DNA from: Clostridiales bacterium
GTDB taxonomy: Bacteria > Bacillota > Clostridia > Christensenellales > Borkfalkiaceae
Reading direction: 5' to 3'
Length of the DNA stretch: 57,347 nt
NCBI GenBank assembly: GCA_015055865.1
Contig: SVHK01000006.1
Span: forward strand, 1 to 57,347
Under the pieces are notes generated by a model, which made no database searches, was not told the DNA's origin, and saw nothing but the letters and a program-made list of their open reading frames with translations. Below are positions 1-57,347 of the stretch, one piece after another. How positions within the stretch are numbered: the first letter of the stretch is position 1; each line of letters opens with the position of its first letter. The translations under genes were made by a program, and so were the position numbers.

Positions 1-125
1 AGCCGCTTTAGCGGCTGCCTGAGATTGTTTTGCGGTTGGCAAACCTTTCAATGAGCCTTAAGGCTCCGCTAGTATTATGCCCTTGAAGGGCCAGTGCATA
101 CCACCAGTTTAACTGGTGGTTTTGA
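1..125. repeat. Cluster of four short hairpins, possible mobile-element end
   Basis: Four perfect or near-perfect inverted repeats lie within 120 bases: AGCCGC/GCGGCT at 1-16, GAGCCTTAAGGCTC at 53-66, GCCCTTGAAGGGC at 79-91 and ACCACCAGTTTAACTGGTGGT arms at 100-120. The last is followed by TTTTGATT on the plus strand and could terminate transcription entering from the left. Such dense subterminal hairpins resemble the ends of IS200/IS605-type elements, but no transposase is visible because the window starts here. It could also be an intergenic palindromic repeat or a structured 3' UTR. Confidence 0.4.
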
Positions 126-884
126 TTATTCTTCGGATAATAAATCTTTCATTGCGTATAAGCCGGCGGATTTACCGAAAAGGAATTTCGCCGCTCGAAT
201 TGCTCCGATTGCGAAAACTTTCTTGCTGTTTGCGCTGTGCGAAATGGTAATAATTTCGTCTTCTCCGCAAAATGCTACTTCGTGTTCTCCGACGATTGTG
301 CCACCGCGAACTGCGTGAATGCCAATTTCTTCGCGTTTTCTTTGTCCCACGATGCCTTCGCGCCCGTTAACGTATTTCTTTTTGCCGTCAAACGTTTCGT
401 TGATTGCGTCTGCAAGCATTAACGCCGTACCGGACGGAGCGTCCTTTTTTAAATTGTGGTGGCGTTCGATGATTTCAACGTCGTAAGCTTCGCCTAAAAA
501 TTGCGCGGCGACTTTGCAAAGCGCTTGCATCAAATTGACGCCCAAAGACAAGTTTGCCGTTTTAAAGATAGCAACTTGTTTAGAGTATTCGTCGATGAGT
601 TTTAAATCGTCGGCGTTAAAACCCGTGGAAGCCAAAACGACGCCAAGTTTGTTTTGTTTTGCGTATTCAAGCCGTTCGCGTAAATTTTCTGCGGAAGAAA
701 AGTCAATCATAACGTCCGCTTGTTCTTGAACGCTTGCGAAATCTTTATAGACGGGAATACCGATTTCCTTAGGAAATAAATCCACGCCTGCAACCGCAAC
801 GGCGGTTTGGTCGTTGCCGAGCAGGGAAAGGACGTTTCCGCCCATTTTTCCGCACGCGCCACAAATTAAAATTCTCGTTTTCAT
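126..884 (-). CDS. dapB: 4-hydroxy-tetrahydrodipicolinate reductase
   Basis: Cytoplasmic NAD(P)H-dependent reductase that makes tetrahydrodipicolinate in lysine and meso-diaminopimelate (cell wall) synthesis. The dinucleotide-binding GACGKMG motif is at residues 9-15, and the substrate/catalytic block RHHNLKKDAPSGTA is at about 141-154, with the conserved His pair and Lys. At 252 aa it is of normal family length. It is the last gene of the minus-strand asd-dapA-dapB operon, and its start overlaps the end of dapA by one base (ATGA-type junction), implying translational coupling. Confidence 0.97.
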   Translation of the reverse strand: MKTRILICGACGKMGGNVLSLLGNDQTAVAVAGVDLFPKEIGIPVYKDFASVQEQADVMIDFSSAENLRERLEYAKQNKLGVVLASTGFNADDLKLIDEYSKQVAIFKTANLSLGVNLMQALCKVAAQFLGEAYDVEIIERHHNLKKDAPSGTALMLADAINETFDGKKKYVNGREGIVGQRKREEIGIHAVRGGTIVGEHEVAFCGEDEIITISHSANSKKVFAIGAIRAAKFLFGKSAGLYAMKDLLSEE

Positions 885-1771
885 TATTTTATCTCCATTC
901 CGAACGTGCGGATAGCGTTTGCAAGTTTTTCTTTGTTTTGCGGTTCGATTTCGCTTAACGGTGCACGAGGCGTTCCAGCGTTAAACCCGATTAAATTCAT
1001 TCCTGCTTTTACGGGGATAGGATTTACTTCGCAAAAACAAGCGTTTGCGACGGGCAAGAGCTCGTCGTTTAATTTTTCCGCTTCTTGAAGTTTGCCCGCT
1101 TTTATCAACGAGCAAAGCGCTTTTACTTCTTTGGGTAAAATATTCGAAAGCACGGAAATAACCCCAACGCCCCCGACTGCGAGAATAGGGAAGTTAAGCG
1201 CGTCTTCGCCGGAATATAAATCGCATTTATTTCGAATAAGGCGGAGCGTTTCCATCGTTTTGGACATATTACCGCCTGCGTCTTTGATGCCTGCCATATT
1301 CGGGAGTTCCGCAATTTTCGCCATCGTAGTAGGTTGAATTTCTACGCCCGTGCGACCGGGTACGTTATAGGCGATTACGGGAATAGTAACTGCGTCGCAA
1401 ATCGCTTTGTAATACGCGATTAAACCGTTTTGCGTGCATTTATTGTAATAAGGGGTAACGGCAAGTAATCCGTCCGCGCCGTAGCTTTCCGCTTTTTTTG
1501 CCGTAGCTACCGCTTTCGCCGTGTTATTGCTACCGCAACCGATAATGACTTTACATCTCTTATCGACCGTTTTAACGGCGAAATCCATTACGCTTTCGAT
1601 TTCTTGCTCGGTCATCGTGGACGGTTCGCCCGTCGTGCCTAAAAATACGATAGCGTCCGTACCGCCTGCGATTTGGTATTCAATCAGTTCTTTTAAAACG
1701 TCAAAGTTTACGCCCTTTTCGTCAAAGGGAGTAATAAGTGCCGTTGCGCTACCGTTAAAAAATCCTTTCAT
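884..1771 (-). CDS. dapA: 4-hydroxy-tetrahydrodipicolinate synthase
   Basis: Class I aldolase that condenses pyruvate with aspartate semialdehyde, the first committed step towards diaminopimelate and lysine. Visible landmarks are GTTGE at residues 45-49, Tyr135 in AYNVPGRTG and the Schiff-base Lys163 in GIKDAGG. At 295 aa it matches the family. It lies between asd (34-bp gap) and dapB (1-base overlap), so the three genes are very likely cotranscribed from the promoter upstream of asd. Confidence 0.97.
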   Translation of the reverse strand: MKGFFNGSATALITPFDEKGVNFDVLKELIEYQIAGGTDAIVFLGTTGEPSTMTEQEIESVMDFAVKTVDKRCKVIIGCGSNNTAKAVATAKKAESYGADGLLAVTPYYNKCTQNGLIAYYKAICDAVTIPVIAYNVPGRTGVEIQPTTMAKIAELPNMAGIKDAGGNMSKTMETLRLIRNKCDLYSGEDALNFPILAVGGVGVISVLSNILPKEVKALCSLIKAGKLQEAEKLNDELLPVANACFCEVNPIPVKAGMNLIGFNAGTPRAPLSEIEPQNKEKLANAIRTFGMEIK

Positions 1772-1805
1772 ATTTATTTACTCCATTTATATATTTAATT
1801 TAAAT

Positions 1806-2885
1806 TTAGTCAAAATATCCTTTTGCGGCTAAAAGTTCTGCGAGCAATACTGCTCCGCCTGCCGCACCGCGCAAGGTGTTGTGCGAAAGTCCGATAAACT
1901 TATAATCGAATAAGAAATCGTTACGGAGTCTACCTGCCGTTACGCTCATACCGTTGCCTTCCATTCTGTCAAGTTTTGCTTGCGGACGATTGTCTTCTTG
2001 CAAGTAGCAAAGGAATTGTTGGGGCGCGGAGGGCAGAGCCAATTTTTGCGGTTCGCCGGAAAATTCCGCCCAAGCCGATAAGATTTCTTCTCTCGTAGGT
2101 TTTTGTTCGAAATTTACGAATACGGCGGCGGTATGTCCGTCGGAAACGGGAACTCTTAAGCATTGCGCCGTAACGACGGGTTCGGTTGCGTTAACGATTT
2201 CTCCGTTCACTACTTCGCCCCAAATTTTAAGGGGTTCTTTTTCGCTTTTTTCTTCTTCACCGCCAATGTAAGGGATTACGTTGTCGATGATTTCGGGCAT
2301 CGTTTGGAAGGTTTTTCCTGCGCCTGAAATGGCTTGATAAGTACAAACGGCCACCGATTTAATTCCGAATTTTTTAAGGGGGTGAAGAAGGGGAACGTAG
2401 GATTGTAACGAGCAGTTGGATTTAACTGCAATAAATCCGCGTTTCGTGCCCAAGCGTTCTTTTTGAGAAGCGATTACGCTTAAATGTTCGGCGTTGATTT
2501 CAGGAATTATCATCGGTACGTCGGGGGTAAAGCGGTGCGCCGAATTATTGGAAACGACGGGGATTTCTTTTTGTGCGTACCGTTCTTCCAAGGCGCGTGT
2601 TTTCGCTTTGTCCATATTGACGGCGCAAAAGACGAAATCTACTTTTTGCGCGATAACGTCAATATCCTTTTCAGCGTCTAAAACGATTTCGTCGGCGTAT
2701 TTTTTCGGGATAGGACAAGAAAACGCCCATTTATTCCCAACGGCGTTTGAGTAAGTTTTATTCGCTGAACGTTCGGATGCGGCGAGCACGGTTACGTTAA
2801 ACCAAGGGTGGTTTTCAAGTAAAGTTAAAAATCTTTGTCCGACCATACCGGTCGCGCCGATAACGCCTACGTTGTATTTCTTCAT
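1806..2885 (-). CDS. asd: Aspartate-semialdehyde dehydrogenase (archaeal/fungal-type branch)
   Basis: Reduces aspartyl phosphate to aspartate semialdehyde, the branch point to lysine, threonine and methionine. It has an N-terminal NADP-binding motif GATGMVGQR (residues 10-18) and the catalytic cysteine in SNCS (Cys158). Length (359 aa) and sequence style fit the asd branch common in archaea, fungi and Clostridia rather than the E. coli type. A clear RBS (AGGAG, minus strand) precedes the ATG. First gene of asd-dapA-dapB, with a roughly 100-nt leader that contains a terminator-like hairpin. Confidence 0.95.
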
Positions 2886-2904
2886 AAAGTACTCCTAAAA
2901 TGCA

Positions 2905-2930
2905 ATAAAAGACGGGCGCTCTCCCGTCTT
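2905..2930 (-). terminator. Terminator-like hairpin in the asd leader (possible attenuator)
   Basis: On the minus strand GACGGG pairs with CCCGTC (plus-strand arms 2911-2916 and 2923-2928), followed by TTTTATT. It lies in the 5' leader, about 25 nt before the asd start. A second possible hairpin, GTTAGC/GCTAAC (plus 2962-2967 and 2979-2984), lies further upstream. No lysine-riboswitch or T-box consensus is visible, so the controlling signal is unknown. Confidence 0.5.
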
Positions 2931-2990
2931 AAGAAACGCTCGTTTTTAATATACTGTCTTGGTTAGCTAAAAGTTTGCGCTAACAAATTT

Positions 2991-3019
2991 ATTGTAACAT
3001 ATCTATACGAAAATGTCAA
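2991..3019 (-). promoter_or_regulatory. Sigma-A-type promoter of asd-dapA-dapB
   Basis: Minus strand: a perfect -35 TTGACA (plus 3014-3019), a 17-bp spacer and -10 TACAAT (plus 2991-2996). Transcription would start near 2984, giving a leader of about 100 nt. Confidence 0.8.
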
Positions 3020-3110
3020 AAGTTTCAACGCATTTTACCGCCTTTTTTAACTTGGATTGAAAAAAAATTCTTTATTTTTAAATTTTATTCAAAATAAATC
3101 GGTTTTTCCC

Positions 3111-3139
3111 TTGAAATAATTGCGAATTTGTAGTAGAAT
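3111..3139 (+). promoter_or_regulatory. Sigma-A-type promoter for the 3208 membrane protein gene
   Basis: -35 TTGAAA at 3111-3116, a 17-bp spacer and -10 TAGAAT at 3134-3139. Predicted start is near 3146, about 60 nt before the preferred ATG. Confidence 0.65.
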
Positions 3140-3207
3140 ATAATATACGGCGTAGACGCGTTAAATGTTTTAGCGTTTGCGTGAATGAATTTTTTGGGAG
3201 TTTTACT

Positions 3208-4485
3208 ATGGCGCAACAAAACAAGGGCTTTATCGCTCGTATGTTAGAAGGAAAAGAGCGGAGCGAGGAGTATGCGAGAAGTACTTTGCCTACTAACCGC
3301 TGGCAACTCTTTTGGGATATTTTTAAAGGGAATTTCGGAAAAATAGTCAAGAGCAATTTATTGATTTTTATTTTCTTTATTCCAATGATTTTAGTGCTCA
3401 TTCTCGGTTCTATGTTCGCGGACGCAAATAATCTTATTTATCCGTTTGGGGCGAGTTTGACGGTAGGGTATCCTGCTTCGCCCGATATTCAGGGTCTTTC
3501 CGAAATGCTTTCGATGCAATCGGCCGGAATCGTGCTTTTGGGAATTGTGCTTACTTCTTTTATCGCGGCGATTGGTTTGTCGGGCGGTATGTACGTAGTT
3601 AGAAATATGGTTTGGACGGAAGGTATTTTCGTCGCGAACGATTTTTGGCGTGGGGTAAAGCTTAACTATAAAAACGCGTTGCAAACGGCGCTGTTTTTCT
3701 CAATCGTGCTCGCTTTGAGCGTTTCTGCGGTTAATTCTTGCGAATTTATGATTGCTATGGGCGGACTCAGTGGCGTGGAAGAAACGTTTGGTATGATTGC
3801 TATCGTATTGAGTTACGCGATGATAGTATTTGCCGGAATGATGTCTTTTTGGATGATTGCGCTTGGCGTAAACTATGAACAAAAATTCTTCGTCCTTTTA
3901 AAAAATTCGGCGCTTATCACGATTGGTTCTTTACCGCAAACTATTTTCTTCGGCGTAATCGCGCTCCTGCCGTTTGCGTTGTTCTTAATCGAGAGCACGT
4001 TTTTCATAATGATATCGATTACGGTTTTGGTATTGTTCGCCTTTACTTGGGCATTGCTCGTTTGGTTGGATTTCGCGCAATGGTTGTTTGATAAATATAT
4101 CAACCCGAAAATTGAGGGTGCGAAAGTGGGTAGAGGTATTTATAACGAAGAAACGACCGCGCAAAGCGAAAGCCAAGCGCAAATTGAATACCGTCGCGCG
4201 TTGCTTGCGGAAGGAAAATCTAAGTTGGTTGCAAATCCCATTAAGCCTATAACCGACTCTTTGCAGGTTTACGAGTTGCCTCAAGCATTTACTCGTGAAG
4301 ACTTGCAAAAACTTCGCGAAAGTAAGCAAAACATCGTGGAAGATACCGAGGCTTACGCGGAAGAGCATAAGAACGATTTACGCTACGTCGAATATAATAA
4401 GATGTTTGAAGAACGCGAACGTGCTTTGCAGGACGCGGATTCGAAAAAGAAGAATCGTAAACCGCCCAAAATGCTCGGCGAATAA
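3208..4485 (+). CDS. Multi-pass membrane protein of unknown function
   Basis: A 425-aa integral membrane protein; I do not recognise a specific family. After a cytoplasmic basic N-terminus (about 45 residues) it shows six or so hydrophobic segments between residues about 45 and 295, then a charged, Lys/Glu-rich cytoplasmic tail of about 120 residues. The general plan recalls DUF624/YesL-like proteins but is not diagnostic. I chose ATG 3208 over the upstream GTG 3181 because a GGGAG ribosome site sits just before it. It has its own promoter, and a hairpin at 4499-4530 follows. Confidence 0.75.
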   Translation: MAQQNKGFIARMLEGKERSEEYARSTLPTNRWQLFWDIFKGNFGKIVKSNLLIFIFFIPMILVLILGSMFADANNLIYPFGASLTVGYPASPDIQGLSEMLSMQSAGIVLLGIVLTSFIAAIGLSGGMYVVRNMVWTEGIFVANDFWRGVKLNYKNALQTALFFSIVLALSVSAVNSCEFMIAMGGLSGVEETFGMIAIVLSYAMIVFAGMMSFWMIALGVNYEQKFFVLLKNSALITIGSLPQTIFFGVIALLPFALFLIESTFFIMISITVLVLFAFTWALLVWLDFAQWLFDKYINPKIEGAKVGRGIYNEETTAQSESQAQIEYRRALLAEGKSKLVANPIKPITDSLQVYELPQAFTREDLQKLRESKQNIVEDTEAYAEEHKNDLRYVEYNKMFEERERALQDADSKKKNRKPPKMLGE

Positions 4486-4498
4486 AAAGAAATAGTGG

Positions 4499-4530
4499 AA
4501 AATCTTGGCGCGTTAACGCGCCGAGATTTT
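4499..4530 (+). terminator. Hairpin terminator after the membrane protein gene
   Basis: AAAATCTTGGCGCG pairs with its complement across a central TTAA, and the descending arm ends in TTTT. It separates the membrane protein from the methyltransferase-hslO gene set. Confidence 0.7.
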
Positions 4531-4566
4531 CTTGTATAAATCCCATAAAACGACGGAAGAAAATTT

Positions 4567-5313
4567 ATGAAAAATACGGCGTATCAAAATCTTGCGAATT
4601 GGTTTGAATATCTTAACGACGACTGTGGCTATGAAAATTGGTCGCAGTATTTAATTGCGGTGTTGGACGAGTATTTGAAAAAAGAGAAATTGCCTTTCGT
4701 AGGGTTGGACGTTGGGTGTGGTAGCGGTTATTTTACGCGCGCTTTTGAAAAACACGGTTTTTCAATGAAAGGCTTGGACGTGTCCGTAGAGATGCTCGAC
4801 AAAGCACGTGTTCTTTCCGCTCAAGAAGGGGTGCGTTGTGAGTTTTTGCTCGGTGATATTACTAAATTCAAAACCCCGACGAGATTTTCTTTCGTTAGCG
4901 CGATTAACGATTGCTTTAATTATATACCGAAAGAAAAACTTGCTATCGCGTTTAGAAAAGTACGCGACGCCTTAAATAAAAACGGGTTGTTCGTATTCGA
5001 TATAAGCTCCGAACGAAAATTTTATAAAAAGGTTGCAAATACTGTAAGCGTGGACGACCGCGACGACGTAACCTATTTGAGCTTTAATTCAATGCAAGAA
5101 AGTAAAGTAATTATGGACGTAACGCTTTTCATAAAAAACGCGAACGGGAAATACGAACGGTTGGATGAACGGCACGAGCAGTATGTTTATAATGAAAACG
5201 AGATAACGAAAACGCTGGAAGAAGTCGGATTCGAGGTTTTGAAAGTGGAAGGACATTTGGGCTCGGATAAACGAGAAAGCGATAGAATTACTTTTATAGC
5301 GAAACGGAAGTGA
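4567..5313 (+). CDS. Class I SAM-dependent methyltransferase
   Basis: A 248-aa Rossmann-fold methyltransferase with motif I LDVGCGSG at residues 47-54 and an acidic second strand (GLDVS) about 20 residues later. The substrate cannot be read from the sequence; relatives of this size act on small molecules or are uncharacterised. It is 4 bp upstream of hslO and probably cotranscribed with it. Confidence 0.85.
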   Translation: MKNTAYQNLANWFEYLNDDCGYENWSQYLIAVLDEYLKKEKLPFVGLDVGCGSGYFTRAFEKHGFSMKGLDVSVEMLDKARVLSAQEGVRCEFLLGDITKFKTPTRFSFVSAINDCFNYIPKEKLAIAFRKVRDALNKNGLFVFDISSERKFYKKVANTVSVDDRDDVTYLSFNSMQESKVIMDVTLFIKNANGKYERLDERHEQYVYNENEITKTLEEVGFEVLKVEGHLGSDKRESDRITFIAKRK

Positions 5314-5317
5314 GAAG

Positions 5318-6151
5318 ATGACGAACGTATTGAGAACTTTAATTTGGGACGAGCAAGTATCTTTAACGATTGCAGATACGACGAAAATCGTTCAAGGAGG
5401 AATTAAATTGCATAATTTATCCGGCGAAAAAGCGGAAACGTTCGCGAAAGCGTTATCTTTTTTGACTTTTATGGCTTCGGCGTTAAAAGAACAGACGGGA
5501 GAAGTTTCGCTCTCTATTAAAACGAGCGGAAAAATTCTTGATTTGACGGCTTCAGGGAACGCTAATTTAAATATTCGCGGATATTTAGATTGGCAAGAAA
5601 CTGCGCTAACGCTTTTTGGCGACGGGGCGTTGACTTTGGTTCGTGACGACGGGTATTCACGTCCTTTCGTGGGTGCTTGCGGATTGATAAAAGACGGTAC
5701 GCTTGACGAGAATTTTGAAGAATATTATCGTATAAGCGAGCAACTTCCAACCTTTATTTCGACGAAATACGTCGAAAACGGCGAGGGCAGGGTTGCGTTT
5801 TCAGGGATTATCGTGTTACAGCCTTTGCCGTTTGCAAGCGAAGAAACGCTTGCAAAAATTCCCGTTCAAATGGAGCGAATGAAAATATTGGAAGCGGTTA
5901 AGGAAAAGGGTGTTTTTGAAACGTCGAAAGAAGTTTTCGGTGTGGAAGAAAAGGCGTGTAGCTTTAAAACCGCGCAGTACCGTTGCAACTGTTCAAGGGA
6001 GTATTTAAAAGGAGTACTCGTTTCGTTAGGAGAAGACGAGTTTAGAAATATAGTAAAAGAGGACGGCGCGGTGCGAGTGCATTGTCATTATTGCAATAGC
6101 GATTATACGTTCGATGAAACGGACGCGAACGAGATTTTTAAAAACAAATAA
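5318..6151 (+). CDS. hslO: Hsp33 redox-regulated molecular chaperone
   Basis: Cytoplasmic holdase chaperone switched on by oxidative unfolding. The C-terminal zinc-binding redox switch is intact: C-X-C at Cys223/Cys225 and C-X-X-C at Cys256/Cys259. The N-terminal domain fits the Hsp33 fold. At 277 aa the length is slightly below the usual 290. It follows the methyltransferase by 4 bp and is followed by the TPR gene after 12 bp, so all three probably share one transcript. An oxidant-sensing chaperone is common in anaerobic Clostridia. Confidence 0.92.
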   Translation: MTNVLRTLIWDEQVSLTIADTTKIVQGGIKLHNLSGEKAETFAKALSFLTFMASALKEQTGEVSLSIKTSGKILDLTASGNANLNIRGYLDWQETALTLFGDGALTLVRDDGYSRPFVGACGLIKDGTLDENFEEYYRISEQLPTFISTKYVENGEGRVAFSGIIVLQPLPFASEETLAKIPVQMERMKILEAVKEKGVFETSKEVFGVEEKACSFKTAQYRCNCSREYLKGVLVSLGEDEFRNIVKEDGAVRVHCHYCNSDYTFDETDANEIFKNK

Positions 6152-6163
6152 GCGGAGAGAATA

Positions 6164-7888
6164 GTGGGTAAAACGAAAAGGATTGATTTTAGCGCAAAAC
6201 GCTTGAGCGCGTTGGCGGAAAAATATTACAGCGAGGGAAAATACGTTTCCGCGCTACGTTTTACTTACAAAGAAATTGAGCGATACGGCGATTCGTTGGA
6301 TTGTTTTTTTCGATTGGCGGACATTTATGAGAATATGGGTTTGAGTTCAACGGCAATTAACTGTTGGTTCAAGGCTTTGGATTGTGCGAGCGAAGAAGAT
6401 TATCCAGATATTTACGAAGGTCTTGCATTGAATTATTTAAATATGGGCAAGGAAGCGCAGTCGGCTTTTTATTATAATTGCCTAATAGAAAGCGACGAAG
6501 AAATTCCCGATGATATAAAATATCAAATAGCCGATATTTTTTCTGAAAAACCAAAATCCGCTTTGAAAATATCTTATCCCCCAAGATTGGTTGATTATAA
6601 ACCTGAACTTGATAAGGCGTCGCGCGCGCTAAAAAAAGGGGATTGCAAAAACGCGGTAAAAATACTTGAAAAAATCGAAAAGGGGTCGAACGAATATATT
6701 CTTTCGTTAGAAATGCGCGCGTTGGCGTTATTGCTATCGGAAAACGTAGAGGAAGCGAAAACGGTTTGTTTGGAAGCTCTTGAGCAGGACGAGAACAACG
6801 TTCGCGCGCTTTCTACTTTGTCGGCGGCGTATTTTGAAGAAGGGGATAAGGTTAGAAGCTTGGAAATTGCTCGTAAGCTTTGCGAAATTCAACCTAAAGA
6901 CGATGAGGAAGAATATAAGATTGCGACGGTTTGTTGTGAAAACGGTTTACATTTAGAGGCGTTCGAACGTTTTTCTGCTTTGGAAAAGCAAACGCCTTAC
7001 GACGGTAAGTTGTTGTATTTTAAAGGCGTATCGGCTTATAATGCAGGCAAATACGAAGAATCGATGGAAGCGTTTGCGAAACTTTGCGGTATTTATCCCG
7101 ACGCGGCGGTTGCGGAACATTTTCTTAAAGAAGTTAGAGAGTATTACGAGTCTTTAAAAAACGGGGAAGAACGAGAAAAACCTGAGTTGGGATATTTTTA
7201 CCAAGTATCGCAAAAGGAGCGGGATAAACGTTGTCAATTTTTAATGGAAATCGGGAAAATGCCCAAAGCGGAGGCGGAAGTAATAGGAATTTTCGCGCAT
7301 ACTGCGGGGCTTTTTAGATGGTGCTTTGACGAGTTGGACGGCGTGGACCACGATTTGCAATATTTGGCGTGCTTGGTAGCGGTTCATTCTAACGTGGACG
7401 AGTTTTTAAAAGAAGTTTTGCTCGACAACGAAGTTTTGGATTTGTTGAAAATAGAGATTTTACGGTTGTTATACGAACGAAACGAAGAGACGACGATTGG
7501 GGCGGTCGTTTATCACGTGTACCGAAAAATACGGTTATTGCCGATAAATATCGGGCGAAAAGCGAGAAAGAAATTTATTTCGGCTTACGCGCGTACGGCG
7601 TCGAAGTTTGTAATTGTAAACCCCGATTACGCACAAAAGATAAAGACGGCGTCGGAAACGCTTTATAGAGCTTTGGAAAAATACGATTGTTTCGAGCAGG
7701 CAAAAAACGTTGACGATTGCGCTTGCGCGATTTATTTGACGGCAAATTTACGTGATATGGGAAAAGATATAGACGCGGTATCGCTTGCTTTCGACGCGAA
7801 CGCCGATAGAGTAAGGGTTTTGCTTACCACGGTAGAATCGGCTAAGGCGGGTTATAAGCTAAATGAAAATAAAAAATGGAAGGAATGA
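6164..7888 (+). CDS. TPR-repeat protein of unknown function
   Basis: A soluble 574-aa protein with a GTG start preceded by GGAGA. Roughly the first 330 residues are helical pairs with TPR spacing (for example ALRFTYKEIERYGDSLDCFFRLADIY, split here only for description), about eight repeats. The C-terminal 240 residues are helical without clear TPR consensus, including a region rich in Tyr and Arg. There is no signal peptide or membrane segment. It is 12 bp after hslO and 3 bp before the next gene. Function is not recognisable; a scaffold or adaptor role is inference. Confidence 0.8.
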   Translation: MGKTKRIDFSAKRLSALAEKYYSEGKYVSALRFTYKEIERYGDSLDCFFRLADIYENMGLSSTAINCWFKALDCASEEDYPDIYEGLALNYLNMGKEAQSAFYYNCLIESDEEIPDDIKYQIADIFSEKPKSALKISYPPRLVDYKPELDKASRALKKGDCKNAVKILEKIEKGSNEYILSLEMRALALLLSENVEEAKTVCLEALEQDENNVRALSTLSAAYFEEGDKVRSLEIARKLCEIQPKDDEEEYKIATVCCENGLHLEAFERFSALEKQTPYDGKLLYFKGVSAYNAGKYEESMEAFAKLCGIYPDAAVAEHFLKEVREYYESLKNGEEREKPELGYFYQVSQKERDKRCQFLMEIGKMPKAEAEVIGIFAHTAGLFRWCFDELDGVDHDLQYLACLVAVHSNVDEFLKEVLLDNEVLDLLKIEILRLLYERNEETTIGAVVYHVYRKIRLLPINIGRKARKKFISAYARTASKFVIVNPDYAQKIKTASETLYRALEKYDCFEQAKNVDDCACAIYLTANLRDMGKDIDAVSLAFDANADRVRVLLTTVESAKAGYKLNENKKWKE

Positions 7889-7891
7889 AAA

Positions 7892-8698
7892 ATGCAATTG
7901 ATTGATTTTGACGGTTTGTTTGATGAAAAGTTGGCGCAATATATCGAACAAAACAAAAATAAATATACCGAAAAACAATGGGAGAACGTAATCCCGCGTC
8001 TTTATAAAAAGTTCGGGGATACGTTCGTTGCCAAAATTAAGTGTACGCCGAAAGAGTATTACGCGAAAATGTCGGAAAGCGAATTAGCGGATACCTTATA
8101 CGCGCATTTAACCGGCGACGTGCCCGTGCCTGAGTTTTTGTGTGCGGAATTGGAAAGCAGGGACGCGACGAAAGAACTTTTAGCTATTTTTGAAAAAGAG
8201 AACGACGAAGTTGTGGCTAATTACATAGTCAATCTCGTGGGCGCGGACGCGCGCGCGCGCGACATATATTTTGAATGTTTAGAGAATAATCGTTTTGACG
8301 AAGACGTGCGTTCAGACGTTACGGATATTTTGCGCTCGTCTGCGGACGAAATAAAAGAAAAAGCGATGAAGAATTATCGGGACGGAAAAGCGGTAGAGTA
8401 TATGTTGGAAATATTATCCCACTGTAAGGTGCGAGATGACGAGGTGTACGAAATTTTGCTCAAAGAATTTCTTGATAGCGAAGACAAAGTGCCCGTGCGC
8501 GCCGGATATTTGGCGTCTTACGGAGACGAACGAGCCTTGCCGTATTTGATGAAAAAAATCGAAGATAGGTCGATTGGATTCGTAACCTTCCAAGAGCTTA
8601 AATACGCAATCGAAGCATTGGGCGGAGAGTATAACGAACCGCGTGATTTTTCTTCCGATAAAGATTATATTGCTATCGAAGGCGCAGGGCAAAGCTAA
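7892..8698 (+). CDS. Helical-repeat (HEAT-like) hypothetical protein
   Basis: A 268-aa acidic soluble protein. The N-terminal about 100 residues look all-helical; residues about 100-250 show short helical pairs such as EILSHCKVRDDEVYEILLKE that resemble HEAT or PBS-lyase repeats. There is no signal or membrane segment. Its start lies 3 bp after the TPR gene with GGAAGGA as ribosome site, so the two solenoid proteins are almost certainly cotranslated. No function recognised. Confidence 0.75.
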   Translation: MQLIDFDGLFDEKLAQYIEQNKNKYTEKQWENVIPRLYKKFGDTFVAKIKCTPKEYYAKMSESELADTLYAHLTGDVPVPEFLCAELESRDATKELLAIFEKENDEVVANYIVNLVGADARARDIYFECLENNRFDEDVRSDVTDILRSSADEIKEKAMKNYRDGKAVEYMLEILSHCKVRDDEVYEILLKEFLDSEDKVPVRAGYLASYGDERALPYLMKKIEDRSIGFVTFQELKYAIEALGGEYNEPRDFSSDKDYIAIEGAGQS

Positions 8699-8711
8699 AA
8701 TAAAAATAATT

Positions 8712-8740
8712 TCATAAAGGTAAAAATTCTCGCATATAGT
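8712..8740 (+). promoter_or_regulatory. Possible SigE-type (mother-cell) promoter of spoIVA
   Basis: TCATAAA at 8712-8718, a 14-bp spacer and CATATAGT at 8733-8740 resemble the SigE pattern (ATA-containing -35, CATACA-T-type -10). spoIVA is a SigE gene in Bacillus, and no sigma-A promoter is visible in this gap, which supports the reading. Confidence 0.55.
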
Positions 8741-8796
8741 AAACAAGTAAGGTTTATTTGCGGGGATTTTTTATTTCCGCTTGAGGAGGTCTTTAG

Positions 8797-10266
8797 ATGG
8801 AAAATTACAGCGTTTACGAAGATATGTCAAGCCGAACGGGCGGAGATATTTACGTTGGAGTGGTCGGGCCCGTGCGGACGGGTAAATCGACCTTTATTAA
8901 GCGGTTTATGGAAGAACTCGTCATTCCCATCGCCGAGCCTTCCCGTCGCGCGGTGATGGTAGACGAATTACCGCAATCTTCCTACGGTAAAACGGTTATG
9001 ACGACCGAGCCGAAATTTGTGCCGGCGAAAGCGGAAAAAATTAAAATTCGGGAGGGCGCGGAAGTGTCCGTCCGCTTGGTTGATTGCGTAGGTTTTGCCG
9101 TTGAAGGCGCGAACGGGTTTGAAGAAGACGGCAAGCCAAGATTGGTTAAGACGCCTTGGCAGGACGAGGCTATCTCCTTTGAACGGGCGGCGGAAATAGG
9201 TACGGAAAAGGTTATTAACGAACATTCGACCATCGGCGTATTGGTTACGACGGACGGGAGTATTACCGATATCCCTAGGGAGAATTATATTCAAGCGGAA
9301 GAACGCGCCGTGTCTGAATTGAAAAGAATTGGTAAGCCGTTCGTTATTTTACTTAACTGCAAAGAACCGATAGATTCGATGGATTTAAAAGACGAGCTTG
9401 AAAAAAAATACGAAGTACCCGTGGTGGCTTTGAACGTGGAAAAAATGGACGAAAACGAGTTTTTGGCGTTGCTTGGAAAAATTCTTTTCGAGTTTCCCGT
9501 TTTACAAGTGGACGTCAAAATTCCCAAATGGTTGCAATCGTTACCGCAAGAAAATAAACGGATAGACGCTTTAAAATGCGCGCTTGAAAAAATTGCACCG
9601 TCACTCGTAAAAATGAAAGATTGTTTTTTGCTTGAAAACTTATTCGAAGACGACGACGGGTACGTTGCGCCAAAAGAAATTATAATGGATTTAGGCAAAG
9701 GCAGGGTAGAGATTTTTATCGATACCACGGAAAAACTGTTTTTTGAAACTTTAAGCGAAGAATGTGGAGAAGGGATTGAAGACGATTATAAATTATTCGG
9801 ATACGTATGTTCGTTGGCTGAAAGTAAACGCCATTACGATAAAATAAAAGAGGCTTTCGAATCGGCGGAAAAATCAGGGTACGGTATGGTTGCGCCTACG
9901 GAAACGGAGCTGTTGTTGGCAGAGCCGAAACTTGTAAAAAAGAGCGCAGGTTACGGCGTTAAATTTAGAGCGAGCGCGCCGGCGTATCACGTTGTTAAAA
10001 TTGACGTTACCGGCGAAGTCAATCCCATCGTCGGAACGAAACAGCAAGGGGAAGAATTTGTAAAAGAAGCGCTTGAAAGTTACGAGGCCGGTACGGAAAA
10101 AGTTTGGCAAACCAACATTTTTGGGAAATCGCTCAAAGAACTCGTAATGGACGAATTAAACGGAAAAACGACGGCTATGCCCGTTGAAATTCGTAAAAAA
10201 ATTCGTCGCACGATGATGCGCGTCGTAAACGAGGGTAAGGGTGGGATTATTTGTATTTTGCTTTAA
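8797..10266 (+). CDS. spoIVA: Stage IV sporulation protein A
   Basis: ATPase that polymerises on the forespore surface to make the basement layer of the spore coat. The N-terminal P-loop GPVRTGKST is at residues 24-32, followed by the family's Walker B-like LVDCVGFAVEGANGF region. At 489 aa it matches the Bacillus protein (492). The C-terminus ends with the conserved glycine-rich GKGGIICIL segment. A strong RBS (GAGGAGGT) precedes the ATG. It is the best single marker that the host belongs to a sporulating lineage. Confidence 0.97.
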   Translation: MENYSVYEDMSSRTGGDIYVGVVGPVRTGKSTFIKRFMEELVIPIAEPSRRAVMVDELPQSSYGKTVMTTEPKFVPAKAEKIKIREGAEVSVRLVDCVGFAVEGANGFEEDGKPRLVKTPWQDEAISFERAAEIGTEKVINEHSTIGVLVTTDGSITDIPRENYIQAEERAVSELKRIGKPFVILLNCKEPIDSMDLKDELEKKYEVPVVALNVEKMDENEFLALLGKILFEFPVLQVDVKIPKWLQSLPQENKRIDALKCALEKIAPSLVKMKDCFLLENLFEDDDGYVAPKEIIMDLGKGRVEIFIDTTEKLFFETLSEECGEGIEDDYKLFGYVCSLAESKRHYDKIKEAFESAEKSGYGMVAPTETELLLAEPKLVKKSAGYGVKFRASAPAYHVVKIDVTGEVNPIVGTKQQGEEFVKEALESYEAGTEKVWQTNIFGKSLKELVMDELNGKTTAMPVEIRKKIRRTMMRVVNEGKGGIICILL

Positions 10267-10284
10267 AAATTTGAATTAAAAATA

Positions 10285-10316
10285 GAATAAAACACCTTGT
10301 CTTAGCGCATACTCAT
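10285..10316 (+). promoter_or_regulatory. Possible sporulation-sigma promoter before the small gene
   Basis: GAATA at 10285-10289, an 18-bp spacer and CATACTC at 10308-10314 resemble SigG- or SigE-type elements. The sequence lies just upstream of a 58-aa gene that follows spoIVA. Tentative. Confidence 0.35.
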
Positions 10317-10341
10317 AATAAATTCGAAAGAAGGAGTTTCT

Positions 10342-10518
10342 ATGGGTAAAGCGTATAAAACGAAGAAAAATAAAGTACCCGTTATCGGAGATAAAGAGTA
10401 CGCGGAATATATTAATTTTTTAAAGACGGCGTCAAACGGGGACGAACGGCAAGGGGATTTGGATTTGCGTTTGATTGGAGAAAATTCGTTAAAGAAGCGC
10501 GAATTTAAAAACGGGTAA
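10342..10518 (+). CDS. Small basic hypothetical protein (58 aa)
   Basis: An ATG preceded by AAGGAG at 10331-10336 opens a 58-codon frame starting MGKAYKTKKNKVPVIGDKEY and ending KREFKNG. It is rich in Lys and Glu, has no membrane segment, and the frame is closed by a good terminator a few bases later. The combination of RBS, frame and terminator supports a real gene. Its position after spoIVA and the SigG/SigE-like promoter suggest a sporulation role; function unknown. Confidence 0.65.
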   Translation: MGKAYKTKKNKVPVIGDKEYAEYINFLKTASNGDERQGDLDLRLIGENSLKKREFKNG

Positions 10519-10524
10519 AATGCG

Positions 10525-10551
10525 AAAACGGGGCGAAAACCCCGTTTTTTT
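10525..10551 (+). terminator. Rho-independent terminator after the small gene
   Basis: ACGGGG pairs with CCCCGT around a short A-rich loop and is followed by seven T. Confidence 0.85.
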
Positions 10552-10645
10552 GCTTTAGTAAAGAGTAATAACCAAATGGATAATGAAAAAAGTAATAAAA
10601 AAACTAAAAAAATCGCAAAAAAAAGCTTTTTTTTCGGCAAAATCC

Positions 10646-10674
10646 TTGACCGAAATAAATAGATATGTTATAAT
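10646..10674 (+). promoter_or_regulatory. Sigma-A promoter and structured leader of the 10795 gene
   Basis: -35 TTGACC at 10646-10651, a 17-bp spacer and -10 TATAAT at 10669-10674. The roughly 110-nt leader contains a hairpin with GCCCGTT and AACGGGC arms (about 10706-10736). Confidence 0.75.
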
Positions 10675-10794
10675 AGACTAGTAAAAAAAGGGTTTTCGTT
10701 CGATTGCCCGTTCTCAAAAGAGAAAAAAACGGGCGACGTTCGCTAAAACAGTCTTGCGAGCGGATAAAAACCAAGTCTATTTTAGAGGTGTGAA

Positions 10795-13311
10795 ATGTCG
10801 GAACAAGAAAAGAAGAATCTCAACCAAGAAACGGCTAATTCGACGGCGGAAGAAATGGCTCTTATGATTGAAGGGCTTTATAATGGTATCGTCGCAAGCT
10901 TGAAAAAACTGAAGGGTGAAATTTGCAACGAAATGAAGTATTCGGCTTTGCAAATTAACGCTTATTGCGAAACGATTCAACAAGAAGCTACGCAAATGGT
11001 TGCGAAGAACCACGCAATGATTCTTGCCGTTTCCAAAGAACTTAAATATGGTTATCAACAAAACCAAATGATTCACGAAGACCTCGTGCATCTTATTAGC
11101 GACGATTTGTTTGCAAAAATCGAAGAATGGTCGGGTAAAGTTGACGCTGTATCTGAAAAGCTCGAAGCCGTATCTGAAATAGAAAAGGTTATTCCTGCTA
11201 TCGAAGAAGCGTCTAAAGCGTTGACGGAAAAAATCGAAGCTTTAAAAGATAACGACGAACTTCTTGAAAAAATTAAAGAAATCGTTGCTGGTACATACGA
11301 AACGGTAGATTATGCGAAGATTAACGATATGATTGATTCTTCCGTAATCAAAGCGGAAAATTCTATTATTGAACAAACGCAAGAAATCGTAGAAAACGCG
11401 ACCGTTGCTTCCGCGGAACAAAGTCAACAAATTTTGAACGCTATCAACGCGATTGAAATTCCCGAAGCGGTTGATTATACCCGTATCGTCGAAGAAGTAA
11501 GCGAACGCGTTCTTGAATTGTTGCGCGAAGAATTTACTGTTTACCAAGAAGAAGTTATCGACGAAGAACTTGAAGAAGAAATTCTTGAAGATGAAGTTGA
11601 AGAAGAATCGGAAGAAACGGAAGAACTTGTAGAAGAAGTTTCCGAAGAAGTCGTAACCGAAGAAACGACGGAAGAAGTTGCATCTGAAACGGAAGAAGTC
11701 GTTGAAGAACCCGTTGAAGAAACCGTTGAAGAAACCGTTGTAACGGACGAAGTTGTTGAAACGGTTGAAGAACCTGAAGAAGAAGTAGTCGTTGAAAAAC
11801 CCGTTATTACGGAAATCGATTACGATAGAATCGTAGAAAGAACGGCTGAAAAAGTAGTTGAATCGTTGCCTTTTGTTGAAAAGATTGACTATAAGCAAAT
11901 TGAAGAAATGATTCAAGCCGTTGTTTTGGACGTAGTTGTTCTTGCGGACGAAGTTGCGGATAAGGTCGTTGAAAAGCTTCCTCAACCCGAAGCTCCCGAA
12001 GCGATTGATTACGAACGTATCGCGGAAGTTGTTGCTGAAACTGTACCCGCGCCTGAAATGATTGACTACGAACGTCTTTCCGAAACGGTAGTATCTAAGA
12101 TTCCTGCTCCCGAAGCAGTTGATTACGACCGTTTGGCAGAAACCGTTCTTGCAAAAATACCTGCTCCCGAAACGGTTGATTACGACCGTTTAGCAGAAAC
12201 CGTTCTTGCAAAAATGCCTGTTCCCGAAACGGTTGATTACGACCGTTTGGCAGAAACCGTTCTTGCAAAAATGCCTACGCCCGAAACGATTGATTACGAA
12301 GCTCTTTCCGATATAATCGTATCGAAGATGCCTAAGCCCGTTGAACCGGCTCCCGTTGATTACGAAACGCTTGCGGAAATGGTTGCGGCGAAGATGGTTG
12401 CTCCGACTTACGACGTAGTGCTTGACGCGGAAGGGATTGAAAACGTTGCGCTTGGCGTTTGTGAAAATCTTAACGTAACGGCTCTTGCGGAAATGGTCGT
12501 TGAAAAGTTGAATTACGAACAGTTGGCGGATATGGTTGCAGAAAGACTTGCCGTAAAGATTGAATTCGTTTCCGAACCGATTGTGGAAGTAGAAGAACCT
12601 ATTGAAGAAGTAGTTGAAGAAGCGCAAGAAGAAACCGTAGTAGAAGAAACGACTGAAGTAGTTGAAGAAGTTGTAGCGGAAGAACCGGCTGAAGTAGTTG
12701 AAGAAGTCGTAACTGAAGAAACGGTTGAAGAGCCCGTTGATGAAATCGCGGTAGCGCAAGATTCCCAATATATGGAAGAAGGCAATGAGCTCGTTGACGC
12801 AGAAACGGGTATGGTCGTTCGTTTAAAGAGAAGCTTTACGGCGAAGCTTAAGCAAAGCGACGAAGAAGTAAAAGTTTTCTACGATATGATTAAAAACGAA
12901 CTTGCTTCGTATAAGAAAGTTAAGTCGACTGTAAGTTGGCACGGCGATAGATTTAATCTTGGTCGCGCAACCGTTGCGAAAATGAACATTTGCGGAAAGA
13001 CGCTTTGCTTCTACGTAGCGCTTAACCCCGAAGACCCTGAATTAAAGACGACCGTATATCATCAAAAGAACGTTGGCGACCAAAAAGCTTATCAAGCAAC
13101 ACCTTTCAAAGTAAAAGTTAAGAGTGAAATGGGCGCAAAGAGAGCTATTCGTTTGGTTGGTGTTCTTGCGGAAAAGATTGGTGCGGTTAAAAAGCCCGAT
13201 TATGTAGCTACTGATTACGTTCAAGAATTTGCATACGAAACGACGAAAGAGTTGTTGGATAAAGGCTTGATTAAAGAAACGAAAGAAAAGAAAATTGCGT
13301 TTGAATTCTAA
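10795..13311 (+). CDS. Large acidic repeat protein with a conserved C-terminal domain
   Basis: An 838-aa cytoplasmic-looking protein. Residues 1-160 are helical and coiled-coil-like, about 250-340 are almost only Glu/Val/Thr, and about 395-520 carry repeats of the form PETVDYDRLAETVLAKMP (three nearly identical 57-bp DNA copies at 12118-12288, degenerate copies on both sides). A second Glu/Val stretch follows. The last about 150 residues form a compact domain (RSFTAKLKQ, KVKSTVSWHGDRFN, GKTLCFYVALNP) that I recall as a recurring uncharacterised C-terminal domain in Clostridia. No signal peptide. Function unknown; a scaffold at a surface or cytoskeleton is speculation. Confidence 0.8.
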   Translation: MSEQEKKNLNQETANSTAEEMALMIEGLYNGIVASLKKLKGEICNEMKYSALQINAYCETIQQEATQMVAKNHAMILAVSKELKYGYQQNQMIHEDLVHLISDDLFAKIEEWSGKVDAVSEKLEAVSEIEKVIPAIEEASKALTEKIEALKDNDELLEKIKEIVAGTYETVDYAKINDMIDSSVIKAENSIIEQTQEIVENATVASAEQSQQILNAINAIEIPEAVDYTRIVEEVSERVLELLREEFTVYQEEVIDEELEEEILEDEVEEESEETEELVEEVSEEVVTEETTEEVASETEEVVEEPVEETVEETVVTDEVVETVEEPEEEVVVEKPVITEIDYDRIVERTAEKVVESLPFVEKIDYKQIEEMIQAVVLDVVVLADEVADKVVEKLPQPEAPEAIDYERIAEVVAETVPAPEMIDYERLSETVVSKIPAPEAVDYDRLAETVLAKIPAPETVDYDRLAETVLAKMPVPETVDYDRLAETVLAKMPTPETIDYEALSDIIVSKMPKPVEPAPVDYETLAEMVAAKMVAPTYDVVLDAEGIENVALGVCENLNVTALAEMVVEKLNYEQLADMVAERLAVKIEFVSEPIVEVEEPIEEVVEEAQEETVVEETTEVVEEVVAEEPAEVVEEVVTEETVEEPVDEIAVAQDSQYMEEGNELVDAETGMVVRLKRSFTAKLKQSDEEVKVFYDMIKNELASYKKVKSTVSWHGDRFNLGRATVAKMNICGKTLCFYVALNPEDPELKTTVYHQKNVGDQKAYQATPFKVKVKSEMGAKRAIRLVGVLAEKIGAVKKPDYVATDYVQEFAYETTKELLDKGLIKETKEKKIAFEF
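12118..12288 (+). repeat. Three tandem 57-bp coding repeats
   Basis: Units at 12118-12174, 12175-12231 and 12232-12288 encode 19 residues each (VDYDRLAETVLAKxPxPET). They differ at only a few bases; degenerate units flank them on both sides within the acidic repeat protein. Confidence 0.9.
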
Positions 13312-13345
13312 TTTGAGTTCGTATAAACAAAAATAAGAGAGATGA

Positions 13346-13382
13346 GGGCTGAAAATTACAAACTTTCGGCCCTTTCTTTTTT
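13346..13382 (+). terminator. Terminator after the acidic repeat protein gene
   Basis: GGGCTGAAA pairs with TTTCGGCCC (13346-13354 with 13364-13372), followed by TTTCTTTTTT. Confidence 0.85.
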
Positions 13383-13420
13383 AACGCGTTTAATTTTATA
13401 AGTTTAAATAATTAAAAAAA

Positions 13421-13560
13421 GGGCAATGCTTTGCGTGATTGCATTCTTATCGTTACATACCTTAGGCAAGCCTAAAGACGTTCTTGGCTTGGTTTTATTG
13501 ATAAGAAAAAGCAAGCGGAAACGTTGATAAATTCTTTATAAGTTTTGCTATTGATAAGGG
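13421..13560 (+). ncRNA. Structured leader upstream of RNase J
   Basis: Several nested pairings lie before the gene: GCAAT/ATTGC (13423-13442), the perfect hairpin TTAGGC-AA-GCCTAA (13462-13475), and CTTATC at 13446-13451, which can pair with either of two GATAAG copies (13500-13505 and 13553-13558). A regulatory 5' UTR is plausible because RNases often control their own mRNA, but this is inference. Confidence 0.35.
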
Positions 13561-13585
13561 GATTATAAAGGAGTAAATTAAAAAA

Positions 13586-15544
13586 GTGAACGAAAAAACG
13601 AGAAGAAAGACTTTTGTGGTAACGGAAAACGCCAAAAAGGTTTTAGAAGAAAGAGCTCGCGTATTGGGGAAAAATACGAATAGCTCAAGACGAAAAAAAG
13701 GCGGAAATTCAAAAAAATCGATGGGTACGCCAATGGACGTCAGCGCTTACTCTATAGGCGAACAACCTAGTAAACCCGTAAAAAAGAAAAAAACGCCCAT
13801 TCAAAAGACGGATAAAAACCAAAAAGGCGCGTCCCTTCCTTCAGGTCAAACGGCCGTTGAATTGGATAAGTCACCGCGAACGAATAAAAAGAAAAAAGTA
13901 AAAATTATTTTTCTTGGTGGCGTAGGCGAAATTGGAAAAAATATGACGGCAATCGAGTGCGGAAACGATATCGTCGTGATAGACGCTGGGTTGACTTTTC
14001 CGAATAACGAGGACATGCCTGGGATTGACGTCGTCGTGCCGGACGTAACTTATCTTGCGCAAAATAAGGATAAAGTTCGTGGTGTTTTGTTGACGCACGG
14101 TCACGAGGACCATATCGGCGGTTTGTCGTATTTAATGAAAGAGTTGAACGAGAATACGCCTATTTACGGAACGAAACTGACTTTGGCGCTCGCGGATAAC
14201 AAATTGCAAGAGCACAATTTGCACGACGTAAACGAACGGGTAGTAACCGCTGGAGAACGCATAAAAATTGGCGTGTTTGACGTTGAATTTATTAACGTAA
14301 ATCACTCTATTTCCGGTGCTGTGGCGCTTGCGATTCGTACTCCGGCAGGGCTTATTTATCATAGCGGTGATTACAAAATAGATTTAACGCCAGTTGCGGG
14401 TGAGCCGATTGATTTAAAACGGATAGCGGAGCTTGGAAAGGAAGGGGTTTTGCTTTGTATGGGCGAATCGACGAATATCGAACGCGCTGGATATACAATG
14501 AGCGAAACCGTCGTTGGTACGACTTTGGACCATCTCTTTTCAGAGAATATGAATAGGCGTTTGATTATCGCTACGTTTGCCTCCAACGTGCATAGATTAC
14601 AGCAAATTATCGACCTTGCCGTAAAATATAGGAGAAAAATCGCTTTGTCGGGACGTAGTATGTTTAAAGTCGTCGATGCGGCGGTTAAAATAGGCGAGTT
14701 AAAAATCCCCGAAGGCATTTTAATCGATATTGAAAAGACGAAAAATTTTTTTGACGGCGAACTTTTGATTGTTTCAACGGGTACGCAGGGTGAACCAATG
14801 AGCGCTTTAACGCGAATGGCGTCGGGAGAGTTTAATAAAGTCGTAATTGGAGAAAACGATACGATTATTATTTCCGCGACCCCTATTCCCGGTAACGAAA
14901 AGCCCGTTTATCGAGTAATTAATAACCTGTATAAACAGGGCGCAAAAGTTATTTATCAAAGCTTGGAAAAAATTCACGTTTCCGGCCACGCCTGTCAAGA
15001 AGAGCATAAAATTTTGCTTACGCTTTTAAAACCGAAATTCTTTATTCCCGTGCACGGTGAATACAGACATTTAAAACTCCACGCACAATTGGCGCAAGAA
15101 TTGGGTATGCCGTCGAGGAATATTCTCATCACGGAAATAGGAAATTGTGTAGAGTTGACGGAAAATTCTATTAAGCTTGCGGGAAATATTCCGGCTGGAA
15201 CGAGATTAATCGACGGAGAAGGTTTTGAGGATTACGGAACGAGCGAAGTAATGAAAGATAGATTGAAAATGTCCTCTGAAGGCATTTTTGCCGTTTCTCT
15301 TGCCGTAGCAGGAAACTACGTGATTAACGAACCGATTATCGAAGTACGCGGGTTTATGTTCTCGGAGAATAACGATTTAGAAAAAGAGCTTAAATCCGTC
15401 GTGCAACGCGCGGTGGAGACTTACGATTATTCGTGTGGAAGTAAGGACGAATTTGCGATTTTCGTTCGAAAGTCTTTGCAAAATTATTTATATAAGAAAA
15501 CGAAACAATCTCCGCTTATTATCGTATCCGTTTTAGACGTATAA
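13586..15544 (+). CDS. rnj: Ribonuclease J with extended basic N-terminus
   Basis: Metallo-beta-lactamase/beta-CASP ribonuclease (endo- and 5'-3' exonuclease) of RNA decay and maturation. The zinc motif HGHEDH is at residues 171-176, and the later beta-CASP motifs (GTQGEP, HVSGHA, HGEYRH) are all present. The core starts near residue 104; the first about 100 residues are a Lys/Ser-rich low-complexity extension absent from Bacillus RNase J1. The GTG start has a proper RBS (AAGGAG). It heads a gene run with trmR and trhP. Confidence 0.95.
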   Translation: MNEKTRRKTFVVTENAKKVLEERARVLGKNTNSSRRKKGGNSKKSMGTPMDVSAYSIGEQPSKPVKKKKTPIQKTDKNQKGASLPSGQTAVELDKSPRTNKKKKVKIIFLGGVGEIGKNMTAIECGNDIVVIDAGLTFPNNEDMPGIDVVVPDVTYLAQNKDKVRGVLLTHGHEDHIGGLSYLMKELNENTPIYGTKLTLALADNKLQEHNLHDVNERVVTAGERIKIGVFDVEFINVNHSISGAVALAIRTPAGLIYHSGDYKIDLTPVAGEPIDLKRIAELGKEGVLLCMGESTNIERAGYTMSETVVGTTLDHLFSENMNRRLIIATFASNVHRLQQIIDLAVKYRRKIALSGRSMFKVVDAAVKIGELKIPEGILIDIEKTKNFFDGELLIVSTGTQGEPMSALTRMASGEFNKVVIGENDTIIISATPIPGNEKPVYRVINNLYKQGAKVIYQSLEKIHVSGHACQEEHKILLTLLKPKFFIPVHGEYRHLKLHAQLAQELGMPSRNILITEIGNCVELTENSIKLAGNIPAGTRLIDGEGFEDYGTSEVMKDRLKMSSEGIFAVSLAVAGNYVINEPIIEVRGFMFSENNDLEKELKSVVQRAVETYDYSCGSKDEFAIFVRKSLQNYLYKKTKQSPLIIVSVLDV

Positions 15545-15560
15545 AGGAAAGATTTTACGA

Positions 15561-16199
15561 ATGAAATACACGGCATCTTTAGTAAAATTACAAATAGACG
15601 AACGCGTCGCCGTCTTACGTGCCGACGCGCTTTCGCGTGGTATTCCCGTTGCGGACGATGAAACGTTGAATTATTTATTGTTGACGCTTACGGCGTTTCA
15701 ACCGAGTCGCATTTTGGAAATCGGTACGGCTGTTGGGCTTTCCGCTTCGGCAATGCTTATGGCTTGCCCGAATGCAAAAGTAACGACGATCGAGCTGGAA
15801 GAAGAACGATATTTAGAAGCGAAAGAAAATTTTAAAAAATTGGGTGTCGAAGAACGCGTGAACTCGTACCTGGGTGATGCCGGCGAGATTTTATCGATGA
15901 TGGACGGCAAGTTCGATTTCGTGTTTTTGGACGGACCGAAAGCTCAATACGAGAAATATTTATTCGATTTAAAGCGTTTGATGAGAAAGGGCGCGTTGCT
16001 TTTTGCTGACGACGTTTTGCTTTACGGTTGGGTGAGTGGAGAAGAACCTACTCCGCAAAAACGCCATTCAATCGTCGATAAAATTCGTTCGTATTTGAAC
16101 GTCGTTACGAGCTCTCCAGACTTTATGACGTCCGTATTGAACGTTGGGGACGGCGTTGCGCTTTCCTTGTATTTAGGAAAGGGGGAAGAAAATGATTAA
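15561..16199 (+). CDS. trmR: tRNA 5-hydroxyuridine methyltransferase / O-methyltransferase family
   Basis: A 212-aa class I SAM O-methyltransferase with motif I LEIGTAVG at residues 52-59 and FVFLDGPK further on. Its immediate neighbour is a U32-family protein; this pairing matches yrrM (trmR) with yrrN/O (trhP) in Bacillus, where the pair makes 5-methoxyuridine at tRNA position 34. The assignment to tRNA modification rests on this context; the family alone says only O-methyltransferase. It overlaps the next gene by 8 bp. Confidence 0.8.
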   Translation: MKYTASLVKLQIDERVAVLRADALSRGIPVADDETLNYLLLTLTAFQPSRILEIGTAVGLSASAMLMACPNAKVTTIELEEERYLEAKENFKKLGVEERVNSYLGDAGEILSMMDGKFDFVFLDGPKAQYEKYLFDLKRLMRKGALLFADDVLLYGWVSGEEPTPQKRHSIVDKIRSYLNVVTSSPDFMTSVLNVGDGVALSLYLGKGEEND

Positions 16200-17391
16200 G
16201 AGTGAATTGTTAGCGCCTGCTGGGAGTTATTCAAAATTATTAACCGCTTTCCATTTCGGCGCGGACACGGTTTACGTGGGTGGTAAAAGTTTTTCTTTGA
16301 GAACGTTTGCGGATAATTTTACTTTAGACGAGCTTTCGCAAGCCGTAAAAACTGCGCATTCTTTAGGAAAGAAAGTGTACGTTACCGCTAATATTTTTGC
16401 GAAAAACCACGATTTTTTGGCGTTAGAAGAATATTTTAAATATCTTTACGAAATTAACGTAGACGCCGTAATTGTCAGCGACCCCGGCGTGGTATATTTG
16501 GCGAAGAAAGTTGCGCCCAATCTTGCAATACATTTGTCTACGCAGGCAAATACGACGAATAAATATTCCGTTAAATTTTGGTCGGAAATAGGCGTTTCGC
16601 GTGTTATTTTGGCTAGAGAACTTTCTTTAAAAGAGATTGCGGAGATTAAAGATTTTTCCCCTGAAACGGAGTTGGAAACTTTCGTGCACGGCGCGATGTG
16701 TATTTCTTATAGCGGTCGGTGCTTATTGTCCGATTATTTAGACGGTCGTTCGTCGAATAGGGGGGCGTGCGTACAATCTTGCCGTTGGAAATACGAAGTT
16801 CGAGCTTTGAATCCGACGAACAAAGAAACGGGTTGGCTACCCCTTGAAGAAGATGAGAAAGGTTCGTTTATTTTCAATAGTAAAGACTTAAATATGCTTG
16901 CGCATTTATCCGAAATGGAGAGGGCAGGTGTGAGTTCTTTCAAGATTGAAGGTAGAATGAAAAGCGGATATTATTTGGCTACCGTCATTAACGCATACCG
17001 CAGATTTATGGACGGCGAGAATCTCTCTTTAAGTCAGGACGAATTGCAAAGAGTGGCGCATCGTGAATATACGACGGCGTATGCCTTTGGCGAAAATAAT
17101 CAAACGGTAAATTATTCGGATAGTCAATCTAAAGGCGATTATAAATATATCGCGGACGTGCTTGGATACGAGAATGGATATGCGCTCGTGGAAATGCGTA
17201 ACCGTTTCAAAAAGGGTGAAAGCTTAGAGGTTTTATCACCCGACAACAATTTCCAAAAAAGTTTCCTAGCGGATGAGATTTACGATTCAAAAAACGAAAT
17301 TACAAACGATTGTAAATTGGTGCAAGAGCGTTATAAAATCAAGTGCCCTTATCCGTTAAAAGCAGGAGATTTTTTACGAAGGAAGGTGTAG
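16192..17391 (+). CDS. trhP: U32-family tRNA hydroxylation protein
   Basis: A 399-aa member of the 'peptidase U32' family, now known to include TrhP, needed for 5-hydroxyuridine formation in tRNA wobble positions. It has the N-terminal LAPAGSYSKLLTAFHFGAD block and the U32 signature at about 162-178 (ETFVHGAMCISYSGRC), with cysteines at about 170, 177, 193 and 197 that could hold a metal cluster. It overlaps trmR by 8 bp, consistent with a joint modification pathway. Confidence 0.85.
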   Translation: MIKSELLAPAGSYSKLLTAFHFGADTVYVGGKSFSLRTFADNFTLDELSQAVKTAHSLGKKVYVTANIFAKNHDFLALEEYFKYLYEINVDAVIVSDPGVVYLAKKVAPNLAIHLSTQANTTNKYSVKFWSEIGVSRVILARELSLKEIAEIKDFSPETELETFVHGAMCISYSGRCLLSDYLDGRSSNRGACVQSCRWKYEVRALNPTNKETGWLPLEEDEKGSFIFNSKDLNMLAHLSEMERAGVSSFKIEGRMKSGYYLATVINAYRRFMDGENLSLSQDELQRVAHREYTTAYAFGENNQTVNYSDSQSKGDYKYIADVLGYENGYALVEMRNRFKKGESLEVLSPDNNFQKSFLADEIYDSKNEITNDCKLVQERYKIKCPYPLKAGDFLRRKV

Positions 17392-17396
17392 TGAAA

Positions 17397-18389
17397 ATGA
17401 AAAAGATATTGTTAATAGCTACGGGCGGTACGATTGCCTCTCGCGCAAGCGAGCAAGGGTTAGCGCCTGAAATTACGTCGGACGAACTTTTGAAATACGT
17501 GCCCGAAATACGTAGTTTTTGCGAAGTGGCAAGCGAACAAATTTTTAATATCGATAGCACGAACGTAACGCCCGAGCATTGGTTAAAAATTGCAAAAACG
17601 ATAAAAGAAAATTATGATAATTACGACGGGTTCGTGGTTTGTCACGGTACGGATACGATGGCGTATAGCGCGGCGGCGCTTTCCTATTTGGTGCAAAATT
17701 CTCCCAAGCCCATCGTGTTTACGGGTTCGCAAAAACCGATTGATAAAGAAGATACGGACGGGAGAATTAATCTTCGGGACAGTTTTCTGTACGCTACGAG
17801 CGATAGCGCGTCTAACGTTGTAATCGTATTCCAAGGCAAGGTTATTGCGGGTACGCGCGCAAAAAAAATCCGTACGAAGAGTTATAACGCCTTTGAAAGC
17901 GTAGATTTTCCGCCCCTTGCAAATATTCGCGACGGTAAAATTATCAATTATATCGTAAGTAAAAAATCCGATAAACCCGTTTTTTACGACGAGTTGGACG
18001 GAAAGGTGGGGCTTTTGAGTTTGACGCCCGGAATGACGGGCAAAATTCTTGACGCGTATTTCCAATTAAACGACGCCGTCGTTATTTCTGGATACGGTGC
18101 AGGAGGTATTCCCGAAGGCGAATATTACGGGTTTTACGAAGTTATTGAGAATTGGAAAAGCAAAGGAAAGACGTTAGCAATTACCACGCAAGTTCAACAC
18201 GAGGGTAGTGATTTGAGCGTTTATAAGGTAGGGCAAGGCATAAAAGAACGATTTGATATTTTAGAAGGCTTTGCAATGACGTACGAAGGAATTATCACCA
18301 AGCTTATGTGGATTTTAGGTCAAACTAAAGACGAAGAAAAAATAAAAGAACTGTTCTATAGAACGATAAACTACGATTTAATCGGTTAA
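17397..18389 (+). CDS. ansA: L-asparaginase, cytoplasmic type I
   Basis: Hydrolyses asparagine to aspartate and ammonia. Both catalytic threonine motifs are present: ATGGTIAS at residues 8-15 and HGTDTMAYSA at 83-92. With ATG 17397 (GGAAGG ribosome site 10 nt upstream) the protein is 330 aa, the usual size, and has no signal peptide. An alternative GTG at 17391 overlaps the trhP stop but is too close to the RBS. Confidence 0.93.
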   Translation: MKKILLIATGGTIASRASEQGLAPEITSDELLKYVPEIRSFCEVASEQIFNIDSTNVTPEHWLKIAKTIKENYDNYDGFVVCHGTDTMAYSAAALSYLVQNSPKPIVFTGSQKPIDKEDTDGRINLRDSFLYATSDSASNVVIVFQGKVIAGTRAKKIRTKSYNAFESVDFPPLANIRDGKIINYIVSKKSDKPVFYDELDGKVGLLSLTPGMTGKILDAYFQLNDAVVISGYGAGGIPEGEYYGFYEVIENWKSKGKTLAITTQVQHEGSDLSVYKVGQGIKERFDILEGFAMTYEGIITKLMWILGQTKDEEKIKELFYRTINYDLIG

Positions 18390-18432
18390 ATGTGTATTCG
18401 GCGTAGGCAGGTACGAGTTTAAGAAAAAATAA

Positions 18433-18454
18433 CCGTCGCAAATAAGCGACGATA
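18433..18454 (+). other. Hairpin in the aminopeptidase leader
   Basis: CGTCGC and GCGACG arms flank AAATAA immediately before the AGGAG ribosome site of the next gene. No T-run follows, so it may modulate translation or mRNA stability rather than terminate. Confidence 0.35.
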
Positions 18455-18466
18455 GGAGAAAATATT

Positions 18467-19693
18467 ATGAGAAAAACGCAGTTGCAAAGATACGCGAAAC
18501 TTATCGTAAAGACGGGGTTGAACGTAAAAAAAGGTCAAACGGTATTCGTAACGGCAGGGCTTGACCAACCGGAATTCGTTACGATGGTAGTAGAAGAATG
18601 TTATAAAGCAGGCGCAAAATCGGTGTTCGTAGATTGGAGTTATCAACCGGTTGCAAAGCTCAATGCGAATTACCGCAGTTTAGAAGAACTTTCAAAGCTC
18701 ACGCCTTGGGCGGAGGCGCAATGGAAATATAAAGCGGACGATTTGTCTTGTCGTTTGTTTATCGAGTCGGAAGACCCTGACGGTATGAACGGTATCGACC
18801 AAGAAAAAATGAGCAAGGCTCGTCGCGCGCAATATCCGATTATTAAACCGTATCGCGACGCGATGGAAAATAAACACCAATGGTGTATTGCCGCAGTACC
18901 CGGTAAGGCTTGGGCGAAAAAGGTATTCCCGAATCTCCCTGAAAAGAAAGCCGTTGAAAAAATGTGGGAAGTTATTCTTTACACGTCGAGAGCGGACGGG
19001 AAAAATCCTATTAAAGCGTGGAAAGAACATAACGCGTCGCTTGCGTCGCGTTGCGATTATTTGAACTCGTTAGAGCTTCAATACGTTGAAATTAAAAGCT
19101 CAAACGGGACGGATTTGAAAGTGGAATTAAACAGGGACAGCGTTTTCTGCGGTGGCGACGAAAAAACTTTGAAAGGCAGAGTGTTTAATCCGAATATCCC
19201 TACGGAAGAAGTATTTACTTCTCCTAAAGCAGGTTCGGTTGAAGGTATCGTATATTCCACGAAGCCCCTTTCGTATATGGGCGAAGTGATTGAAAATTTC
19301 TCCGTTCGTTTTGTTGGCGGTAAAGCGGTTGAAGTCAAAGCGGAAAAGGGCGAAGATTTGCTCAAGTATATGATTTCGATGGACGAAGGTGCGTCGAAGC
19401 TTGGCGAAGTTGCGTTAATTCCTTACGATTCGCCGATTAGTCAATCGGGCGTACTTTTCTATAATACGTTATTCGACGAAAACGCGAGCTGTCATTTAGC
19501 GTTTGGTAGGGGGTTTAACGAATGCTTGAAAGGTTTTGAAAATCTTACGAACGAAGAATGCCACGCGCGTGGGATTAACGAAAGTATGATACACGTTGAC
19601 TTTATGATTGGAGCAAAAGATACTTCGATTGTCGGCGTTAAATTTAACGGCGAAAGAGTGCAAATCTTTAAAGACGGCACTTGGGCGTTTTAA
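18467..19693 (+). CDS. M29-family (AmpS/PepS-type) aminopeptidase
   Basis: A 408-aa cytoplasmic metallo-aminopeptidase that trims N-terminal residues from peptides. The N-terminal RYAKLIVKTGLNVKKGQTVFV and the C-terminal CHLAFGRGF and HVDFMIG blocks are family hallmarks that carry metal ligands. The length is typical. The ribosome site AGGAG is strong. It follows ansA, and both would feed amino-acid recycling. Confidence 0.92.
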   Translation: MRKTQLQRYAKLIVKTGLNVKKGQTVFVTAGLDQPEFVTMVVEECYKAGAKSVFVDWSYQPVAKLNANYRSLEELSKLTPWAEAQWKYKADDLSCRLFIESEDPDGMNGIDQEKMSKARRAQYPIIKPYRDAMENKHQWCIAAVPGKAWAKKVFPNLPEKKAVEKMWEVILYTSRADGKNPIKAWKEHNASLASRCDYLNSLELQYVEIKSSNGTDLKVELNRDSVFCGGDEKTLKGRVFNPNIPTEEVFTSPKAGSVEGIVYSTKPLSYMGEVIENFSVRFVGGKAVEVKAEKGEDLLKYMISMDEGASKLGEVALIPYDSPISQSGVLFYNTLFDENASCHLAFGRGFNECLKGFENLTNEECHARGINESMIHVDFMIGAKDTSIVGVKFNGERVQIFKDGTWAF

Positions 19694-19774
19694 CGCTTTC
19701 GTTTTAGGTTATAAATAAATTAATCTCGTACACGGTACGTTGATTTTACAAAATTAAGGTGTTAGGTAAAGCAA

Positions 19775-20911
19775 ATGACGAAAATAGATATTTTTTCAGG
19801 TTTTTTAGGCGCAGGTAAGACCACGCTTATCAAAAAACTTATCAAAGAAGCTTATGCAGGCGAAAAAATCGTTTTGATTGAAAACGAATTCGGGGAAATC
19901 GGGATAGACGGCGGATTTTTGCAAGACGCAGGAATTAATATAACTGAAATGAATTCAGGGTGCATTTGTTGTTCGCTCGTCGGGGATTTTGCGACGGCGC
20001 TTAAAAAGGTATCCGACGAATACGCGCCCGAACGCATCGTTATCGAACCGTCTGGGGTTGGTAAACTTTCCGACGTTATTAAAGCCGTGGCGAATGCGCA
20101 ACTTAAAGACTCAAAATTGAACGCGTTTTGTACGGTTGTGGACGCGTCTAAATGCAAAATGTATATGAAAAACTTCGGCGAATTCTTTGGCGACCAAGTA
20201 GAGAATGCAGGTTGTATTATTCTTTCGCATACTGAAAAGGCGGGCGAAGAAAAAGTGGCACAAGCCGTAGAACTTTTGCGTTCGAAAAATCCTACCGCTA
20301 ATCTCGTAACTTCTTCTTGGACCGAGTTGGACGGTAAAACGATTTTAAACGCGATGGAGCAAAAAGACGGTTTGCACGCCGAATTGGAACGCTTAAAGGA
20401 AGAAGTTCGCGAACACCATCACGAGCATCATCACGAACACCGTCACCACCACAACCACGACGAGTGCGACGACCCTGATTGCGATTGTCATCATACGCAC
20501 GAGCACCACGACCACGACGAATGTTGTTGTGGGCACGAACATCACGAGCATCATCACGAGCACGGACATGACCACGAAGAATGTCACGACCCTAATTGTT
20601 GCTGTCATCACGAGCATCACCACGGACATCATCACGCGGACGAAGTGTTTACGAGTTGGGGATTTGAAACGACTCGTTTATTCACGAAAGAAGAATTGGA
20701 AAAGGCTCTTAAAGAGATTGGGAAAGCGGATGAATACGGTATGATTTTACGAGCGAAAGGGATTGTTGCAGGAAAGGAAAAGTGGTTGCATTTCGACTAC
20801 GTTCCCGATGAAGTTGACGTTCGAGAAGGTACTGCCGGCGTAATTGGTAGACTTTGCGTAATTGGCTGTAATTTAAACGAAGAAAAATTGAACGATTTGT
20901 TTTCAAAATAA
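19775..20911 (+). CDS. COG0523/CobW-family GTPase with long His/Cys-rich insert
   Basis: A P-loop GTPase of the metal-chaperone family (YeiR/ZNG1/CobW relatives). Walker A GFLGAGKTT is at residues 9-17 and the family metal motif GCICCS at 62-67 (Cys63, 65, 66). Between about 213 and 289 sits an extraordinary insert made mostly of His, Asp, Glu and Cys (HHHEHHHEH, CCCGHEHHEHH and similar), followed by a short CobW C-terminal domain. It should bind several zinc, nickel or cobalt ions. It is 32 bp upstream of a second GTPase-like gene. No Zur or other operator is obvious. Confidence 0.9.
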   Translation: MTKIDIFSGFLGAGKTTLIKKLIKEAYAGEKIVLIENEFGEIGIDGGFLQDAGINITEMNSGCICCSLVGDFATALKKVSDEYAPERIVIEPSGVGKLSDVIKAVANAQLKDSKLNAFCTVVDASKCKMYMKNFGEFFGDQVENAGCIILSHTEKAGEEKVAQAVELLRSKNPTANLVTSSWTELDGKTILNAMEQKDGLHAELERLKEEVREHHHEHHHEHRHHHNHDECDDPDCDCHHTHEHHDHDECCCGHEHHEHHHEHGHDHEECHDPNCCCHHEHHHGHHHADEVFTSWGFETTRLFTKEELEKALKEIGKADEYGMILRAKGIVAGKEKWLHFDYVPDEVDVREGTAGVIGRLCVIGCNLNEEKLNDLFSK

Positions 20912-20943
20912 CGACGGAATAAGAAAAAACGGAGAGAAAGATT

Positions 20944-21900
20944 ATGAAAAAATTACCGGCGGAAACCCCCGTCTATATGTTCGTGGGGTTCTTGGAATCG
21001 GGCAAGACGAAGTTTATCCAAGAAACGCTTGAAGACGTTCGTTTCGATACGGGCGAAAATACTTTGTTGCTTGTAGCGGAAGAAGGGGAAGAGTGTTACG
21101 ACGAAAGTAAGTTCGCCGTTAAAAACGTCTTTATCGCGTACGTGGACGATAAGGAAGATTTAACCGAAGAAAAACTAACGGCGTTGCAATTAGAATACGG
21201 TGCGACTCGCGTGCTCGTCGAATACAACGGTATGTGGCTTTTGGATGACTTTTTCAACGCTATGCCGGAAGGTTGGATGATTAATCAATTAATGACCTTT
21301 TTCGACACGGCTACCGTGATGAATTTCAATACGAATATGCGCCAACTCGTGTTTGATAAAATTCAAAATACGCAAATGGTAGTGTTTAATCGCTACGTTG
21401 CTCCGATGGATAAAATGCCGTTACACAAACTCGTGCGTGGGATTTCCCGTCGCGCGGATATCGTTTACGAGTACTTAGACGGTCGCGCGGACTACGACGA
21501 TATAGAAGACCCGTTGCCGTTTGACGTAAACGCGCCAATCATTGAAATTGAAGATAGGGATTACGCCTTCTTTTACCGTGATTTGTCGGAGAATATGGAA
21601 GAATATATCGGAAAAACGGTTAGTTTTAAAGGTATTGTCGCGACGGACAAGCGTTTGCCTCAAGATAATATCGTTATCGGTCGGCATATTATGACTTGTT
21701 GCGCGGACGATATACAATACAGCGGACTTGCTTGCGTTTTGCCACAAACGATGAACGTAAAGACTAGAGATTGGTTGAAGATAACCGCTAAGATAGAGTT
21801 TATAAAACATCAAATTTATAAAGGCAAAGGCCCCGTGCTTGTAGCAAGTATCGCCGAAATTTGTCAACCGCCGGAAGAAGAATTGGCTACTTTTTATTGA
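20944..21900 (+). CDS. CobW-like GTPase domain fused to a DUF1980-like (TIGR03943) tail
   Basis: A 318-aa protein. The N-terminal about 200 residues carry a degenerate P-loop GFLESGKTK (15-23) and a CobW-like fold but lack the CxCC metal motif. The C-terminal about 100 residues (YIGKTVSFKGIVATD, GRHIMTCCADD) look like the DUF1980/YcgQ domain that normally pairs with a membrane permease. The permease partner is not next to it. With the neighbouring His-rich GTPase this suggests a metal-trafficking pair; function is inferred. Confidence 0.75.
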   Translation: MKKLPAETPVYMFVGFLESGKTKFIQETLEDVRFDTGENTLLLVAEEGEECYDESKFAVKNVFIAYVDDKEDLTEEKLTALQLEYGATRVLVEYNGMWLLDDFFNAMPEGWMINQLMTFFDTATVMNFNTNMRQLVFDKIQNTQMVVFNRYVAPMDKMPLHKLVRGISRRADIVYEYLDGRADYDDIEDPLPFDVNAPIIEIEDRDYAFFYRDLSENMEEYIGKTVSFKGIVATDKRLPQDNIVIGRHIMTCCADDIQYSGLACVLPQTMNVKTRDWLKITAKIEFIKHQIYKGKGPVLVASIAEICQPPEEELATFY

Positions 21901-21912
21901 TTCAATTATATA

Positions 21913-21946
21913 CAAAAAGGACATACCGTTTGGTATGTCCTTTTTG
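21913..21946 (+). terminator. Strong terminator after the GTPase pair
   Basis: CAAAAAGGACATACC pairs perfectly with GGTATGTCCTTTTTG around GTTT. The A-run and T-run make it usable in both directions. Confidence 0.9.
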
Positions 21947-21964
21947 TGGTGGAGTAAGAGCAAC

Positions 21965-22329
21965 CTAAATCGAACCGTTTTTTACGATTTGCGTTTCTTC
22001 CAACAATTCAGAAAAATTTGATTTACATTTTTCTTCTTCAGCGTTGTAATAATAAGGAAAATTCAAATATAAAAATGCGATTTCTGGATAATCATTCTTT
22101 TTAACAATATAGATTAAAACTGCTTTATCAAATTTTTTACAATATTTAAAGGATTTTATTATATGCTTGGCTATCTTAATATATTCTAGAATTGGAAGAA
22201 GAAATTTTAGATTGTTTTCCGGGCGTGGAGATTCCAGGAATGAATTGTTGGGATTGGATTGTATCGGCAAATGTAATATAAGTAGATTTGTCACGTTTAT
22301 AATGTTGAAATTTTTGAAAAGTATAATGG
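21965..22329 (-). pseudogene. Possible decayed gene, unknown
   Basis: The minus strand is open for about 120 codons and reads as natural protein (KFLLPILEYIKIAKHIIKSF, FDKAVLIYIVKKN) but has only a GTG start and no ribosome site. The plus strand over 22177-22268 also reads plausibly (LEEEILDCFPGVEIPGMN). I cannot tell which strand was coding. It sits between a terminator and a truncated glycosidase, so decayed accessory DNA is the likeliest reading. Confidence 0.25.
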
Positions 22330-22337
22330 GTTAAAAA

Positions 22338-23546
22338 ATGCGAGTATTTAATTTAGCAAAGTGGATTTGGTTGCATAATGAAAATAGAAAAGATGAATAT
22401 GGGGAATTTTTTACTTCGCTTCTTATAGAAAGAAAGCCGACGTTATGCCGGCTTTCTTGTGATGGGGATTATACGCTTTTTATCAATGGCGCTTTCGTTG
22501 CGAGCAATCAATACGGGGATTTTGAACATTATAAAATCTACGATGAAATAGAAATCGGGGAGTATTTACAAGAAGGTGAGAATGAAATTTATATTCTCGT
22601 TTGGCATTTTGGTGAAGATACTCAACGTTATATCAATGCGCAAGCAGGAGTCATATTTGAGCTTGAGCAAGATGGAAAAATAATACTTGCAAGCAACGAA
22701 AAGGTTTTATGCCGTAAAAATCAAGCTTATAAAAACGGTTATTGCAAGAAAATTACGGGACAGCTTGGATATAGTTTTTTATACGACGCAAGGAAAGAAA
22801 ACTTGGGTGGGTTCGTATCTGCTACCGTTGTCGAGAAAGATTGCGCCTTTTTTAAACGTCCGACGGGAAAGTTGGAATTATTACCTGAAAAGGAAATTAA
22901 GCGACTTAAAAACGAAGGGAATTATTATTTAATAGACCTTGGCGAAGAAACGGTGGGGTTGCCCGTTTTGGAATTTACTTCTTTAAGCGAACAAAAAATA
23001 CTTGTGGCTTGGGGGGAAGATTTGCAAGGCGACCACGTTCGTCGATTGATAGACGGGCGAGATTTCAGTTTTGAATATATAGCAAAGAAAGGCGATAATA
23101 AGTATACAAACTATATGCTTCGATTGGGTTGTCGATATATGGAGTTGTATGCAGAACAACCGATTGAACTTACGTATATGGGTTTAATACCGCAAATTTA
23201 TCCCGTGAAAGAAAAACTCTTTCAAGCGGGGGAGGATTTTGACCAAAAAATTTACGACGTATGCGTAAAAACGTTGAAACTGTCTATGATGGAACACTAC
23301 GTTGATACGCCTTGGCGTGAACAATGCTTATACGCGTTCGATTCAAGAAATCAAATGCTTTGCGGATATTATGCTTTTGAAAACGGAAACGCAGAATATG
23401 CAAGAGCGAATTTACTTTTAATGAGTAAGGATAAAAGGGACGACGGCTTGCTTGCCATAACCTATCCTTGTGGAATGGATTTAACGATACCGTCTTTTTC
23501 GCTTTACTATTTTATAGCGGTCAAAGAATATATCGAGCATATATAA
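22338..23546 (+). pseudogene. Truncated GH78 alpha-L-rhamnosidase-like protein
   Basis: A 402-aa frame. Residues about 1-270 form the beta-sandwich modules seen in bacterial alpha-L-rhamnosidases. From about 300 the (alpha/alpha)6 catalytic barrel begins (VDTPWREQCLYAFDSRNQ), but the frame stops about 90 residues later, at YYFIAVKEYIEHI. Full-length relatives are some 200 or more residues longer, so most of the active-site barrel is missing. The ribosome site is weak. The next gene starts 20 bp downstream, so a deletion has probably removed the 3' part. Confidence 0.7.
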
Positions 23547-23566
23547 TATATTAAGGAGTAAAAGAA

Positions 23567-24808
23567 ATGATTGTAAAACCATTTGCGGCGCTTAGACCGC
23601 AAAAAAAATATGTGAAAGAATGCGCGGCGTTACCCTATGACGTAATGTCGAGCAATGAGGCTCGTGAGGAAGTAAAAGGGAAACCTTATTCGTTTTTGCA
23701 TATCGACAAGGCTGAAATTGATTTGGATAAGTGGGTAGACTTATATGATGATCGAGTTTATCAAAAGGCTGCCGATAATTTGCGGGAATTTGAACAAGTT
23801 GGCGTATATCAGCAGGATAAACAAAAAAAGTTTTATTTTTATCGTCAAATAATGAAAGGAAGAGCGCAGACAGGTATAGTTGGTTGCGCTTCTATTGACG
23901 ATTATTTGACAGAGAAGATTAAAAAGCACGAGCTTACTCGTGCAGATAAAGAGTTGGATAGGATTAGACACGTTGATGCCTGTTCGGCACAGACAGGCCC
24001 TATTTTTCTTGCCTATAAAAAGAGCTCGGCGTTAGATGAAATTATTTTTTCGGAAACAGCAAAGGAGCCTATTTATGACTTTGTCAGCGAAGATGGTATT
24101 GAACATACCGTATGGGAAAGTTCAAGTCCTATGGTGGATGTTGCTATTGAAAAGGCGTTTGGTGATTTGGGCGCGTTATATATAGCGGACGGACATCACC
24201 GTGCGGCTTCGGCTGTGAAAGCCGGCTTAAAACGTCGTGAGTCTAATCCTAATTTTGACGGTACGGAGGAATTTAATTATTTCCTTTCGGTTATTTTTCC
24301 TGCGGACAGTTTGAAGATTTTTGATTACAATCGGTTGCTTCGAGAACTTAACGGTATGAGCGTTGAATCGTTCTTGCTGGAGGTGGAAAAATCGCTTGGA
24401 AAGGTAGAAGAAGTGGATGGAGACGAGCCGTATAGACCCGAATCGTTGCATACCGTTGGGTTATACGTTGGCAAGAAGTGGTACAAGGTAACTTTCCGTG
24501 CTGAGCTTTGCGAAGACGCTAGTCCGTCGAAACGTTTGGATTGCGCTATTTTACAAAAGCGTTTGCTTGCGCCTGTGCTTAATATTGAAGACCCCAGAAC
24601 GGACAAACGTATTGATTTTGTTGGGGGGATTCGTGGACTTAAGTACTTGGAAAAGCGTTGTACCGAAGACGCGCTTGCGGCAATTTCCATGTATCCCGTT
24701 GCGATGGATGAGTTGATTGCGGTTGCGGATGCAGGGGAGATTATGCCTCCAAAATCGACTTGGTTTGAACCAAAACTTAGAAGCGGTATTTTAATTCATA
24801 AAATATAA
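23567..24808 (+). CDS. DUF1015 family protein (possible L-serine kinase fold)
   Basis: A 413-aa protein with the DUF1015/COG4198 signature: N-terminal PFAALRP, ALPYDVMSSNEAREE, and ADGHHRAASA at about residue 207. The DGHHR motif also occurs in ParB-like serine kinases (SerK, SbnI), and DUF1015 genes often lie next to serine biosynthesis genes in Clostridia; the kinase role is inference. Good RBS (AAGGAG). The frame is intact although both neighbours are truncated. Confidence 0.85.
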   Translation: MIVKPFAALRPQKKYVKECAALPYDVMSSNEAREEVKGKPYSFLHIDKAEIDLDKWVDLYDDRVYQKAADNLREFEQVGVYQQDKQKKFYFYRQIMKGRAQTGIVGCASIDDYLTEKIKKHELTRADKELDRIRHVDACSAQTGPIFLAYKKSSALDEIIFSETAKEPIYDFVSEDGIEHTVWESSSPMVDVAIEKAFGDLGALYIADGHHRAASAVKAGLKRRESNPNFDGTEEFNYFLSVIFPADSLKIFDYNRLLRELNGMSVESFLLEVEKSLGKVEEVDGDEPYRPESLHTVGLYVGKKWYKVTFRAELCEDASPSKRLDCAILQKRLLAPVLNIEDPRTDKRIDFVGGIRGLKYLEKRCTEDALAAISMYPVAMDELIAVADAGEIMPPKSTWFEPKLRSGILIHKI

Positions 24809-25016
24809 TACGGGGTAACGTTTTTTGCAACGAAACGATTATTAATTTGAAACCGAATACTATGGCTATTGTTTCATATAAAGGTAGAAATCGTCAAAAC
24901 TTTGAAAACTTCTATGTTTTCATAAGAACTATAATTTAGTAAAATAGTCTTTATAGTTTAAATTGTTTTAAGGTAAATATAAAAAATTATATAAGGATAT
25001 TTAGGTGTAATTTATA

Positions 25017-25754
25017 ATGCAAATAAAAAAACAAAGAGTAAAAGAAAAAACAGGAATCTTCCTTATAATGCTCTGTTGGTTAGTATATGCGTGTTCATAT
25101 ATCGGCAAGCTCAATTATGCCGCGAATATTAATTCTATAATGGATTTTTATAAGGTCGGTCATGCGGAAGCTGGCGCGGTAAGTACGTTTTTCTTTTTTG
25201 CTTACGGCGTCGGTCAGGTCGTCAATGGATTACTTTGCAAAAAATATAATATTCAATGGATAATCTTTTTTAGTTTGCTTTTGTCGGGCACAGCCAATTT
25301 AATAGTCGGCGTTTCCACAAACTTTTCGGTCGTGAAATACATGTGGTTGGTGAACGGTTTTTCTATGTCGATATTGTGGCCGAGTCTAATACGCCTGTTA
25401 TCGGAAACGCTCTCGAAAAAAGATATGGCGAAAGCAAGCGGAATTATAACGCATAATCCCGTCGCGCTAATCAAGTTTAAGCGCGCCGAAAGACAATCGC
25501 GCGAGAGTTTATCTAAGGGTGAAATTGTAGCGTTTTTAGAGCGTATTAAAGAGCCTAAATACGATGAAATTAGGCAATTCGCCTACATACTCTATTTTTT
25601 TGGTATGCGCCCCTGCGAGATTGACGAAGAAACGCACCGCGAGGGAGATTTCTTTATCACTCGTAACCGTAAACGCAAAAATGGGAAAATCGAGTACAAA
25701 AAAATACCTATACCTACGCAGGCACAGGAATTGATTGATTGGGATAACCTTTAA
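25017..25754 (+). pseudogene. MFS transporter 5' part fused in frame to a tyrosine recombinase fragment
   Basis: Residues 1-144 are the first four or so membrane segments of an MFS transporter (organophosphate-antiporter-like; YIGKLNYAANI, WPSLIRLLSE). At about residue 145 (near 25450) the sequence switches abruptly to a phage-type integrase (NPVALIKFKRAERQSRESLS), carrying the first catalytic Arg box GMRPCEI. The frame stops at 25754 through a frameshift. The transporter lacks about two-thirds of its length. This is a deletion junction, not a known protein architecture. Confidence 0.8.
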
Positions 25755-25990
25755 CTGCGGATTTGCACCGATTAAAGATAAACGACGTAATAAAAGATTT
25801 GCTTGCTGGCAAAACGGCGTATTGTTTGCGACATACCTTTGCAACTGTTTGCCAACAGTACGTTCGTCCCGATATCGTCGATATTTGGATGGGCGATTCA
25901 CCGCAACGACTCGTTGGAAAAGTCTATACACACTTCCCCGACGAGTTTATGTATGAGCAAATGCAAAAGGTGCAATTCCCGTTGCCGTAA
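25449..25990 (+). pseudogene. Tyrosine recombinase (integrase) remnant, frameshifted
   Basis: The catalytic domain is split over two frames. The first part ends at 25754; a one-base shift around 25745-25752 puts the rest (PLTADLHRLKIND onward) in another frame up to 25990. The second part keeps the LRHTFAT box and the Tyr nucleophile context VGKVYTHF. The N-terminal arm- and core-binding domains are gone. Its 3' end points at the tRNA cluster 129 bp away, the usual layout for an element integrated at a tRNA gene. Confidence 0.85.
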
Positions 25991-25999
25991 AACAGTATT

Positions 26000-26024
26000 T
26001 TACAACCCAAATTACAACCCAAAA
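26000..26024. repeat. Two direct repeats TTACAACCCAAA behind the integrase
   Basis: The 12-base unit occurs twice in tandem between the integrase stop and the tRNA-Tyr gene. Short direct repeats here could be recombinase arm-binding sites. They lie about 100 bp from the tRNA 3' end. Confidence 0.35.
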
Positions 26025-26077
26025 GGTTAAGATTATCGCAAAAATCAATGAATTTTTATACAAAAACGCAAAAAAAA

Positions 26078-26118
26078 CACGACTTTATGTGTTATTTCTT
26101 GCATAAAAGTCGTGTTTT
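26078..26118 (-). terminator. Terminator of the tRNA cluster
   Basis: ACACGACTTTATG pairs with CATAAAAGTCGTGT (one bulge), flanked by A-rich and T-rich tracts, directly after the 3' end of tRNA-Tyr on the minus strand. It may work in both directions. Confidence 0.75.
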
Positions 26119-26203
26119 TGGTGGGCAGAGGTGGATTCGAACCACCGAAGTCGAAGACGTCAGATTTACAGTCTGATCCATTTGGCCGCTCTGGAATCTG
26201 CCC
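26119..26203 (-). tRNA. tRNA-Tyr (GTA)
   Basis: The minus-strand cloverleaf begins GGGCAGA, ends TCTGCCC-A-CCA and has the anticodon loop CTGTAAA (anticodon GTA). It has the long variable arm typical of Tyr and an encoded CCA. Last gene of a four-tRNA cluster and nearest to the integrase remnant. Confidence 0.95.
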
Positions 26204-26220
26204 ATATATTTAATTTTTTT

Positions 26221-26296
26221 TGGAGCCGGTGATTGGACTCGAACCCACAACCTGCTGATTACAAATCAGCTGCTCTGCCAATTGAGCTACACCGGC
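26221..26296 (-). tRNA. tRNA-Thr (TGT)
   Basis: Acceptor GCCGGTG/CACCGGC, discriminator T, encoded CCA, anticodon loop TTTGTAA (TGT). Confidence 0.95.
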
Positions 26297-26355
26297 GTTT
26301 TTTCGGAGTTCTACCGACTAAACCAATCGCTTTCCCGATAGGGCAACCGTTTGGT

Positions 26356-26431
26356 TGGTGCCTTGGGGCGGAATCGAACCACCGACAGGCAGATTTTCAG
26401 TCTGCTGCTCTACCAACTGAGCTACCAAGGC
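26356..26431 (-). tRNA. tRNA-Phe (GAA)
   Basis: Acceptor GCCTTGG/CCAAGGC, discriminator A, encoded CCA, anticodon stem-loop GCAGA-CTGAAAA-TCTGC (GAA). Confidence 0.95.
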
Positions 26432-26436
26432 GTAAA

Positions 26437-26513
26437 TGGCGACCCAGAACGGGCTCGAACCGTCGACCTCCAGCGTGACAGGCTGGCGCTCTAACCAACT
26501 GAGCTACTGGGCC
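26437..26513 (-). tRNA. tRNA-Asp (GTC)
   Basis: Acceptor GGCCCAG/CTGGGTC, discriminator G, encoded CCA, anticodon stem-loop CCAGC-CTGTCAC-GCTGG (GTC). First gene of the cluster behind its promoter. Confidence 0.95.
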
Positions 26514-26543
26514 ATATTGCCTTCGCACAAATAGTGCTTGTAT

Positions 26544-26572
26544 ATAATAATCTATTTAGAGTAATTTGTCAA
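26544..26572 (-). promoter_or_regulatory. Promoter of the Asp-Phe-Thr-Tyr tRNA cluster
   Basis: Minus strand: -35 TTGACA (plus 26567-26572), a 17-bp spacer and -10 TATTAT (plus 26544-26549), about 30 bp before tRNA-Asp. Confidence 0.8.
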
Positions 26573-26728
26573 GCATTTTTTAACGGTTTACACAATTTTT
26601 TTTATTTTTTTTAATTTTATTTTTTTGCGTGTTTTTCGCCTTTATTTTTCTTGTCTTTTTGGGGTATTTAATAAGAAAATAGGGGCATATATTACTACGA
26701 TTATACAATTTCAAGCTATATGATTTCC

Positions 26729-26752
26729 CCCTCGACGACAATCGAGGGGGAA
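26729..26752. other. GC-rich hairpin after gdhA
   Basis: CCCCCTCG pairs with CGAGGGGG around ACGACAAT, about 40 bp past the gdhA stop. There is no T-run on the minus strand, so it is more likely an mRNA 3'-end stabiliser or a weak terminator. Confidence 0.45.
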
Positions 26753-26791
26753 GTATAGAAAATCAAAGAATATAAAAATAAGGATTTTTAA

Positions 26792-28224
<1,433 letters not shown>

Positions 28225-28264
28225 GGAATTTTTATTGAAAAATTAAAAAAAGTTATAAAAATAA

Positions 28265-28293
28265 TTGCTTTTTTTAGTAAAAAGGAGTATAAT
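28265..28293 (+). promoter_or_regulatory. Promoter in front of the split tRNA-Arg
   Basis: -35 TTGCTT at 28265-28270, a 17-bp spacer and -10 TATAAT at 28288-28293, about 50 bp before the tRNA 5' half. This argues that the half-gene was once a normal tRNA transcription unit. Confidence 0.6.
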
Positions 28294-28344
28294 AGTAAGG
28301 AAAAATTATATTAATATAAACACTGCTTATACCAATAAATATTT

Positions 28345-28391
28345 GCTTCCGTAGTTAAATGGATATAACAGTCCCCTCCTAAGGGCTGAGT
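28345..28391 (+). pseudogene. 5' half of a tRNA-Arg (CCU) gene, interrupted
   Basis: GCTTCCG followed by the D-arm TAGTTAAATGGATATAAC and the anticodon region CCTCCTAAGGGCT reads as the 5' half of tRNA-Arg(CCU); after GGCT the T-arm and acceptor 3' strand are missing. The matching 3' half lies 3.1 kb away at 31448-31491 and shares the 12-bp core CTCCTAAGGGCT. The acceptor strands can pair with three G-U wobbles. The downstream GCTGA/TCGGC hairpin with a T-run may now terminate this stub. Confidence 0.75.
28376..28387 (+). repeat. Left 12-bp att-like core
   Basis: CTCCTAAGGGCT, identical to 31448-31459, lies at the anticodon loop and 3' anticodon stem of the split tRNA-Arg. A direct repeat at this place is what site-specific integration into a tRNA anticodon region leaves. 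Confidence 0.55.
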
Positions 28392-28631
28392 AGAGTCGGC
28401 TTTTTATTGTTAAAATGCTCAAAAAGTAGCAAAAATAGGGGTTAAAACCCCAAAAAAGTGCAATTTTTGGTAGTTCGTATTAATACGCTGGAATTGATTT
28501 GGAATTATTGATTTCAAAACGGCTAAATTTTAAGCCCTAAAAAACACCTAAATTTTTGCTCGAAAATTTTCAATTTGGAATTATTTTTGGAATTAAATAA
28601 GGGCAAAGTAGAGTCAAAATTTAATATAAAT

Positions 28632-28706
28632 GTACCCTTAGTTAAATGGATATAACGGAATCCTCCTAAGATTCTATTGGCAGTTCGATTCTGCCAGGGT
28701 ATACCA
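28632..28706 (+). tRNA. tRNA-Arg (CCT), complete copy
   Basis: Complete cloverleaf: acceptor GTACCCT with AGGGTAT (one G-U), anticodon stem-loop GAATC-CTCCTAA-GATTC, T-arm GGCAG-TTCGATT-CTGCC, discriminator A, encoded CCA. It shares the D-arm and anticodon loop with the split copy but differs elsewhere. It lies 245 bp inside the left core repeat, so it may be a cargo tRNA that replaces the interrupted gene. An inverted repeat (AAGAACGCCACGA) follows at 28707-28738. Confidence 0.9.
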
Positions 28707-28747
28707 AAGAACGCCACGAATCAATCGTGGCGTTCTTAGCATATTAA

Positions 28748-29278
28748 TTATTGGCTTTGTTTGTTATTTATACGAATAATTTGAGAGTTGTTGGATTTAA
28801 GTTTTATTATTTGATTTTCTTCGATATTAAAATTCCTAGCAAAGATATATATCATTTTCTTTTCTTGTGTTTTTACTGAAATACAATGGCATTCATATAT
28901 TCGGTACCGCAAAATGTTTAGTGTTGGATTAATGTGATAAAGATTTTCGCGGATATATATAAAACACAAAAGAATATGTATTAAAAATATAAAAATTATA
29001 TCGAATAATATATTAGTATAGGGTATAGCGAAAGCAGTTAAAACCAATAAGGAAAAATGAGTAAAATACTGTTCGCCTGTGTGATTTTTGTAATTAAGAA
29101 TTTTATATTCGATGCCCAAAGACCTTTTACTAAATTTTGATGTTCTAATAGCAATAAATATTGAAGCGATAACACCTAAAAGGAACAATTTTAAGTTTCC
29201 CCATTTGCCGTAAACTTGTTTTTTATACGGATGAGTGCGTTGATATTCAATTACTTCTTCAACTGTTAAGCCTTTCAT
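28748..29278 (-). CDS. Small membrane protein of unknown function (element cargo)
   Basis: A 176-aa protein that begins MKGLTVEEVIEYQRTHPYK. It has hydrophobic segments at about 28-45 and 77-112 (two or three membrane passes) and a polar C-terminal domain of about 60 residues. It is AT-rich and Ile/Asn/Tyr-rich, unlike the core genes around it, which points to horizontal origin. A GGAGG ribosome site lies upstream at slightly long spacing. I do not recognise the family. Confidence 0.65.
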   Translation of the reverse strand: MKGLTVEEVIEYQRTHPYKKQVYGKWGNLKLFLLGVIASIFIAIRTSKFSKRSLGIEYKILNYKNHTGEQYFTHFSLLVLTAFAIPYTNILFDIIFIFLIHILLCFIYIRENLYHINPTLNILRYRIYECHCISVKTQEKKMIYIFARNFNIEENQIIKLKSNNSQIIRINNKQSQ

Positions 29279-29614
29279 AAAACTTTCTTACCTCCAAGCG
29301 TTTCTCGTATTAACACGATTATCATATCCGAGAAAGAAAGTCAAGCTCTTTTACGTAAAAATTTGAAAATATTTTAAAAGAATTTTTTACTGCTACCAAA
29401 AAGGGTAGAGAAGTCGTTATAATTAATGAAGCGAAAATCGGGCTTCCCGATTGTTCTTAGGAAGAGGACAGAATTGGCAAAAATCGGGCGATTTTGGCAA
29501 TTCTCTTTACCTGCTTTCTAAAACTACGAAATTGCCATTTGGTGCATTTCCTTATCCTGCTCTATAAAATATGGTATTTTGGTGCAGTGGACAAACCTTT
29601 TGCTTGTAAGTTCT
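29279..29614. other. Non-coding stretch inside the tRNA-Arg insert
   Basis: No convincing frame on either strand. It contains inverted segments such as AATCGGG/CCCGATT near 29435-29452 and the repeated ATTTTGG/GGTGCA words near 29540-29585. Nothing else stands out. Confidence 0.4.
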
Positions 29615-30298
29615 TTACGTTGTTATTCCGTTTGCTTGTCTAAATTTTTCTACGATTCGGTACGTTGATTGAGTCTTTACGTCGCTATTATTTAGAATAA
29701 ACTCTCTTAATTTGTTAAGGTCAACGCCTTGTAAAATTGGATTGTTTTCGTTTAAGTTTCCGTAAAGATTAAACTCGTTTTTAAGTTTTTCAATCGTTAT
29801 AGGTTCGCTTTCGGTAGGAGAGACGTCAACGGTTTTCTTGGTTTTACCGCCTTTGCTTCCAGCTGTTTTTCGAATCTTTGAAAGTTCTAACTTGCGCTTT
29901 GCTATGTTGAAATACGCATCGATAGGTGGTTTAAGTTTAGGCTTATCTTCTCCTAAAAACATAAACGCACATATTGCTTTTATGTAAGCTGCGCACTCGC
30001 TATCCGTCATTAAATCTAAAGCAAGGTAGAAGTTTTCTTGAAAGTAAAAATACTTTCTATCACGCATTAATGCACGTGGTACGGTTTCGTTTACTTCAAA
30101 TTCTTTGTCGGCAGTAAGTAGTTCTTCAATGCAACTCCAAGCGTATTTTTCATCAGCCTCGGCAAGTTGTTCTAACGGTTCATCGGTATAAATAAACTTG
30201 CAAATTCGCTTAATCATACGTCCGGCTTTTTCGTCTGATAGGGTATTTAGAGCGTCTAAATACTCATCATAAAAGATAAATGTTTTTAATTTGTTCAA
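29615..30298 (-). CDS. DUF6291-like protein (phage/plasmid replication-associated)
   Basis: A 227-aa protein starting with TTG behind a perfect AGGAGG (plus 30305-30310). Residues 1-65 and about 80-135 are two copies of the same motif (FYDEYLDALNTLSDEKAGRMIKRICKFIY and FYLALDLMTDSECAAYIKAICAFMF, each read across a break), a pattern known from DUF6291 proteins in clostridial phages and integrative elements near replication genes. A Lys-rich linker and a C-terminal helical region follow. It supports a mobile origin for this insert. Confidence 0.75.
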   Translation of the reverse strand: MNKLKTFIFYDEYLDALNTLSDEKAGRMIKRICKFIYTDEPLEQLAEADEKYAWSCIEELLTADKEFEVNETVPRALMRDRKYFYFQENFYLALDLMTDSECAAYIKAICAFMFLGEDKPKLKPPIDAYFNIAKRKLELSKIRKTAGSKGGKTKKTVDVSPTESEPITIEKLKNEFNLYGNLNENNPILQGVDLNKLREFILNNSDVKTQSTYRIVEKFRQANGITT

Positions 30299-30589
30299 TG
30301 TTTTCCTCCTAAATTTTATTTTTGTAGAATGTTTATAGGCGTATCTGCGTTGCCTTTTTAGTTAGCACATAGGCATCACCTCCTTAAAATTATTTATTTA
30401 ACCCTTTCACTAAAAGGGGCTATTTTTAAGCAAAAGTTTAGGCTAAAACTGAAAATTTATTTTCTAATTATCAAGCTGTTAAAACGCCGAAAATATTCCG
30501 TCGCAAATTTATCCCCTCAATAGGTAGGCAGCGAAAACGCTAAAAACTTAACCTTTTTTAAAAAGTTTTTTCCTTTCACTATAGCCTCT

Positions 30590-31105
30590 AGAAAATTTGA
30601 GCCTAAAATTCCTGAAGCAACGCATGGGGAAGGTCGTAAGCCTTATATGACGGTAAGACAAACCATATCAAAGTATCCTGTGATTAGCGCAGGAGAAGAA
30701 AATAAGCTTATTCCTAATCATAGGTGTGCGAATTTAAAGCCCATCCTTTTAGAAAGACTTAGTTATACACCACATGATGGTGGGAGCCGTACTGATTGGC
30801 CAGACAGGCTGGTTCTTGCTTGCCATAAAACCTTTAAGGGACATACTGACGTTTATGGTAGAATGAAATGGGACGAACCATCTCCAACGTTAACCGTTAA
30901 ATGTTTTAGTCTTTCAAACGGCAGATTTGGTCATCCAGAACAAGATAGGGCTATATCTTTGAGAGAGGCGGCAGCGTTACAAACTTTTGCTGACGATTAT
31001 GTTTTTTACGGTAGCGTCCAAGAAATTGGCAAGCAGATTGGTAATGCCGTACCAGTATTATTGGCTAAAGTTCTTGGTAAATATATTTTAGCTAATCATA
31101 ATTAA
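30590..31105 (+). pseudogene. C-terminal remnant of a DNA (cytosine-5) methyltransferase
   Basis: The frame is in phase from about 30590 (RKFEPKIPEATHGEGRKPY) through 31105. It carries the target-recognition region and the last conserved motifs (PSPTLTVKCFSL; HPEQDRAISLREAAALQTF; IGKQIGNAVP, motif X). The catalytic Pro-Cys motif and SAM-binding N-terminal half are absent, and no start codon with ribosome site exists upstream. No cognate restriction endonuclease is visible. It is a leftover of a restriction-modification or orphan methyltransferase gene. Confidence 0.85.
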
Positions 31106-31447
31106 TTTCTGTTTCGGCAAGTTGTTAAGGCAGTAGCCCGTAACACGATTTGCGAAGGGAGTGAAAAATAACTAAAAATCGGGTTTTGCAATTCCAGATT
31201 AATTCCAAAAAGTGGGGGATGACTACATTTGAGATTCTATTTGGTGCGATTCTCAACGGGAGTGGCGAAATTTTGGGATTCAATTTTTCCGATTTGGAAT
31301 AGAAATTGAATTATTTTCATCAGAAAAGTTAGAAAACGATAGAAATTTTTCGTAACGATACGAATTTTTCGAAACAATTTATTTGACAAAACGAATTTTA
31401 TGTTTGACTTTTAATATAAAAGATTTAATTTCTAAGCACATTTCAAA
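31106..31447. other. Non-coding AT-rich stretch before the right core repeat
   Basis: No convincing gene. A 27-codon frame at 31219-31302 (MTTFEILFGAILNGSG) has a G-rich sequence immediately before it but no proper RBS spacing; I did not call it. Confidence 0.4.
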
Positions 31448-31459
31448 CTCCTAAGGGCT
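31448..31459 (+). repeat. Right 12-bp att-like core
   Basis: CTCCTAAGGGCT, the second copy of the core at 28376-28387, placed at the start of the detached tRNA 3' half. Confidence 0.55.
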
Positions 31460-31491
31460 AGTTGTGGGTTCGATTCCCGCTGGGAGTACCA
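31448..31491 (+). pseudogene. 3' half of a tRNA-Arg (CCU) gene
   Basis: From the anticodon loop onward: CTCCTAAGGGCT, T-arm GTGGG-TTCGATT-CCCGC, acceptor TGGGAGT, discriminator A, CCA. There is no 5' half upstream, only AT-rich DNA. The acceptor matches the 28345 half better than the complete tRNA at 28632. A normal terminator still follows, as expected for the original tRNA gene. Confidence 0.8.
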
Positions 31492-31518
31492 AAAAAACCA
31501 CATTTTTTGTGGTTTTTT
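31491..31518 (+). terminator. Terminator after the tRNA-Arg 3' half
   Basis: ACCACA pairs with TGTGGT within A-rich and T-rich arms, followed by six T. Confidence 0.8.
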
Positions 31519-31714
31519 ACTATTTTTATGGCAAAAATCGGTCGTTTTTGGAATAATTTTGAACTATTCCACTATATCCACCCACTAATATTAATTTAGA
31601 GTGTATTAAATCAACTTTGGTTAAGCCTTTACTTGATAAGAAAGCATCAATCTTTTCGGCATCTCTACGAGGGATGCTCGTCCCCCAAACTTTATTCAAT
31701 TACCTCCAAGTTTT

Positions 31715-31954
31715 TTAATCTAATTCTTTGTACCAGATGTAGTAATTCATTTCGATTTCACGTTTTTCAAAACCGGTACTTTGACCTGCTGAGTTTTTGG
31801 TTTCAAACTCTATTTCTTTTACTTCGTAGTAAGCACCTTTGTATTCGTTGCTTGTGTTGATTACCTTGTGGCAATTTTGAACACAATCTTCAAACACTCT
31901 TATATAAGGCTTTTGATTTTTGCCTTTCGGCGGGAAATAGTAGCACCGTTCGGG
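31715..31954 (-). pseudogene. 5'-truncated hypothetical gene fragment
   Basis: An 80-codon open stretch on the minus strand without a credible start (YYFPPKGKNQKPYIRVFEDC, then NSAGQSTGFEKREIEMNYYIW and a stop). It reads like a real protein C-terminus, possibly a phage or element hypothetical; family not recognised. Confidence 0.45.
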
Positions 31955-32101
31955 TTATGTATTTACATTTTTGGTTCTAATTGGCAAAGTCAACAAGAGA
32001 AGAAAATTAGTGCGTTGGAATAAATAAAAAGAGCCAAGCAATTTTCATTACTTGACTCAGATTATCTATTTGGCTATAATATATTTAAGTGCTAATTTTA
32101 G

Positions 32102-32272
32102 GAACGCAATTGTGAGAAAGGAAAGCCGATCATAGTATCTCATAATGCCGTTCGGTATGATTTTTTGTTTTCCAATAATGATTTTAAAATAGTAGGCTAT
32201 GAATATCTATACGACGAGGCTATAAAAGTCGGTAGCGATCACTCTGCTATTGTCGCCGAATTTGTAATTTGA
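32102..32272 (+). pseudogene. C-terminal fragment of an endonuclease/exonuclease/phosphatase-family protein
   Basis: A 57-codon stretch open from 32102 to the TGA at 32270-32272 reads KPIIVSHNAVRYDFLFSN, IVGYEYLYDEAI and ends GSDHSAIVAEFVI. The SDHSAIVAEF ending with its catalytic Asp-His is the hallmark last motif of the EEP superfamily. There is no start codon or upstream domain, so it is a remnant. Confidence 0.7.
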
Positions 32273-32306
32273 TATACAAGAAGTTCATAAATATCTAAAA
32301 ATCTTT

Positions 32307-32336
32307 TGCATAAATTGTAATAAGCGAAACATACTA
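32307..32336 (+). promoter_or_regulatory. SigG-like promoter of the DUF378 gene
   Basis: TGCATA at 32307-32312, a 17-bp spacer and CATACTA at 32330-32336 match the forespore SigG consensus (TGMATA, CATNMTA) well. The predicted start would lie almost at the AGGAGGG ribosome site, a very short leader. Confidence 0.55.
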
Positions 32337-32354
32337 TCGTCAGGAGGGAAAGTT

Positions 32355-32579
32355 ATGAGATTAGCTAATATTATTGCTTATATTTTAGTTATTGTCGGCG
32401 CTGTAAACTGGGGCTTGTTTGGTCTTTTTGACTTTAACCTTGTTTCGATGGTATTCAACGGCGCGAGAGCAACGGGTTCGATTATCACTTACTCGATTAT
32501 CGCTCTTTCCGCGCTTTGGCTTATCATCTCGCCGTTCATGACGGGTGGCGCTATCCGCTTTACTGACCGCGAGGCGTAA
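32355..32579 (+). CDS. DUF378 family small membrane protein
   Basis: A 74-aa protein with two membrane segments (about 5-25 and 42-62) and the family's VIVGAVNWGLFGLF signature. A strong AGGAGGG ribosome site precedes it. The Bacillus relative is YuzA. The SigG-like promoter suggests expression in the forespore. Function unknown. Confidence 0.88.
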   Translation: MRLANIIAYILVIVGAVNWGLFGLFDFNLVSMVFNGARATGSIITYSIIALSALWLIISPFMTGGAIRFTDREA

Positions 32580-32593
32580 TTGCAAAACAACGG

Positions 32594-32637
32594 AAAAATC
32601 CGACTTTCTCGTTTGTAACGAAAAAGCCGGATTTTTT
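32594..32637. terminator. Terminator between DUF378 and the araC-type gene
   Basis: AAAATCCGaCTTT pairs with AAAGcCGGATTTT with a long loop; A- and T-tracts on both sides suit both convergent genes. Confidence 0.75.
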
Positions 32638-32644
32638 CATTGAT

Positions 32645-33532
32645 TTAATTTTTATTTTGGTGGATTTTTTTATACTGCAACGGGGTATAACCCGTTGTTT
32701 TTTTGAACGTTTTAGAAAAATAATTAGGCGAGTCAAAAGCAAATTCTTCGGAGATTTGCGTGACAGTCATATCTGTTTTTCGTAACAGTTTCTTGGCACG
32801 GTCTATTTTTAAATTGGTAAAATACGCCATAATCGTTTTACCGGTCGTTGCTTTAAATTGTCGAAATAAATAAGAACGGTTATAATTTAATTTTTCGCAT
32901 AAATCCTTGATACTCAAATTCCCTTTAACGTTTTCGTTTAAAATTTCAATAATCCGTTTCGTGATTTGTCCGTCAAAATCTTCTTTAAATAAAAAAGTTT
33001 CGTTAGAGTTTTCTTTTTCAGTTTCGTTGCGCATTAAATTAATTAATAAAATTTCTAATAAATTTTTAATCAATTGTTGTCCGCCAAGCGTAGGGCGTTC
33101 GCGAAGTTCCATCCTTTTTAAATCAGGATTCGAATAGGGTAAATCGAACGTCTTTTTGCTTTCTTCTATAATCATATATACAAACTTGCGCAAATCCTTA
33201 TCAAGGTTGAGCTTTTTTTCTTCAAAGAACCTTATTGCTTCGCTTTTACAGACAAACGAAATAATAAACACGTTCGGTGCTTTCTTTTCATTCGCTGATA
33301 AAGTATGAAATTCGTTAGGTTTATGGAATAATAATTCCCCTTCGTTTAAAATTATTTCTTTACCGTTTGCCGTACACACGATAGACTCTTTGTCTGCGTA
33401 AACAAGTTCCCAAAAGTCGTGGCTTTCACCTTTACTTGCAAAATTTTTGTCAAATTCAAAATAATGAATAGTAACTATTTTGCTAACCAAAAGTAAATTT
33501 TCAATTTTGTGTTTGTAATAGTTTTGTTTCAT
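32645..33532 (-). CDS. AraC-family transcriptional regulator
   Basis: A 295-aa protein. The N-terminal cupin-like sensor domain (HDFWELVYADKESIVC, NEGELLFHKPNEFHTL) would bind a small ligand, probably a sugar. The C-terminal about 100 residues hold two helix-turn-helix motifs (SIKDLCEKLNYNRSYLFRQFK and VTQISEEFAFDSPNYFSKTFK) and the GYTPLQYKK ending. It diverges from the PIG-L/NagB-like/PfkB/aldolase genes and is the obvious candidate regulator. The ATG follows the -10 box by only 6 bases, so the mRNA should be leaderless. Confidence 0.93.
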   Translation of the reverse strand: MKQNYYKHKIENLLLVSKIVTIHYFEFDKNFASKGESHDFWELVYADKESIVCTANGKEIILNEGELLFHKPNEFHTLSANEKKAPNVFIISFVCKSEAIRFFEEKKLNLDKDLRKFVYMIIEESKKTFDLPYSNPDLKRMELRERPTLGGQQLIKNLLEILLINLMRNETEKENSNETFLFKEDFDGQITKRIIEILNENVKGNLSIKDLCEKLNYNRSYLFRQFKATTGKTIMAYFTNLKIDRAKKLLRKTDMTVTQISEEFAFDSPNYFSKTFKKTTGYTPLQYKKIHQNKN

Positions 33533-33538
33533 AATAGT

Positions 33539-33567
33539 ATTATAGTCTATTTCAATAAAAATGTCAA
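33539..33567 (-). promoter_or_regulatory. Promoter of the araC-type gene, predicted leaderless
   Basis: Minus strand: perfect -35 TTGACA (plus 33562-33567), a 17-bp spacer and perfect -10 TATAAT (plus 33539-33544). ACTATT then separates it from the ATG at 33532-33530. There is no Shine-Dalgarno, and transcription should start at or next to the start codon. Confidence 0.8.
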
Positions 33568-33624
33568 TTAATCTCGGGTAAAATTATAGTGTATTTTTTT
33601 ACTCTTTTTGTATATTATGAGCTA

Positions 33625-33653
33625 TTGAAACGTTTCGAAAAATATGGTATCAT
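33625..33653 (+). promoter_or_regulatory. Promoter and palindromic operator of the amino-sugar genes
   Basis: -35 TTGAAA at 33625-33630, a 17-bp spacer and -10 TATCAT at 33648-33653. The perfect palindrome GAAACGTTTC (33627-33636) overlaps the -35 and the spacer, the place a repressor would block. It resembles LacI-type operator half-sites, but no LacI gene is in the window. Confidence 0.7.
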
Positions 33654-33705
33654 ATAAACGAAAAAAATAAGTGGATAGTTAGTCACAATAAAAAGGAGAG
33701 AGTTT

Positions 33706-34410
33706 ATGAGAGTATTAGCTATTGGTGCGCATCCTGATGACATCGAAATCGCTTGTAGCGGTACGTTGGCAAAATGCGTTAAGCGTGGAGATACTGTTAT
33801 TGTTTGCCACGTTTCCAGCGGTAATTTGGGGCACGTCGTAATTCCGCCCGACGAACTTCGCGTTATTCGTGCAAACGAAGCAAAAAAGGCGGGGGCAATG
33901 GCTGGGATTGAAGTTATTTGCGCCGGCTTTGACGATTTAGAGATTTATGATAACAATAAAGAAGCGAGAGACAAGCTCGTGGATATTATCAAATATGCAA
34001 ATCCCGACTTTATTATTACGCATAACCCCGACGACTATATGCCCGACCATACGGCTGTGGCTCGGTTGGTATTTGACGCAAGCTTTACGGCTACTTTACC
34101 TAATTATAAAAGTAAATATAAAGAACCTGCAAAATTGGTGCCCATCTATTATATGGACACTCTTGCAGGCGTGAATTTTAACCCCACTGAATTTGTTGAT
34201 ATTTCCGAAGAAATAGATTTGAAAATCAATATGCTTGAATGTCATGAAAGCCAACTCGTTTGGATGCGTGAACACGACGGCATCGACTTCGCGGATATGG
34301 TAAAGACCTGCTCTCGCTATCGCGGTTATCAATGTGGGGCGGATTATGCGGAAGGTTTTAGACAATGTCAGGTGTATTTAAAGGGTACGACAAAAAGATT
34401 ATTACCGTAA
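33706..34410 (+). CDS. PIG-L/LmbE-family N-deacetylase
   Basis: A 234-aa zinc-dependent deacetylase that acts on N-acetylated sugars or related compounds. The first zinc/catalytic motif AHPDD is at residues 8-12, and the second, HNPDDYMPDH, at 106-115. RBS AAGGAGAG. As first gene of a set with a NagB-like enzyme, a PfkB kinase and an aldolase, it probably removes an acetyl group from an amino sugar, a role NagA or AgaA has in other operons. Substrate not known. Confidence 0.92.
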   Translation: MRVLAIGAHPDDIEIACSGTLAKCVKRGDTVIVCHVSSGNLGHVVIPPDELRVIRANEAKKAGAMAGIEVICAGFDDLEIYDNNKEARDKLVDIIKYANPDFIITHNPDDYMPDHTAVARLVFDASFTATLPNYKSKYKEPAKLVPIYYMDTLAGVNFNPTEFVDISEEIDLKINMLECHESQLVWMREHDGIDFADMVKTCSRYRGYQCGADYAEGFRQCQVYLKGTTKRLLP

Positions 34411-34600
34411 AACGGAGAATCCGCTACGCTATACTTCGTCGAGCGTTCGTTTTACTTAGTCGCGTACGATTCAGTACGCTCCTTGCATAAAACTTGCGCT
34501 TTCCTTGTCTAACTTGCGTCTTGCTCCGTTTTATCGCTCGCAAGAAGTTGGTCGAAAAATGAAAGCTGATATACTTCGTCAAACGTTCGTTTTACTTAGT
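34408..34600 (+). repeat. Repeat-rich spacer with hairpins between deacetylase and NagB-like genes
   Basis: A 30-bp sequence (ATACTTCGTC then CGTTCGTTTTACTTAGT) occurs at 34431-34460 and 34571-34600 with two mismatches. TAAAACGGAG (34408-34417) is inverted at 34524-34533, and GCGTAC-gattca-GTACGC (34462-34479) forms a hairpin. There is no frame. It may be a small miniature repeat element or a processing/attenuation site within the operon. Confidence 0.5.
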
Positions 34601-34665
34601 ATAATGTGGAAGTCCAAATAAAAAAATAAATAAAAATTAGCCGAAAGGCAAAGGAGAAAAATAAA

Positions 34666-35613
34666 ATGAATTTCAATTCAACGGTTAAAGGTAGTATGCT
34701 TGAAGGATTTTATCCTGCAGGCTGGGATTTTGATAAAATCGACGCGTGCATTGACGCGCCTGAAAATATAACGGAAAGACAAGCGTTTTGGAACGATAAG
34801 TTTACGCCCGTACAATGTGATAGTTTGGGCGAGTTTGAAACGTATATGGGACACGAAATCGCTATGCAAATCCGTTTGGCGAAAGAACGCAAAGAAAAAA
34901 TCGCGTTTATTCTTCCCGTAGGTCCTATGGGTATGTATAAGTGGGTCGTATATTTCTTGAAAGAATGGAAGGTTTCCTGTGAGCACGTGTACACGTTCAA
35001 TATGGACGAATGGGCGGATAGCGAAGGGAATACGCTCGCATCCGATAACCCCGGTGCTTTCCAATACGCTATGGAACAAGCGCTCTTTAATCCTTTGGGT
35101 GAATTGACCGTACCTAAGGCACAAAGAAACTTCGCTACGAAGACGAACCTTCCTACGTATCCTGAAAAGATTGCTGCGCTCAAAGCAGAAGGAGCAAAAC
35201 TCGTACTCGTTTACGGTATCGGTAGAATGTGCCATATCGCGTTCTGGGAACCGCATTTTGCGGCGGACTACGCAACGGCGGAAGAATGGGAAAAAGCGCC
35301 TTATAGAATTGCAGCGAAAATTCACCCCCTTACCGTTGAACAAAACGCTTTAACGAGCTTTAAATCGAGAACGACGCTCGTACCTTGTCGTGCGAATACT
35401 ATCGGGCCTGGCATCATTTTACAAGCGGATTACGCGATTGGTGGCGCAGACGGTACGCTTGGGCGCGGTATGCAATGGCAAGGAATGTCGCTTTGGATGA
35501 CGCTTCGTCACGGCAAAACGCCTTGGATTACTTCGTCGTATATTCCTACTATTGCAGGTAGATTGTTCTTCTTGAAAGACCTTGCCGGTCCGCTCGTAGC
35601 GGAATGTAATTAA
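34666..35613 (+). CDS. Glucosamine-6-phosphate deaminase/isomerase-like protein with altered active site
   Basis: A 315-aa protein of the NagB-like sugar isomerase fold. TFNMDEWAD (111-118) aligns with the NagB catalytic Asp72 region, and [13 protein letters not shown] (194-206) with the GxGxDGHIAFNEP signature. In the second, the Asp of the NagB Asp141-His143-Glu148 relay is Met198, while His200 and Glu205 remain. This points to a different substrate or an isomerase without deaminase chemistry. It lies in the deacetylase-kinase-aldolase set and ends 5 bp before the kinase gene. Confidence 0.82.
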
Positions 35614-35618
35614 TCGTT

Positions 35619-36587
35619 ATGAAAGACGGAATAGCGATTGCAGGGAGTATTCTCGTAGATAAAATTAATGAAATTTCCGCATACCCGAACGTAGGGGAAT
35701 TGACGAAAATTCGTTCCGTTAAAAAAGCCGTAGGCGGTTGCGTGCCCAACGTTGCGATTGATTTGAAGAAAATGGCGAAAGACTTAACGGTGAAAGCCGT
35801 TGGAAAAATCGGCGTGGACGAAGAAGGCGAGTTTGTTAAGAAAGCTTTAGCAAAAGACGGCGTGGACGTTAGTGGTATCGTCTTAGGGGCGGAAAAGACG
35901 AGCTTCACCGAAGTAATGAGCGTTACGGGCGGTCAACGTACCTTTTTTACCTATGCAGGCGCGAGCGCAGACTTTGGGTTAGCTGACGTGGATTTTACTG
36001 CGTTGAACGTGAAAATGCTTCATTTGGGCTACTTTTTGTTGCTCGATAAGGTAGATAACGGCGACGGCGAAAAAATGCTTAAAAAAGCCAAAGAATTGGG
36101 CGTGAAAACGTCTATTGATTTGGTGAGCGAAAATTCGGATAGATATTCTATCGTATTGCCGTGTTTAAAATATACGGACAACTTGATTATCAACGAAACG
36201 GAAGCAGGTCAACTCGTCGGGGTTGAGCCTACGCGCGAGAATTTGCGGTTGATTGCCGAAAAATTGAAAGCTTACGGCGTAACGGAAAGGGTTATTATTC
36301 ATACGCCCGATTTAGGTATATGTCTTTCTGAAAACGGATTTACTTGCGTACCGTCCTATTCTTTGCCGAATGGCTTTATTAAAGGAACGACGGGCGCGGG
36401 CGACGCTTTTTGCGCCGGCGCACTTTTAGGGATTTATAAGGGTTGGTCGGATAAAGAAATACTTGAATTTAGCTCGGCGACGGCGGTAATGGCGCTCTCT
36501 GAAGCGGACGCGGTAAGCGGTATGCGATCGGAAGAAGAAATTAGAGAATTTTGTAAAAACTTTAGGAGAAAGGAAATATGCTTGTAA
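35619..36587 (+). CDS. PfkB-family sugar kinase
   Basis: A 322-aa ribokinase-fold kinase. The N-terminal glycine-rich VGGCVPNVAIDLKKM and the C-terminal GTTGAGDAFCAGAL (about 257-270, with the catalytic Asp) are clear. In this neighbourhood the likely substrate is a ketose 6-phosphate (fructose or tagatose type), giving the bisphosphate used by the aldolase. It overlaps the aldolase start by 10 bp, so the two are coupled. Substrate is inferred from context only. Confidence 0.9.
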   Translation: MKDGIAIAGSILVDKINEISAYPNVGELTKIRSVKKAVGGCVPNVAIDLKKMAKDLTVKAVGKIGVDEEGEFVKKALAKDGVDVSGIVLGAEKTSFTEVMSVTGGQRTFFTYAGASADFGLADVDFTALNVKMLHLGYFLLLDKVDNGDGEKMLKKAKELGVKTSIDLVSENSDRYSIVLPCLKYTDNLIINETEAGQLVGVEPTRENLRLIAEKLKAYGVTERVIIHTPDLGICLSENGFTCVPSYSLPNGFIKGTTGAGDAFCAGALLGIYKGWSDKEILEFSSATAVMALSEADAVSGMRSEEEIREFCKNFRRKEICL

Positions 36588-37429
36588 ATTTGAAGGAAAT
36601 ATTAGAGATTGGAAAAGAAAGAAATATCGCAATCGGTATGTTCAACGCGACGGGGTTTGATAGCTTGCAGGCAGTCGTAGCGGCGGCGGAAGAGCTCAAT
36701 CAACCGGTTATTATCGCGCACGCAGAAGTGCATAACGTGTATAACGATATTTCGCTCGTCGGACCTGCAATGGTTGCGATGGCTAAAAAAGCGAAAGTGC
36801 CTGTTTGCGTACACCTTGACCACGGTACGAGCATGGAAATGATTTATCGCGCGCTCCGTATCGGCTTTACGTCCGTTATGATCGACGCGTCGGCGTTACC
36901 GTACGAAGAAAATCTTGCGCTTACCAAACAAGTCGTTGAAATGGCGCACGCAATGGGCGTTAGCGTTGAAGCGGAACTTGGGCGTTTGGTTACGGGTGAG
37001 GCTGGTAGCGGAGAAGAAATGAAAAACGTAAAAGCGGAAGATTTCTATACCGATCCGAAAGAAGCGAAAGTATTCTGCGAAGAAACGGGCGTTGACGCAC
37101 TTGCAATCGCATTCGGTACGGCGCACGGATTTTATACCGCAGAACCCAAACTTGATTTTGACGTAGTAAAAAACGTAGCGGAAGCGACGGGCTTGCCCTT
37201 AGTTATGCACGGCGGTAGTGGTGTAAGTGAAGAAGGGTTCAAAAAATCTATCGCGAACGGTATTAGAAAGATTAACTATTATTCATATATGTCAAAAGCT
37301 GGCTACAATGCGGCGAAAGCGGTCATTGAAAGTGGTAAAACTAGTTACTTGCACGACGTAGAATACGCAGCCATGCAAGCAATGAAAGAAGACGTTAAAA
37401 AGGCGATTAAAGTCTTCTCTAATTTATAA
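36578..37429 (+). CDS. Class II ketose-bisphosphate aldolase
   Basis: A 283-aa zinc-dependent aldolase that splits fructose- or tagatose-1,6-bisphosphate into trioses. Zinc and catalytic residues sit in CVHLDHG (His79, Asp81, His82). AELGRLVTGEAGSGEE follows near 130-146, and GGSGVSEEGFKKS near 213. Fba and tagatose aldolases cannot be separated by eye. Last gene of the set; a shared terminator follows at 37446. Confidence 0.93.
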   Translation: MLVNLKEILEIGKERNIAIGMFNATGFDSLQAVVAAAEELNQPVIIAHAEVHNVYNDISLVGPAMVAMAKKAKVPVCVHLDHGTSMEMIYRALRIGFTSVMIDASALPYEENLALTKQVVEMAHAMGVSVEAELGRLVTGEAGSGEEMKNVKAEDFYTDPKEAKVFCEETGVDALAIAFGTAHGFYTAEPKLDFDVVKNVAEATGLPLVMHGGSGVSEEGFKKSIANGIRKINYYSYMSKAGYNAAKAVIESGKTSYLHDVEYAAMQAMKEDVKKAIKVFSNL

Positions 37430-37445
37430 TTAGCATTTACGAAAT

Positions 37446-37481
37446 AAAAAAGGTTGTGAATGAAAATTCACAACCTTTTTT
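37446..37481. terminator. Bidirectional terminator between aldolase and leuS
   Basis: AAAAAAGGTTGTGAAT pairs with ATTCACAACCTTTTTT around a three-base loop. It serves the plus-strand aldolase and the minus-strand leuS. Confidence 0.9.
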
Positions 37482-37497
37482 CTATGAGTTCTAATTT

Positions 37498-39933
37498 TTA
37501 ACCGATAATTAAGTTAACTAAGCGACCTTTAACAACGATACACTTTTTAACCGTTTTGCCTTCAAGTAACGTTTTTACTTCGTCAAGTGCGGATACTTTT
37601 TCTTGAATTTCTTCGTTGGTAAGTCCTTCCGCAATCATAACTTTCGCCTTGATTTTACTGTTGACTTGAACCGCGTATTCGACCTCGTCTTTAACGAGTG
37701 CTTTCTCGTCAACGAGAGGGTAGGTTTCTAAGAATACGGAATCGTCGTTGCTCGTGATTTCCCAAAGCTCTTCGCTAAAATGCGGCGCAAACGGAGCAAG
37801 CATACGGATAAGGTCCAAAATACAATCTTTGTAGAATTTCACGTTCTTTACGCCGTCCGCTTCGTATTTTTGGAGCGCGTTGACGTATTCCATAATACGA
37901 GCAAGGGAAGTGTTGAACGAGAAATCTTCCATATCGCGCGTAATACACTTGATAGCGTAATTTTTTGCGTAATTAAGTTCTTTTTCGGCGGAAGTCATTT
38001 CCGTATTCGGAGTGTTTTCAAGTTCGTTAGATTTAAGAACCAATCTTTCAACTCTTTCGGTAAAACGGGAAATGGACTTAATACCGTCGTCGTTCCAAGG
38101 ACCGCCTTCGGTATAGCTGAACCCAAACATCAAATACAAGCGGAAAATATCCGAACCATATTCGTCCACGTACTTATCGGGCGAAACTACGTTGCCTTTA
38201 GATTTAGACATACGATTGCCGTCAGGCCCTAAAATGATACCTTGGTGAACTAAGCGTTTGAACGGTTCGTCAAAGCTCAAATACCCCATATCGCGGAGAG
38301 CTTTGGTGATAAATCTTGCGTAAAGAAGGTGCATACACGCGTGTTCTGAACCGCCGACGTACACGTCAACGGGCGCCATCTTGTTCGCTACTTCTTTCGT
38401 GAACGGTTGCTTATCGTTCTTGGATTCGGGATATCTTAAATAATACCAGCTCGAACAAACGAACGTATCGAGCGTATCGGGGTCGCGTTGCGCCTTACCG
38501 CCACAGGACGGGCAGGTACAGTTCATATATTTTTCGTGCCCTGCAAGCGGAGAGCGACCGTTAGGTCTAAACTCTACGTCGTAGGGAAGTTTTACGGGTA
38601 AATTCTTTTCGGGAACGGGTACGACGCCACATTTTTCACAATGTACCATCGGGATAGGCGCGCCCCAATAACGTTGACGGGAAACCGACCAGTCGCGCAA
38701 ACGGTAGTTAATCTTTTTGCAACCTTTACCCGTCTTGGTAAGGTGTACGGCAATCGCTTCACGCGCTTCGTCGCCCGAGAGCCCGTCAAATTCTCCGCTG
38801 TTGACCAAAATACCGTCTTCGCAGAAAGGAAGGACGGTTTCTCCGCCTACCTTTTGAATAACTTGCGTAATCGGAAGGTTGTATTTTTTAGCGAACGCGT
38901 AATCTCTTTCGTCGTGCGCCGCAACCGCCATAACCGCGCCCGTACCGTAAGAATAGAGTACGTAGTCTGCAAGATATACGGGGATTTGTTTGCCCGTTAA
39001 AGGGTGAGTAGCGTAAGCGCCGGTAAATACGCCCGTCTTTTCGCGCGCCGTGGAAAGCCTGTCAATGTCGTTCGCTTCCGACGCGTATTGAACGTAAGCG
39101 TCGATTTCTTCTTGCTTTTCGGGATGCGCTTCGCGAAGTTTTTTAACCAACGGATGTTCGGGCGCAAGAACCACGTAATTAACGCCGAATACGGTATCGG
39201 GACGGGTGGTGAAAACGGTAATAATATCGCCCGTTTCACATTCGAAGTTTATTTCGCAACCCGTCGATTTACCAATCCAATTCTTTTGCATCAGTTTGGT
39301 TTTTTCAGGCCAATCGATGGTATCGAGCCCTTCGAGCAATTCTTCGGCGTAATCGGTAATTTTAAAGAACCATTGCGTCATATCTTTACGAAGCACCGTT
39401 TCTCCGCAACGTTCGCATTTGCCGTCGATAACTTGTTCGTTTGCAAGAACCGTTTCGCAATCGGGGCACCAATTTACGAGCGCTTCCTTACGGTAAGCAA
39501 GCCCTTTTTTATAAAGTTGAATAAAGAGCCATTGCGTCCATTTATAATAATTTTCTTCGCAAGTTTTAATTTCCGCCGTCCAATCGAACATTGCGCCCAT
39601 ATTACGAAGTTGGCGTTCCATCGTTTCGATGTTCTTAACGGTGGAATCTTGGGGGTGAATCCCCGTCTTTATCGCGTAGTTTTCCGCAGGCAAACCGAAC
39701 GCGTCGAACCCCATCGGTTGGAAAAGCTCGTAACCTTGCATTTTCTTGAACCGAGCGTAGGAGTCGGTAGGGCCGTAATTATACCAATGCCCAACGTGTA
39801 AATTAGCGCCCGAAGGATAGGAGAACATTTCCAAAACGTACCATTTTTTGTCTACGTTCTTTTTATTAAAGACGTTGATTTTGGATTTTTCCCATTTCGC
39901 TTGCCATTTGCTTTCAACAGATTTCATATCCAT
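37498..39933 (-). CDS. leuS: Leucyl-tRNA synthetase
   Basis: An 811-aa class I synthetase charging tRNA-Leu. The HIGH motif is HVGH at residues 46-49, KMSKS appears as RMSKSKGN near 575, and the CP1 editing domain ([20 protein letters not shown]) and zinc-ribbon cysteines ([11 protein letters not shown]) are present. Full length. It is transcribed alone from a consensus promoter; the roughly 85-nt leader lacks T-box sequences, unlike thrS nearby. Confidence 0.98.
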
Positions 39934-40024
39934 CGTAAAATAACCTCCAAAGTCCGCCGTTTTTAACGCGAACTCTAATTAAACTGAAATTCCCAATCAA
40001 GTAAATAATTTCGATTTAATTTAC

Positions 40025-40053
40025 ATTATAAACCATTTTTTTCGTTAAGTCAA
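40025..40053 (-). promoter_or_regulatory. Promoter of leuS
   Basis: Minus strand: -35 TTGACT (plus 40048-40053), a 17-bp spacer and -10 TATAAT (plus 40025-40030). It lies within 50 bp of the divergent ytxC-like start. Confidence 0.8.
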
Positions 40054-40073
40054 GCGAGAAAAGCGTAAAAGCT

Positions 40074-40838
40074 ATGGAAAATAACGAAAAAGGGATAAAT
40101 AATTTTCTTTTTACGGCATACAATAATCGTGTGGAAACAATCACTTTAGCGCAAAGAACGCAAAACGGTCGCAAAGACCTTTATATTCCTTACATCTACA
40201 AAAAGCTCAAAGAAAAATACGCTTTTAGCGAATCGGATTGTAAAATGGAAAGCTCGGGCGAAGAATCATGGCTTACTTTTTGCGATAAAGACGGTTACTC
40301 GTCGCATATAAAACGCTTTACCGACGAGCATATTGCCGACGTTTTGGCGATTGGCTATAAATACGATTTTTTTCGTCAAAAGTTGTCTTTACCGTTGCTT
40401 GACGATGATGAGAGATTTTTATTGTACGTATCACTCGTGGCGGCGGATTACGCAGAGGATAAAAAATACGTATTACGCCGATTATCCGACGTTCAAAGCT
40501 GTTCTTTAGACGGCGTGTTTAATTTCCGCTTAGTTGAGTTAAAGTCGCGTTGGAAAGAGGTGACGGAATATATTCCAACTGATTTTGGGAAATACTCTTT
40601 GGAAAGTTTTTTGGACTACGTAATTGCGGACGGGGAAGGTAGGGGGTATTTAAAAAACGGGAAGGCGTACGACGAAAACTACCGTTTATTAGACAAAAGC
40701 GAACTTCTTGGAAAATCTTCACAAGTCGCGGAATTATTGCTTGGCGGAGTGGGGCAAGTATATTGTTTTGGCGAAACGGACGAAACGACGAAGGCATTTT
40801 TAAAAAAATATTATAAAGAAAAAGCGGTCTTTTGCTGA
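40074..40838 (+). CDS. ytxC: YtxC-like putative sporulation protein
   Basis: A 254-aa soluble protein similar in plan to the YtxC family, whose Bacillus gene also lies just upstream of thrS. It has the family's WKEVTEYIPTDFGKYSLESFLDYVIADGEG block (written here in parts) and a basic C-terminal KKYYKEK. The ATG has no strong ribosome site, so translation may be weak. Function is unknown; the sporulation label comes from Bacillus work. Assignment rests on weak similarity plus gene order. Confidence 0.6.
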   Translation: MENNEKGINNFLFTAYNNRVETITLAQRTQNGRKDLYIPYIYKKLKEKYAFSESDCKMESSGEESWLTFCDKDGYSSHIKRFTDEHIADVLAIGYKYDFFRQKLSLPLLDDDERFLLYVSLVAADYAEDKKYVLRRLSDVQSCSLDGVFNFRLVELKSRWKEVTEYIPTDFGKYSLESFLDYVIADGEGRGYLKNGKAYDENYRLLDKSELLGKSSQVAELLLGGVGQVYCFGETDETTKAFLKKYYKEKAVFC

Positions 40839-40864
40839 AAATTGAAAAAAGACGCGAAAAACGA

Positions 40865-40893
40865 TTGACATTCCTAAAAGAAAGATTTAAAAT
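40865..40893 (+). promoter_or_regulatory. Promoter of the thrS T-box transcript
   Basis: Perfect -35 TTGACA at 40865-40870, a 17-bp spacer and -10 TAAAAT at 40888-40893. Confidence 0.8.
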
Positions 40894-40899
40894 AGATTA

Positions 40900-41116
40900 C
40901 GTAAAGACAAGTAACTTCGTTTTTAGGATTCACAGAGAGCTTGCCCTTTGGCTGAAAGGCAGGTAATTCAAGACGCAAGCGAAACCGCTTTATCCACGAA
41001 AAGTGGCGACAACGAAATAGAAAAGCGGTCCGTAAATTTACGGGCAATTAAGGTGGAACCGCGCGAATAGCGTCCTTAAACTTTTTGTACGTACAAAGAG
41101 TTTAAGGATTTTTTTA
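40900..41116 (+). promoter_or_regulatory. T-box riboswitch (threonine) controlling thrS
   Basis: The hallmark AAGGTGGAACCGCG is at 41050-41063, followed by the terminator TCCTTAAACT/AGTTTAAGGA (41073-41082 with 41099-41108) and a T-run. Stem I extends from about 40915. A candidate specifier codon ACC (Thr) follows GAA at 40984-40986. Uncharged tRNA-Thr would pair here and the T-box bulge would hold its CCA end, favouring the antiterminator and thrS expression. Confidence 0.92.
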
Positions 41117-41174
41117 TATATTTCATTTCAATTAAAAACGGAAAAAATCACGTTAAACAACGGAGGAAAATATT

Positions 41175-43082
41175 ATGAATATTTTATTGAAGAACGGCGA
41201 CGGCTTACAGTTGCAAGAAAACGCAACTTGTATGCAGGCTGCTTTGGCGATTAGCGAAGGGCTTGCAAGAAACGCGGTTTGCGCGAAAGTAAACGGCGAA
41301 CTCGTCGATACGTCGTATAGCTTAAAAGACGGCGATTCGCTTGAAATCGTTACGTTAAAAGACAAGGAAGGCTTACAAGTCTACCGTCATACCTGCGCGC
41401 ACGTCTTAGCGCAAGCGTTGAAAACGGTTTATCCTACCTGCAAACTTTCTATCGGCCCCGTTATTGAAAACGGGTTCTATTACGACGTGGATTTCGTAAC
41501 CCCGATTACGCAAGCAGACCTTGCGAAAATCGAAGTCGAAATGCAAAAAATCATCAAATCCAACTTACCTATCGAACGTTTCGTTTTGCCTAGACAAGAA
41601 GCGTTGGCGTTAATGGAAAGTTATAGCGAAACTTACAAGGTAGAGTTGATTGAAGATTTGCCCTTAGACGCGGAAATTTCTTTCTACAAGCAAGGCAATT
41701 TTACCGACCTTTGTCGCGGACCTCACCTTCCTTCGACGGGAAAAATTAAGGCGTTTAAATTGACGGGCATTGCAGGCGCGTATTGGCGTGGCGACGAGAA
41801 AAACAAGATGCTTACGCGTATTTACGGTACGGCGTTTGCAAAAAAGGACGAGATGGAAGCGTATTTCACGATGCTCGAAGAAGCCAAGAAACGCGACCAT
41901 ACGAAATTGGGTAAAGAACTCAAACTTTTCGCGATGATGAACGAAGGAAAGGGGATGCCTTTCTTCTTACCGCGCGGTATGGTTTTGAAGAACGAACTCG
42001 TTGATTATTGGCGTCAAATTCACCGTCGCGACGGATACGTAGAAACGCAAACACCCATTATGCTTAACCGTACTTTGTGGGAAACGTCGGGGCATTGGTT
42101 CCATTATAAAGACAATATGTACACGACGAAAGTGGACGACGAAGATTTCGCTATCAAACCGATGAACTGTCCGGGCGGTATTCTCGTTTACAAGAACGAA
42201 CCGCATAGCTATAAAGATTTGCCTATCCGCATGGGCGAACTTGGTTTGGTGCATCGTCACGAAAAATCCGGTCAACTCCACGGGCTTTTCCGCGTTCGTT
42301 GTTTCACGCAAGACGACGCGCATATCTTTATGACGAAGTCGCAAATTAAAGACGAAATCAAAGGTATCGTAAGACTTATTAACGAAGTCTATACGTTGTT
42401 TGGGTTTAAGTATCACGTCGAACTTTCTACTCGTCCCGAAAACAGTATGGGTAGCGACGAAGATTGGGAAATCGCAACCGAATCTTTGCGTAGCGCGCTT
42501 GACGATATGGGGCTTGAATACGTAGTAAACGAAGGGGACGGCGCGTTCTACGGACCGAAAATCGATTTCCATTTGGAAGATTCTATCGGTCGAACTTGGC
42601 AGTGCGGTACGATTCAGCTCGATTTCCAACTTCCTCAACGTTTTGAGCTTGAATACGTGGGCGAAGACGGCGCGAAACACACGCCGATTATGGTACACCG
42701 CGTAGCGTTCGGTTCGATTGAACGCTTTATCGGTATCTTAATCGAGCATTTTGCAGGGAAATTCCCCGTATGGCTTTCGCCCGTGCAAGTTAAAATTTTG
42801 CCGATTACCGAACGTCAAACGGAATACGTAAACGAGCTTTGCAAGAAGATGAAAGAACTCGGTATTCGTGTGGAAGCAGACCTTCGCAACGAAAAAATCG
42901 GTTATAAGATTCGTGAAGCGCAAATGGAAAAAGTACCGTATATGCTCGTCGTAGGCGAAAAGGAAGCGGAAGCAGGGCAAGTAGCCGTTCGCCGTCGTGA
43001 TAAGGGCGATACGGGCGCGGTTTTAGCGGACGAATTTATCTCGACCGTTTTAAGCGATATTGCAAACAAAACGGCGTTCTAA
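41175..43082 (+). CDS. thrS: Threonyl-tRNA synthetase
   Basis: A 635-aa class II synthetase charging tRNA-Thr. It shows an N-terminal TGS domain (1-60), the editing domain (HTCAHVLAQALKTVYP with the HxxxH zinc motif), the catalytic core with PMNCPGGILVY and motif 3 near VHRVAFGSIERFIGIL, and the C-terminal anticodon-binding domain. Full length; start after GGAGGA. Controlled by the T-box in front of it. Confidence 0.98.
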   Translation: MNILLKNGDGLQLQENATCMQAALAISEGLARNAVCAKVNGELVDTSYSLKDGDSLEIVTLKDKEGLQVYRHTCAHVLAQALKTVYPTCKLSIGPVIENGFYYDVDFVTPITQADLAKIEVEMQKIIKSNLPIERFVLPRQEALALMESYSETYKVELIEDLPLDAEISFYKQGNFTDLCRGPHLPSTGKIKAFKLTGIAGAYWRGDEKNKMLTRIYGTAFAKKDEMEAYFTMLEEAKKRDHTKLGKELKLFAMMNEGKGMPFFLPRGMVLKNELVDYWRQIHRRDGYVETQTPIMLNRTLWETSGHWFHYKDNMYTTKVDDEDFAIKPMNCPGGILVYKNEPHSYKDLPIRMGELGLVHRHEKSGQLHGLFRVRCFTQDDAHIFMTKSQIKDEIKGIVRLINEVYTLFGFKYHVELSTRPENSMGSDEDWEIATESLRSALDDMGLEYVVNEGDGAFYGPKIDFHLEDSIGRTWQCGTIQLDFQLPQRFELEYVGEDGAKHTPIMVHRVAFGSIERFIGILIEHFAGKFPVWLSPVQVKILPITERQTEYVNELCKKMKELGIRVEADLRNEKIGYKIREAQMEKVPYMLVVGEKEAEAGQVAVRRRDKGDTGAVLADEFISTVLSDIANKTAF

Positions 43083-43140
43083 GCGAAAAACGGGCAAAAA
43101 ATAAAAATTGTTAAAAAATTGAAAAAGCGCGAAAAAACGC

Positions 43141-43169
43141 TTGACAGTAGGGAAACTTTATGCTATTAT
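43141..43169 (+). promoter_or_regulatory. Promoter of infC-rpmI-rplT
   Basis: Perfect -35 TTGACA at 43141-43146, a 17-bp spacer and -10 TATTAT at 43164-43169. Confidence 0.85.
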
Positions 43170-43175
43170 AGATAA

Positions 43176-43303
43176 GCTAAAGCAGGAGTGACCCTTCTCG
43201 CCGTACGGTAATATCGGTACGGCTCGATAAATTCCAAAGCCTAAAATAGGTTATAAAGGGAAGTATCACGGGTTGCTTATGCGAGCAACCCGTTAAATTT
43301 TTT
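43176..43303 (+). promoter_or_regulatory. Leader with terminator of infC-rpmI-rplT (L20-type autoregulation)
   Basis: A roughly 130-nt leader with a hairpin formed by CCGTAC and GTACGG arms (43201-43225) and a terminator ACGGGTTGC/GCAACCCGT at 43268-43293 followed by TTAAATTTTTT. In Bacillus, L20 binds the matching leader and causes termination; the same logic is likely here. Confidence 0.75.
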
Positions 43304-43319
43304 AGAGAGGTACACGACC

Positions 43320-43832
43320 ATTAAAGACCAACATCAAGTCAACGGCGAAATCCGTGACAAGGAAATAAGAGTAATATCCGAAACGGGCGAAATGCTCGGA
43401 GTAATGAGCGCGAGCGCGGCGTTACGCATTGCGGAAGAAGCGGATTTAGATTTGGTAAAGATTTCCCCTAACGCAGTTCCCCCCGTATGCAAAATTATGA
43501 ACTATGGTAAGTTCAAGTTTGAGCAAGCGAAACGCGAAAAGGAAAATCGTAAGAATCAAAAGATTATCGAAGTAAAAGAAATTTATCTTTCGATGACTAT
43601 TGATATTGGGGATTTGAACGTAAAAGCGAAAAAGACGATGGAAATTCTCGCAGGCGGAGATAAGGTTAAGGTGTCGATTAGAATGCGCGGACGTCAAATG
43701 GCGCACGCTTCGATGGGCGTGGACGTAATGCGTCGTTTCTTCGATATGCTTGGCGGGAAAGCGGTTATGGACAAAGAACCTAAAACGGAAGGGCGCAATA
43801 TTACGATGATTTTATCGCCCGCAAAACAATAA
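43320..43832 (+). CDS. infC: Translation initiation factor IF-3 with AUU start codon
   Basis: A 170-aa protein that binds the 30S subunit and polices start-codon choice. The reading frame extends 24 codons upstream of the first ATG. ATT at 43320 sits 9 bases after the ribosome site AGAGAGG and gives the conserved N-terminus KDQHQVNGEIRDKEIRVI. AUU is the well-known infC start, used for self-regulation. Both IF3 domains are complete (KIMNYGKFKFEQAK; RGRQMAHASMG). First gene of infC-rpmI-rplT. Confidence 0.95.
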   Translation: MKDQHQVNGEIRDKEIRVISETGEMLGVMSASAALRIAEEADLDLVKISPNAVPPVCKIMNYGKFKFEQAKREKENRKNQKIIEVKEIYLSMTIDIGDLNVKAKKTMEILAGGDKVKVSIRMRGRQMAHASMGVDVMRRFFDMLGGKAVMDKEPKTEGRNITMILSPAKQ

Positions 43833-43903
43833 CGTTCGAAAGGGCTAGTTTTTGGACAAGCCTTTCAAAATAAATACAAAAATAATATTCGGAGGATAAA
43901 TAT

Positions 43904-44104
43904 ATGCCTAAACAAAAAACTCATAGCAGTACGAAAAAGCGTTTTTGGCTTACCGGTTCGGGTAAAGTAAACAGAGCCCACGGCGGTAAGAACCACAATG
44001 CAGACAGCAAGAACAGTAAGAGAAGAAGACGTTTGCGCCAATGCGCTCTTGTTTCTTCGACGCAGGAAGATACCGTAAAAAGTATGATGCCCTACAAGAA
44101 ATAA
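43904..44104 (+). CDS. rpmI: Ribosomal protein bL35
   Basis: A 66-aa very basic protein with the family start MPKQKTHSSTKKRF and the RRRRLRQCALVS segment. It lies between infC and rplT as in most bacteria, with a GGAGG ribosome site. Confidence 0.97.
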   Translation: MPKQKTHSSTKKRFWLTGSGKVNRAHGGKNHNADSKNSKRRRRLRQCALVSSTQEDTVKSMMPYKK

Positions 44105-44123
44105 GAAGGAGGAATAAGGAATT

Positions 44124-44474
44124 ATGCGTATTAAGAGAGCAGTTAACGCGGTTAAAAAGCGTAGAAAAATTTTAAAACTTGCAAAAGGTTACTTTGGCAA
44201 CAAAAGTAAATCTTATAGAATCGCTCGCGAAGCGGTTATGAAGTCCTTGAACTATGCGTTCATTGGTAGAAGACAAAAGAAAAGAGATTTCAGAAAGCTC
44301 TGGATTGCTCGTATCAACGCCGCTGCAAGACAAAACGGTATTTCTTACAGCAAATTGATGCACGGTCTTAACCTTGCTGGTATCAATCTTAACAGAAAGG
44401 TGCTTGCTGATTTAGCAGTAAACGACGCTCCTGCATTCACGGCGCTCGTAGAAAAAGCAAAAGCAGCTCTTTAA
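44124..44474 (+). CDS. rplT: Ribosomal protein bL20
   Basis: A 116-aa basic protein ([36 protein letters not shown]) of the large subunit that also represses its own operon by binding the leader in Bacillus. Follows rpmI by 19 bp. Confidence 0.97.
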
Positions 44475-44482
44475 TTGGAATC

Positions 44483-44511
44483 AAAAGCCTTTTTCGCTAA
44501 AAAGGCTTTTT
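44483..44511 (+). terminator. Terminator after rplT
   Basis: AAAAGCCTTTTT pairs with AAAAAGGCTTTT around CGCT and ends in a T-run. Confidence 0.85.
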
Positions 44512-44549
44512 CCTTTATTTTAGCGATTATACGTCGCTAAAGGACGGTA

Positions 44550-45302
44550 ATGATGATTTTAACGTCGAAAAACAATCCGCTAATTAAAGAAACGGCGGGT
44601 TTAAAAGAAAAAAAGAACCGACGGGAGCTCGGCGCGTTTTTAGTAGAAGGCGTCAAAATGGCAAGGGAATGTTTAAAAAGCGGTCTTGAAATCGAAAAGA
44701 TTTTCGTTGCGGAAAATTTTAACGGCGAAAATTTTGACGAGAGTAAAACGGTCGTCGTTTCCCAAGACGTATTGCGGTATTTATCGGACGAAAAAACACC
44801 CCAAGGCGTGGTTTGTCGGGTAAAAATTCCTGTTGAAAAATTGGAAAAACCGCAAGGGAGATGTCTTTTGCTTGACGGAATCGCGGACCCTGGAAATATG
44901 GGCGCGATTATCCGAACGGCAAACGCCGCAGGGTATAAGGAAGTGTATTTGACGAAAGAATGTACCGACCCCTATTCCCCTAAAAGCGTCCGCGCGAGTA
45001 TGAGCGGAATTTTCTTCACGAAAATTTATATGGCGACCCGTGAAGAAATTTTATCCGTTTTTGACGGTGTAGAAATTTTTGTGGCGGATATGAACGGAGA
45101 AAACGTATTCAATTTCGTTCCGCCTGAAAAATTTGCGCTCGTAATCGGAAACGAAGCGAACGGAATTTCCGAGCAAGTATTTAAGTTAGCGACGCGTACT
45201 TTAAAAATTCCGATGCAATCCACGCAAGAAAGTTTAAACGCGTCGGTTGCGGCAGGAATTTCTATGTACCTGCTCGCTAAAGACGAATTTATAAATGAAT
45301 AA
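44550..45302 (+). CDS. SpoU/TrmH-family RNA 2'-O-methyltransferase
   Basis: A 250-aa SPOUT (knotted) methyltransferase for rRNA or tRNA. The three SpoU motifs are present: DPGNMGAIIRTANAAG (about 113-128), VIGNEANGIS (about 208-217) and IPMQSTQESLNASVAAGI near the C-terminus, plus the N-terminal substrate-binding domain starting ILTSKNNPLIKE. The RNA target cannot be read off. It is 17 bp before yebC. Confidence 0.92.
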   Translation: MMILTSKNNPLIKETAGLKEKKNRRELGAFLVEGVKMARECLKSGLEIEKIFVAENFNGENFDESKTVVVSQDVLRYLSDEKTPQGVVCRVKIPVEKLEKPQGRCLLLDGIADPGNMGAIIRTANAAGYKEVYLTKECTDPYSPKSVRASMSGIFFTKIYMATREEILSVFDGVEIFVADMNGENVFNFVPPEKFALVIGNEANGISEQVFKLATRTLKIPMQSTQESLNASVAAGISMYLLAKDEFINE

Positions 45303-45319
45303 GAAAAAGGAGAAAAGTA

Positions 45320-46108
45320 ATGTCAGGACATAGCAAATGGCATAACATACAAGCAAAAAAGGGTAAAGCCGACGCAGCGAAAGGTAAAATTTTCACGAAA
45401 ATCGGTAGAGAAATCGCAGTAGCGGCGAAATCTAATCCCAACCCTGAAACGAACAGCAAGCTTGCGGATATTATCGCAAAAGCGAAAGCGGCGAATATGC
45501 CCAACGACAACATTATGCGTTCGATTAAAAAGGCGTCGGGCGAAATGAACGGTTCGGACTATAAAGAACTTACCTACGAAGGTTACGGCGTAGCGGGTTC
45601 GGCGGTTATTATTACGACCCTTACCGACAATATCAACCGTACCGCAGGCGACGTCCGCGCAATCCTTGGTAAACACGGCGGACAAATGGGTAACACCGGT
45701 TGCGTTTCTTACAATTTCGAAAATAAGGGTTATATCGTTATTGAAAGAACGGTAGAACTCGACGAAGATACTATCACGGAATTTGCGCTTGAAGCAGGCG
45801 CGGACGACGTAGTCGTATCCGACGACGTTTACGAAATCTTTACCGACCCCGACGCGTTCTCCGACGTGAGAAAGTATTTGGAAGAAAAGAACAAAGAACT
45901 TATCGCGGCGGCGCCTAAGGGTAGAAGAAACGACGTAGAAGAAGACAAAATCATTTTCGTTCAAGCGGAAGTAGCGATGATTCCTCAAAATAAAATCACG
46001 TTGCCGAGCGATAAAGTCGAAACGTTTATCAAGATGATTGACGCGCTTGAAGAAAACGACGACGTACAAAACGTATATCATAACGTTGACCTTCCCGACG
46101 AAGAATAA
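45320..46108 (+). CDS. yebC: YebC/PmpR-family protein (transcription/translation factor)
   Basis: A 262-aa member of the YebC/TACO1 family, with start MSGHSKWHNIQAKKGKADA and the conserved NMPNDNIMRSIKKA and EGYGVAGSAVIITTLTDN blocks. It is slightly longer than the usual 240-250 residues. Relatives act as transcription regulators or as translation factors at proline stretches; which applies here is open. RBS AAGGAG. A terminator follows at 46165. Confidence 0.95.
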   Translation: MSGHSKWHNIQAKKGKADAAKGKIFTKIGREIAVAAKSNPNPETNSKLADIIAKAKAANMPNDNIMRSIKKASGEMNGSDYKELTYEGYGVAGSAVIITTLTDNINRTAGDVRAILGKHGGQMGNTGCVSYNFENKGYIVIERTVELDEDTITEFALEAGADDVVVSDDVYEIFTDPDAFSDVRKYLEEKNKELIAAAPKGRRNDVEEDKIIFVQAEVAMIPQNKITLPSDKVETFIKMIDALEENDDVQNVYHNVDLPDEE

Positions 46109-46164
46109 CGTTTAGCGTTATATACTTGGTAATATTGCGTCTAATATAACATAACTTATAAACA

Positions 46165-46207
46165 AAACTCCGCATAGCGAAAAATTTTGCCGTGCGGAGT
46201 TTTTTTA
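46165..46207 (+). terminator. Terminator after yebC
   Basis: ACTCCGCA (46167-46174) pairs with TGCGGAGT (46193-46200), followed by TTTTTTATTA. Confidence 0.85.
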
Positions 46208-46309
46208 TTATAATAATTGTAAAAGATATAGGGGGAATCGTATAAAAACCGTAAAAAAACTAAAATTAGATATTGAAATAAAAAATACGTAATTTAGGAG
46301 TATGCGCTT

Positions 46310-47974
46310 ATGTTTACGACTGAAGAATTCATGCAATTAATTCAAAGTCTAGTTTGGTTGCTTGCCGGCGTCGGCGTGTTTATCGTAGGAATGAATTTTA
46401 TGAGCGACGCATTGGAAAAGAGTGCAGGGAACGGAATGAAAAACCTGCTTTCAAAGATAAGCAATAACCGTTTTTCGGGCGTAGGCATTGGCGCAGGGGT
46501 AACTGCTATTATTCAAAGCTCGTCAGCAACGTCGGTTATGGTGATTGGGTTGGTAAACGCAGGCGTAATGACGCTTATGCAAGCGACTCCGATTATAATG
46601 GGTGCAAATATCGGTACGACGATAACGGGTGTATTAGTTGCGTTAAAAAACGATTATTTTAATATGTTAATGTACCTTTTTGCATTCGCAGGGGTAATGA
46701 TGAGCTTTTTTAAAAATGAAAGAATCAAGATTGCGGGCAGGCTTTTTAGTGGGCTTGGTCTGATTTTCGTTGGCTTGAATATAATGTCCAGCGAGCAAGC
46801 GTTTGGCAACGCGCTCGTTGAAAGATTGTTTATCAACGTTTTCAAATCGATTGATTTTCCTTTGCTCTTGATTTTAGTCGGTATCGTTTTTACGGCGCTT
46901 ATTCAAAGTTCTTCGGCGGCGACGGGCGTCGTTATTACGATGGTGGGGACGGGGATATTATCGCTTGGTATGGCGTTGTTTATTATCCTAGGCGCAAATA
47001 TCGGTACTTGCGTAACGGCGCTACTTGCTTGCGTTGGCGCAAATGCAAACTCCAAACGGGTTGCGTTTATTCATTTTACGTTCAACGTAATAGGCAGTGT
47101 TTTATTCAGTGCAGTTATTTGGATATTCAGAAATCCCGTCGTAGATTTTTTAATTTCTCTATTTCCTGGTACGGACGCTTTGGCTTTACAAATGCGCGTA
47201 TCGGTCTTTCACGTTGTTTTTAACGTAAGCACGACGATAGTGTTTTTGCCGTTTATAAAGCGGTTGGTAAAATTTTCGAAATTTGTTATTAAAGACAAAG
47301 CGGAAATAGAGCAAGAGATAAAGTTAAAATACGTGGATAAACGTCTATTAAATACGCCGAGTATAGCGCTTGGGCAGTTGACGAAAGAAATTTTTCGCGT
47401 GGCAGATATGACGATGGAGAATTTAAATACTGCGATGAACGGGTTTATTGAGCGCGATACGTCCGTGGCGGAACAGGTAACGGCAAACAACGAGATTATT
47501 GCTAAGCTTGATAAAGAAATTAGCGATTATCTGGTACGGATATCTAATTCAAACGTATCTTTTTCGAACGAAAAGCTTGTTAATATCCTGCATCATAACT
47601 TAGGGGATATTTCCCGTATAGCGGATTTGTCCGACAACGTCGTTAAATATACCCGTCGAGAAGTGCGCGATAATTTGGTGTTCTCTGAAGGGATTAACGA
47701 TAAAATTTTAAAAATGTACGAAATGCTTGAAAAACAATACGATTTAGTTAAGAAAATCGTTCTTGAAAAACGTTACGAATTAATGAAAGAATCGGACGTA
47801 TTGGAAGATGAAATAGACACGTCGAGAAAATCGCTTGTAGCCGAGCATATTCAACGTTTGGCGCAAGGGAAATGTCGTCCAGAAAACAATACCGTTTTCA
47901 TCAATCTCGTTTCCAATTTGGAACGTATCGGTGACCACTTGAATTTTATAGCCCATAGCTTGGAAAACGTGTAA
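46310..47974 (+). CDS. Na/Pi cotransporter-family protein (first copy)
   Basis: A 554-aa membrane transporter. Two inverted repeats each carry the QSSSA signature (IIQSSSATSVMVIG near 64; LIQSSSAATGVVIT near 197), giving 8-9 membrane segments over about 1-330, followed by a cytoplasmic PhoU-like helical domain (about 345-554). It imports phosphate or a related anion with Na+. A paralog starts 190 bp downstream. Long stretches of the PhoU-domain DNA are identical between the two. Good RBS (TTAGGAG). Confidence 0.92.
   Translation: MFTTEEFMQLIQSLVWLLAGVGVFIVGMNFMSDALEKSAGNGMKNLLSKISNNRFSGVGIGAGVTAIIQSSSATSVMVIGLVNAGVMTLMQATPIIMGANIGTTITGVLVALKNDYFNMLMYLFAFAGVMMSFFKNERIKIAGRLFSGLGLIFVGLNIMSSEQAFGNALVERLFINVFKSIDFPLLLILVGIVFTALIQSSSAATGVVITMVGTGILSLGMALFIILGANIGTCVTALLACVGANANSKRVAFIHFTFNVIGSVLFSAVIWIFRNPVVDFLISLFPGTDALALQMRVSVFHVVFNVSTTIVFLPFIKRLVKFSKFVIKDKAEIEQEIKLKYVDKRLLNTPSIALGQLTKEIFRVADMTMENLNTAMNGFIERDTSVAEQVTANNEIIAKLDKEISDYLVRISNSNVSFSNEKLVNILHHNLGDISRIADLSDNVVKYTRREVRDNLVFSEGINDKILKMYEMLEKQYDLVKKIVLEKRYELMKESDVLEDEIDTSRKSLVAEHIQRLAQGKCRPENNTVFINLVSNLERIGDHLNFIAHSLENV
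47419..47694 (+). repeat. Segment shared with 49262-49537 (paralog conversion tract)
   Basis: Runs of 87 (47419-47505) and 95 (47600-47694) identical bases match the second Na/Pi gene at 49262-49348 and 49443-49537. Synonymous positions are identical as well, which is more than protein conservation requires. Confidence 0.8.
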
Positions 47975-48164
47975 ATTGAATAAATATAATAAAGTACGTC
48001 CAAGAAAATATATAAAACAACAAGTTTTTGTATAAAAATAGTAAAAAAAACTGCAAAATTTGTAAATAAACTAAAATTTTTACCAAATACGAGCATTATA
48101 TAGATGACTTATTTTTGCTTTTATTGTATAATAAAAGAGTGGAATCTACTTTAGGAGAAAAATA

Positions 48165-49817
48165 ATGCAAATATTTGAAACTATTGCATTGGTATTTGCT
48201 GGTTGCGGAGCTTTTTTAATTGGGTTCAAGCTATTGAGCGAAAATATGGAGAAATTGTTCGGTCGTAGCTTGAAAGCGTTGTTTAATAAAACGTCCGATA
48301 AAAAATTAGCGGGCGTAGGTATGGGCGCGGCGACTACGGCAGTTGTTCAAAGTTCGGGCGTCACGACGGTTATGGTCGTAGGGTTCGTAAACGCGGGAAT
48401 AATGACCTTGTATCAAGCTGCGACGATTATAATGGGCGCGAATATAGGTACGACGATTACCGCGCAAATCGCTGCGTTAAACGATTTGCCGATTAATTCC
48501 ATTTTTATTTTATTGCTTGGCGTCGGCGTATTTATGGACTTGTTCTCCAAGAATGAAAAAGTTAAAAGTGGCGGACTTGCTTTTGCTGGTTTGGGTATGG
48601 TCTTTTTAGGGTTACACGTTATGTCCGAAACGATGGGCGTGTACGCGGATATGACGAAATATCCTGAAGTAGGACAATTCCTTTCTTCGCTTACCAACCC
48701 GTTCGTTTTGCTTGTTTTTGGTATCGTGTTTACGACGGTAATGCAATCGTCGAGCGCGGTAACAACGATTATCATTGCAATGGCAAGTTCGGGTCTTGTA
48801 ATCGGTATGGTGGACGGACAAATGACGAACGCCGTTCTCTACGTGATTTTGGGTTCGAACATCGGTTCGACGACGACGGCGTTGTTATCGTCGGCGGGGA
48901 CGAGCACGAACGCGCGTAGAGCGGGTATGATTCACTTGCTTTTCAATACGATCGGCTCTCTAATCTTTATGATAATGCTTTTGTGCTGGAAAGATTTTTT
49001 CCAAAATACTTTCTGTCAATGGTTTTCCGAGCCGAGTACGCAAATCGCTATGTTCCATACTTTCTTTAACGTAATTTGTACCTTACTTTTCTTACCGTTT
49101 ACCAAACAACTCGTACGGTTGGCAACTTTTTTAGTGCCTGAAAAGGAAGAAAAAGAAGAGTCGGCGCTTATGTATATGGACAAGCGTTTGTTGAATACGC
49201 CGAACGTTGCGCTTGGTCAGTTAACGAAAGAAACCTTCCGTATGGCAGATATGGCGATGGGGAATTTAAATACTGCGATGAACGGGTTTATTGAGCGCGA
49301 TACGTCCGTGGCGGAACAGGTAACGGCAAACAACGAGATTATTGCTAAACTTGATAAAGAAATTAGCGATTATCTCGTACAGGTATCAACTGCAAGCGTA
49401 TCTTTGTCAAACGAAAAGCTCGTCAACGCTTTGCATCATAATTTAGGGGATATTTCCCGTATAGCGGATTTGTCCGACAACGTCGTTAAATATACCCGTC
49501 GAGAAGTGCGCGATAATTTGGTGTTCTCTGAAGGGATAAACGATAAAATTTTAAAAATGCACGATTTGCTTAGAAAGCAATACGATTTGGTTAAGAAAAT
49601 CGTTCTTGAAAAACGTTCCGAATTGATGAGTGAATCGGATGCAATAGAAGACGATATCGACCAATCGAGAAAGTTGCTCATAAAAGAGCATATCGAGCGT
49701 TTGGCGCAAGGCAAGTGCCGTCCTGAAAATAATACCGTTTTCATCAATCTCGTTTCCAATTTGGAACGTATCGGTGACCACTTGAATTTTATAGCCCATA
49801 GTTTAGATAATATGTAA
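48165..49817 (+). CDS. Na/Pi cotransporter-family protein (second copy)
   Basis: A 550-aa paralog of the preceding gene with the same layout. The signatures are slightly altered (VVQSSGVTTVMVVG near 62; VMQSSSAVTTIII near 190), while the C-terminal PhoU-like domain is almost the same. Transport halves have diverged; from 49262 on, the DNA matches the first copy in runs of 87 and 95 identical bases. It has its own RBS (TAGGAG) and a probable promoter (TATAAT at about 48125-48130). Confidence 0.92.
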   Translation: MQIFETIALVFAGCGAFLIGFKLLSENMEKLFGRSLKALFNKTSDKKLAGVGMGAATTAVVQSSGVTTVMVVGFVNAGIMTLYQAATIIMGANIGTTITAQIAALNDLPINSIFILLLGVGVFMDLFSKNEKVKSGGLAFAGLGMVFLGLHVMSETMGVYADMTKYPEVGQFLSSLTNPFVLLVFGIVFTTVMQSSSAVTTIIIAMASSGLVIGMVDGQMTNAVLYVILGSNIGSTTTALLSSAGTSTNARRAGMIHLLFNTIGSLIFMIMLLCWKDFFQNTFCQWFSEPSTQIAMFHTFFNVICTLLFLPFTKQLVRLATFLVPEKEEKEESALMYMDKRLLNTPNVALGQLTKETFRMADMAMGNLNTAMNGFIERDTSVAEQVTANNEIIAKLDKEISDYLVQVSTASVSLSNEKLVNALHHNLGDISRIADLSDNVVKYTRREVRDNLVFSEGINDKILKMHDLLRKQYDLVKKIVLEKRSELMSESDAIEDDIDQSRKLLIKEHIERLAQGKCRPENNTVFINLVSNLERIGDHLNFIAHSLDNM

Positions 49818-49891
49818 AGCTGTGGGATAAAGGACGTATATAGACGTTGGTGCGAATTTTTGCTCGTTTATAAAAGCTTACATAAAAAAGG

Positions 49892-49930
49892 AAAAAGTTT
49901 CCCTGCCTTGAAAGTAAGGGGAACTTTTTT
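49892..49930 (+). terminator. Terminator after the second Na/Pi gene
   Basis: AAAAAGTT-CCCT pairs with AGGG-AACTTTTT with a one-base bulge, ending in six T. Confidence 0.75.
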
Positions 49931-49961
49931 AATAAACATTTTTAAAGGATTAGAAAAACGC

Positions 49962-49990
49962 TTGCCAAAAGGGGAAATATTTGATAAAAT
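49962..49990 (+). promoter_or_regulatory. Promoter of tRNA-Gln
   Basis: -35 TTGCCA at 49962-49967, a 17-bp spacer and -10 TAAAAT at 49985-49990. Confidence 0.7.
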
Positions 49991-50011
49991 AACGAAAGAA
50001 TTAAAATAAAT

Positions 50012-50086
50012 TGGGGTATCGCCAAGCGGTAAGGCAACGGATTCTGACTCCGTCATTCGTTGGTTCAAATCCAGCTACCCCAGCCA
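50012..50086 (+). tRNA. tRNA-Gln (CTG)
   Basis: Acceptor TGGGGTA/TACCCCA, anticodon stem-loop ACGGA-TTCTGAC-TCCGT (CTG), T-loop TTCAAAT, discriminator G, encoded CCA. Confidence 0.95.
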
Positions 50087-50093
50087 TTTTGGA

Positions 50094-50130
50094 AGTTCCT
50101 AATAAATACAGTTAGGGGCTTTCTTTTTTG
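50094..50130 (+). terminator. Terminator after tRNA-Gln
   Basis: AGTTCCTAA pairs with TTAGGGGCT (two G-U pairs), followed by TTCTTTTTT. Confidence 0.7.
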
Positions 50131-50244
50131 TCTAATGTAGCATTACATGGAAAAATCTATAAAAAACTTGACTTTTAAGAGTAGTTTTGTTATAATCAAA
50201 TTCAATTTTACGAATCTTTGAAGAAAATTTAGGAGAAGTGAGTT

Positions 50245-50961
50245 ATGAATATAGAAGCTATTATATTTGATAAAGATGGAACGCTTATTGATTTTGATGC
50301 GTTTTGGGTTACTGTTTCCATCAACGCCATACAAGATATTCTGAAAAATTTTGGCAGAGAGGATATTTCCGTTCAAAAAATTTTGAGTTTGTTAGGCGTG
50401 CGTGATGGCGTCACCGATATCGACGGGGTTTTATGTAAAGGTACATACAAGCAAATGTCGGAAATTATAGGGGGAGTATTAAAAGGAAAAAATTGCGACG
50501 TCTCCGCGTTGGGACTTGAAAAACTCGTGCTTGATGCTTATAATAAAAACTCGGTAATAGGTGAAATAAAGCCGACTTGTCCTGACTTAAAAGACGTTTT
50601 AATCTACTTGAAGAATAAGGGCGTAAAGCTTGGTGTTGTAACAACGGATAACGAGCTTATCACACGGCAATGCTTGGGGAAGCTCGGAGTAGAAGAGTTG
50701 TTTGATAAGATATATACTGATGATGGAAAAACGCCGACGAAGCCGAATCCTTATTGTGCTTTAGAATTTTGTGAGCGTTTCGGGTTAGTAAAAGAACAAG
50801 TAGCGATGGTTGGAGATACGCTTACCGACATGAGCTTTGCGAGAAATGCGGGGATTAAAGCAATCGGCGTGGCGAAAAATCTTAGAAACAAAGAAATACT
50901 CGCGCCTTTCGCAGACGTTGTGCTTTCGAGTTTGTCCGATTTACCATCGATATTGAAGTGA
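50245..50961 (+). CDS. HAD-family phosphatase (phosphoglycolate phosphatase-like)
   Basis: A 238-aa haloacid-dehalogenase-fold hydrolase. Motif 1 is FDKDGTLIDFD (8-18) with both nucleophile Asp residues, motif 2 GVVTTDN near 132, motif 3 Lys in KPNPYCAL near 168, and motif 4 MVGDTLTDM near 190. A helical cap lies between motifs 1 and 2. Substrate unknown. It ends 10 bp before the DMT transporter and is likely cotranscribed with it. Confidence 0.9.
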   Translation: MNIEAIIFDKDGTLIDFDAFWVTVSINAIQDILKNFGREDISVQKILSLLGVRDGVTDIDGVLCKGTYKQMSEIIGGVLKGKNCDVSALGLEKLVLDAYNKNSVIGEIKPTCPDLKDVLIYLKNKGVKLGVVTTDNELITRQCLGKLGVEELFDKIYTDDGKTPTKPNPYCALEFCERFGLVKEQVAMVGDTLTDMSFARNAGIKAIGVAKNLRNKEILAPFADVVLSSLSDLPSILK

Positions 50962-50971
50962 GGTGTGTGCT

Positions 50972-51934
50972 ATGATTACAGGAATTATAGCTGGCGTTGC
51001 TTGGGCGTTAGAAACGGTAGTTCTCGGTATTGTTTTTAGTATGACACCGTTTATCACAGATACGCAAGCGATTTTATTGGCACCGTTCGTCGCCACATTT
51101 TTGCACGATTTATTCTCGGCGGTTTTTATGTGGGCATACAATACGATTAAGGGTAATCTAAAAAATATATTCGGCGTATTAAAAAAACCTTCTTTTAAGT
51201 GGCTTGTATTAGCGTCGGCTATTGGCGGGCCGATTGGTATGACGGGTTACGTGGTGGCGGTCAATTATATGGGCGCTTCTGTGGGGGCGGTAGCAAGTGC
51301 AGTCTATCCAGCGATAGGTACCGCTTTAGCTTATCTTTTTTTGAAAGAAAAAGTTGAATGGTATCAATGGATATTTTTGATATTGACCCTATTTGGCGTT
51401 TACGGGTTGGGTTATTCTCCCAACTTGGAAATGCGGAATTTTTGGTTGGGATTGCTTGGCGCAATAACGTGTGCGTTTGGTTGGGGAATTGAAGCGGTGA
51501 TTTTAGCGAAATGCTTTAAAGATCCAACTATAAAAAATGAATATGCATTATGTATAAGACAAACGACGTCTGCTTTTATATATGGGGCGATTATAATTCC
51601 AATCCTTGGGGGGTGGGGGTTGACCATTAGTCTTTTTTCGAATGGTTCAGAATCAACATTGCTTATTGTTGCGATTGCAGCGCTTTGTGCCACTCTTTCT
51701 TATTTGTTTTATTATAAAACCATCGCTAACGTAGGTGCGTCGAAGGCAATGGCGTTAAACATTACCTATACGGCGTGGGCGATTGTTTTTACGGTAATTA
51801 TTTTAAGGGATTTCAGTGTGCTTAATCCAATAACGTTGATTTGTGGCGCAGTGGTCGTTGTTTGCGGAATATTTGCTGCGACTGACTTCAAAAAATTATT
51901 TGAGAACAAATTAAATGATATAAATGATAATTAA
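50972..51934 (+). CDS. DMT-superfamily (EamA-type) permease
   Basis: A 320-aa protein with about ten membrane segments in two EamA-like halves (the first ends near YLFLKEKVEWYQWIFL, the second near CGAVVVVCGIFAATDF). Such proteins export or import small metabolites; the substrate is unknown. ATG 50972 is preferred because GAGGTG lies 6 bases upstream; the frame itself opens 3 codons earlier. Its pairing with a HAD phosphatase may mean the two handle a dephosphorylated metabolite. Confidence 0.88.
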   Translation: MITGIIAGVAWALETVVLGIVFSMTPFITDTQAILLAPFVATFLHDLFSAVFMWAYNTIKGNLKNIFGVLKKPSFKWLVLASAIGGPIGMTGYVVAVNYMGASVGAVASAVYPAIGTALAYLFLKEKVEWYQWIFLILTLFGVYGLGYSPNLEMRNFWLGLLGAITCAFGWGIEAVILAKCFKDPTIKNEYALCIRQTTSAFIYGAIIIPILGGWGLTISLFSNGSESTLLIVAIAALCATLSYLFYYKTIANVGASKAMALNITYTAWAIVFTVIILRDFSVLNPITLICGAVVVVCGIFAATDFKKLFENKLNDINDN

Positions 51935-52325
51935 AAATAAAAGATAAAACATTTGTATCGTACGTAAAAAATATTGAATTAAAAATTTTTATAATCCTCT
52001 CAAAGTGTTTTAAGCTTTGGGGGGATATGTTTTATGAGAACTAAAGTTTTTTTACAAAAAAATTAGTTTTTTATGTAAAAAGAAGAAATAAATAAAAAAA
52101 TTTCCTTTTATTTGGTTAAAAGGTTGCAATAAAAAATTCATAGTGGTATAATTAAAATGTAAGCTTTTCATTTTTTATACAAATTTTACACAAAATTTTA
52201 TCAAATAGAATAAAAAACAAAACTTTGGTTATATTTCGTGTAAAAAGAGGAATAGCTTTACAAAGGATAAATATGAGCGAATAGCTCTTTAGTTTTCAAG
52301 AAAAAAACAAAACGGAGGCATAACG
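51935..52325 (+). promoter_or_regulatory. AT-rich gap with promoter and leader of the giant lipoprotein
   Basis: After the permease a weak terminator-like hairpin (ATCC-CAAAG with CTTTG-GGAT, 51994-52025) is seen. The promoter is TTGCAA at 52124-52129, a 17-bp spacer and TATAAT at 52147-52152. The leader is about 170 nt and has a small GAGC/GCTC hairpin near 52277. No gene is visible in the gap. Confidence 0.65.
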
Positions 52326-55300
52326 ATGAAAACTAAAAACAAATTTTTAGCGCGGATTTTGTGCTTAATAATGGTTGTTTTTTGTGCTGTCGGCGTAGTC
52401 GCTTGTGATAAGGAGTGTTCCCATCAATGGGGCGAATGGACGATAACGACAGACGCGACCTGTACGAAAAGCGGTGTTAAAGAACGCCAATGCGAAAAGT
52501 GCGAAGAAAAGGAAACTGCACCTATTAGCGTTGACCCGACTAAACATAATTGGCAAGGGGCAACGTGTACGACGCCTGCCACTTGCTTGGACTGTGGAAC
52601 AAAGACGGGTGTTGCGCTCGGCCACGCTTACATAGTAGAAACTGCAAACGAAGAAACGTTGAAAGAGCCTGCAACTTGTATGAGCCCTGCGGTTTATTAT
52701 AAATCTTGCGTTTGCGGAGAAATTAGTACGAACGACGAAGACGTTTTTTCGAGCGGTACGACTGCTCCGCATACGGACGCCGACAAGGACCATATTTGTG
52801 ACTTGGTTGACTGTAGAGAAATTAACGTAGGTACGCACGCGGATTCCGATTCGGATAACGACCACGTGTGCGATTACGGTTGTGGCGTGACGATGGAGAG
52901 TTGTTCGGATAGCGCAACCGACGGCGACCACGCTTGCGACGTATGTCAAAAGCCCGACGTAAGCGGACATAGTTACGGTGAGCCGACTTGTGAAGCGCCT
53001 GCGACTTGTTCGGACTGTGGCGCAACCACCGGCTCTGCGCTTGGTCATAAAGACGAAAATACCGACCACGTTTGCGACAACGAATGCGGTAAAGACGATA
53101 TGGGTACGCACGCGGATTCGAATACGGATAACGACCACGTTTGCGACTACGGTTGTGGCGCGGTTTTAGAAAACTGTTCGGATAAAGTAGGCGATAACGA
53201 CCACGCTTGCGACGTATGCCAAAAGGCAAACGTAAGCGGGCATAGTTATAATAACCCTGTATGCGGTGTTCCTGCAACCTGTACGGAATGTGGCGAAACG
53301 ACGGGTTCGGGGCTTGAACATAAAGACGAAAATAAAGACCACGTTTGTGATTACGGATGCGGTAAAGACGATATGGGTACGTGCGCGGATTCGAATACGG
53401 ATAACGACCACGTTTGCGACTACGGTTGTGGAAAAGTTCTTGAAGCTTGTTCGGATAGTGAAACCGACGGCGACCACGCTTGCGACGTATGTCAAAAGCC
53501 CGACGTAAGCGGACATAATTATATGCCTGCGACTTGTGAAACGCCTGCGACTTGTTCGGACTGTGGCGCAACCACCGGCTCTGCGCTTGGTCATAAAGAC
53601 GAAAATACCAACCACGTTTGCGACAACGAATGCGGTAAAGAAGATATGGGTACGTGCGTGGATTCGAATACGGATAACGACCACGTTTGCGACTACGGTT
53701 GCGGAAAAGTTCTTGAAGCTTGTTCGGATAAAGTAGGCGACAACGACCACGCTTGCGACGTATGCCAAAAGGCAAACGTAAGCGAACATAGTTACAGTGA
53801 GCCGACCTGCGTACTTCTTGCAACTTGCTCGGAATGTGGCGAAACGAAGGGTACTACGTTGCCTCACGTTTTCAATCAAGAAATCGTAGACGATAACAAA
53901 ACGTTAAAATCGCCTGCAGATTGCGACAATCCGGCGGTATATTATAAGTCCTGCTCTTGCGGAGAGGTTAGCGAAGACGTTAACGAAACGTTTACCGTTG
54001 GCTCTGCGTTTGGTCATAAAGACGAAAATAAAGACCACGTTTGCGACAACGGATGCGGTAAAGAAGATATGGGTCCGTGCGCGGATTCGAATACGGATAA
54101 CGACCACGTTTGCGACTACGGTTGCGGAAAAGTTCTTGAAGCTTGTTCGGATAAAGCGAACGATAGAGACCACGCTTGCGACGTGTGCGGAAAGGCTGAC
54201 GTAAGCGAACATACTTATACGACGGCTACTTGTAATACGCCTGCAACTTGTTATGAATGTGGCGAAACGAACGGCTCGTCCAACGGTCACGCTTACGCGC
54301 AAGAAGTGGTAAGCGAAGAAACGCTTAAGACTCCTGCAACTTGCGCAAGCCCTGCGGTATATTATAAATCCTGTTCTTGCGGAGCAATTAGCGAAGATGA
54401 AAACGAAACGTTTGAAAGCGGTACGACGTTGCCTCACGTTTACGATCAAGAAATCGTTGACGACGAAAAGACGTTAAAGACGCCTGCAACTTGTGAAAAC
54501 TTAGCGGTATATTATAAATCCTGCTCTTGCGGTAAGGTTAGTACGAACGATGCAGAAACGTTTACTTACGGCGACTTGCTCGACCACGTTTACAACCAAG
54601 AAATCGTAAACGACGAAACGTTAAAAGACGAAGCGACCTGCACGAGCGTAGCGGTATATTATAAGTCCTGTTCTTGCGGAGCGATTAGCGAAGATGAAAA
54701 CGAAACGTTTGAAAGCGGTTCTAAATTAACGCATACATATCAAGAAGTTTCTTCTACGCCTAAAACGTGTTTAGTCGGTGCGACTAAAACTTACCGTTGC
54801 TCTTGTGGCGATAACTATACGGAAACCGTCAGCGGGGCTTTAGGCCACGATATTAGCGGGGTAAAAGCGGTAGAAAGACAAGTTAACGGTTGCGAATACG
54901 TTTTAGTATATAAATGTAAACGCGCTAATTGTGGCGAAGAAGTACTCGGAGAAAGAGTAGAACACCACGAATACGTTGCAAGTATTACGAAAGCCTCCAC
55001 TTGTAAAGAAAACGGCGAAAAGACTTTGAAGTGCGCTTGCGGTGCTCAAAAGACGGAAGTTATTGAAAAAGACGCAACGGGGCACAATTGGATTAAGGGC
55101 GAAGTCGACGCAACGACGAGCACGAGAACGGATACTTGTAAATATTGTAACACGACGAAGACCGTAACCGTTTACGTTGAGAACACGGTAACGAAAGCGG
55201 AAGATTTAAAAGGCAAGGAACTTGAATTAGAAAACGCTAATATCAGTTTGGGCGACGGCGTAATCGACGCGATTGGCGACAAGAACGTAACCGTTTCCGC

Positions 55301-57347
55301 CGATAAATTAAAGGCTGACGACGTTGACCTTGGTTTGGACGAAAAACAACTTGAACAAGTTGGCGATAGTCCTATTTACAACTTTACGATTAACGACGGT
55401 ACGGAAAACATTTCTCAATTCGGCGAAGAAAACTACGTAACGATTACGTTGCCTTATACTTTGTCCGAAGGCGAAGACGTCGATAGCATTGCTATTTGGT
55501 TTATTAGCGATAAATGCGAAGCTGAAGATTGTGAAAAGGGTAAAGACTGCGATATTAGCGCGCATAGACTCGTTTCGATGAAGGCTACTTATAATAACGG
55601 ATACGTAACCTTTAAGACGAACCACTTCTCGTATTACACGGTAACCAAATTGAAACCTGCCGAAAGATGCGCTTTGTACGGCTGTCAATGGGTTAAGCAA
55701 AAAGTAACGGGTAGTTGTACGGAGGACGGCTACGTATTGAAAGTTTGCGTACGTTGCCATACGAAAGAAATTGAAAAAGGCTCGTTGATTAAAGCGGACG
55801 GACACGATTATCAAGCTGAAACGGTTAATGCTACTTGTATTGCGGACGGATACGCTCATTATACTTGTAAGGATTGCGGCGATAATTATACGGTAACGTT
55901 GAACGCAACGGGACATAAGTGGGAAGCGGTAGAAACCGTAGAGGCGACCTGTTCGACGAACGGTTATGTTAAGTACGCTTGTCAAAATCAAAATTGCCAA
56001 GAAGAATATAGCGTTGTTTCCAAGAAGTTGGCGCATAAATACACGATAACGACCGTTTCCGCTACTTGCGAAAATTACGGTTACACGCTCTACGATTGTG
56101 ATGGTTGTGATTACAGTTATACGGCTAATTACCGTTCTATGCTCGGTCACCAATATACCGCGACCGAATGGACTTGGGCGGAAGATTATAGCTATGTAAC
56201 GCTTACGTTCGTATGTCGAAACGATAGCGAACACGTTTTAGTACTCAATGCAAACATAGGTACGAAAGTTGAAAGCGAAATTTGCAACAATTATTTAAAG
56301 ACGACTTATACGGCAGCCGTTTCCTACAATGGAAAAGTTTATACGGACGTAAAAGTTGAAGAACAAGGCACGCAAGGACATAATTTCTCGTCGAGCTGGA
56401 TTAAGAACGAAACGGAGCATTGGCTTGAATGCGTTTGCGGAGAAAAGACGGAAATTAGCGAACACAGTTTTGAAAACGAAACCGTAACCAAACAGCCTAC
56501 TTGCACCGAAGACGGCGAAAGCACGGCGTATTGCGTATGCGGTGCGACGAAAGTAACCGTTATTGAAGCGAAGGGTCACACGTTTGAACTTGTAGAAAGA
56601 GTAGAACCTACCTGTACTGCGGACGGTTATGAGAAATTCGGTTGCGTAAATTGCGACGAAGAATATAGCGAAGTGCTTGAAATGGTAGAGCACGAATATA
56701 CGCAAACGGTAGTACCTGCTACTTGCGAAAAAGACGGTTATACCCTTTACGAATGTAATAGCTGTGGTTATAGTTATACCGAAAAGGGCGAAACGGCGTT
56801 TGGTCATAACTATAAAGAAACCAAGTGGGATTGGTCTAAAGATTATAGCGTAGTAACCCTTACGTTCGTTTGCGAAAACGATAACGAACACGTTTTGGTT
56901 CTTGACGCGAAGGTAGAAACGCAAGTCGTTGATAGCTCTTGTTCCGACTACGTAAAGACGACCTATACGGCAAGCGTTACCTATAACGGAAACGTTTACA
57001 CGGACGAAAAAGTTGTAGAAGTAGGTACGCCCGGTCACGTATTCTCTAAAGAATGGTCGAAAGACGATAAAGAACATTGGCACGAATGCGTTTGCGGAGA
57101 AAAGGCAGACGTAACCAAACATACCTTTGAAAATGCAGTAGAAACGAAAGTCCCGACGTGTACGGAGGCAGGCGAAAGCACGGCTTACTGCGTATGCGGA
57201 CAAACGCAAGTAAAAGAAATTCCAGCAACGGGCGAACACAACTACGTAGACGGTAAGTGTGATGCTTGCGGTAAGGAAGAAAGTACTTGCGACCATACGC
57301 AATTGCATAGAGAAAGCATAGATTTCGGCAAACTCGGCGCGTGCGAT
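52326..57347 (+). CDS. Giant Cys-rich repeat lipoprotein, 3' end outside window
   Basis: An uninterrupted frame of 1674 codons runs from ATG 52326 (after CGGAGG) to the window edge with no stop. The N-terminus is a lipoprotein signal (hydrophobic 8-30, lipobox VVAC at Cys31), so it is anchored outside the membrane. Next come Cys- and His-rich units: ACDVCQK, PATCxxCGETTGS, LGHKDENxDHVCDxxCGK and DSNTDNDHVCDYGCG, with a 91-residue (273-bp) super-repeat at 53046, 53319 and 53592, and PAVYYKSCSCG units. A Cys-poor beta domain lies at about 960-1110 (ending FKTNHFSYYTVT), followed by further CxxCG/GH repeats. CxxC pairs with DxDxD segments suggest zinc and calcium binding. Function unknown. Confidence 0.9.
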   Translation, partial: MKTKNKFLARILCLIMVVFCAVGVVACDKECSHQWGEWTITTDATCTKSGVKERQCEKCEEKETAPISVDPTKHNWQGATCTTPATCLDCGTKTGVALGHAYIVETANEETLKEPATCMSPAVYYKSCVCGEISTNDEDVFSSGTTAPHTDADKDHICDLVDCREINVGTHADSDSDNDHVCDYGCGVTMESCSDSATDGDHACDVCQKPDVSGHSYGEPTCEAPATCSDCGATTGSALGHKDENTDHVCDNECGKDDMGTHADSNTDNDHVCDYGCGAVLENCSDKVGDNDHACDVCQKANVSGHSYNNPVCGVPATCTECGETTGSGLEHKDENKDHVCDYGCGKDDMGTCADSNTDNDHVCDYGCGKVLEACSDSETDGDHACDVCQKPDVSGHNYMPATCETPATCSDCGATTGSALGHKDENTNHVCDNECGKEDMGTCVDSNTDNDHVCDYGCGKVLEACSDKVGDNDHACDVCQKANVSEHSYSEPTCVLLATCSECGETKGTTLPHVFNQEIVDDNKTLKSPADCDNPAVYYKSCSCGEVSEDVNETFTVGSAFGHKDENKDHVCDNGCGKEDMGPCADSNTDNDHVCDYGCGKVLEACSDKANDRDHACDVCGKADVSEHTYTTATCNTPATCYECGETNGSSNGHAYAQEVVSEETLKTPATCASPAVYYKSCSCGAISEDENETFESGTTLPHVYDQEIVDDEKTLKTPATCENLAVYYKSCSCGKVSTNDAETFTYGDLLDHVYNQEIVNDETLKDEATCTSVAVYYKSCSCGAISEDENETFESGSKLTHTYQEVSSTPKTCLVGATKTYRCSCGDNYTETVSGALGHDISGVKAVERQVNGCEYVLVYKCKRANCGEEVLGERVEHHEYVASITKASTCKENGEKTLKCACGAQKTEVIEKDATGHNWIKGEVDATTSTRTDTCKYCNTTKTVTVYVENTVTKAEDLKGKELELENANISLGDGVIDAIGDKNVTVSADKLKADDVDLGLDEKQLEQVGDSPIYNFTINDGTENISQFGEENYVTITLPYTLSEGEDVDSIAIWFISDKCEAEDCEKGKDCDISAHRLVSMKATYNNGYVTFKTNHFSYYTVTKLKPAERCALYGCQWVKQKVTGSCTEDGYVLKVCVRCHTKEIEKGSLIKADGHDYQAETVNATCIADGYAHYTCKDCGDNYTVTLNATGHKWEAVETVEATCSTNGYVKYACQNQNCQEEYSVVSKKLAHKYTITTVSATCENYGYTLYDCDGCDYSYTANYRSMLGHQYTATEWTWAEDYSYVTLTFVCRNDSEHVLVLNANIGTKVESEICNNYLKTTYTAAVSYNGKVYTDVKVEEQGTQGHNFSSSWIKNETEHWLECVCGEKTEISEHSFENETVTKQPTCTEDGESTAYCVCGATKVTVIEAKGHTFELVERVEPTCTADGYEKFGCVNCDEEYSEVLEMVEHEYTQTVVPATCEKDGYTLYECNSCGYSYTEKGETAFGHNYKETKWDWSKDYSVVTLTFVCENDNEHVLVLDAKVETQVVDSSCSDYVKTTYTASVTYNGNVYTDEKVVEVGTPGHVFSKEWSKDDKEHWHECVCGEKADVTKHTFENAVETKVPTCTEAGESTAYCVCGQTQVKEIPATGEHNYVDGKCDACGKEESTCDHTQLHRESIDFGKLGACD
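53046..53864 (+). repeat. Three tandem 273-bp coding repeats
   Basis: The CATAAAGACGAAAAT word marks repeat starts at 53046, 53319 and 53592, exactly 273 bp (91 residues) apart; a fourth start at 54015 is 423 bp on because about 50 extra residues (PAVYYKSCSCG unit) are inserted. Copies are close to identical over long stretches, which indicates recent duplication. Confidence 0.85.

Follow-up and report, generated by a model that had tools for sequence, protein, structure and literature searches.

At the locus described here, a tRNA-Arg(CCU) gene very probably acts as an integration hot spot for a series of tRNA-replacing elements, and the window appears to hold a decayed composite of two of them. 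The window is the whole stretch of DNA that was analysed, 57,347 nucleotides of contig SVHK01000006.1 from a Clostridiales bacterium. The home genome (51 contigs, 94.5% complete) is G000 in a genus set of 57 genomes, of which 41 have a match at the site and 16 have none. Every genome compared is a draft assembly. According to the proposed mechanism, tyrosine-integrase elements would cross over inside the CTCCTAA anticodon loop of tRNA-Arg(CCU) and leave the gene unrebuilt, each bringing along, some 160-320 bases in from its left end, a complete tRNA-Arg(CCU) that would take over the function of the broken gene. As this loop is retained in the carried tRNA, the latter would itself be a target, so that elements stack and the tRNA-Arg(CCU) of the cell is replaced repeatedly. 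Element 1, probably a relative of the G004 and RGIG6162 elements that has lost its integrase region, would have supplied the right half of the split gene, namely the 3' half of the tRNA that it carried itself. Between the host 5' half and this 3' half would lie element 2 (28383-31447). About 180 bases, made up of the left arm of element 1 and the 5' half of its tRNA, would have been lost, probably when two copies of the loop recombined, and the integrase of element 2 may be gone or may have been supplied in trans.

The initial annotation described a tRNA-Arg(CCU) split at the anticodon, with a 12-bp core at both halves. The split does lie in the anticodon loop, and neither end is rebuilt: ARAGORN makes no tRNA call on either half alone, and regeneration of the Islander type is absent from both ends, as neither half forms a tRNA with the element side next to it. 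When the halves are joined, the program calls a tRNA-Arg(CCT) with one T-C mismatch in the anticodon stem. The 5' half of the host gene occupies 28345-28375 on the forward strand and runs into the core at the left junction (28376-28382, forward), which is the 7-base loop CTCCTAA. On the same strand, 31448-31491 comprises the second core copy (31448-31454) and the 3' half (31455-31491) assigned to element 1, followed at 31492-31518 (forward) by a terminator-like hairpin. The initial annotation had called the 3' half terminator-equipped, and this hairpin is present. Its description of the 5' half as promoter-equipped is unsupported, because the scan yielded 16 promoter-like sites where 12.8 (sd 3.1) were expected, and none just before 28345. 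The 12-mer CTCCTAAGGGCT occurs exactly twice in the window, at 28376 and 31448, and has 2 copies in the whole 51-contig genome; a chance repeat was rejected because these two junctions are the only places where it is found. The two junctions of the window share these 12 bases, but the core that is general to other left junctions, a short one inside the host tRNA gene as in tRNA-dependent lysogeny, is the 7-base loop common to the 28 left junctions kept for its definition.

Element 2 starts with a left arm (28383-28631, forward) that is recognised by its similarity to G123, a genome of another genus. The similarity extends over 28342-28706 (92.9% identity, 365 bases), and in G123 the element 2 arm stands after another 5' half. 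Within this arm, GTAGAGTC at 28390-28397 sits where other left ends bear the mirror of the D-arm. The complete tRNA-Arg(CCU) that had been noticed inside the insert (28632-28706, forward) is called by ARAGORN and scores 56.7 bits against RF00005, compared to 58.5-60.7 bits in the same run for nine complete tRNA-Arg(CCU) of relatives; the gathering-threshold scan of the window missed it. This carried copy of the same isotype is the only complete match to the tRNA-Arg(CCU) pattern in the 94.5%-complete genome. With the resident gene split and a single intact copy found, the proposal of a broken host tRNA replaced by a cargo tRNA holds up well, and the tRNA at 28632 presumably now serves the cell.

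The remainder of element 2 consists of a 176-aa ORF (28748-29278, reverse), a DUF6291 protein (29615-30298, reverse; PF19808, 48.8 bits), a C-terminal remnant of a C5-cytosine DNA methyltransferase (30647-31105, forward; PF00145, 49.8 bits, profile positions 238-322 of 324) and a right end (31106-31447, no strand assigned) that stops at the core copy 31448-31454. The DUF6291-like protein and the methyltransferase remnant had already been recognised as such. The 176-aa ORF, a putative membrane protein according to the initial annotation, matches only phage families of unknown function (phrog_20903) and no Pfam family. Its first 30 residues share 73-80% identity with ORFs in L043, L075 and L082, the L043 ORF being a TnpV match, and are similar to a TnpV-like ORF found in the G004 element. 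A PHROGs run on the window gave only phage families of unknown function and a methyltransferase. The right arm has no relative among the loci compared, and the body of element 2 was found, among the 57 genomes of the genus set, only in G000 itself and in G004.

As the initial annotation had stated, no integrase was seen in the insert, including the tyrosine integrase that is typical of tRNA-dependent lysogeny. For the frameshifted recombinase pointed out at 25449, one comparison with the integrase of the elements gave 28 of 112 identical columns (E 0.037), which is short of a clear relation. In G004 and in close relatives, an integrase lies beside the carried tRNA, and a tyrosine integrase is present in G004, MT835493.1 and others. 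In the elements without decay, defence genes of the restriction-modification or phosphorothioation type are present, and the scanned proteins of relatives include defence genes and PcfJ/PcfK. MT835493.1, a record from a phage collection, has SspABC-, Pbe- and PcfJ/PcfK-like genes in an islet flanked by tRNA halves; no structural gene was found among 15 of its proteins that were scanned, and the record resembles a bacterial scaffold bearing an island more than a phage. Relatives of the integrase were not found on plasmids at E 1e-30, while a search of IMG/VR returned 14 loci with 24-34% identity, except for one short segment of 39%. Matches of the carried tRNA to 19 phage records (60-90% identity) are uninformative.

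The lack of an integrase, both in the window's insert and in several two-ended elements such as those of G006 and G014, counts against the mechanism proposed above. The latter are 5-6 kb long, have both ends and restriction-modification genes, and lack an integrase on the contig; they could be taken as members of a distinct, non-autonomous class of small cassettes that depends in trans on a relative's integrase. Such a class is conceivable, though not the favoured reading: loss of the integrase after integration would look alike, and element 1 in the window is itself such a case.

The two halves of the split gene have different closest relatives. Positions 28345-28385 are identical, in 41 of 41 bases including the core, to the intact tRNAs of G016 and of G020, and 28344-28385 are identical over 42 bases to that of G050. 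G016 is the syntenic relative with an empty site that had been called for, since it has an intact tRNA between the same neighbours. In contrast, 31448-31597 match the carried tRNA and its flank in G004 with 95.3% identity over 150 bases, and 31460-31583 match L088 with 99.2% identity over 124 bases. It had been supposed that both halves come from one gene and that their weak pairing reflects decay; their best alignments, however, are to different tRNA genes, an outcome that the initial annotation itself had named as refuting its reading. As judged from these alignments, the left half is the host gene, and the right half with its flank derives from the 3' half of a tRNA that an older, integrase-bearing element carried. 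Therefore, the window would hold remnants of two elements. A single element that split and replaced one host tRNA, with decay accounting for the misfit, would also leave two halves and one complete tRNA, but this is improbable, as the right half, together with the next 100 bases, fits the carried tRNA of an integrase-bearing element (95-99%) far better than the intact host tRNA of G016 (only 82.6% for the right half, over 46 bases). The imperfect pairing is instead explained by the mosaic origin of the halves. Stem pairing as such was dropped as a test of common origin, being too weak: 9 of 49 non-cognate pairs are also free of mismatches, and the G004 halves have one stem mismatch. Beyond the hairpin, the remnant of element 1 continues to 31701 (31519-31701, no strand assigned), with 77.3% identity of 31605-31701 to L043 (7337-7433) and 89.8% identity of 31604-31701 to L082. 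Between 31597 and 31605, about 2.4 kb are absent, a segment that includes the integrase in G004.

The layout of a split 5' half followed, 164-320 bases on, by a complete and often different tRNA-Arg(CCU) was retrieved by script in 17 of the 41 matched genus genomes and by eye in 3 more, and 7 further loci lie outside the genus set. The layout also occurs in relatives that have a tyrosine integrase, in other genera and, in one case, at a tRNA-Ile. A tRNA lies no more than 1.2 kb away at 34 of the 77 integrase loci; where it is not a tRNA-Arg(CCU), blastn revealed the layout only in L086, a test that overlooked a divergent half in L076, so that further cases may be hidden. Less in keeping with the mechanism are L077, L085 and G001, where an integrase or fragments of one lie beside a complete tRNA with no recognised split half. 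A pattern search for left halves was discarded, as its spacing skipped known sites and control hits outnumbered pattern hits.

Tandem duplication of the tRNA, followed by decay and by unrelated insertions between the copies, would produce several 5' pieces close together without any site-specific recombination. It would also suit the tRNA copies broken in the T-loop (L048, L052, L054, L058) and the loci where the split and the complete tRNA have the same 5' half (L026, L078, L080). Nevertheless, this origin is very unlikely, given that one and the same arm is joined to very dissimilar 5' halves, the similarity starting abruptly at the loop: in five genomes one left arm is 90-98% alike after the core, whereas the 40 bases before the core are 38-68% alike. 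Likewise, the 3' halves that follow one shared right end differ between G053, G043 and G037. An assembly artefact at a repeated tRNA segment might be suspected, as all genomes are drafts and contigs G051:C14 and G040:C82 begin or end at the core, but it is the least credible explanation, the layout being seen in many independent assemblies and a separate phage-collection record, and the 12-base repeat of the window being short.

The left arm of the elements tends to mirror the D-arm of the tRNA. In a symmetry test of 19 distinct left ends, 6.16 of the 10 positions scored mirror the tRNA side, compared with 2.60 in shuffles (0 of 2000). For the left arm in the window, the score is no higher than 4 of 10, which speaks against the mechanism. 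At the right, 11 ends compared gave 1-4 of 10, without a signal.

The hot-spot reading can be extended, with somewhat better than even confidence, to a relay in which each newcomer inactivates the tRNA in use and the cell comes to depend on the newcomer's copy, which is the next landing site. A core tRNA gene would then belong to one mobile element after another and be exchanged between genera, and small integrase-less defence cassettes may use the same ends in trans. Carried tRNAs are cut by other elements in L051, L079 and L222, and these three nested stacks, together with the composite in the window, are the basis for regarding carried tRNAs as landing sites.

The principle is known as tRNA-dependent lysogeny. 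In actinobacteriophages, for which the need for the carried tRNA was shown experimentally, the account in PMC10865867 likewise features a tyrosine integrase and a short core in a host tRNA gene that is left unrebuilt, with the element bearing a tRNA of the same isotype. Unlike those phages, non-decayed elements here bear defence genes instead of known phage genes, the carried tRNA adjoins the left end, keeps the core and serves later elements as a site, and its necessity is presumed. In the vTRX32-1-like Rhizobium prophages, as presented in PMC8631192, a tRNA-Leu is split at a 12-base motif and a complete tRNA-Leu is carried that lacks the motif and reportedly blocks further integration; in the present elements, the carried tRNA retains the loop and is targeted anew. 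Loss of a host tRNA to integration, with a carried tRNA as its replacement, is also reported for Sinorhizobium meliloti prophages and islands in a 2024 paper (PMC11476347), which states that there is no evidence for carried tRNA genes as new integration sites. The Islander islands (PMC4383910) share the tyrosine integrase and the tRNA target, with the anticodon loop as one known crossover site, but rebuild the tRNA at one end; the published filter of that work rejects candidates without an integrase. Tycheposons also have a tRNA at the border and a tyrosine recombinase, and their description in PMC10872708, as far as it was accessible, includes no split-plus-replacement layout.

What looks new is the use of carried tRNAs as landing sites for later elements, for which the present loci supply the sequence evidence that PMC11476347 describes as lacking. 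Replacement of a host tRNA by an integrating element, known from actinobacterial and rhizobial phages and islands, is hereby extended to elements with defence genes in uncultured Clostridia and related bacteria. Should the carried tRNA be needed, this would account for the persistence of element remnants as well as the wide divergence of one core tRNA between close relatives, and how islands become unlosable would turn into a directly testable question. The stacked left ends constitute a readable record of past elements.

The tRNA-Arg(CCU) locus of the window consists of a left (5') half with its last base at 28375, a copy of the 7-base anticodon loop CTCCTAA at 28376-28382, and a second copy of this core at 31448-31454 that runs on into a 3' half ending at 31491. 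The stretch in between, 28383-31447, is referred to as element 2, and its cargo is decayed. The complete tRNA-Arg(CCU) that the initial annotation had placed inside the insert is indeed found at 28632-28706 and scores 56.7 bits, as compared with 58.5-60.7 bits for the complete tRNA-Arg(CCU) genes of relatives (n=9). The 12-base match noticed at the same time occurs at the two junctions and nowhere else, be it in the window or among the 51 contigs of the genome. Joined together, the halves are called as a tRNA, whose anticodon stem contains a T-C mismatch, and no tRNA is called for either half of the window taken singly. The loop-to-T-loop pattern of this tRNA has two matches in the genome, one at the complete gene and one at the right half. 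There are 35 tRNA matches, 33 of which exceed the cut-off, and the tRNA-Arg anticodons among the 30 given as loci are CCG and CCU; the genome is 94.5% complete, and a second tRNA-Arg(CCU) gene could be absent from the assembly. The carried tRNA is presumably functional and needed by the cell. A terminator-like hairpin at 28381-28404 lies at the outermost start of the left arm of element 2, and a transcript starting in the split 5' half might stop there.

It had been proposed that a single host tRNA was the source of both halves and that an empty site might be found in related genomes. Such a site exists in genome G016 of the same genus, where an intact tRNA-Arg(CCU) stands between gdhA and relatives of the window genes 32645-33532 and 33706-34410; by its gene order, this is the syntenic empty site. 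The single source does not hold. Window 28345-28385 is identical to the intact G016 tRNA over 41 bases, whereas the right half has 82.6% identity to it over 46 bases. Window 31448-31597 aligns over 150 bases, at 95.3% identity, with an integrase-bearing element in genome G004, at its complete carried tRNA and the flank of this tRNA, and 31605-31701 has 77.3% identity to a later portion of that element. In RGIG6162 (locus L088), a tRNA of the right-half type stands complete beside an integrase, with 99.2% identity to the window over 124 bases. Judged by these alignments, the two halves derive from different tRNA genes. As the left half matches the G016 tRNA and the right half with its flank matches G004 and L088, the window retains the remnant of an older element, element 1, adjoining element 2. 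From this remnant about 2.4 kb are absent, a stretch that in G004 includes the integrase. Element 1 also lacks its left arm and its tRNA 5' half, which in relatives lie between two copies of the loop and measure about 180 bases (176 in G004 and L088). Element 2 itself is collinear with the G004 element in three short stretches (29189-29394, 29430-29523 and 30392-30461).

The putative order of events can be drawn in three ways that fit the locus. Element 2 may have entered the carried tRNA of element 1, or element 1 may have entered beside element 2, the short piece being lost afterwards in either case; or the loss of the short piece came first, and it was a hybrid tRNA that element 2 then entered. 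One hybrid tRNA, at 23.4 bits, is present in genome G014, a hint that they do arise.

By the sequence evidence, carried tRNAs are landing sites for later elements. In G051 (L031), an arm of about 320 bases of a type designated element A ends in an intact tRNA. In L051 (G031) and L079 (SIG386), the tRNA at the end of this arm is cut at the loop by two other element types, both of which bring their own complete tRNA downstream; the spacing is 318 and 317, respectively, versus 320 in L031. In L222 (G214, another genus), the arm ends in a tRNA with a 5' half identical to that of the intact G051 tRNA, cut by an element of the G037/G053 type whose own tRNA follows 220 bases on. Both halves of the G004 split tRNA are the same as the complete carried tRNA of G039. 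No description of nested tRNA replacement was found in the open-licence papers searched. PMC10865867 presents experimental evidence for tRNA-dependent lysogeny of actinobacterial phages, which follow the same principle as the tRNA-Arg(CCU) elements, the experimental proof being on the phage side; its authors, in their discussion, point to Lj965 of Lactobacillus johnsonii as a likely case outside this group. PMC8631192 and PMC11476347 deal with related cases, and PMC12429752 with phages without tRNA-dependent lysogeny.

The sequences themselves show split tRNAs, replacement genes, sharp boundaries, nesting, an occurrence in several genera and, in the window, mosaic halves. In five genomes, the element-1-type left arm is 90-98% alike across 130 bases past the core, and the 40 bases ahead of the core are 38-68% alike. 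G053, G043 and G037 have a common right end (86-92% across 200 bases), past which the 3' halves are 79-97% alike. The left arm and carried tRNA of element 2 recur in G123, of a different genus, at 92.9% over 365 bases and behind another 5' half; for scale, the gdhA regions of the window and of G016, which belong to one genus, have 77.4% identity. In G145, a member of a further genus, this left arm (90.6% over 350 bases) stands ahead of a different carried tRNA, and therefore carried tRNAs are exchanged too.

The joined site has matches in 41 of 57 genus genomes (16 gave none), and the following breakdown covers these 41. A script placed a split 5' half 164-320 bases ahead of a complete tRNA-Arg(CCU) in 17, the window included; three more loci (L037, L038, L040), in which the loop is altered or the tRNA is of another type, show this layout by eye. 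The complete tRNA stands alone in 15, the right half alone in L042, and in L039 the left half lies at a contig end. In the remaining four (L048, L052, L054, L058), the tRNA copy is broken in the T-loop: the 5' pieces run into short 'GTTCGCG'-type sequences, an insertion of a different kind by which tRNA copies are broken, and a complete tRNA follows 120-135 bases on. Two more such 5' pieces lie upstream in L088. Outside the genus set, the script found the layout in seven loci (L075, L078, L079, L080, L083, L088, L166), a count that excludes L076, as this is the public name for the G004 contig. The window, G035, G014, G018, G006, G004 and, less clearly, G038 have the right half on the same contig; in G037, G053, G042, G029 and G003 it is on another contig.

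The G004 integrase P0001 (472 aa, PF00589) adjoins the carried tRNA and has matches in 5 of 57 genus genomes (E 1e-20). In named genomes there are 77 related loci; the best segment reaches 55% identity or more in 12 of them, and in 10 of these 12 a tRNA lies within 1.2 kb: tRNA-Ser in L084 and tRNA-Arg(CCU) in nine. A split half lies upstream in seven of the nine (L075, L076, L078, L079, L080, L083, L088) and was not found upstream in L077 and L085. The layout recurs at a tRNA-Ile(GAU) in L086, whose integrase is a relative with 30% identity. The parts there are a 5' half, a complete tRNA-Ile that differs in its acceptor stem, the integrase and, at a distance of about 7 kb, a 3' half; the acceptor stems of the outer halves are complementary. 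The broken recombinase of the window (25474-25990) has no clear relation to the integrase found with the tRNA-Arg elements; its matches to PHROG integrase families fall in two frames, and at 25017-25990 an MFS transporter gene runs into it beside a tRNA-Tyr gene.

At the left junctions, bases +6 to +15 past the core mirror the tRNA side at a mean of 6.16 of 10 positions. This was measured over 28 junctions (30 found, two chance matches removed), of which 19 are distinct in the first 15 bases and are not independent lineages. Shuffles gave 2.60 of 10 (0/2000 as high as the junctions), and no shifted register exceeded 3.26; for the arm of the window itself, the score is 4 of 10. Around the loop, the D-arm GGATATAAC stands opposite an element arm close to GTTNTATCC, a mirror that would be expected for core-type binding sites of a tyrosine integrase. 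PMC8371274 records a tyrosine-integrase overlap that corresponds to the anticodon loop. The enzyme used by integrase-less elements is inferred. No such symmetry was seen among 11 right ends compared.

The proteins scanned, a part of the total, include in G006 a BsoBI-type endonuclease, a methyltransferase, and SIR2-like and GmrSD-type proteins; in G014 Dam-like and Dcm-like methyltransferases; and in G004 a type IIG restriction enzyme, a methyltransferase and a DolB-like protein. The element of about 35 kb in MT835493.1 encodes SspABC-, SspD/BrxP- and Pbe-like proteins, together with PcfJ-/PcfK-like proteins and a G2P-like replication protein. This record (L166, L167), named 'Bacteriophage sp.' in GenBank, looks like a bacterial scaffold with a defence island of that size between tRNA-Arg(CCU) halves.

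Some loci deviate in detail. L220 (G069; 5000-5377, minus strand) has two complete tRNA-Arg(CCU) genes at a spacing of 303 bases, a pair at odds with the split-half layout; the second gene is of the same type as the carried tRNA of element 2. The carried tRNA-Arg(CCU) of G003 (L200, L040) is of a sequence type far from the rest of the genus (GTCGGATTAGCTCAG...). In L024 (G014, reverse-complement 12276-14301), an extra tRNA 3' half lies about 2 kb from the 23.4-bit hybrid, which combines a carried-type 5' half with a host-type 3' half.
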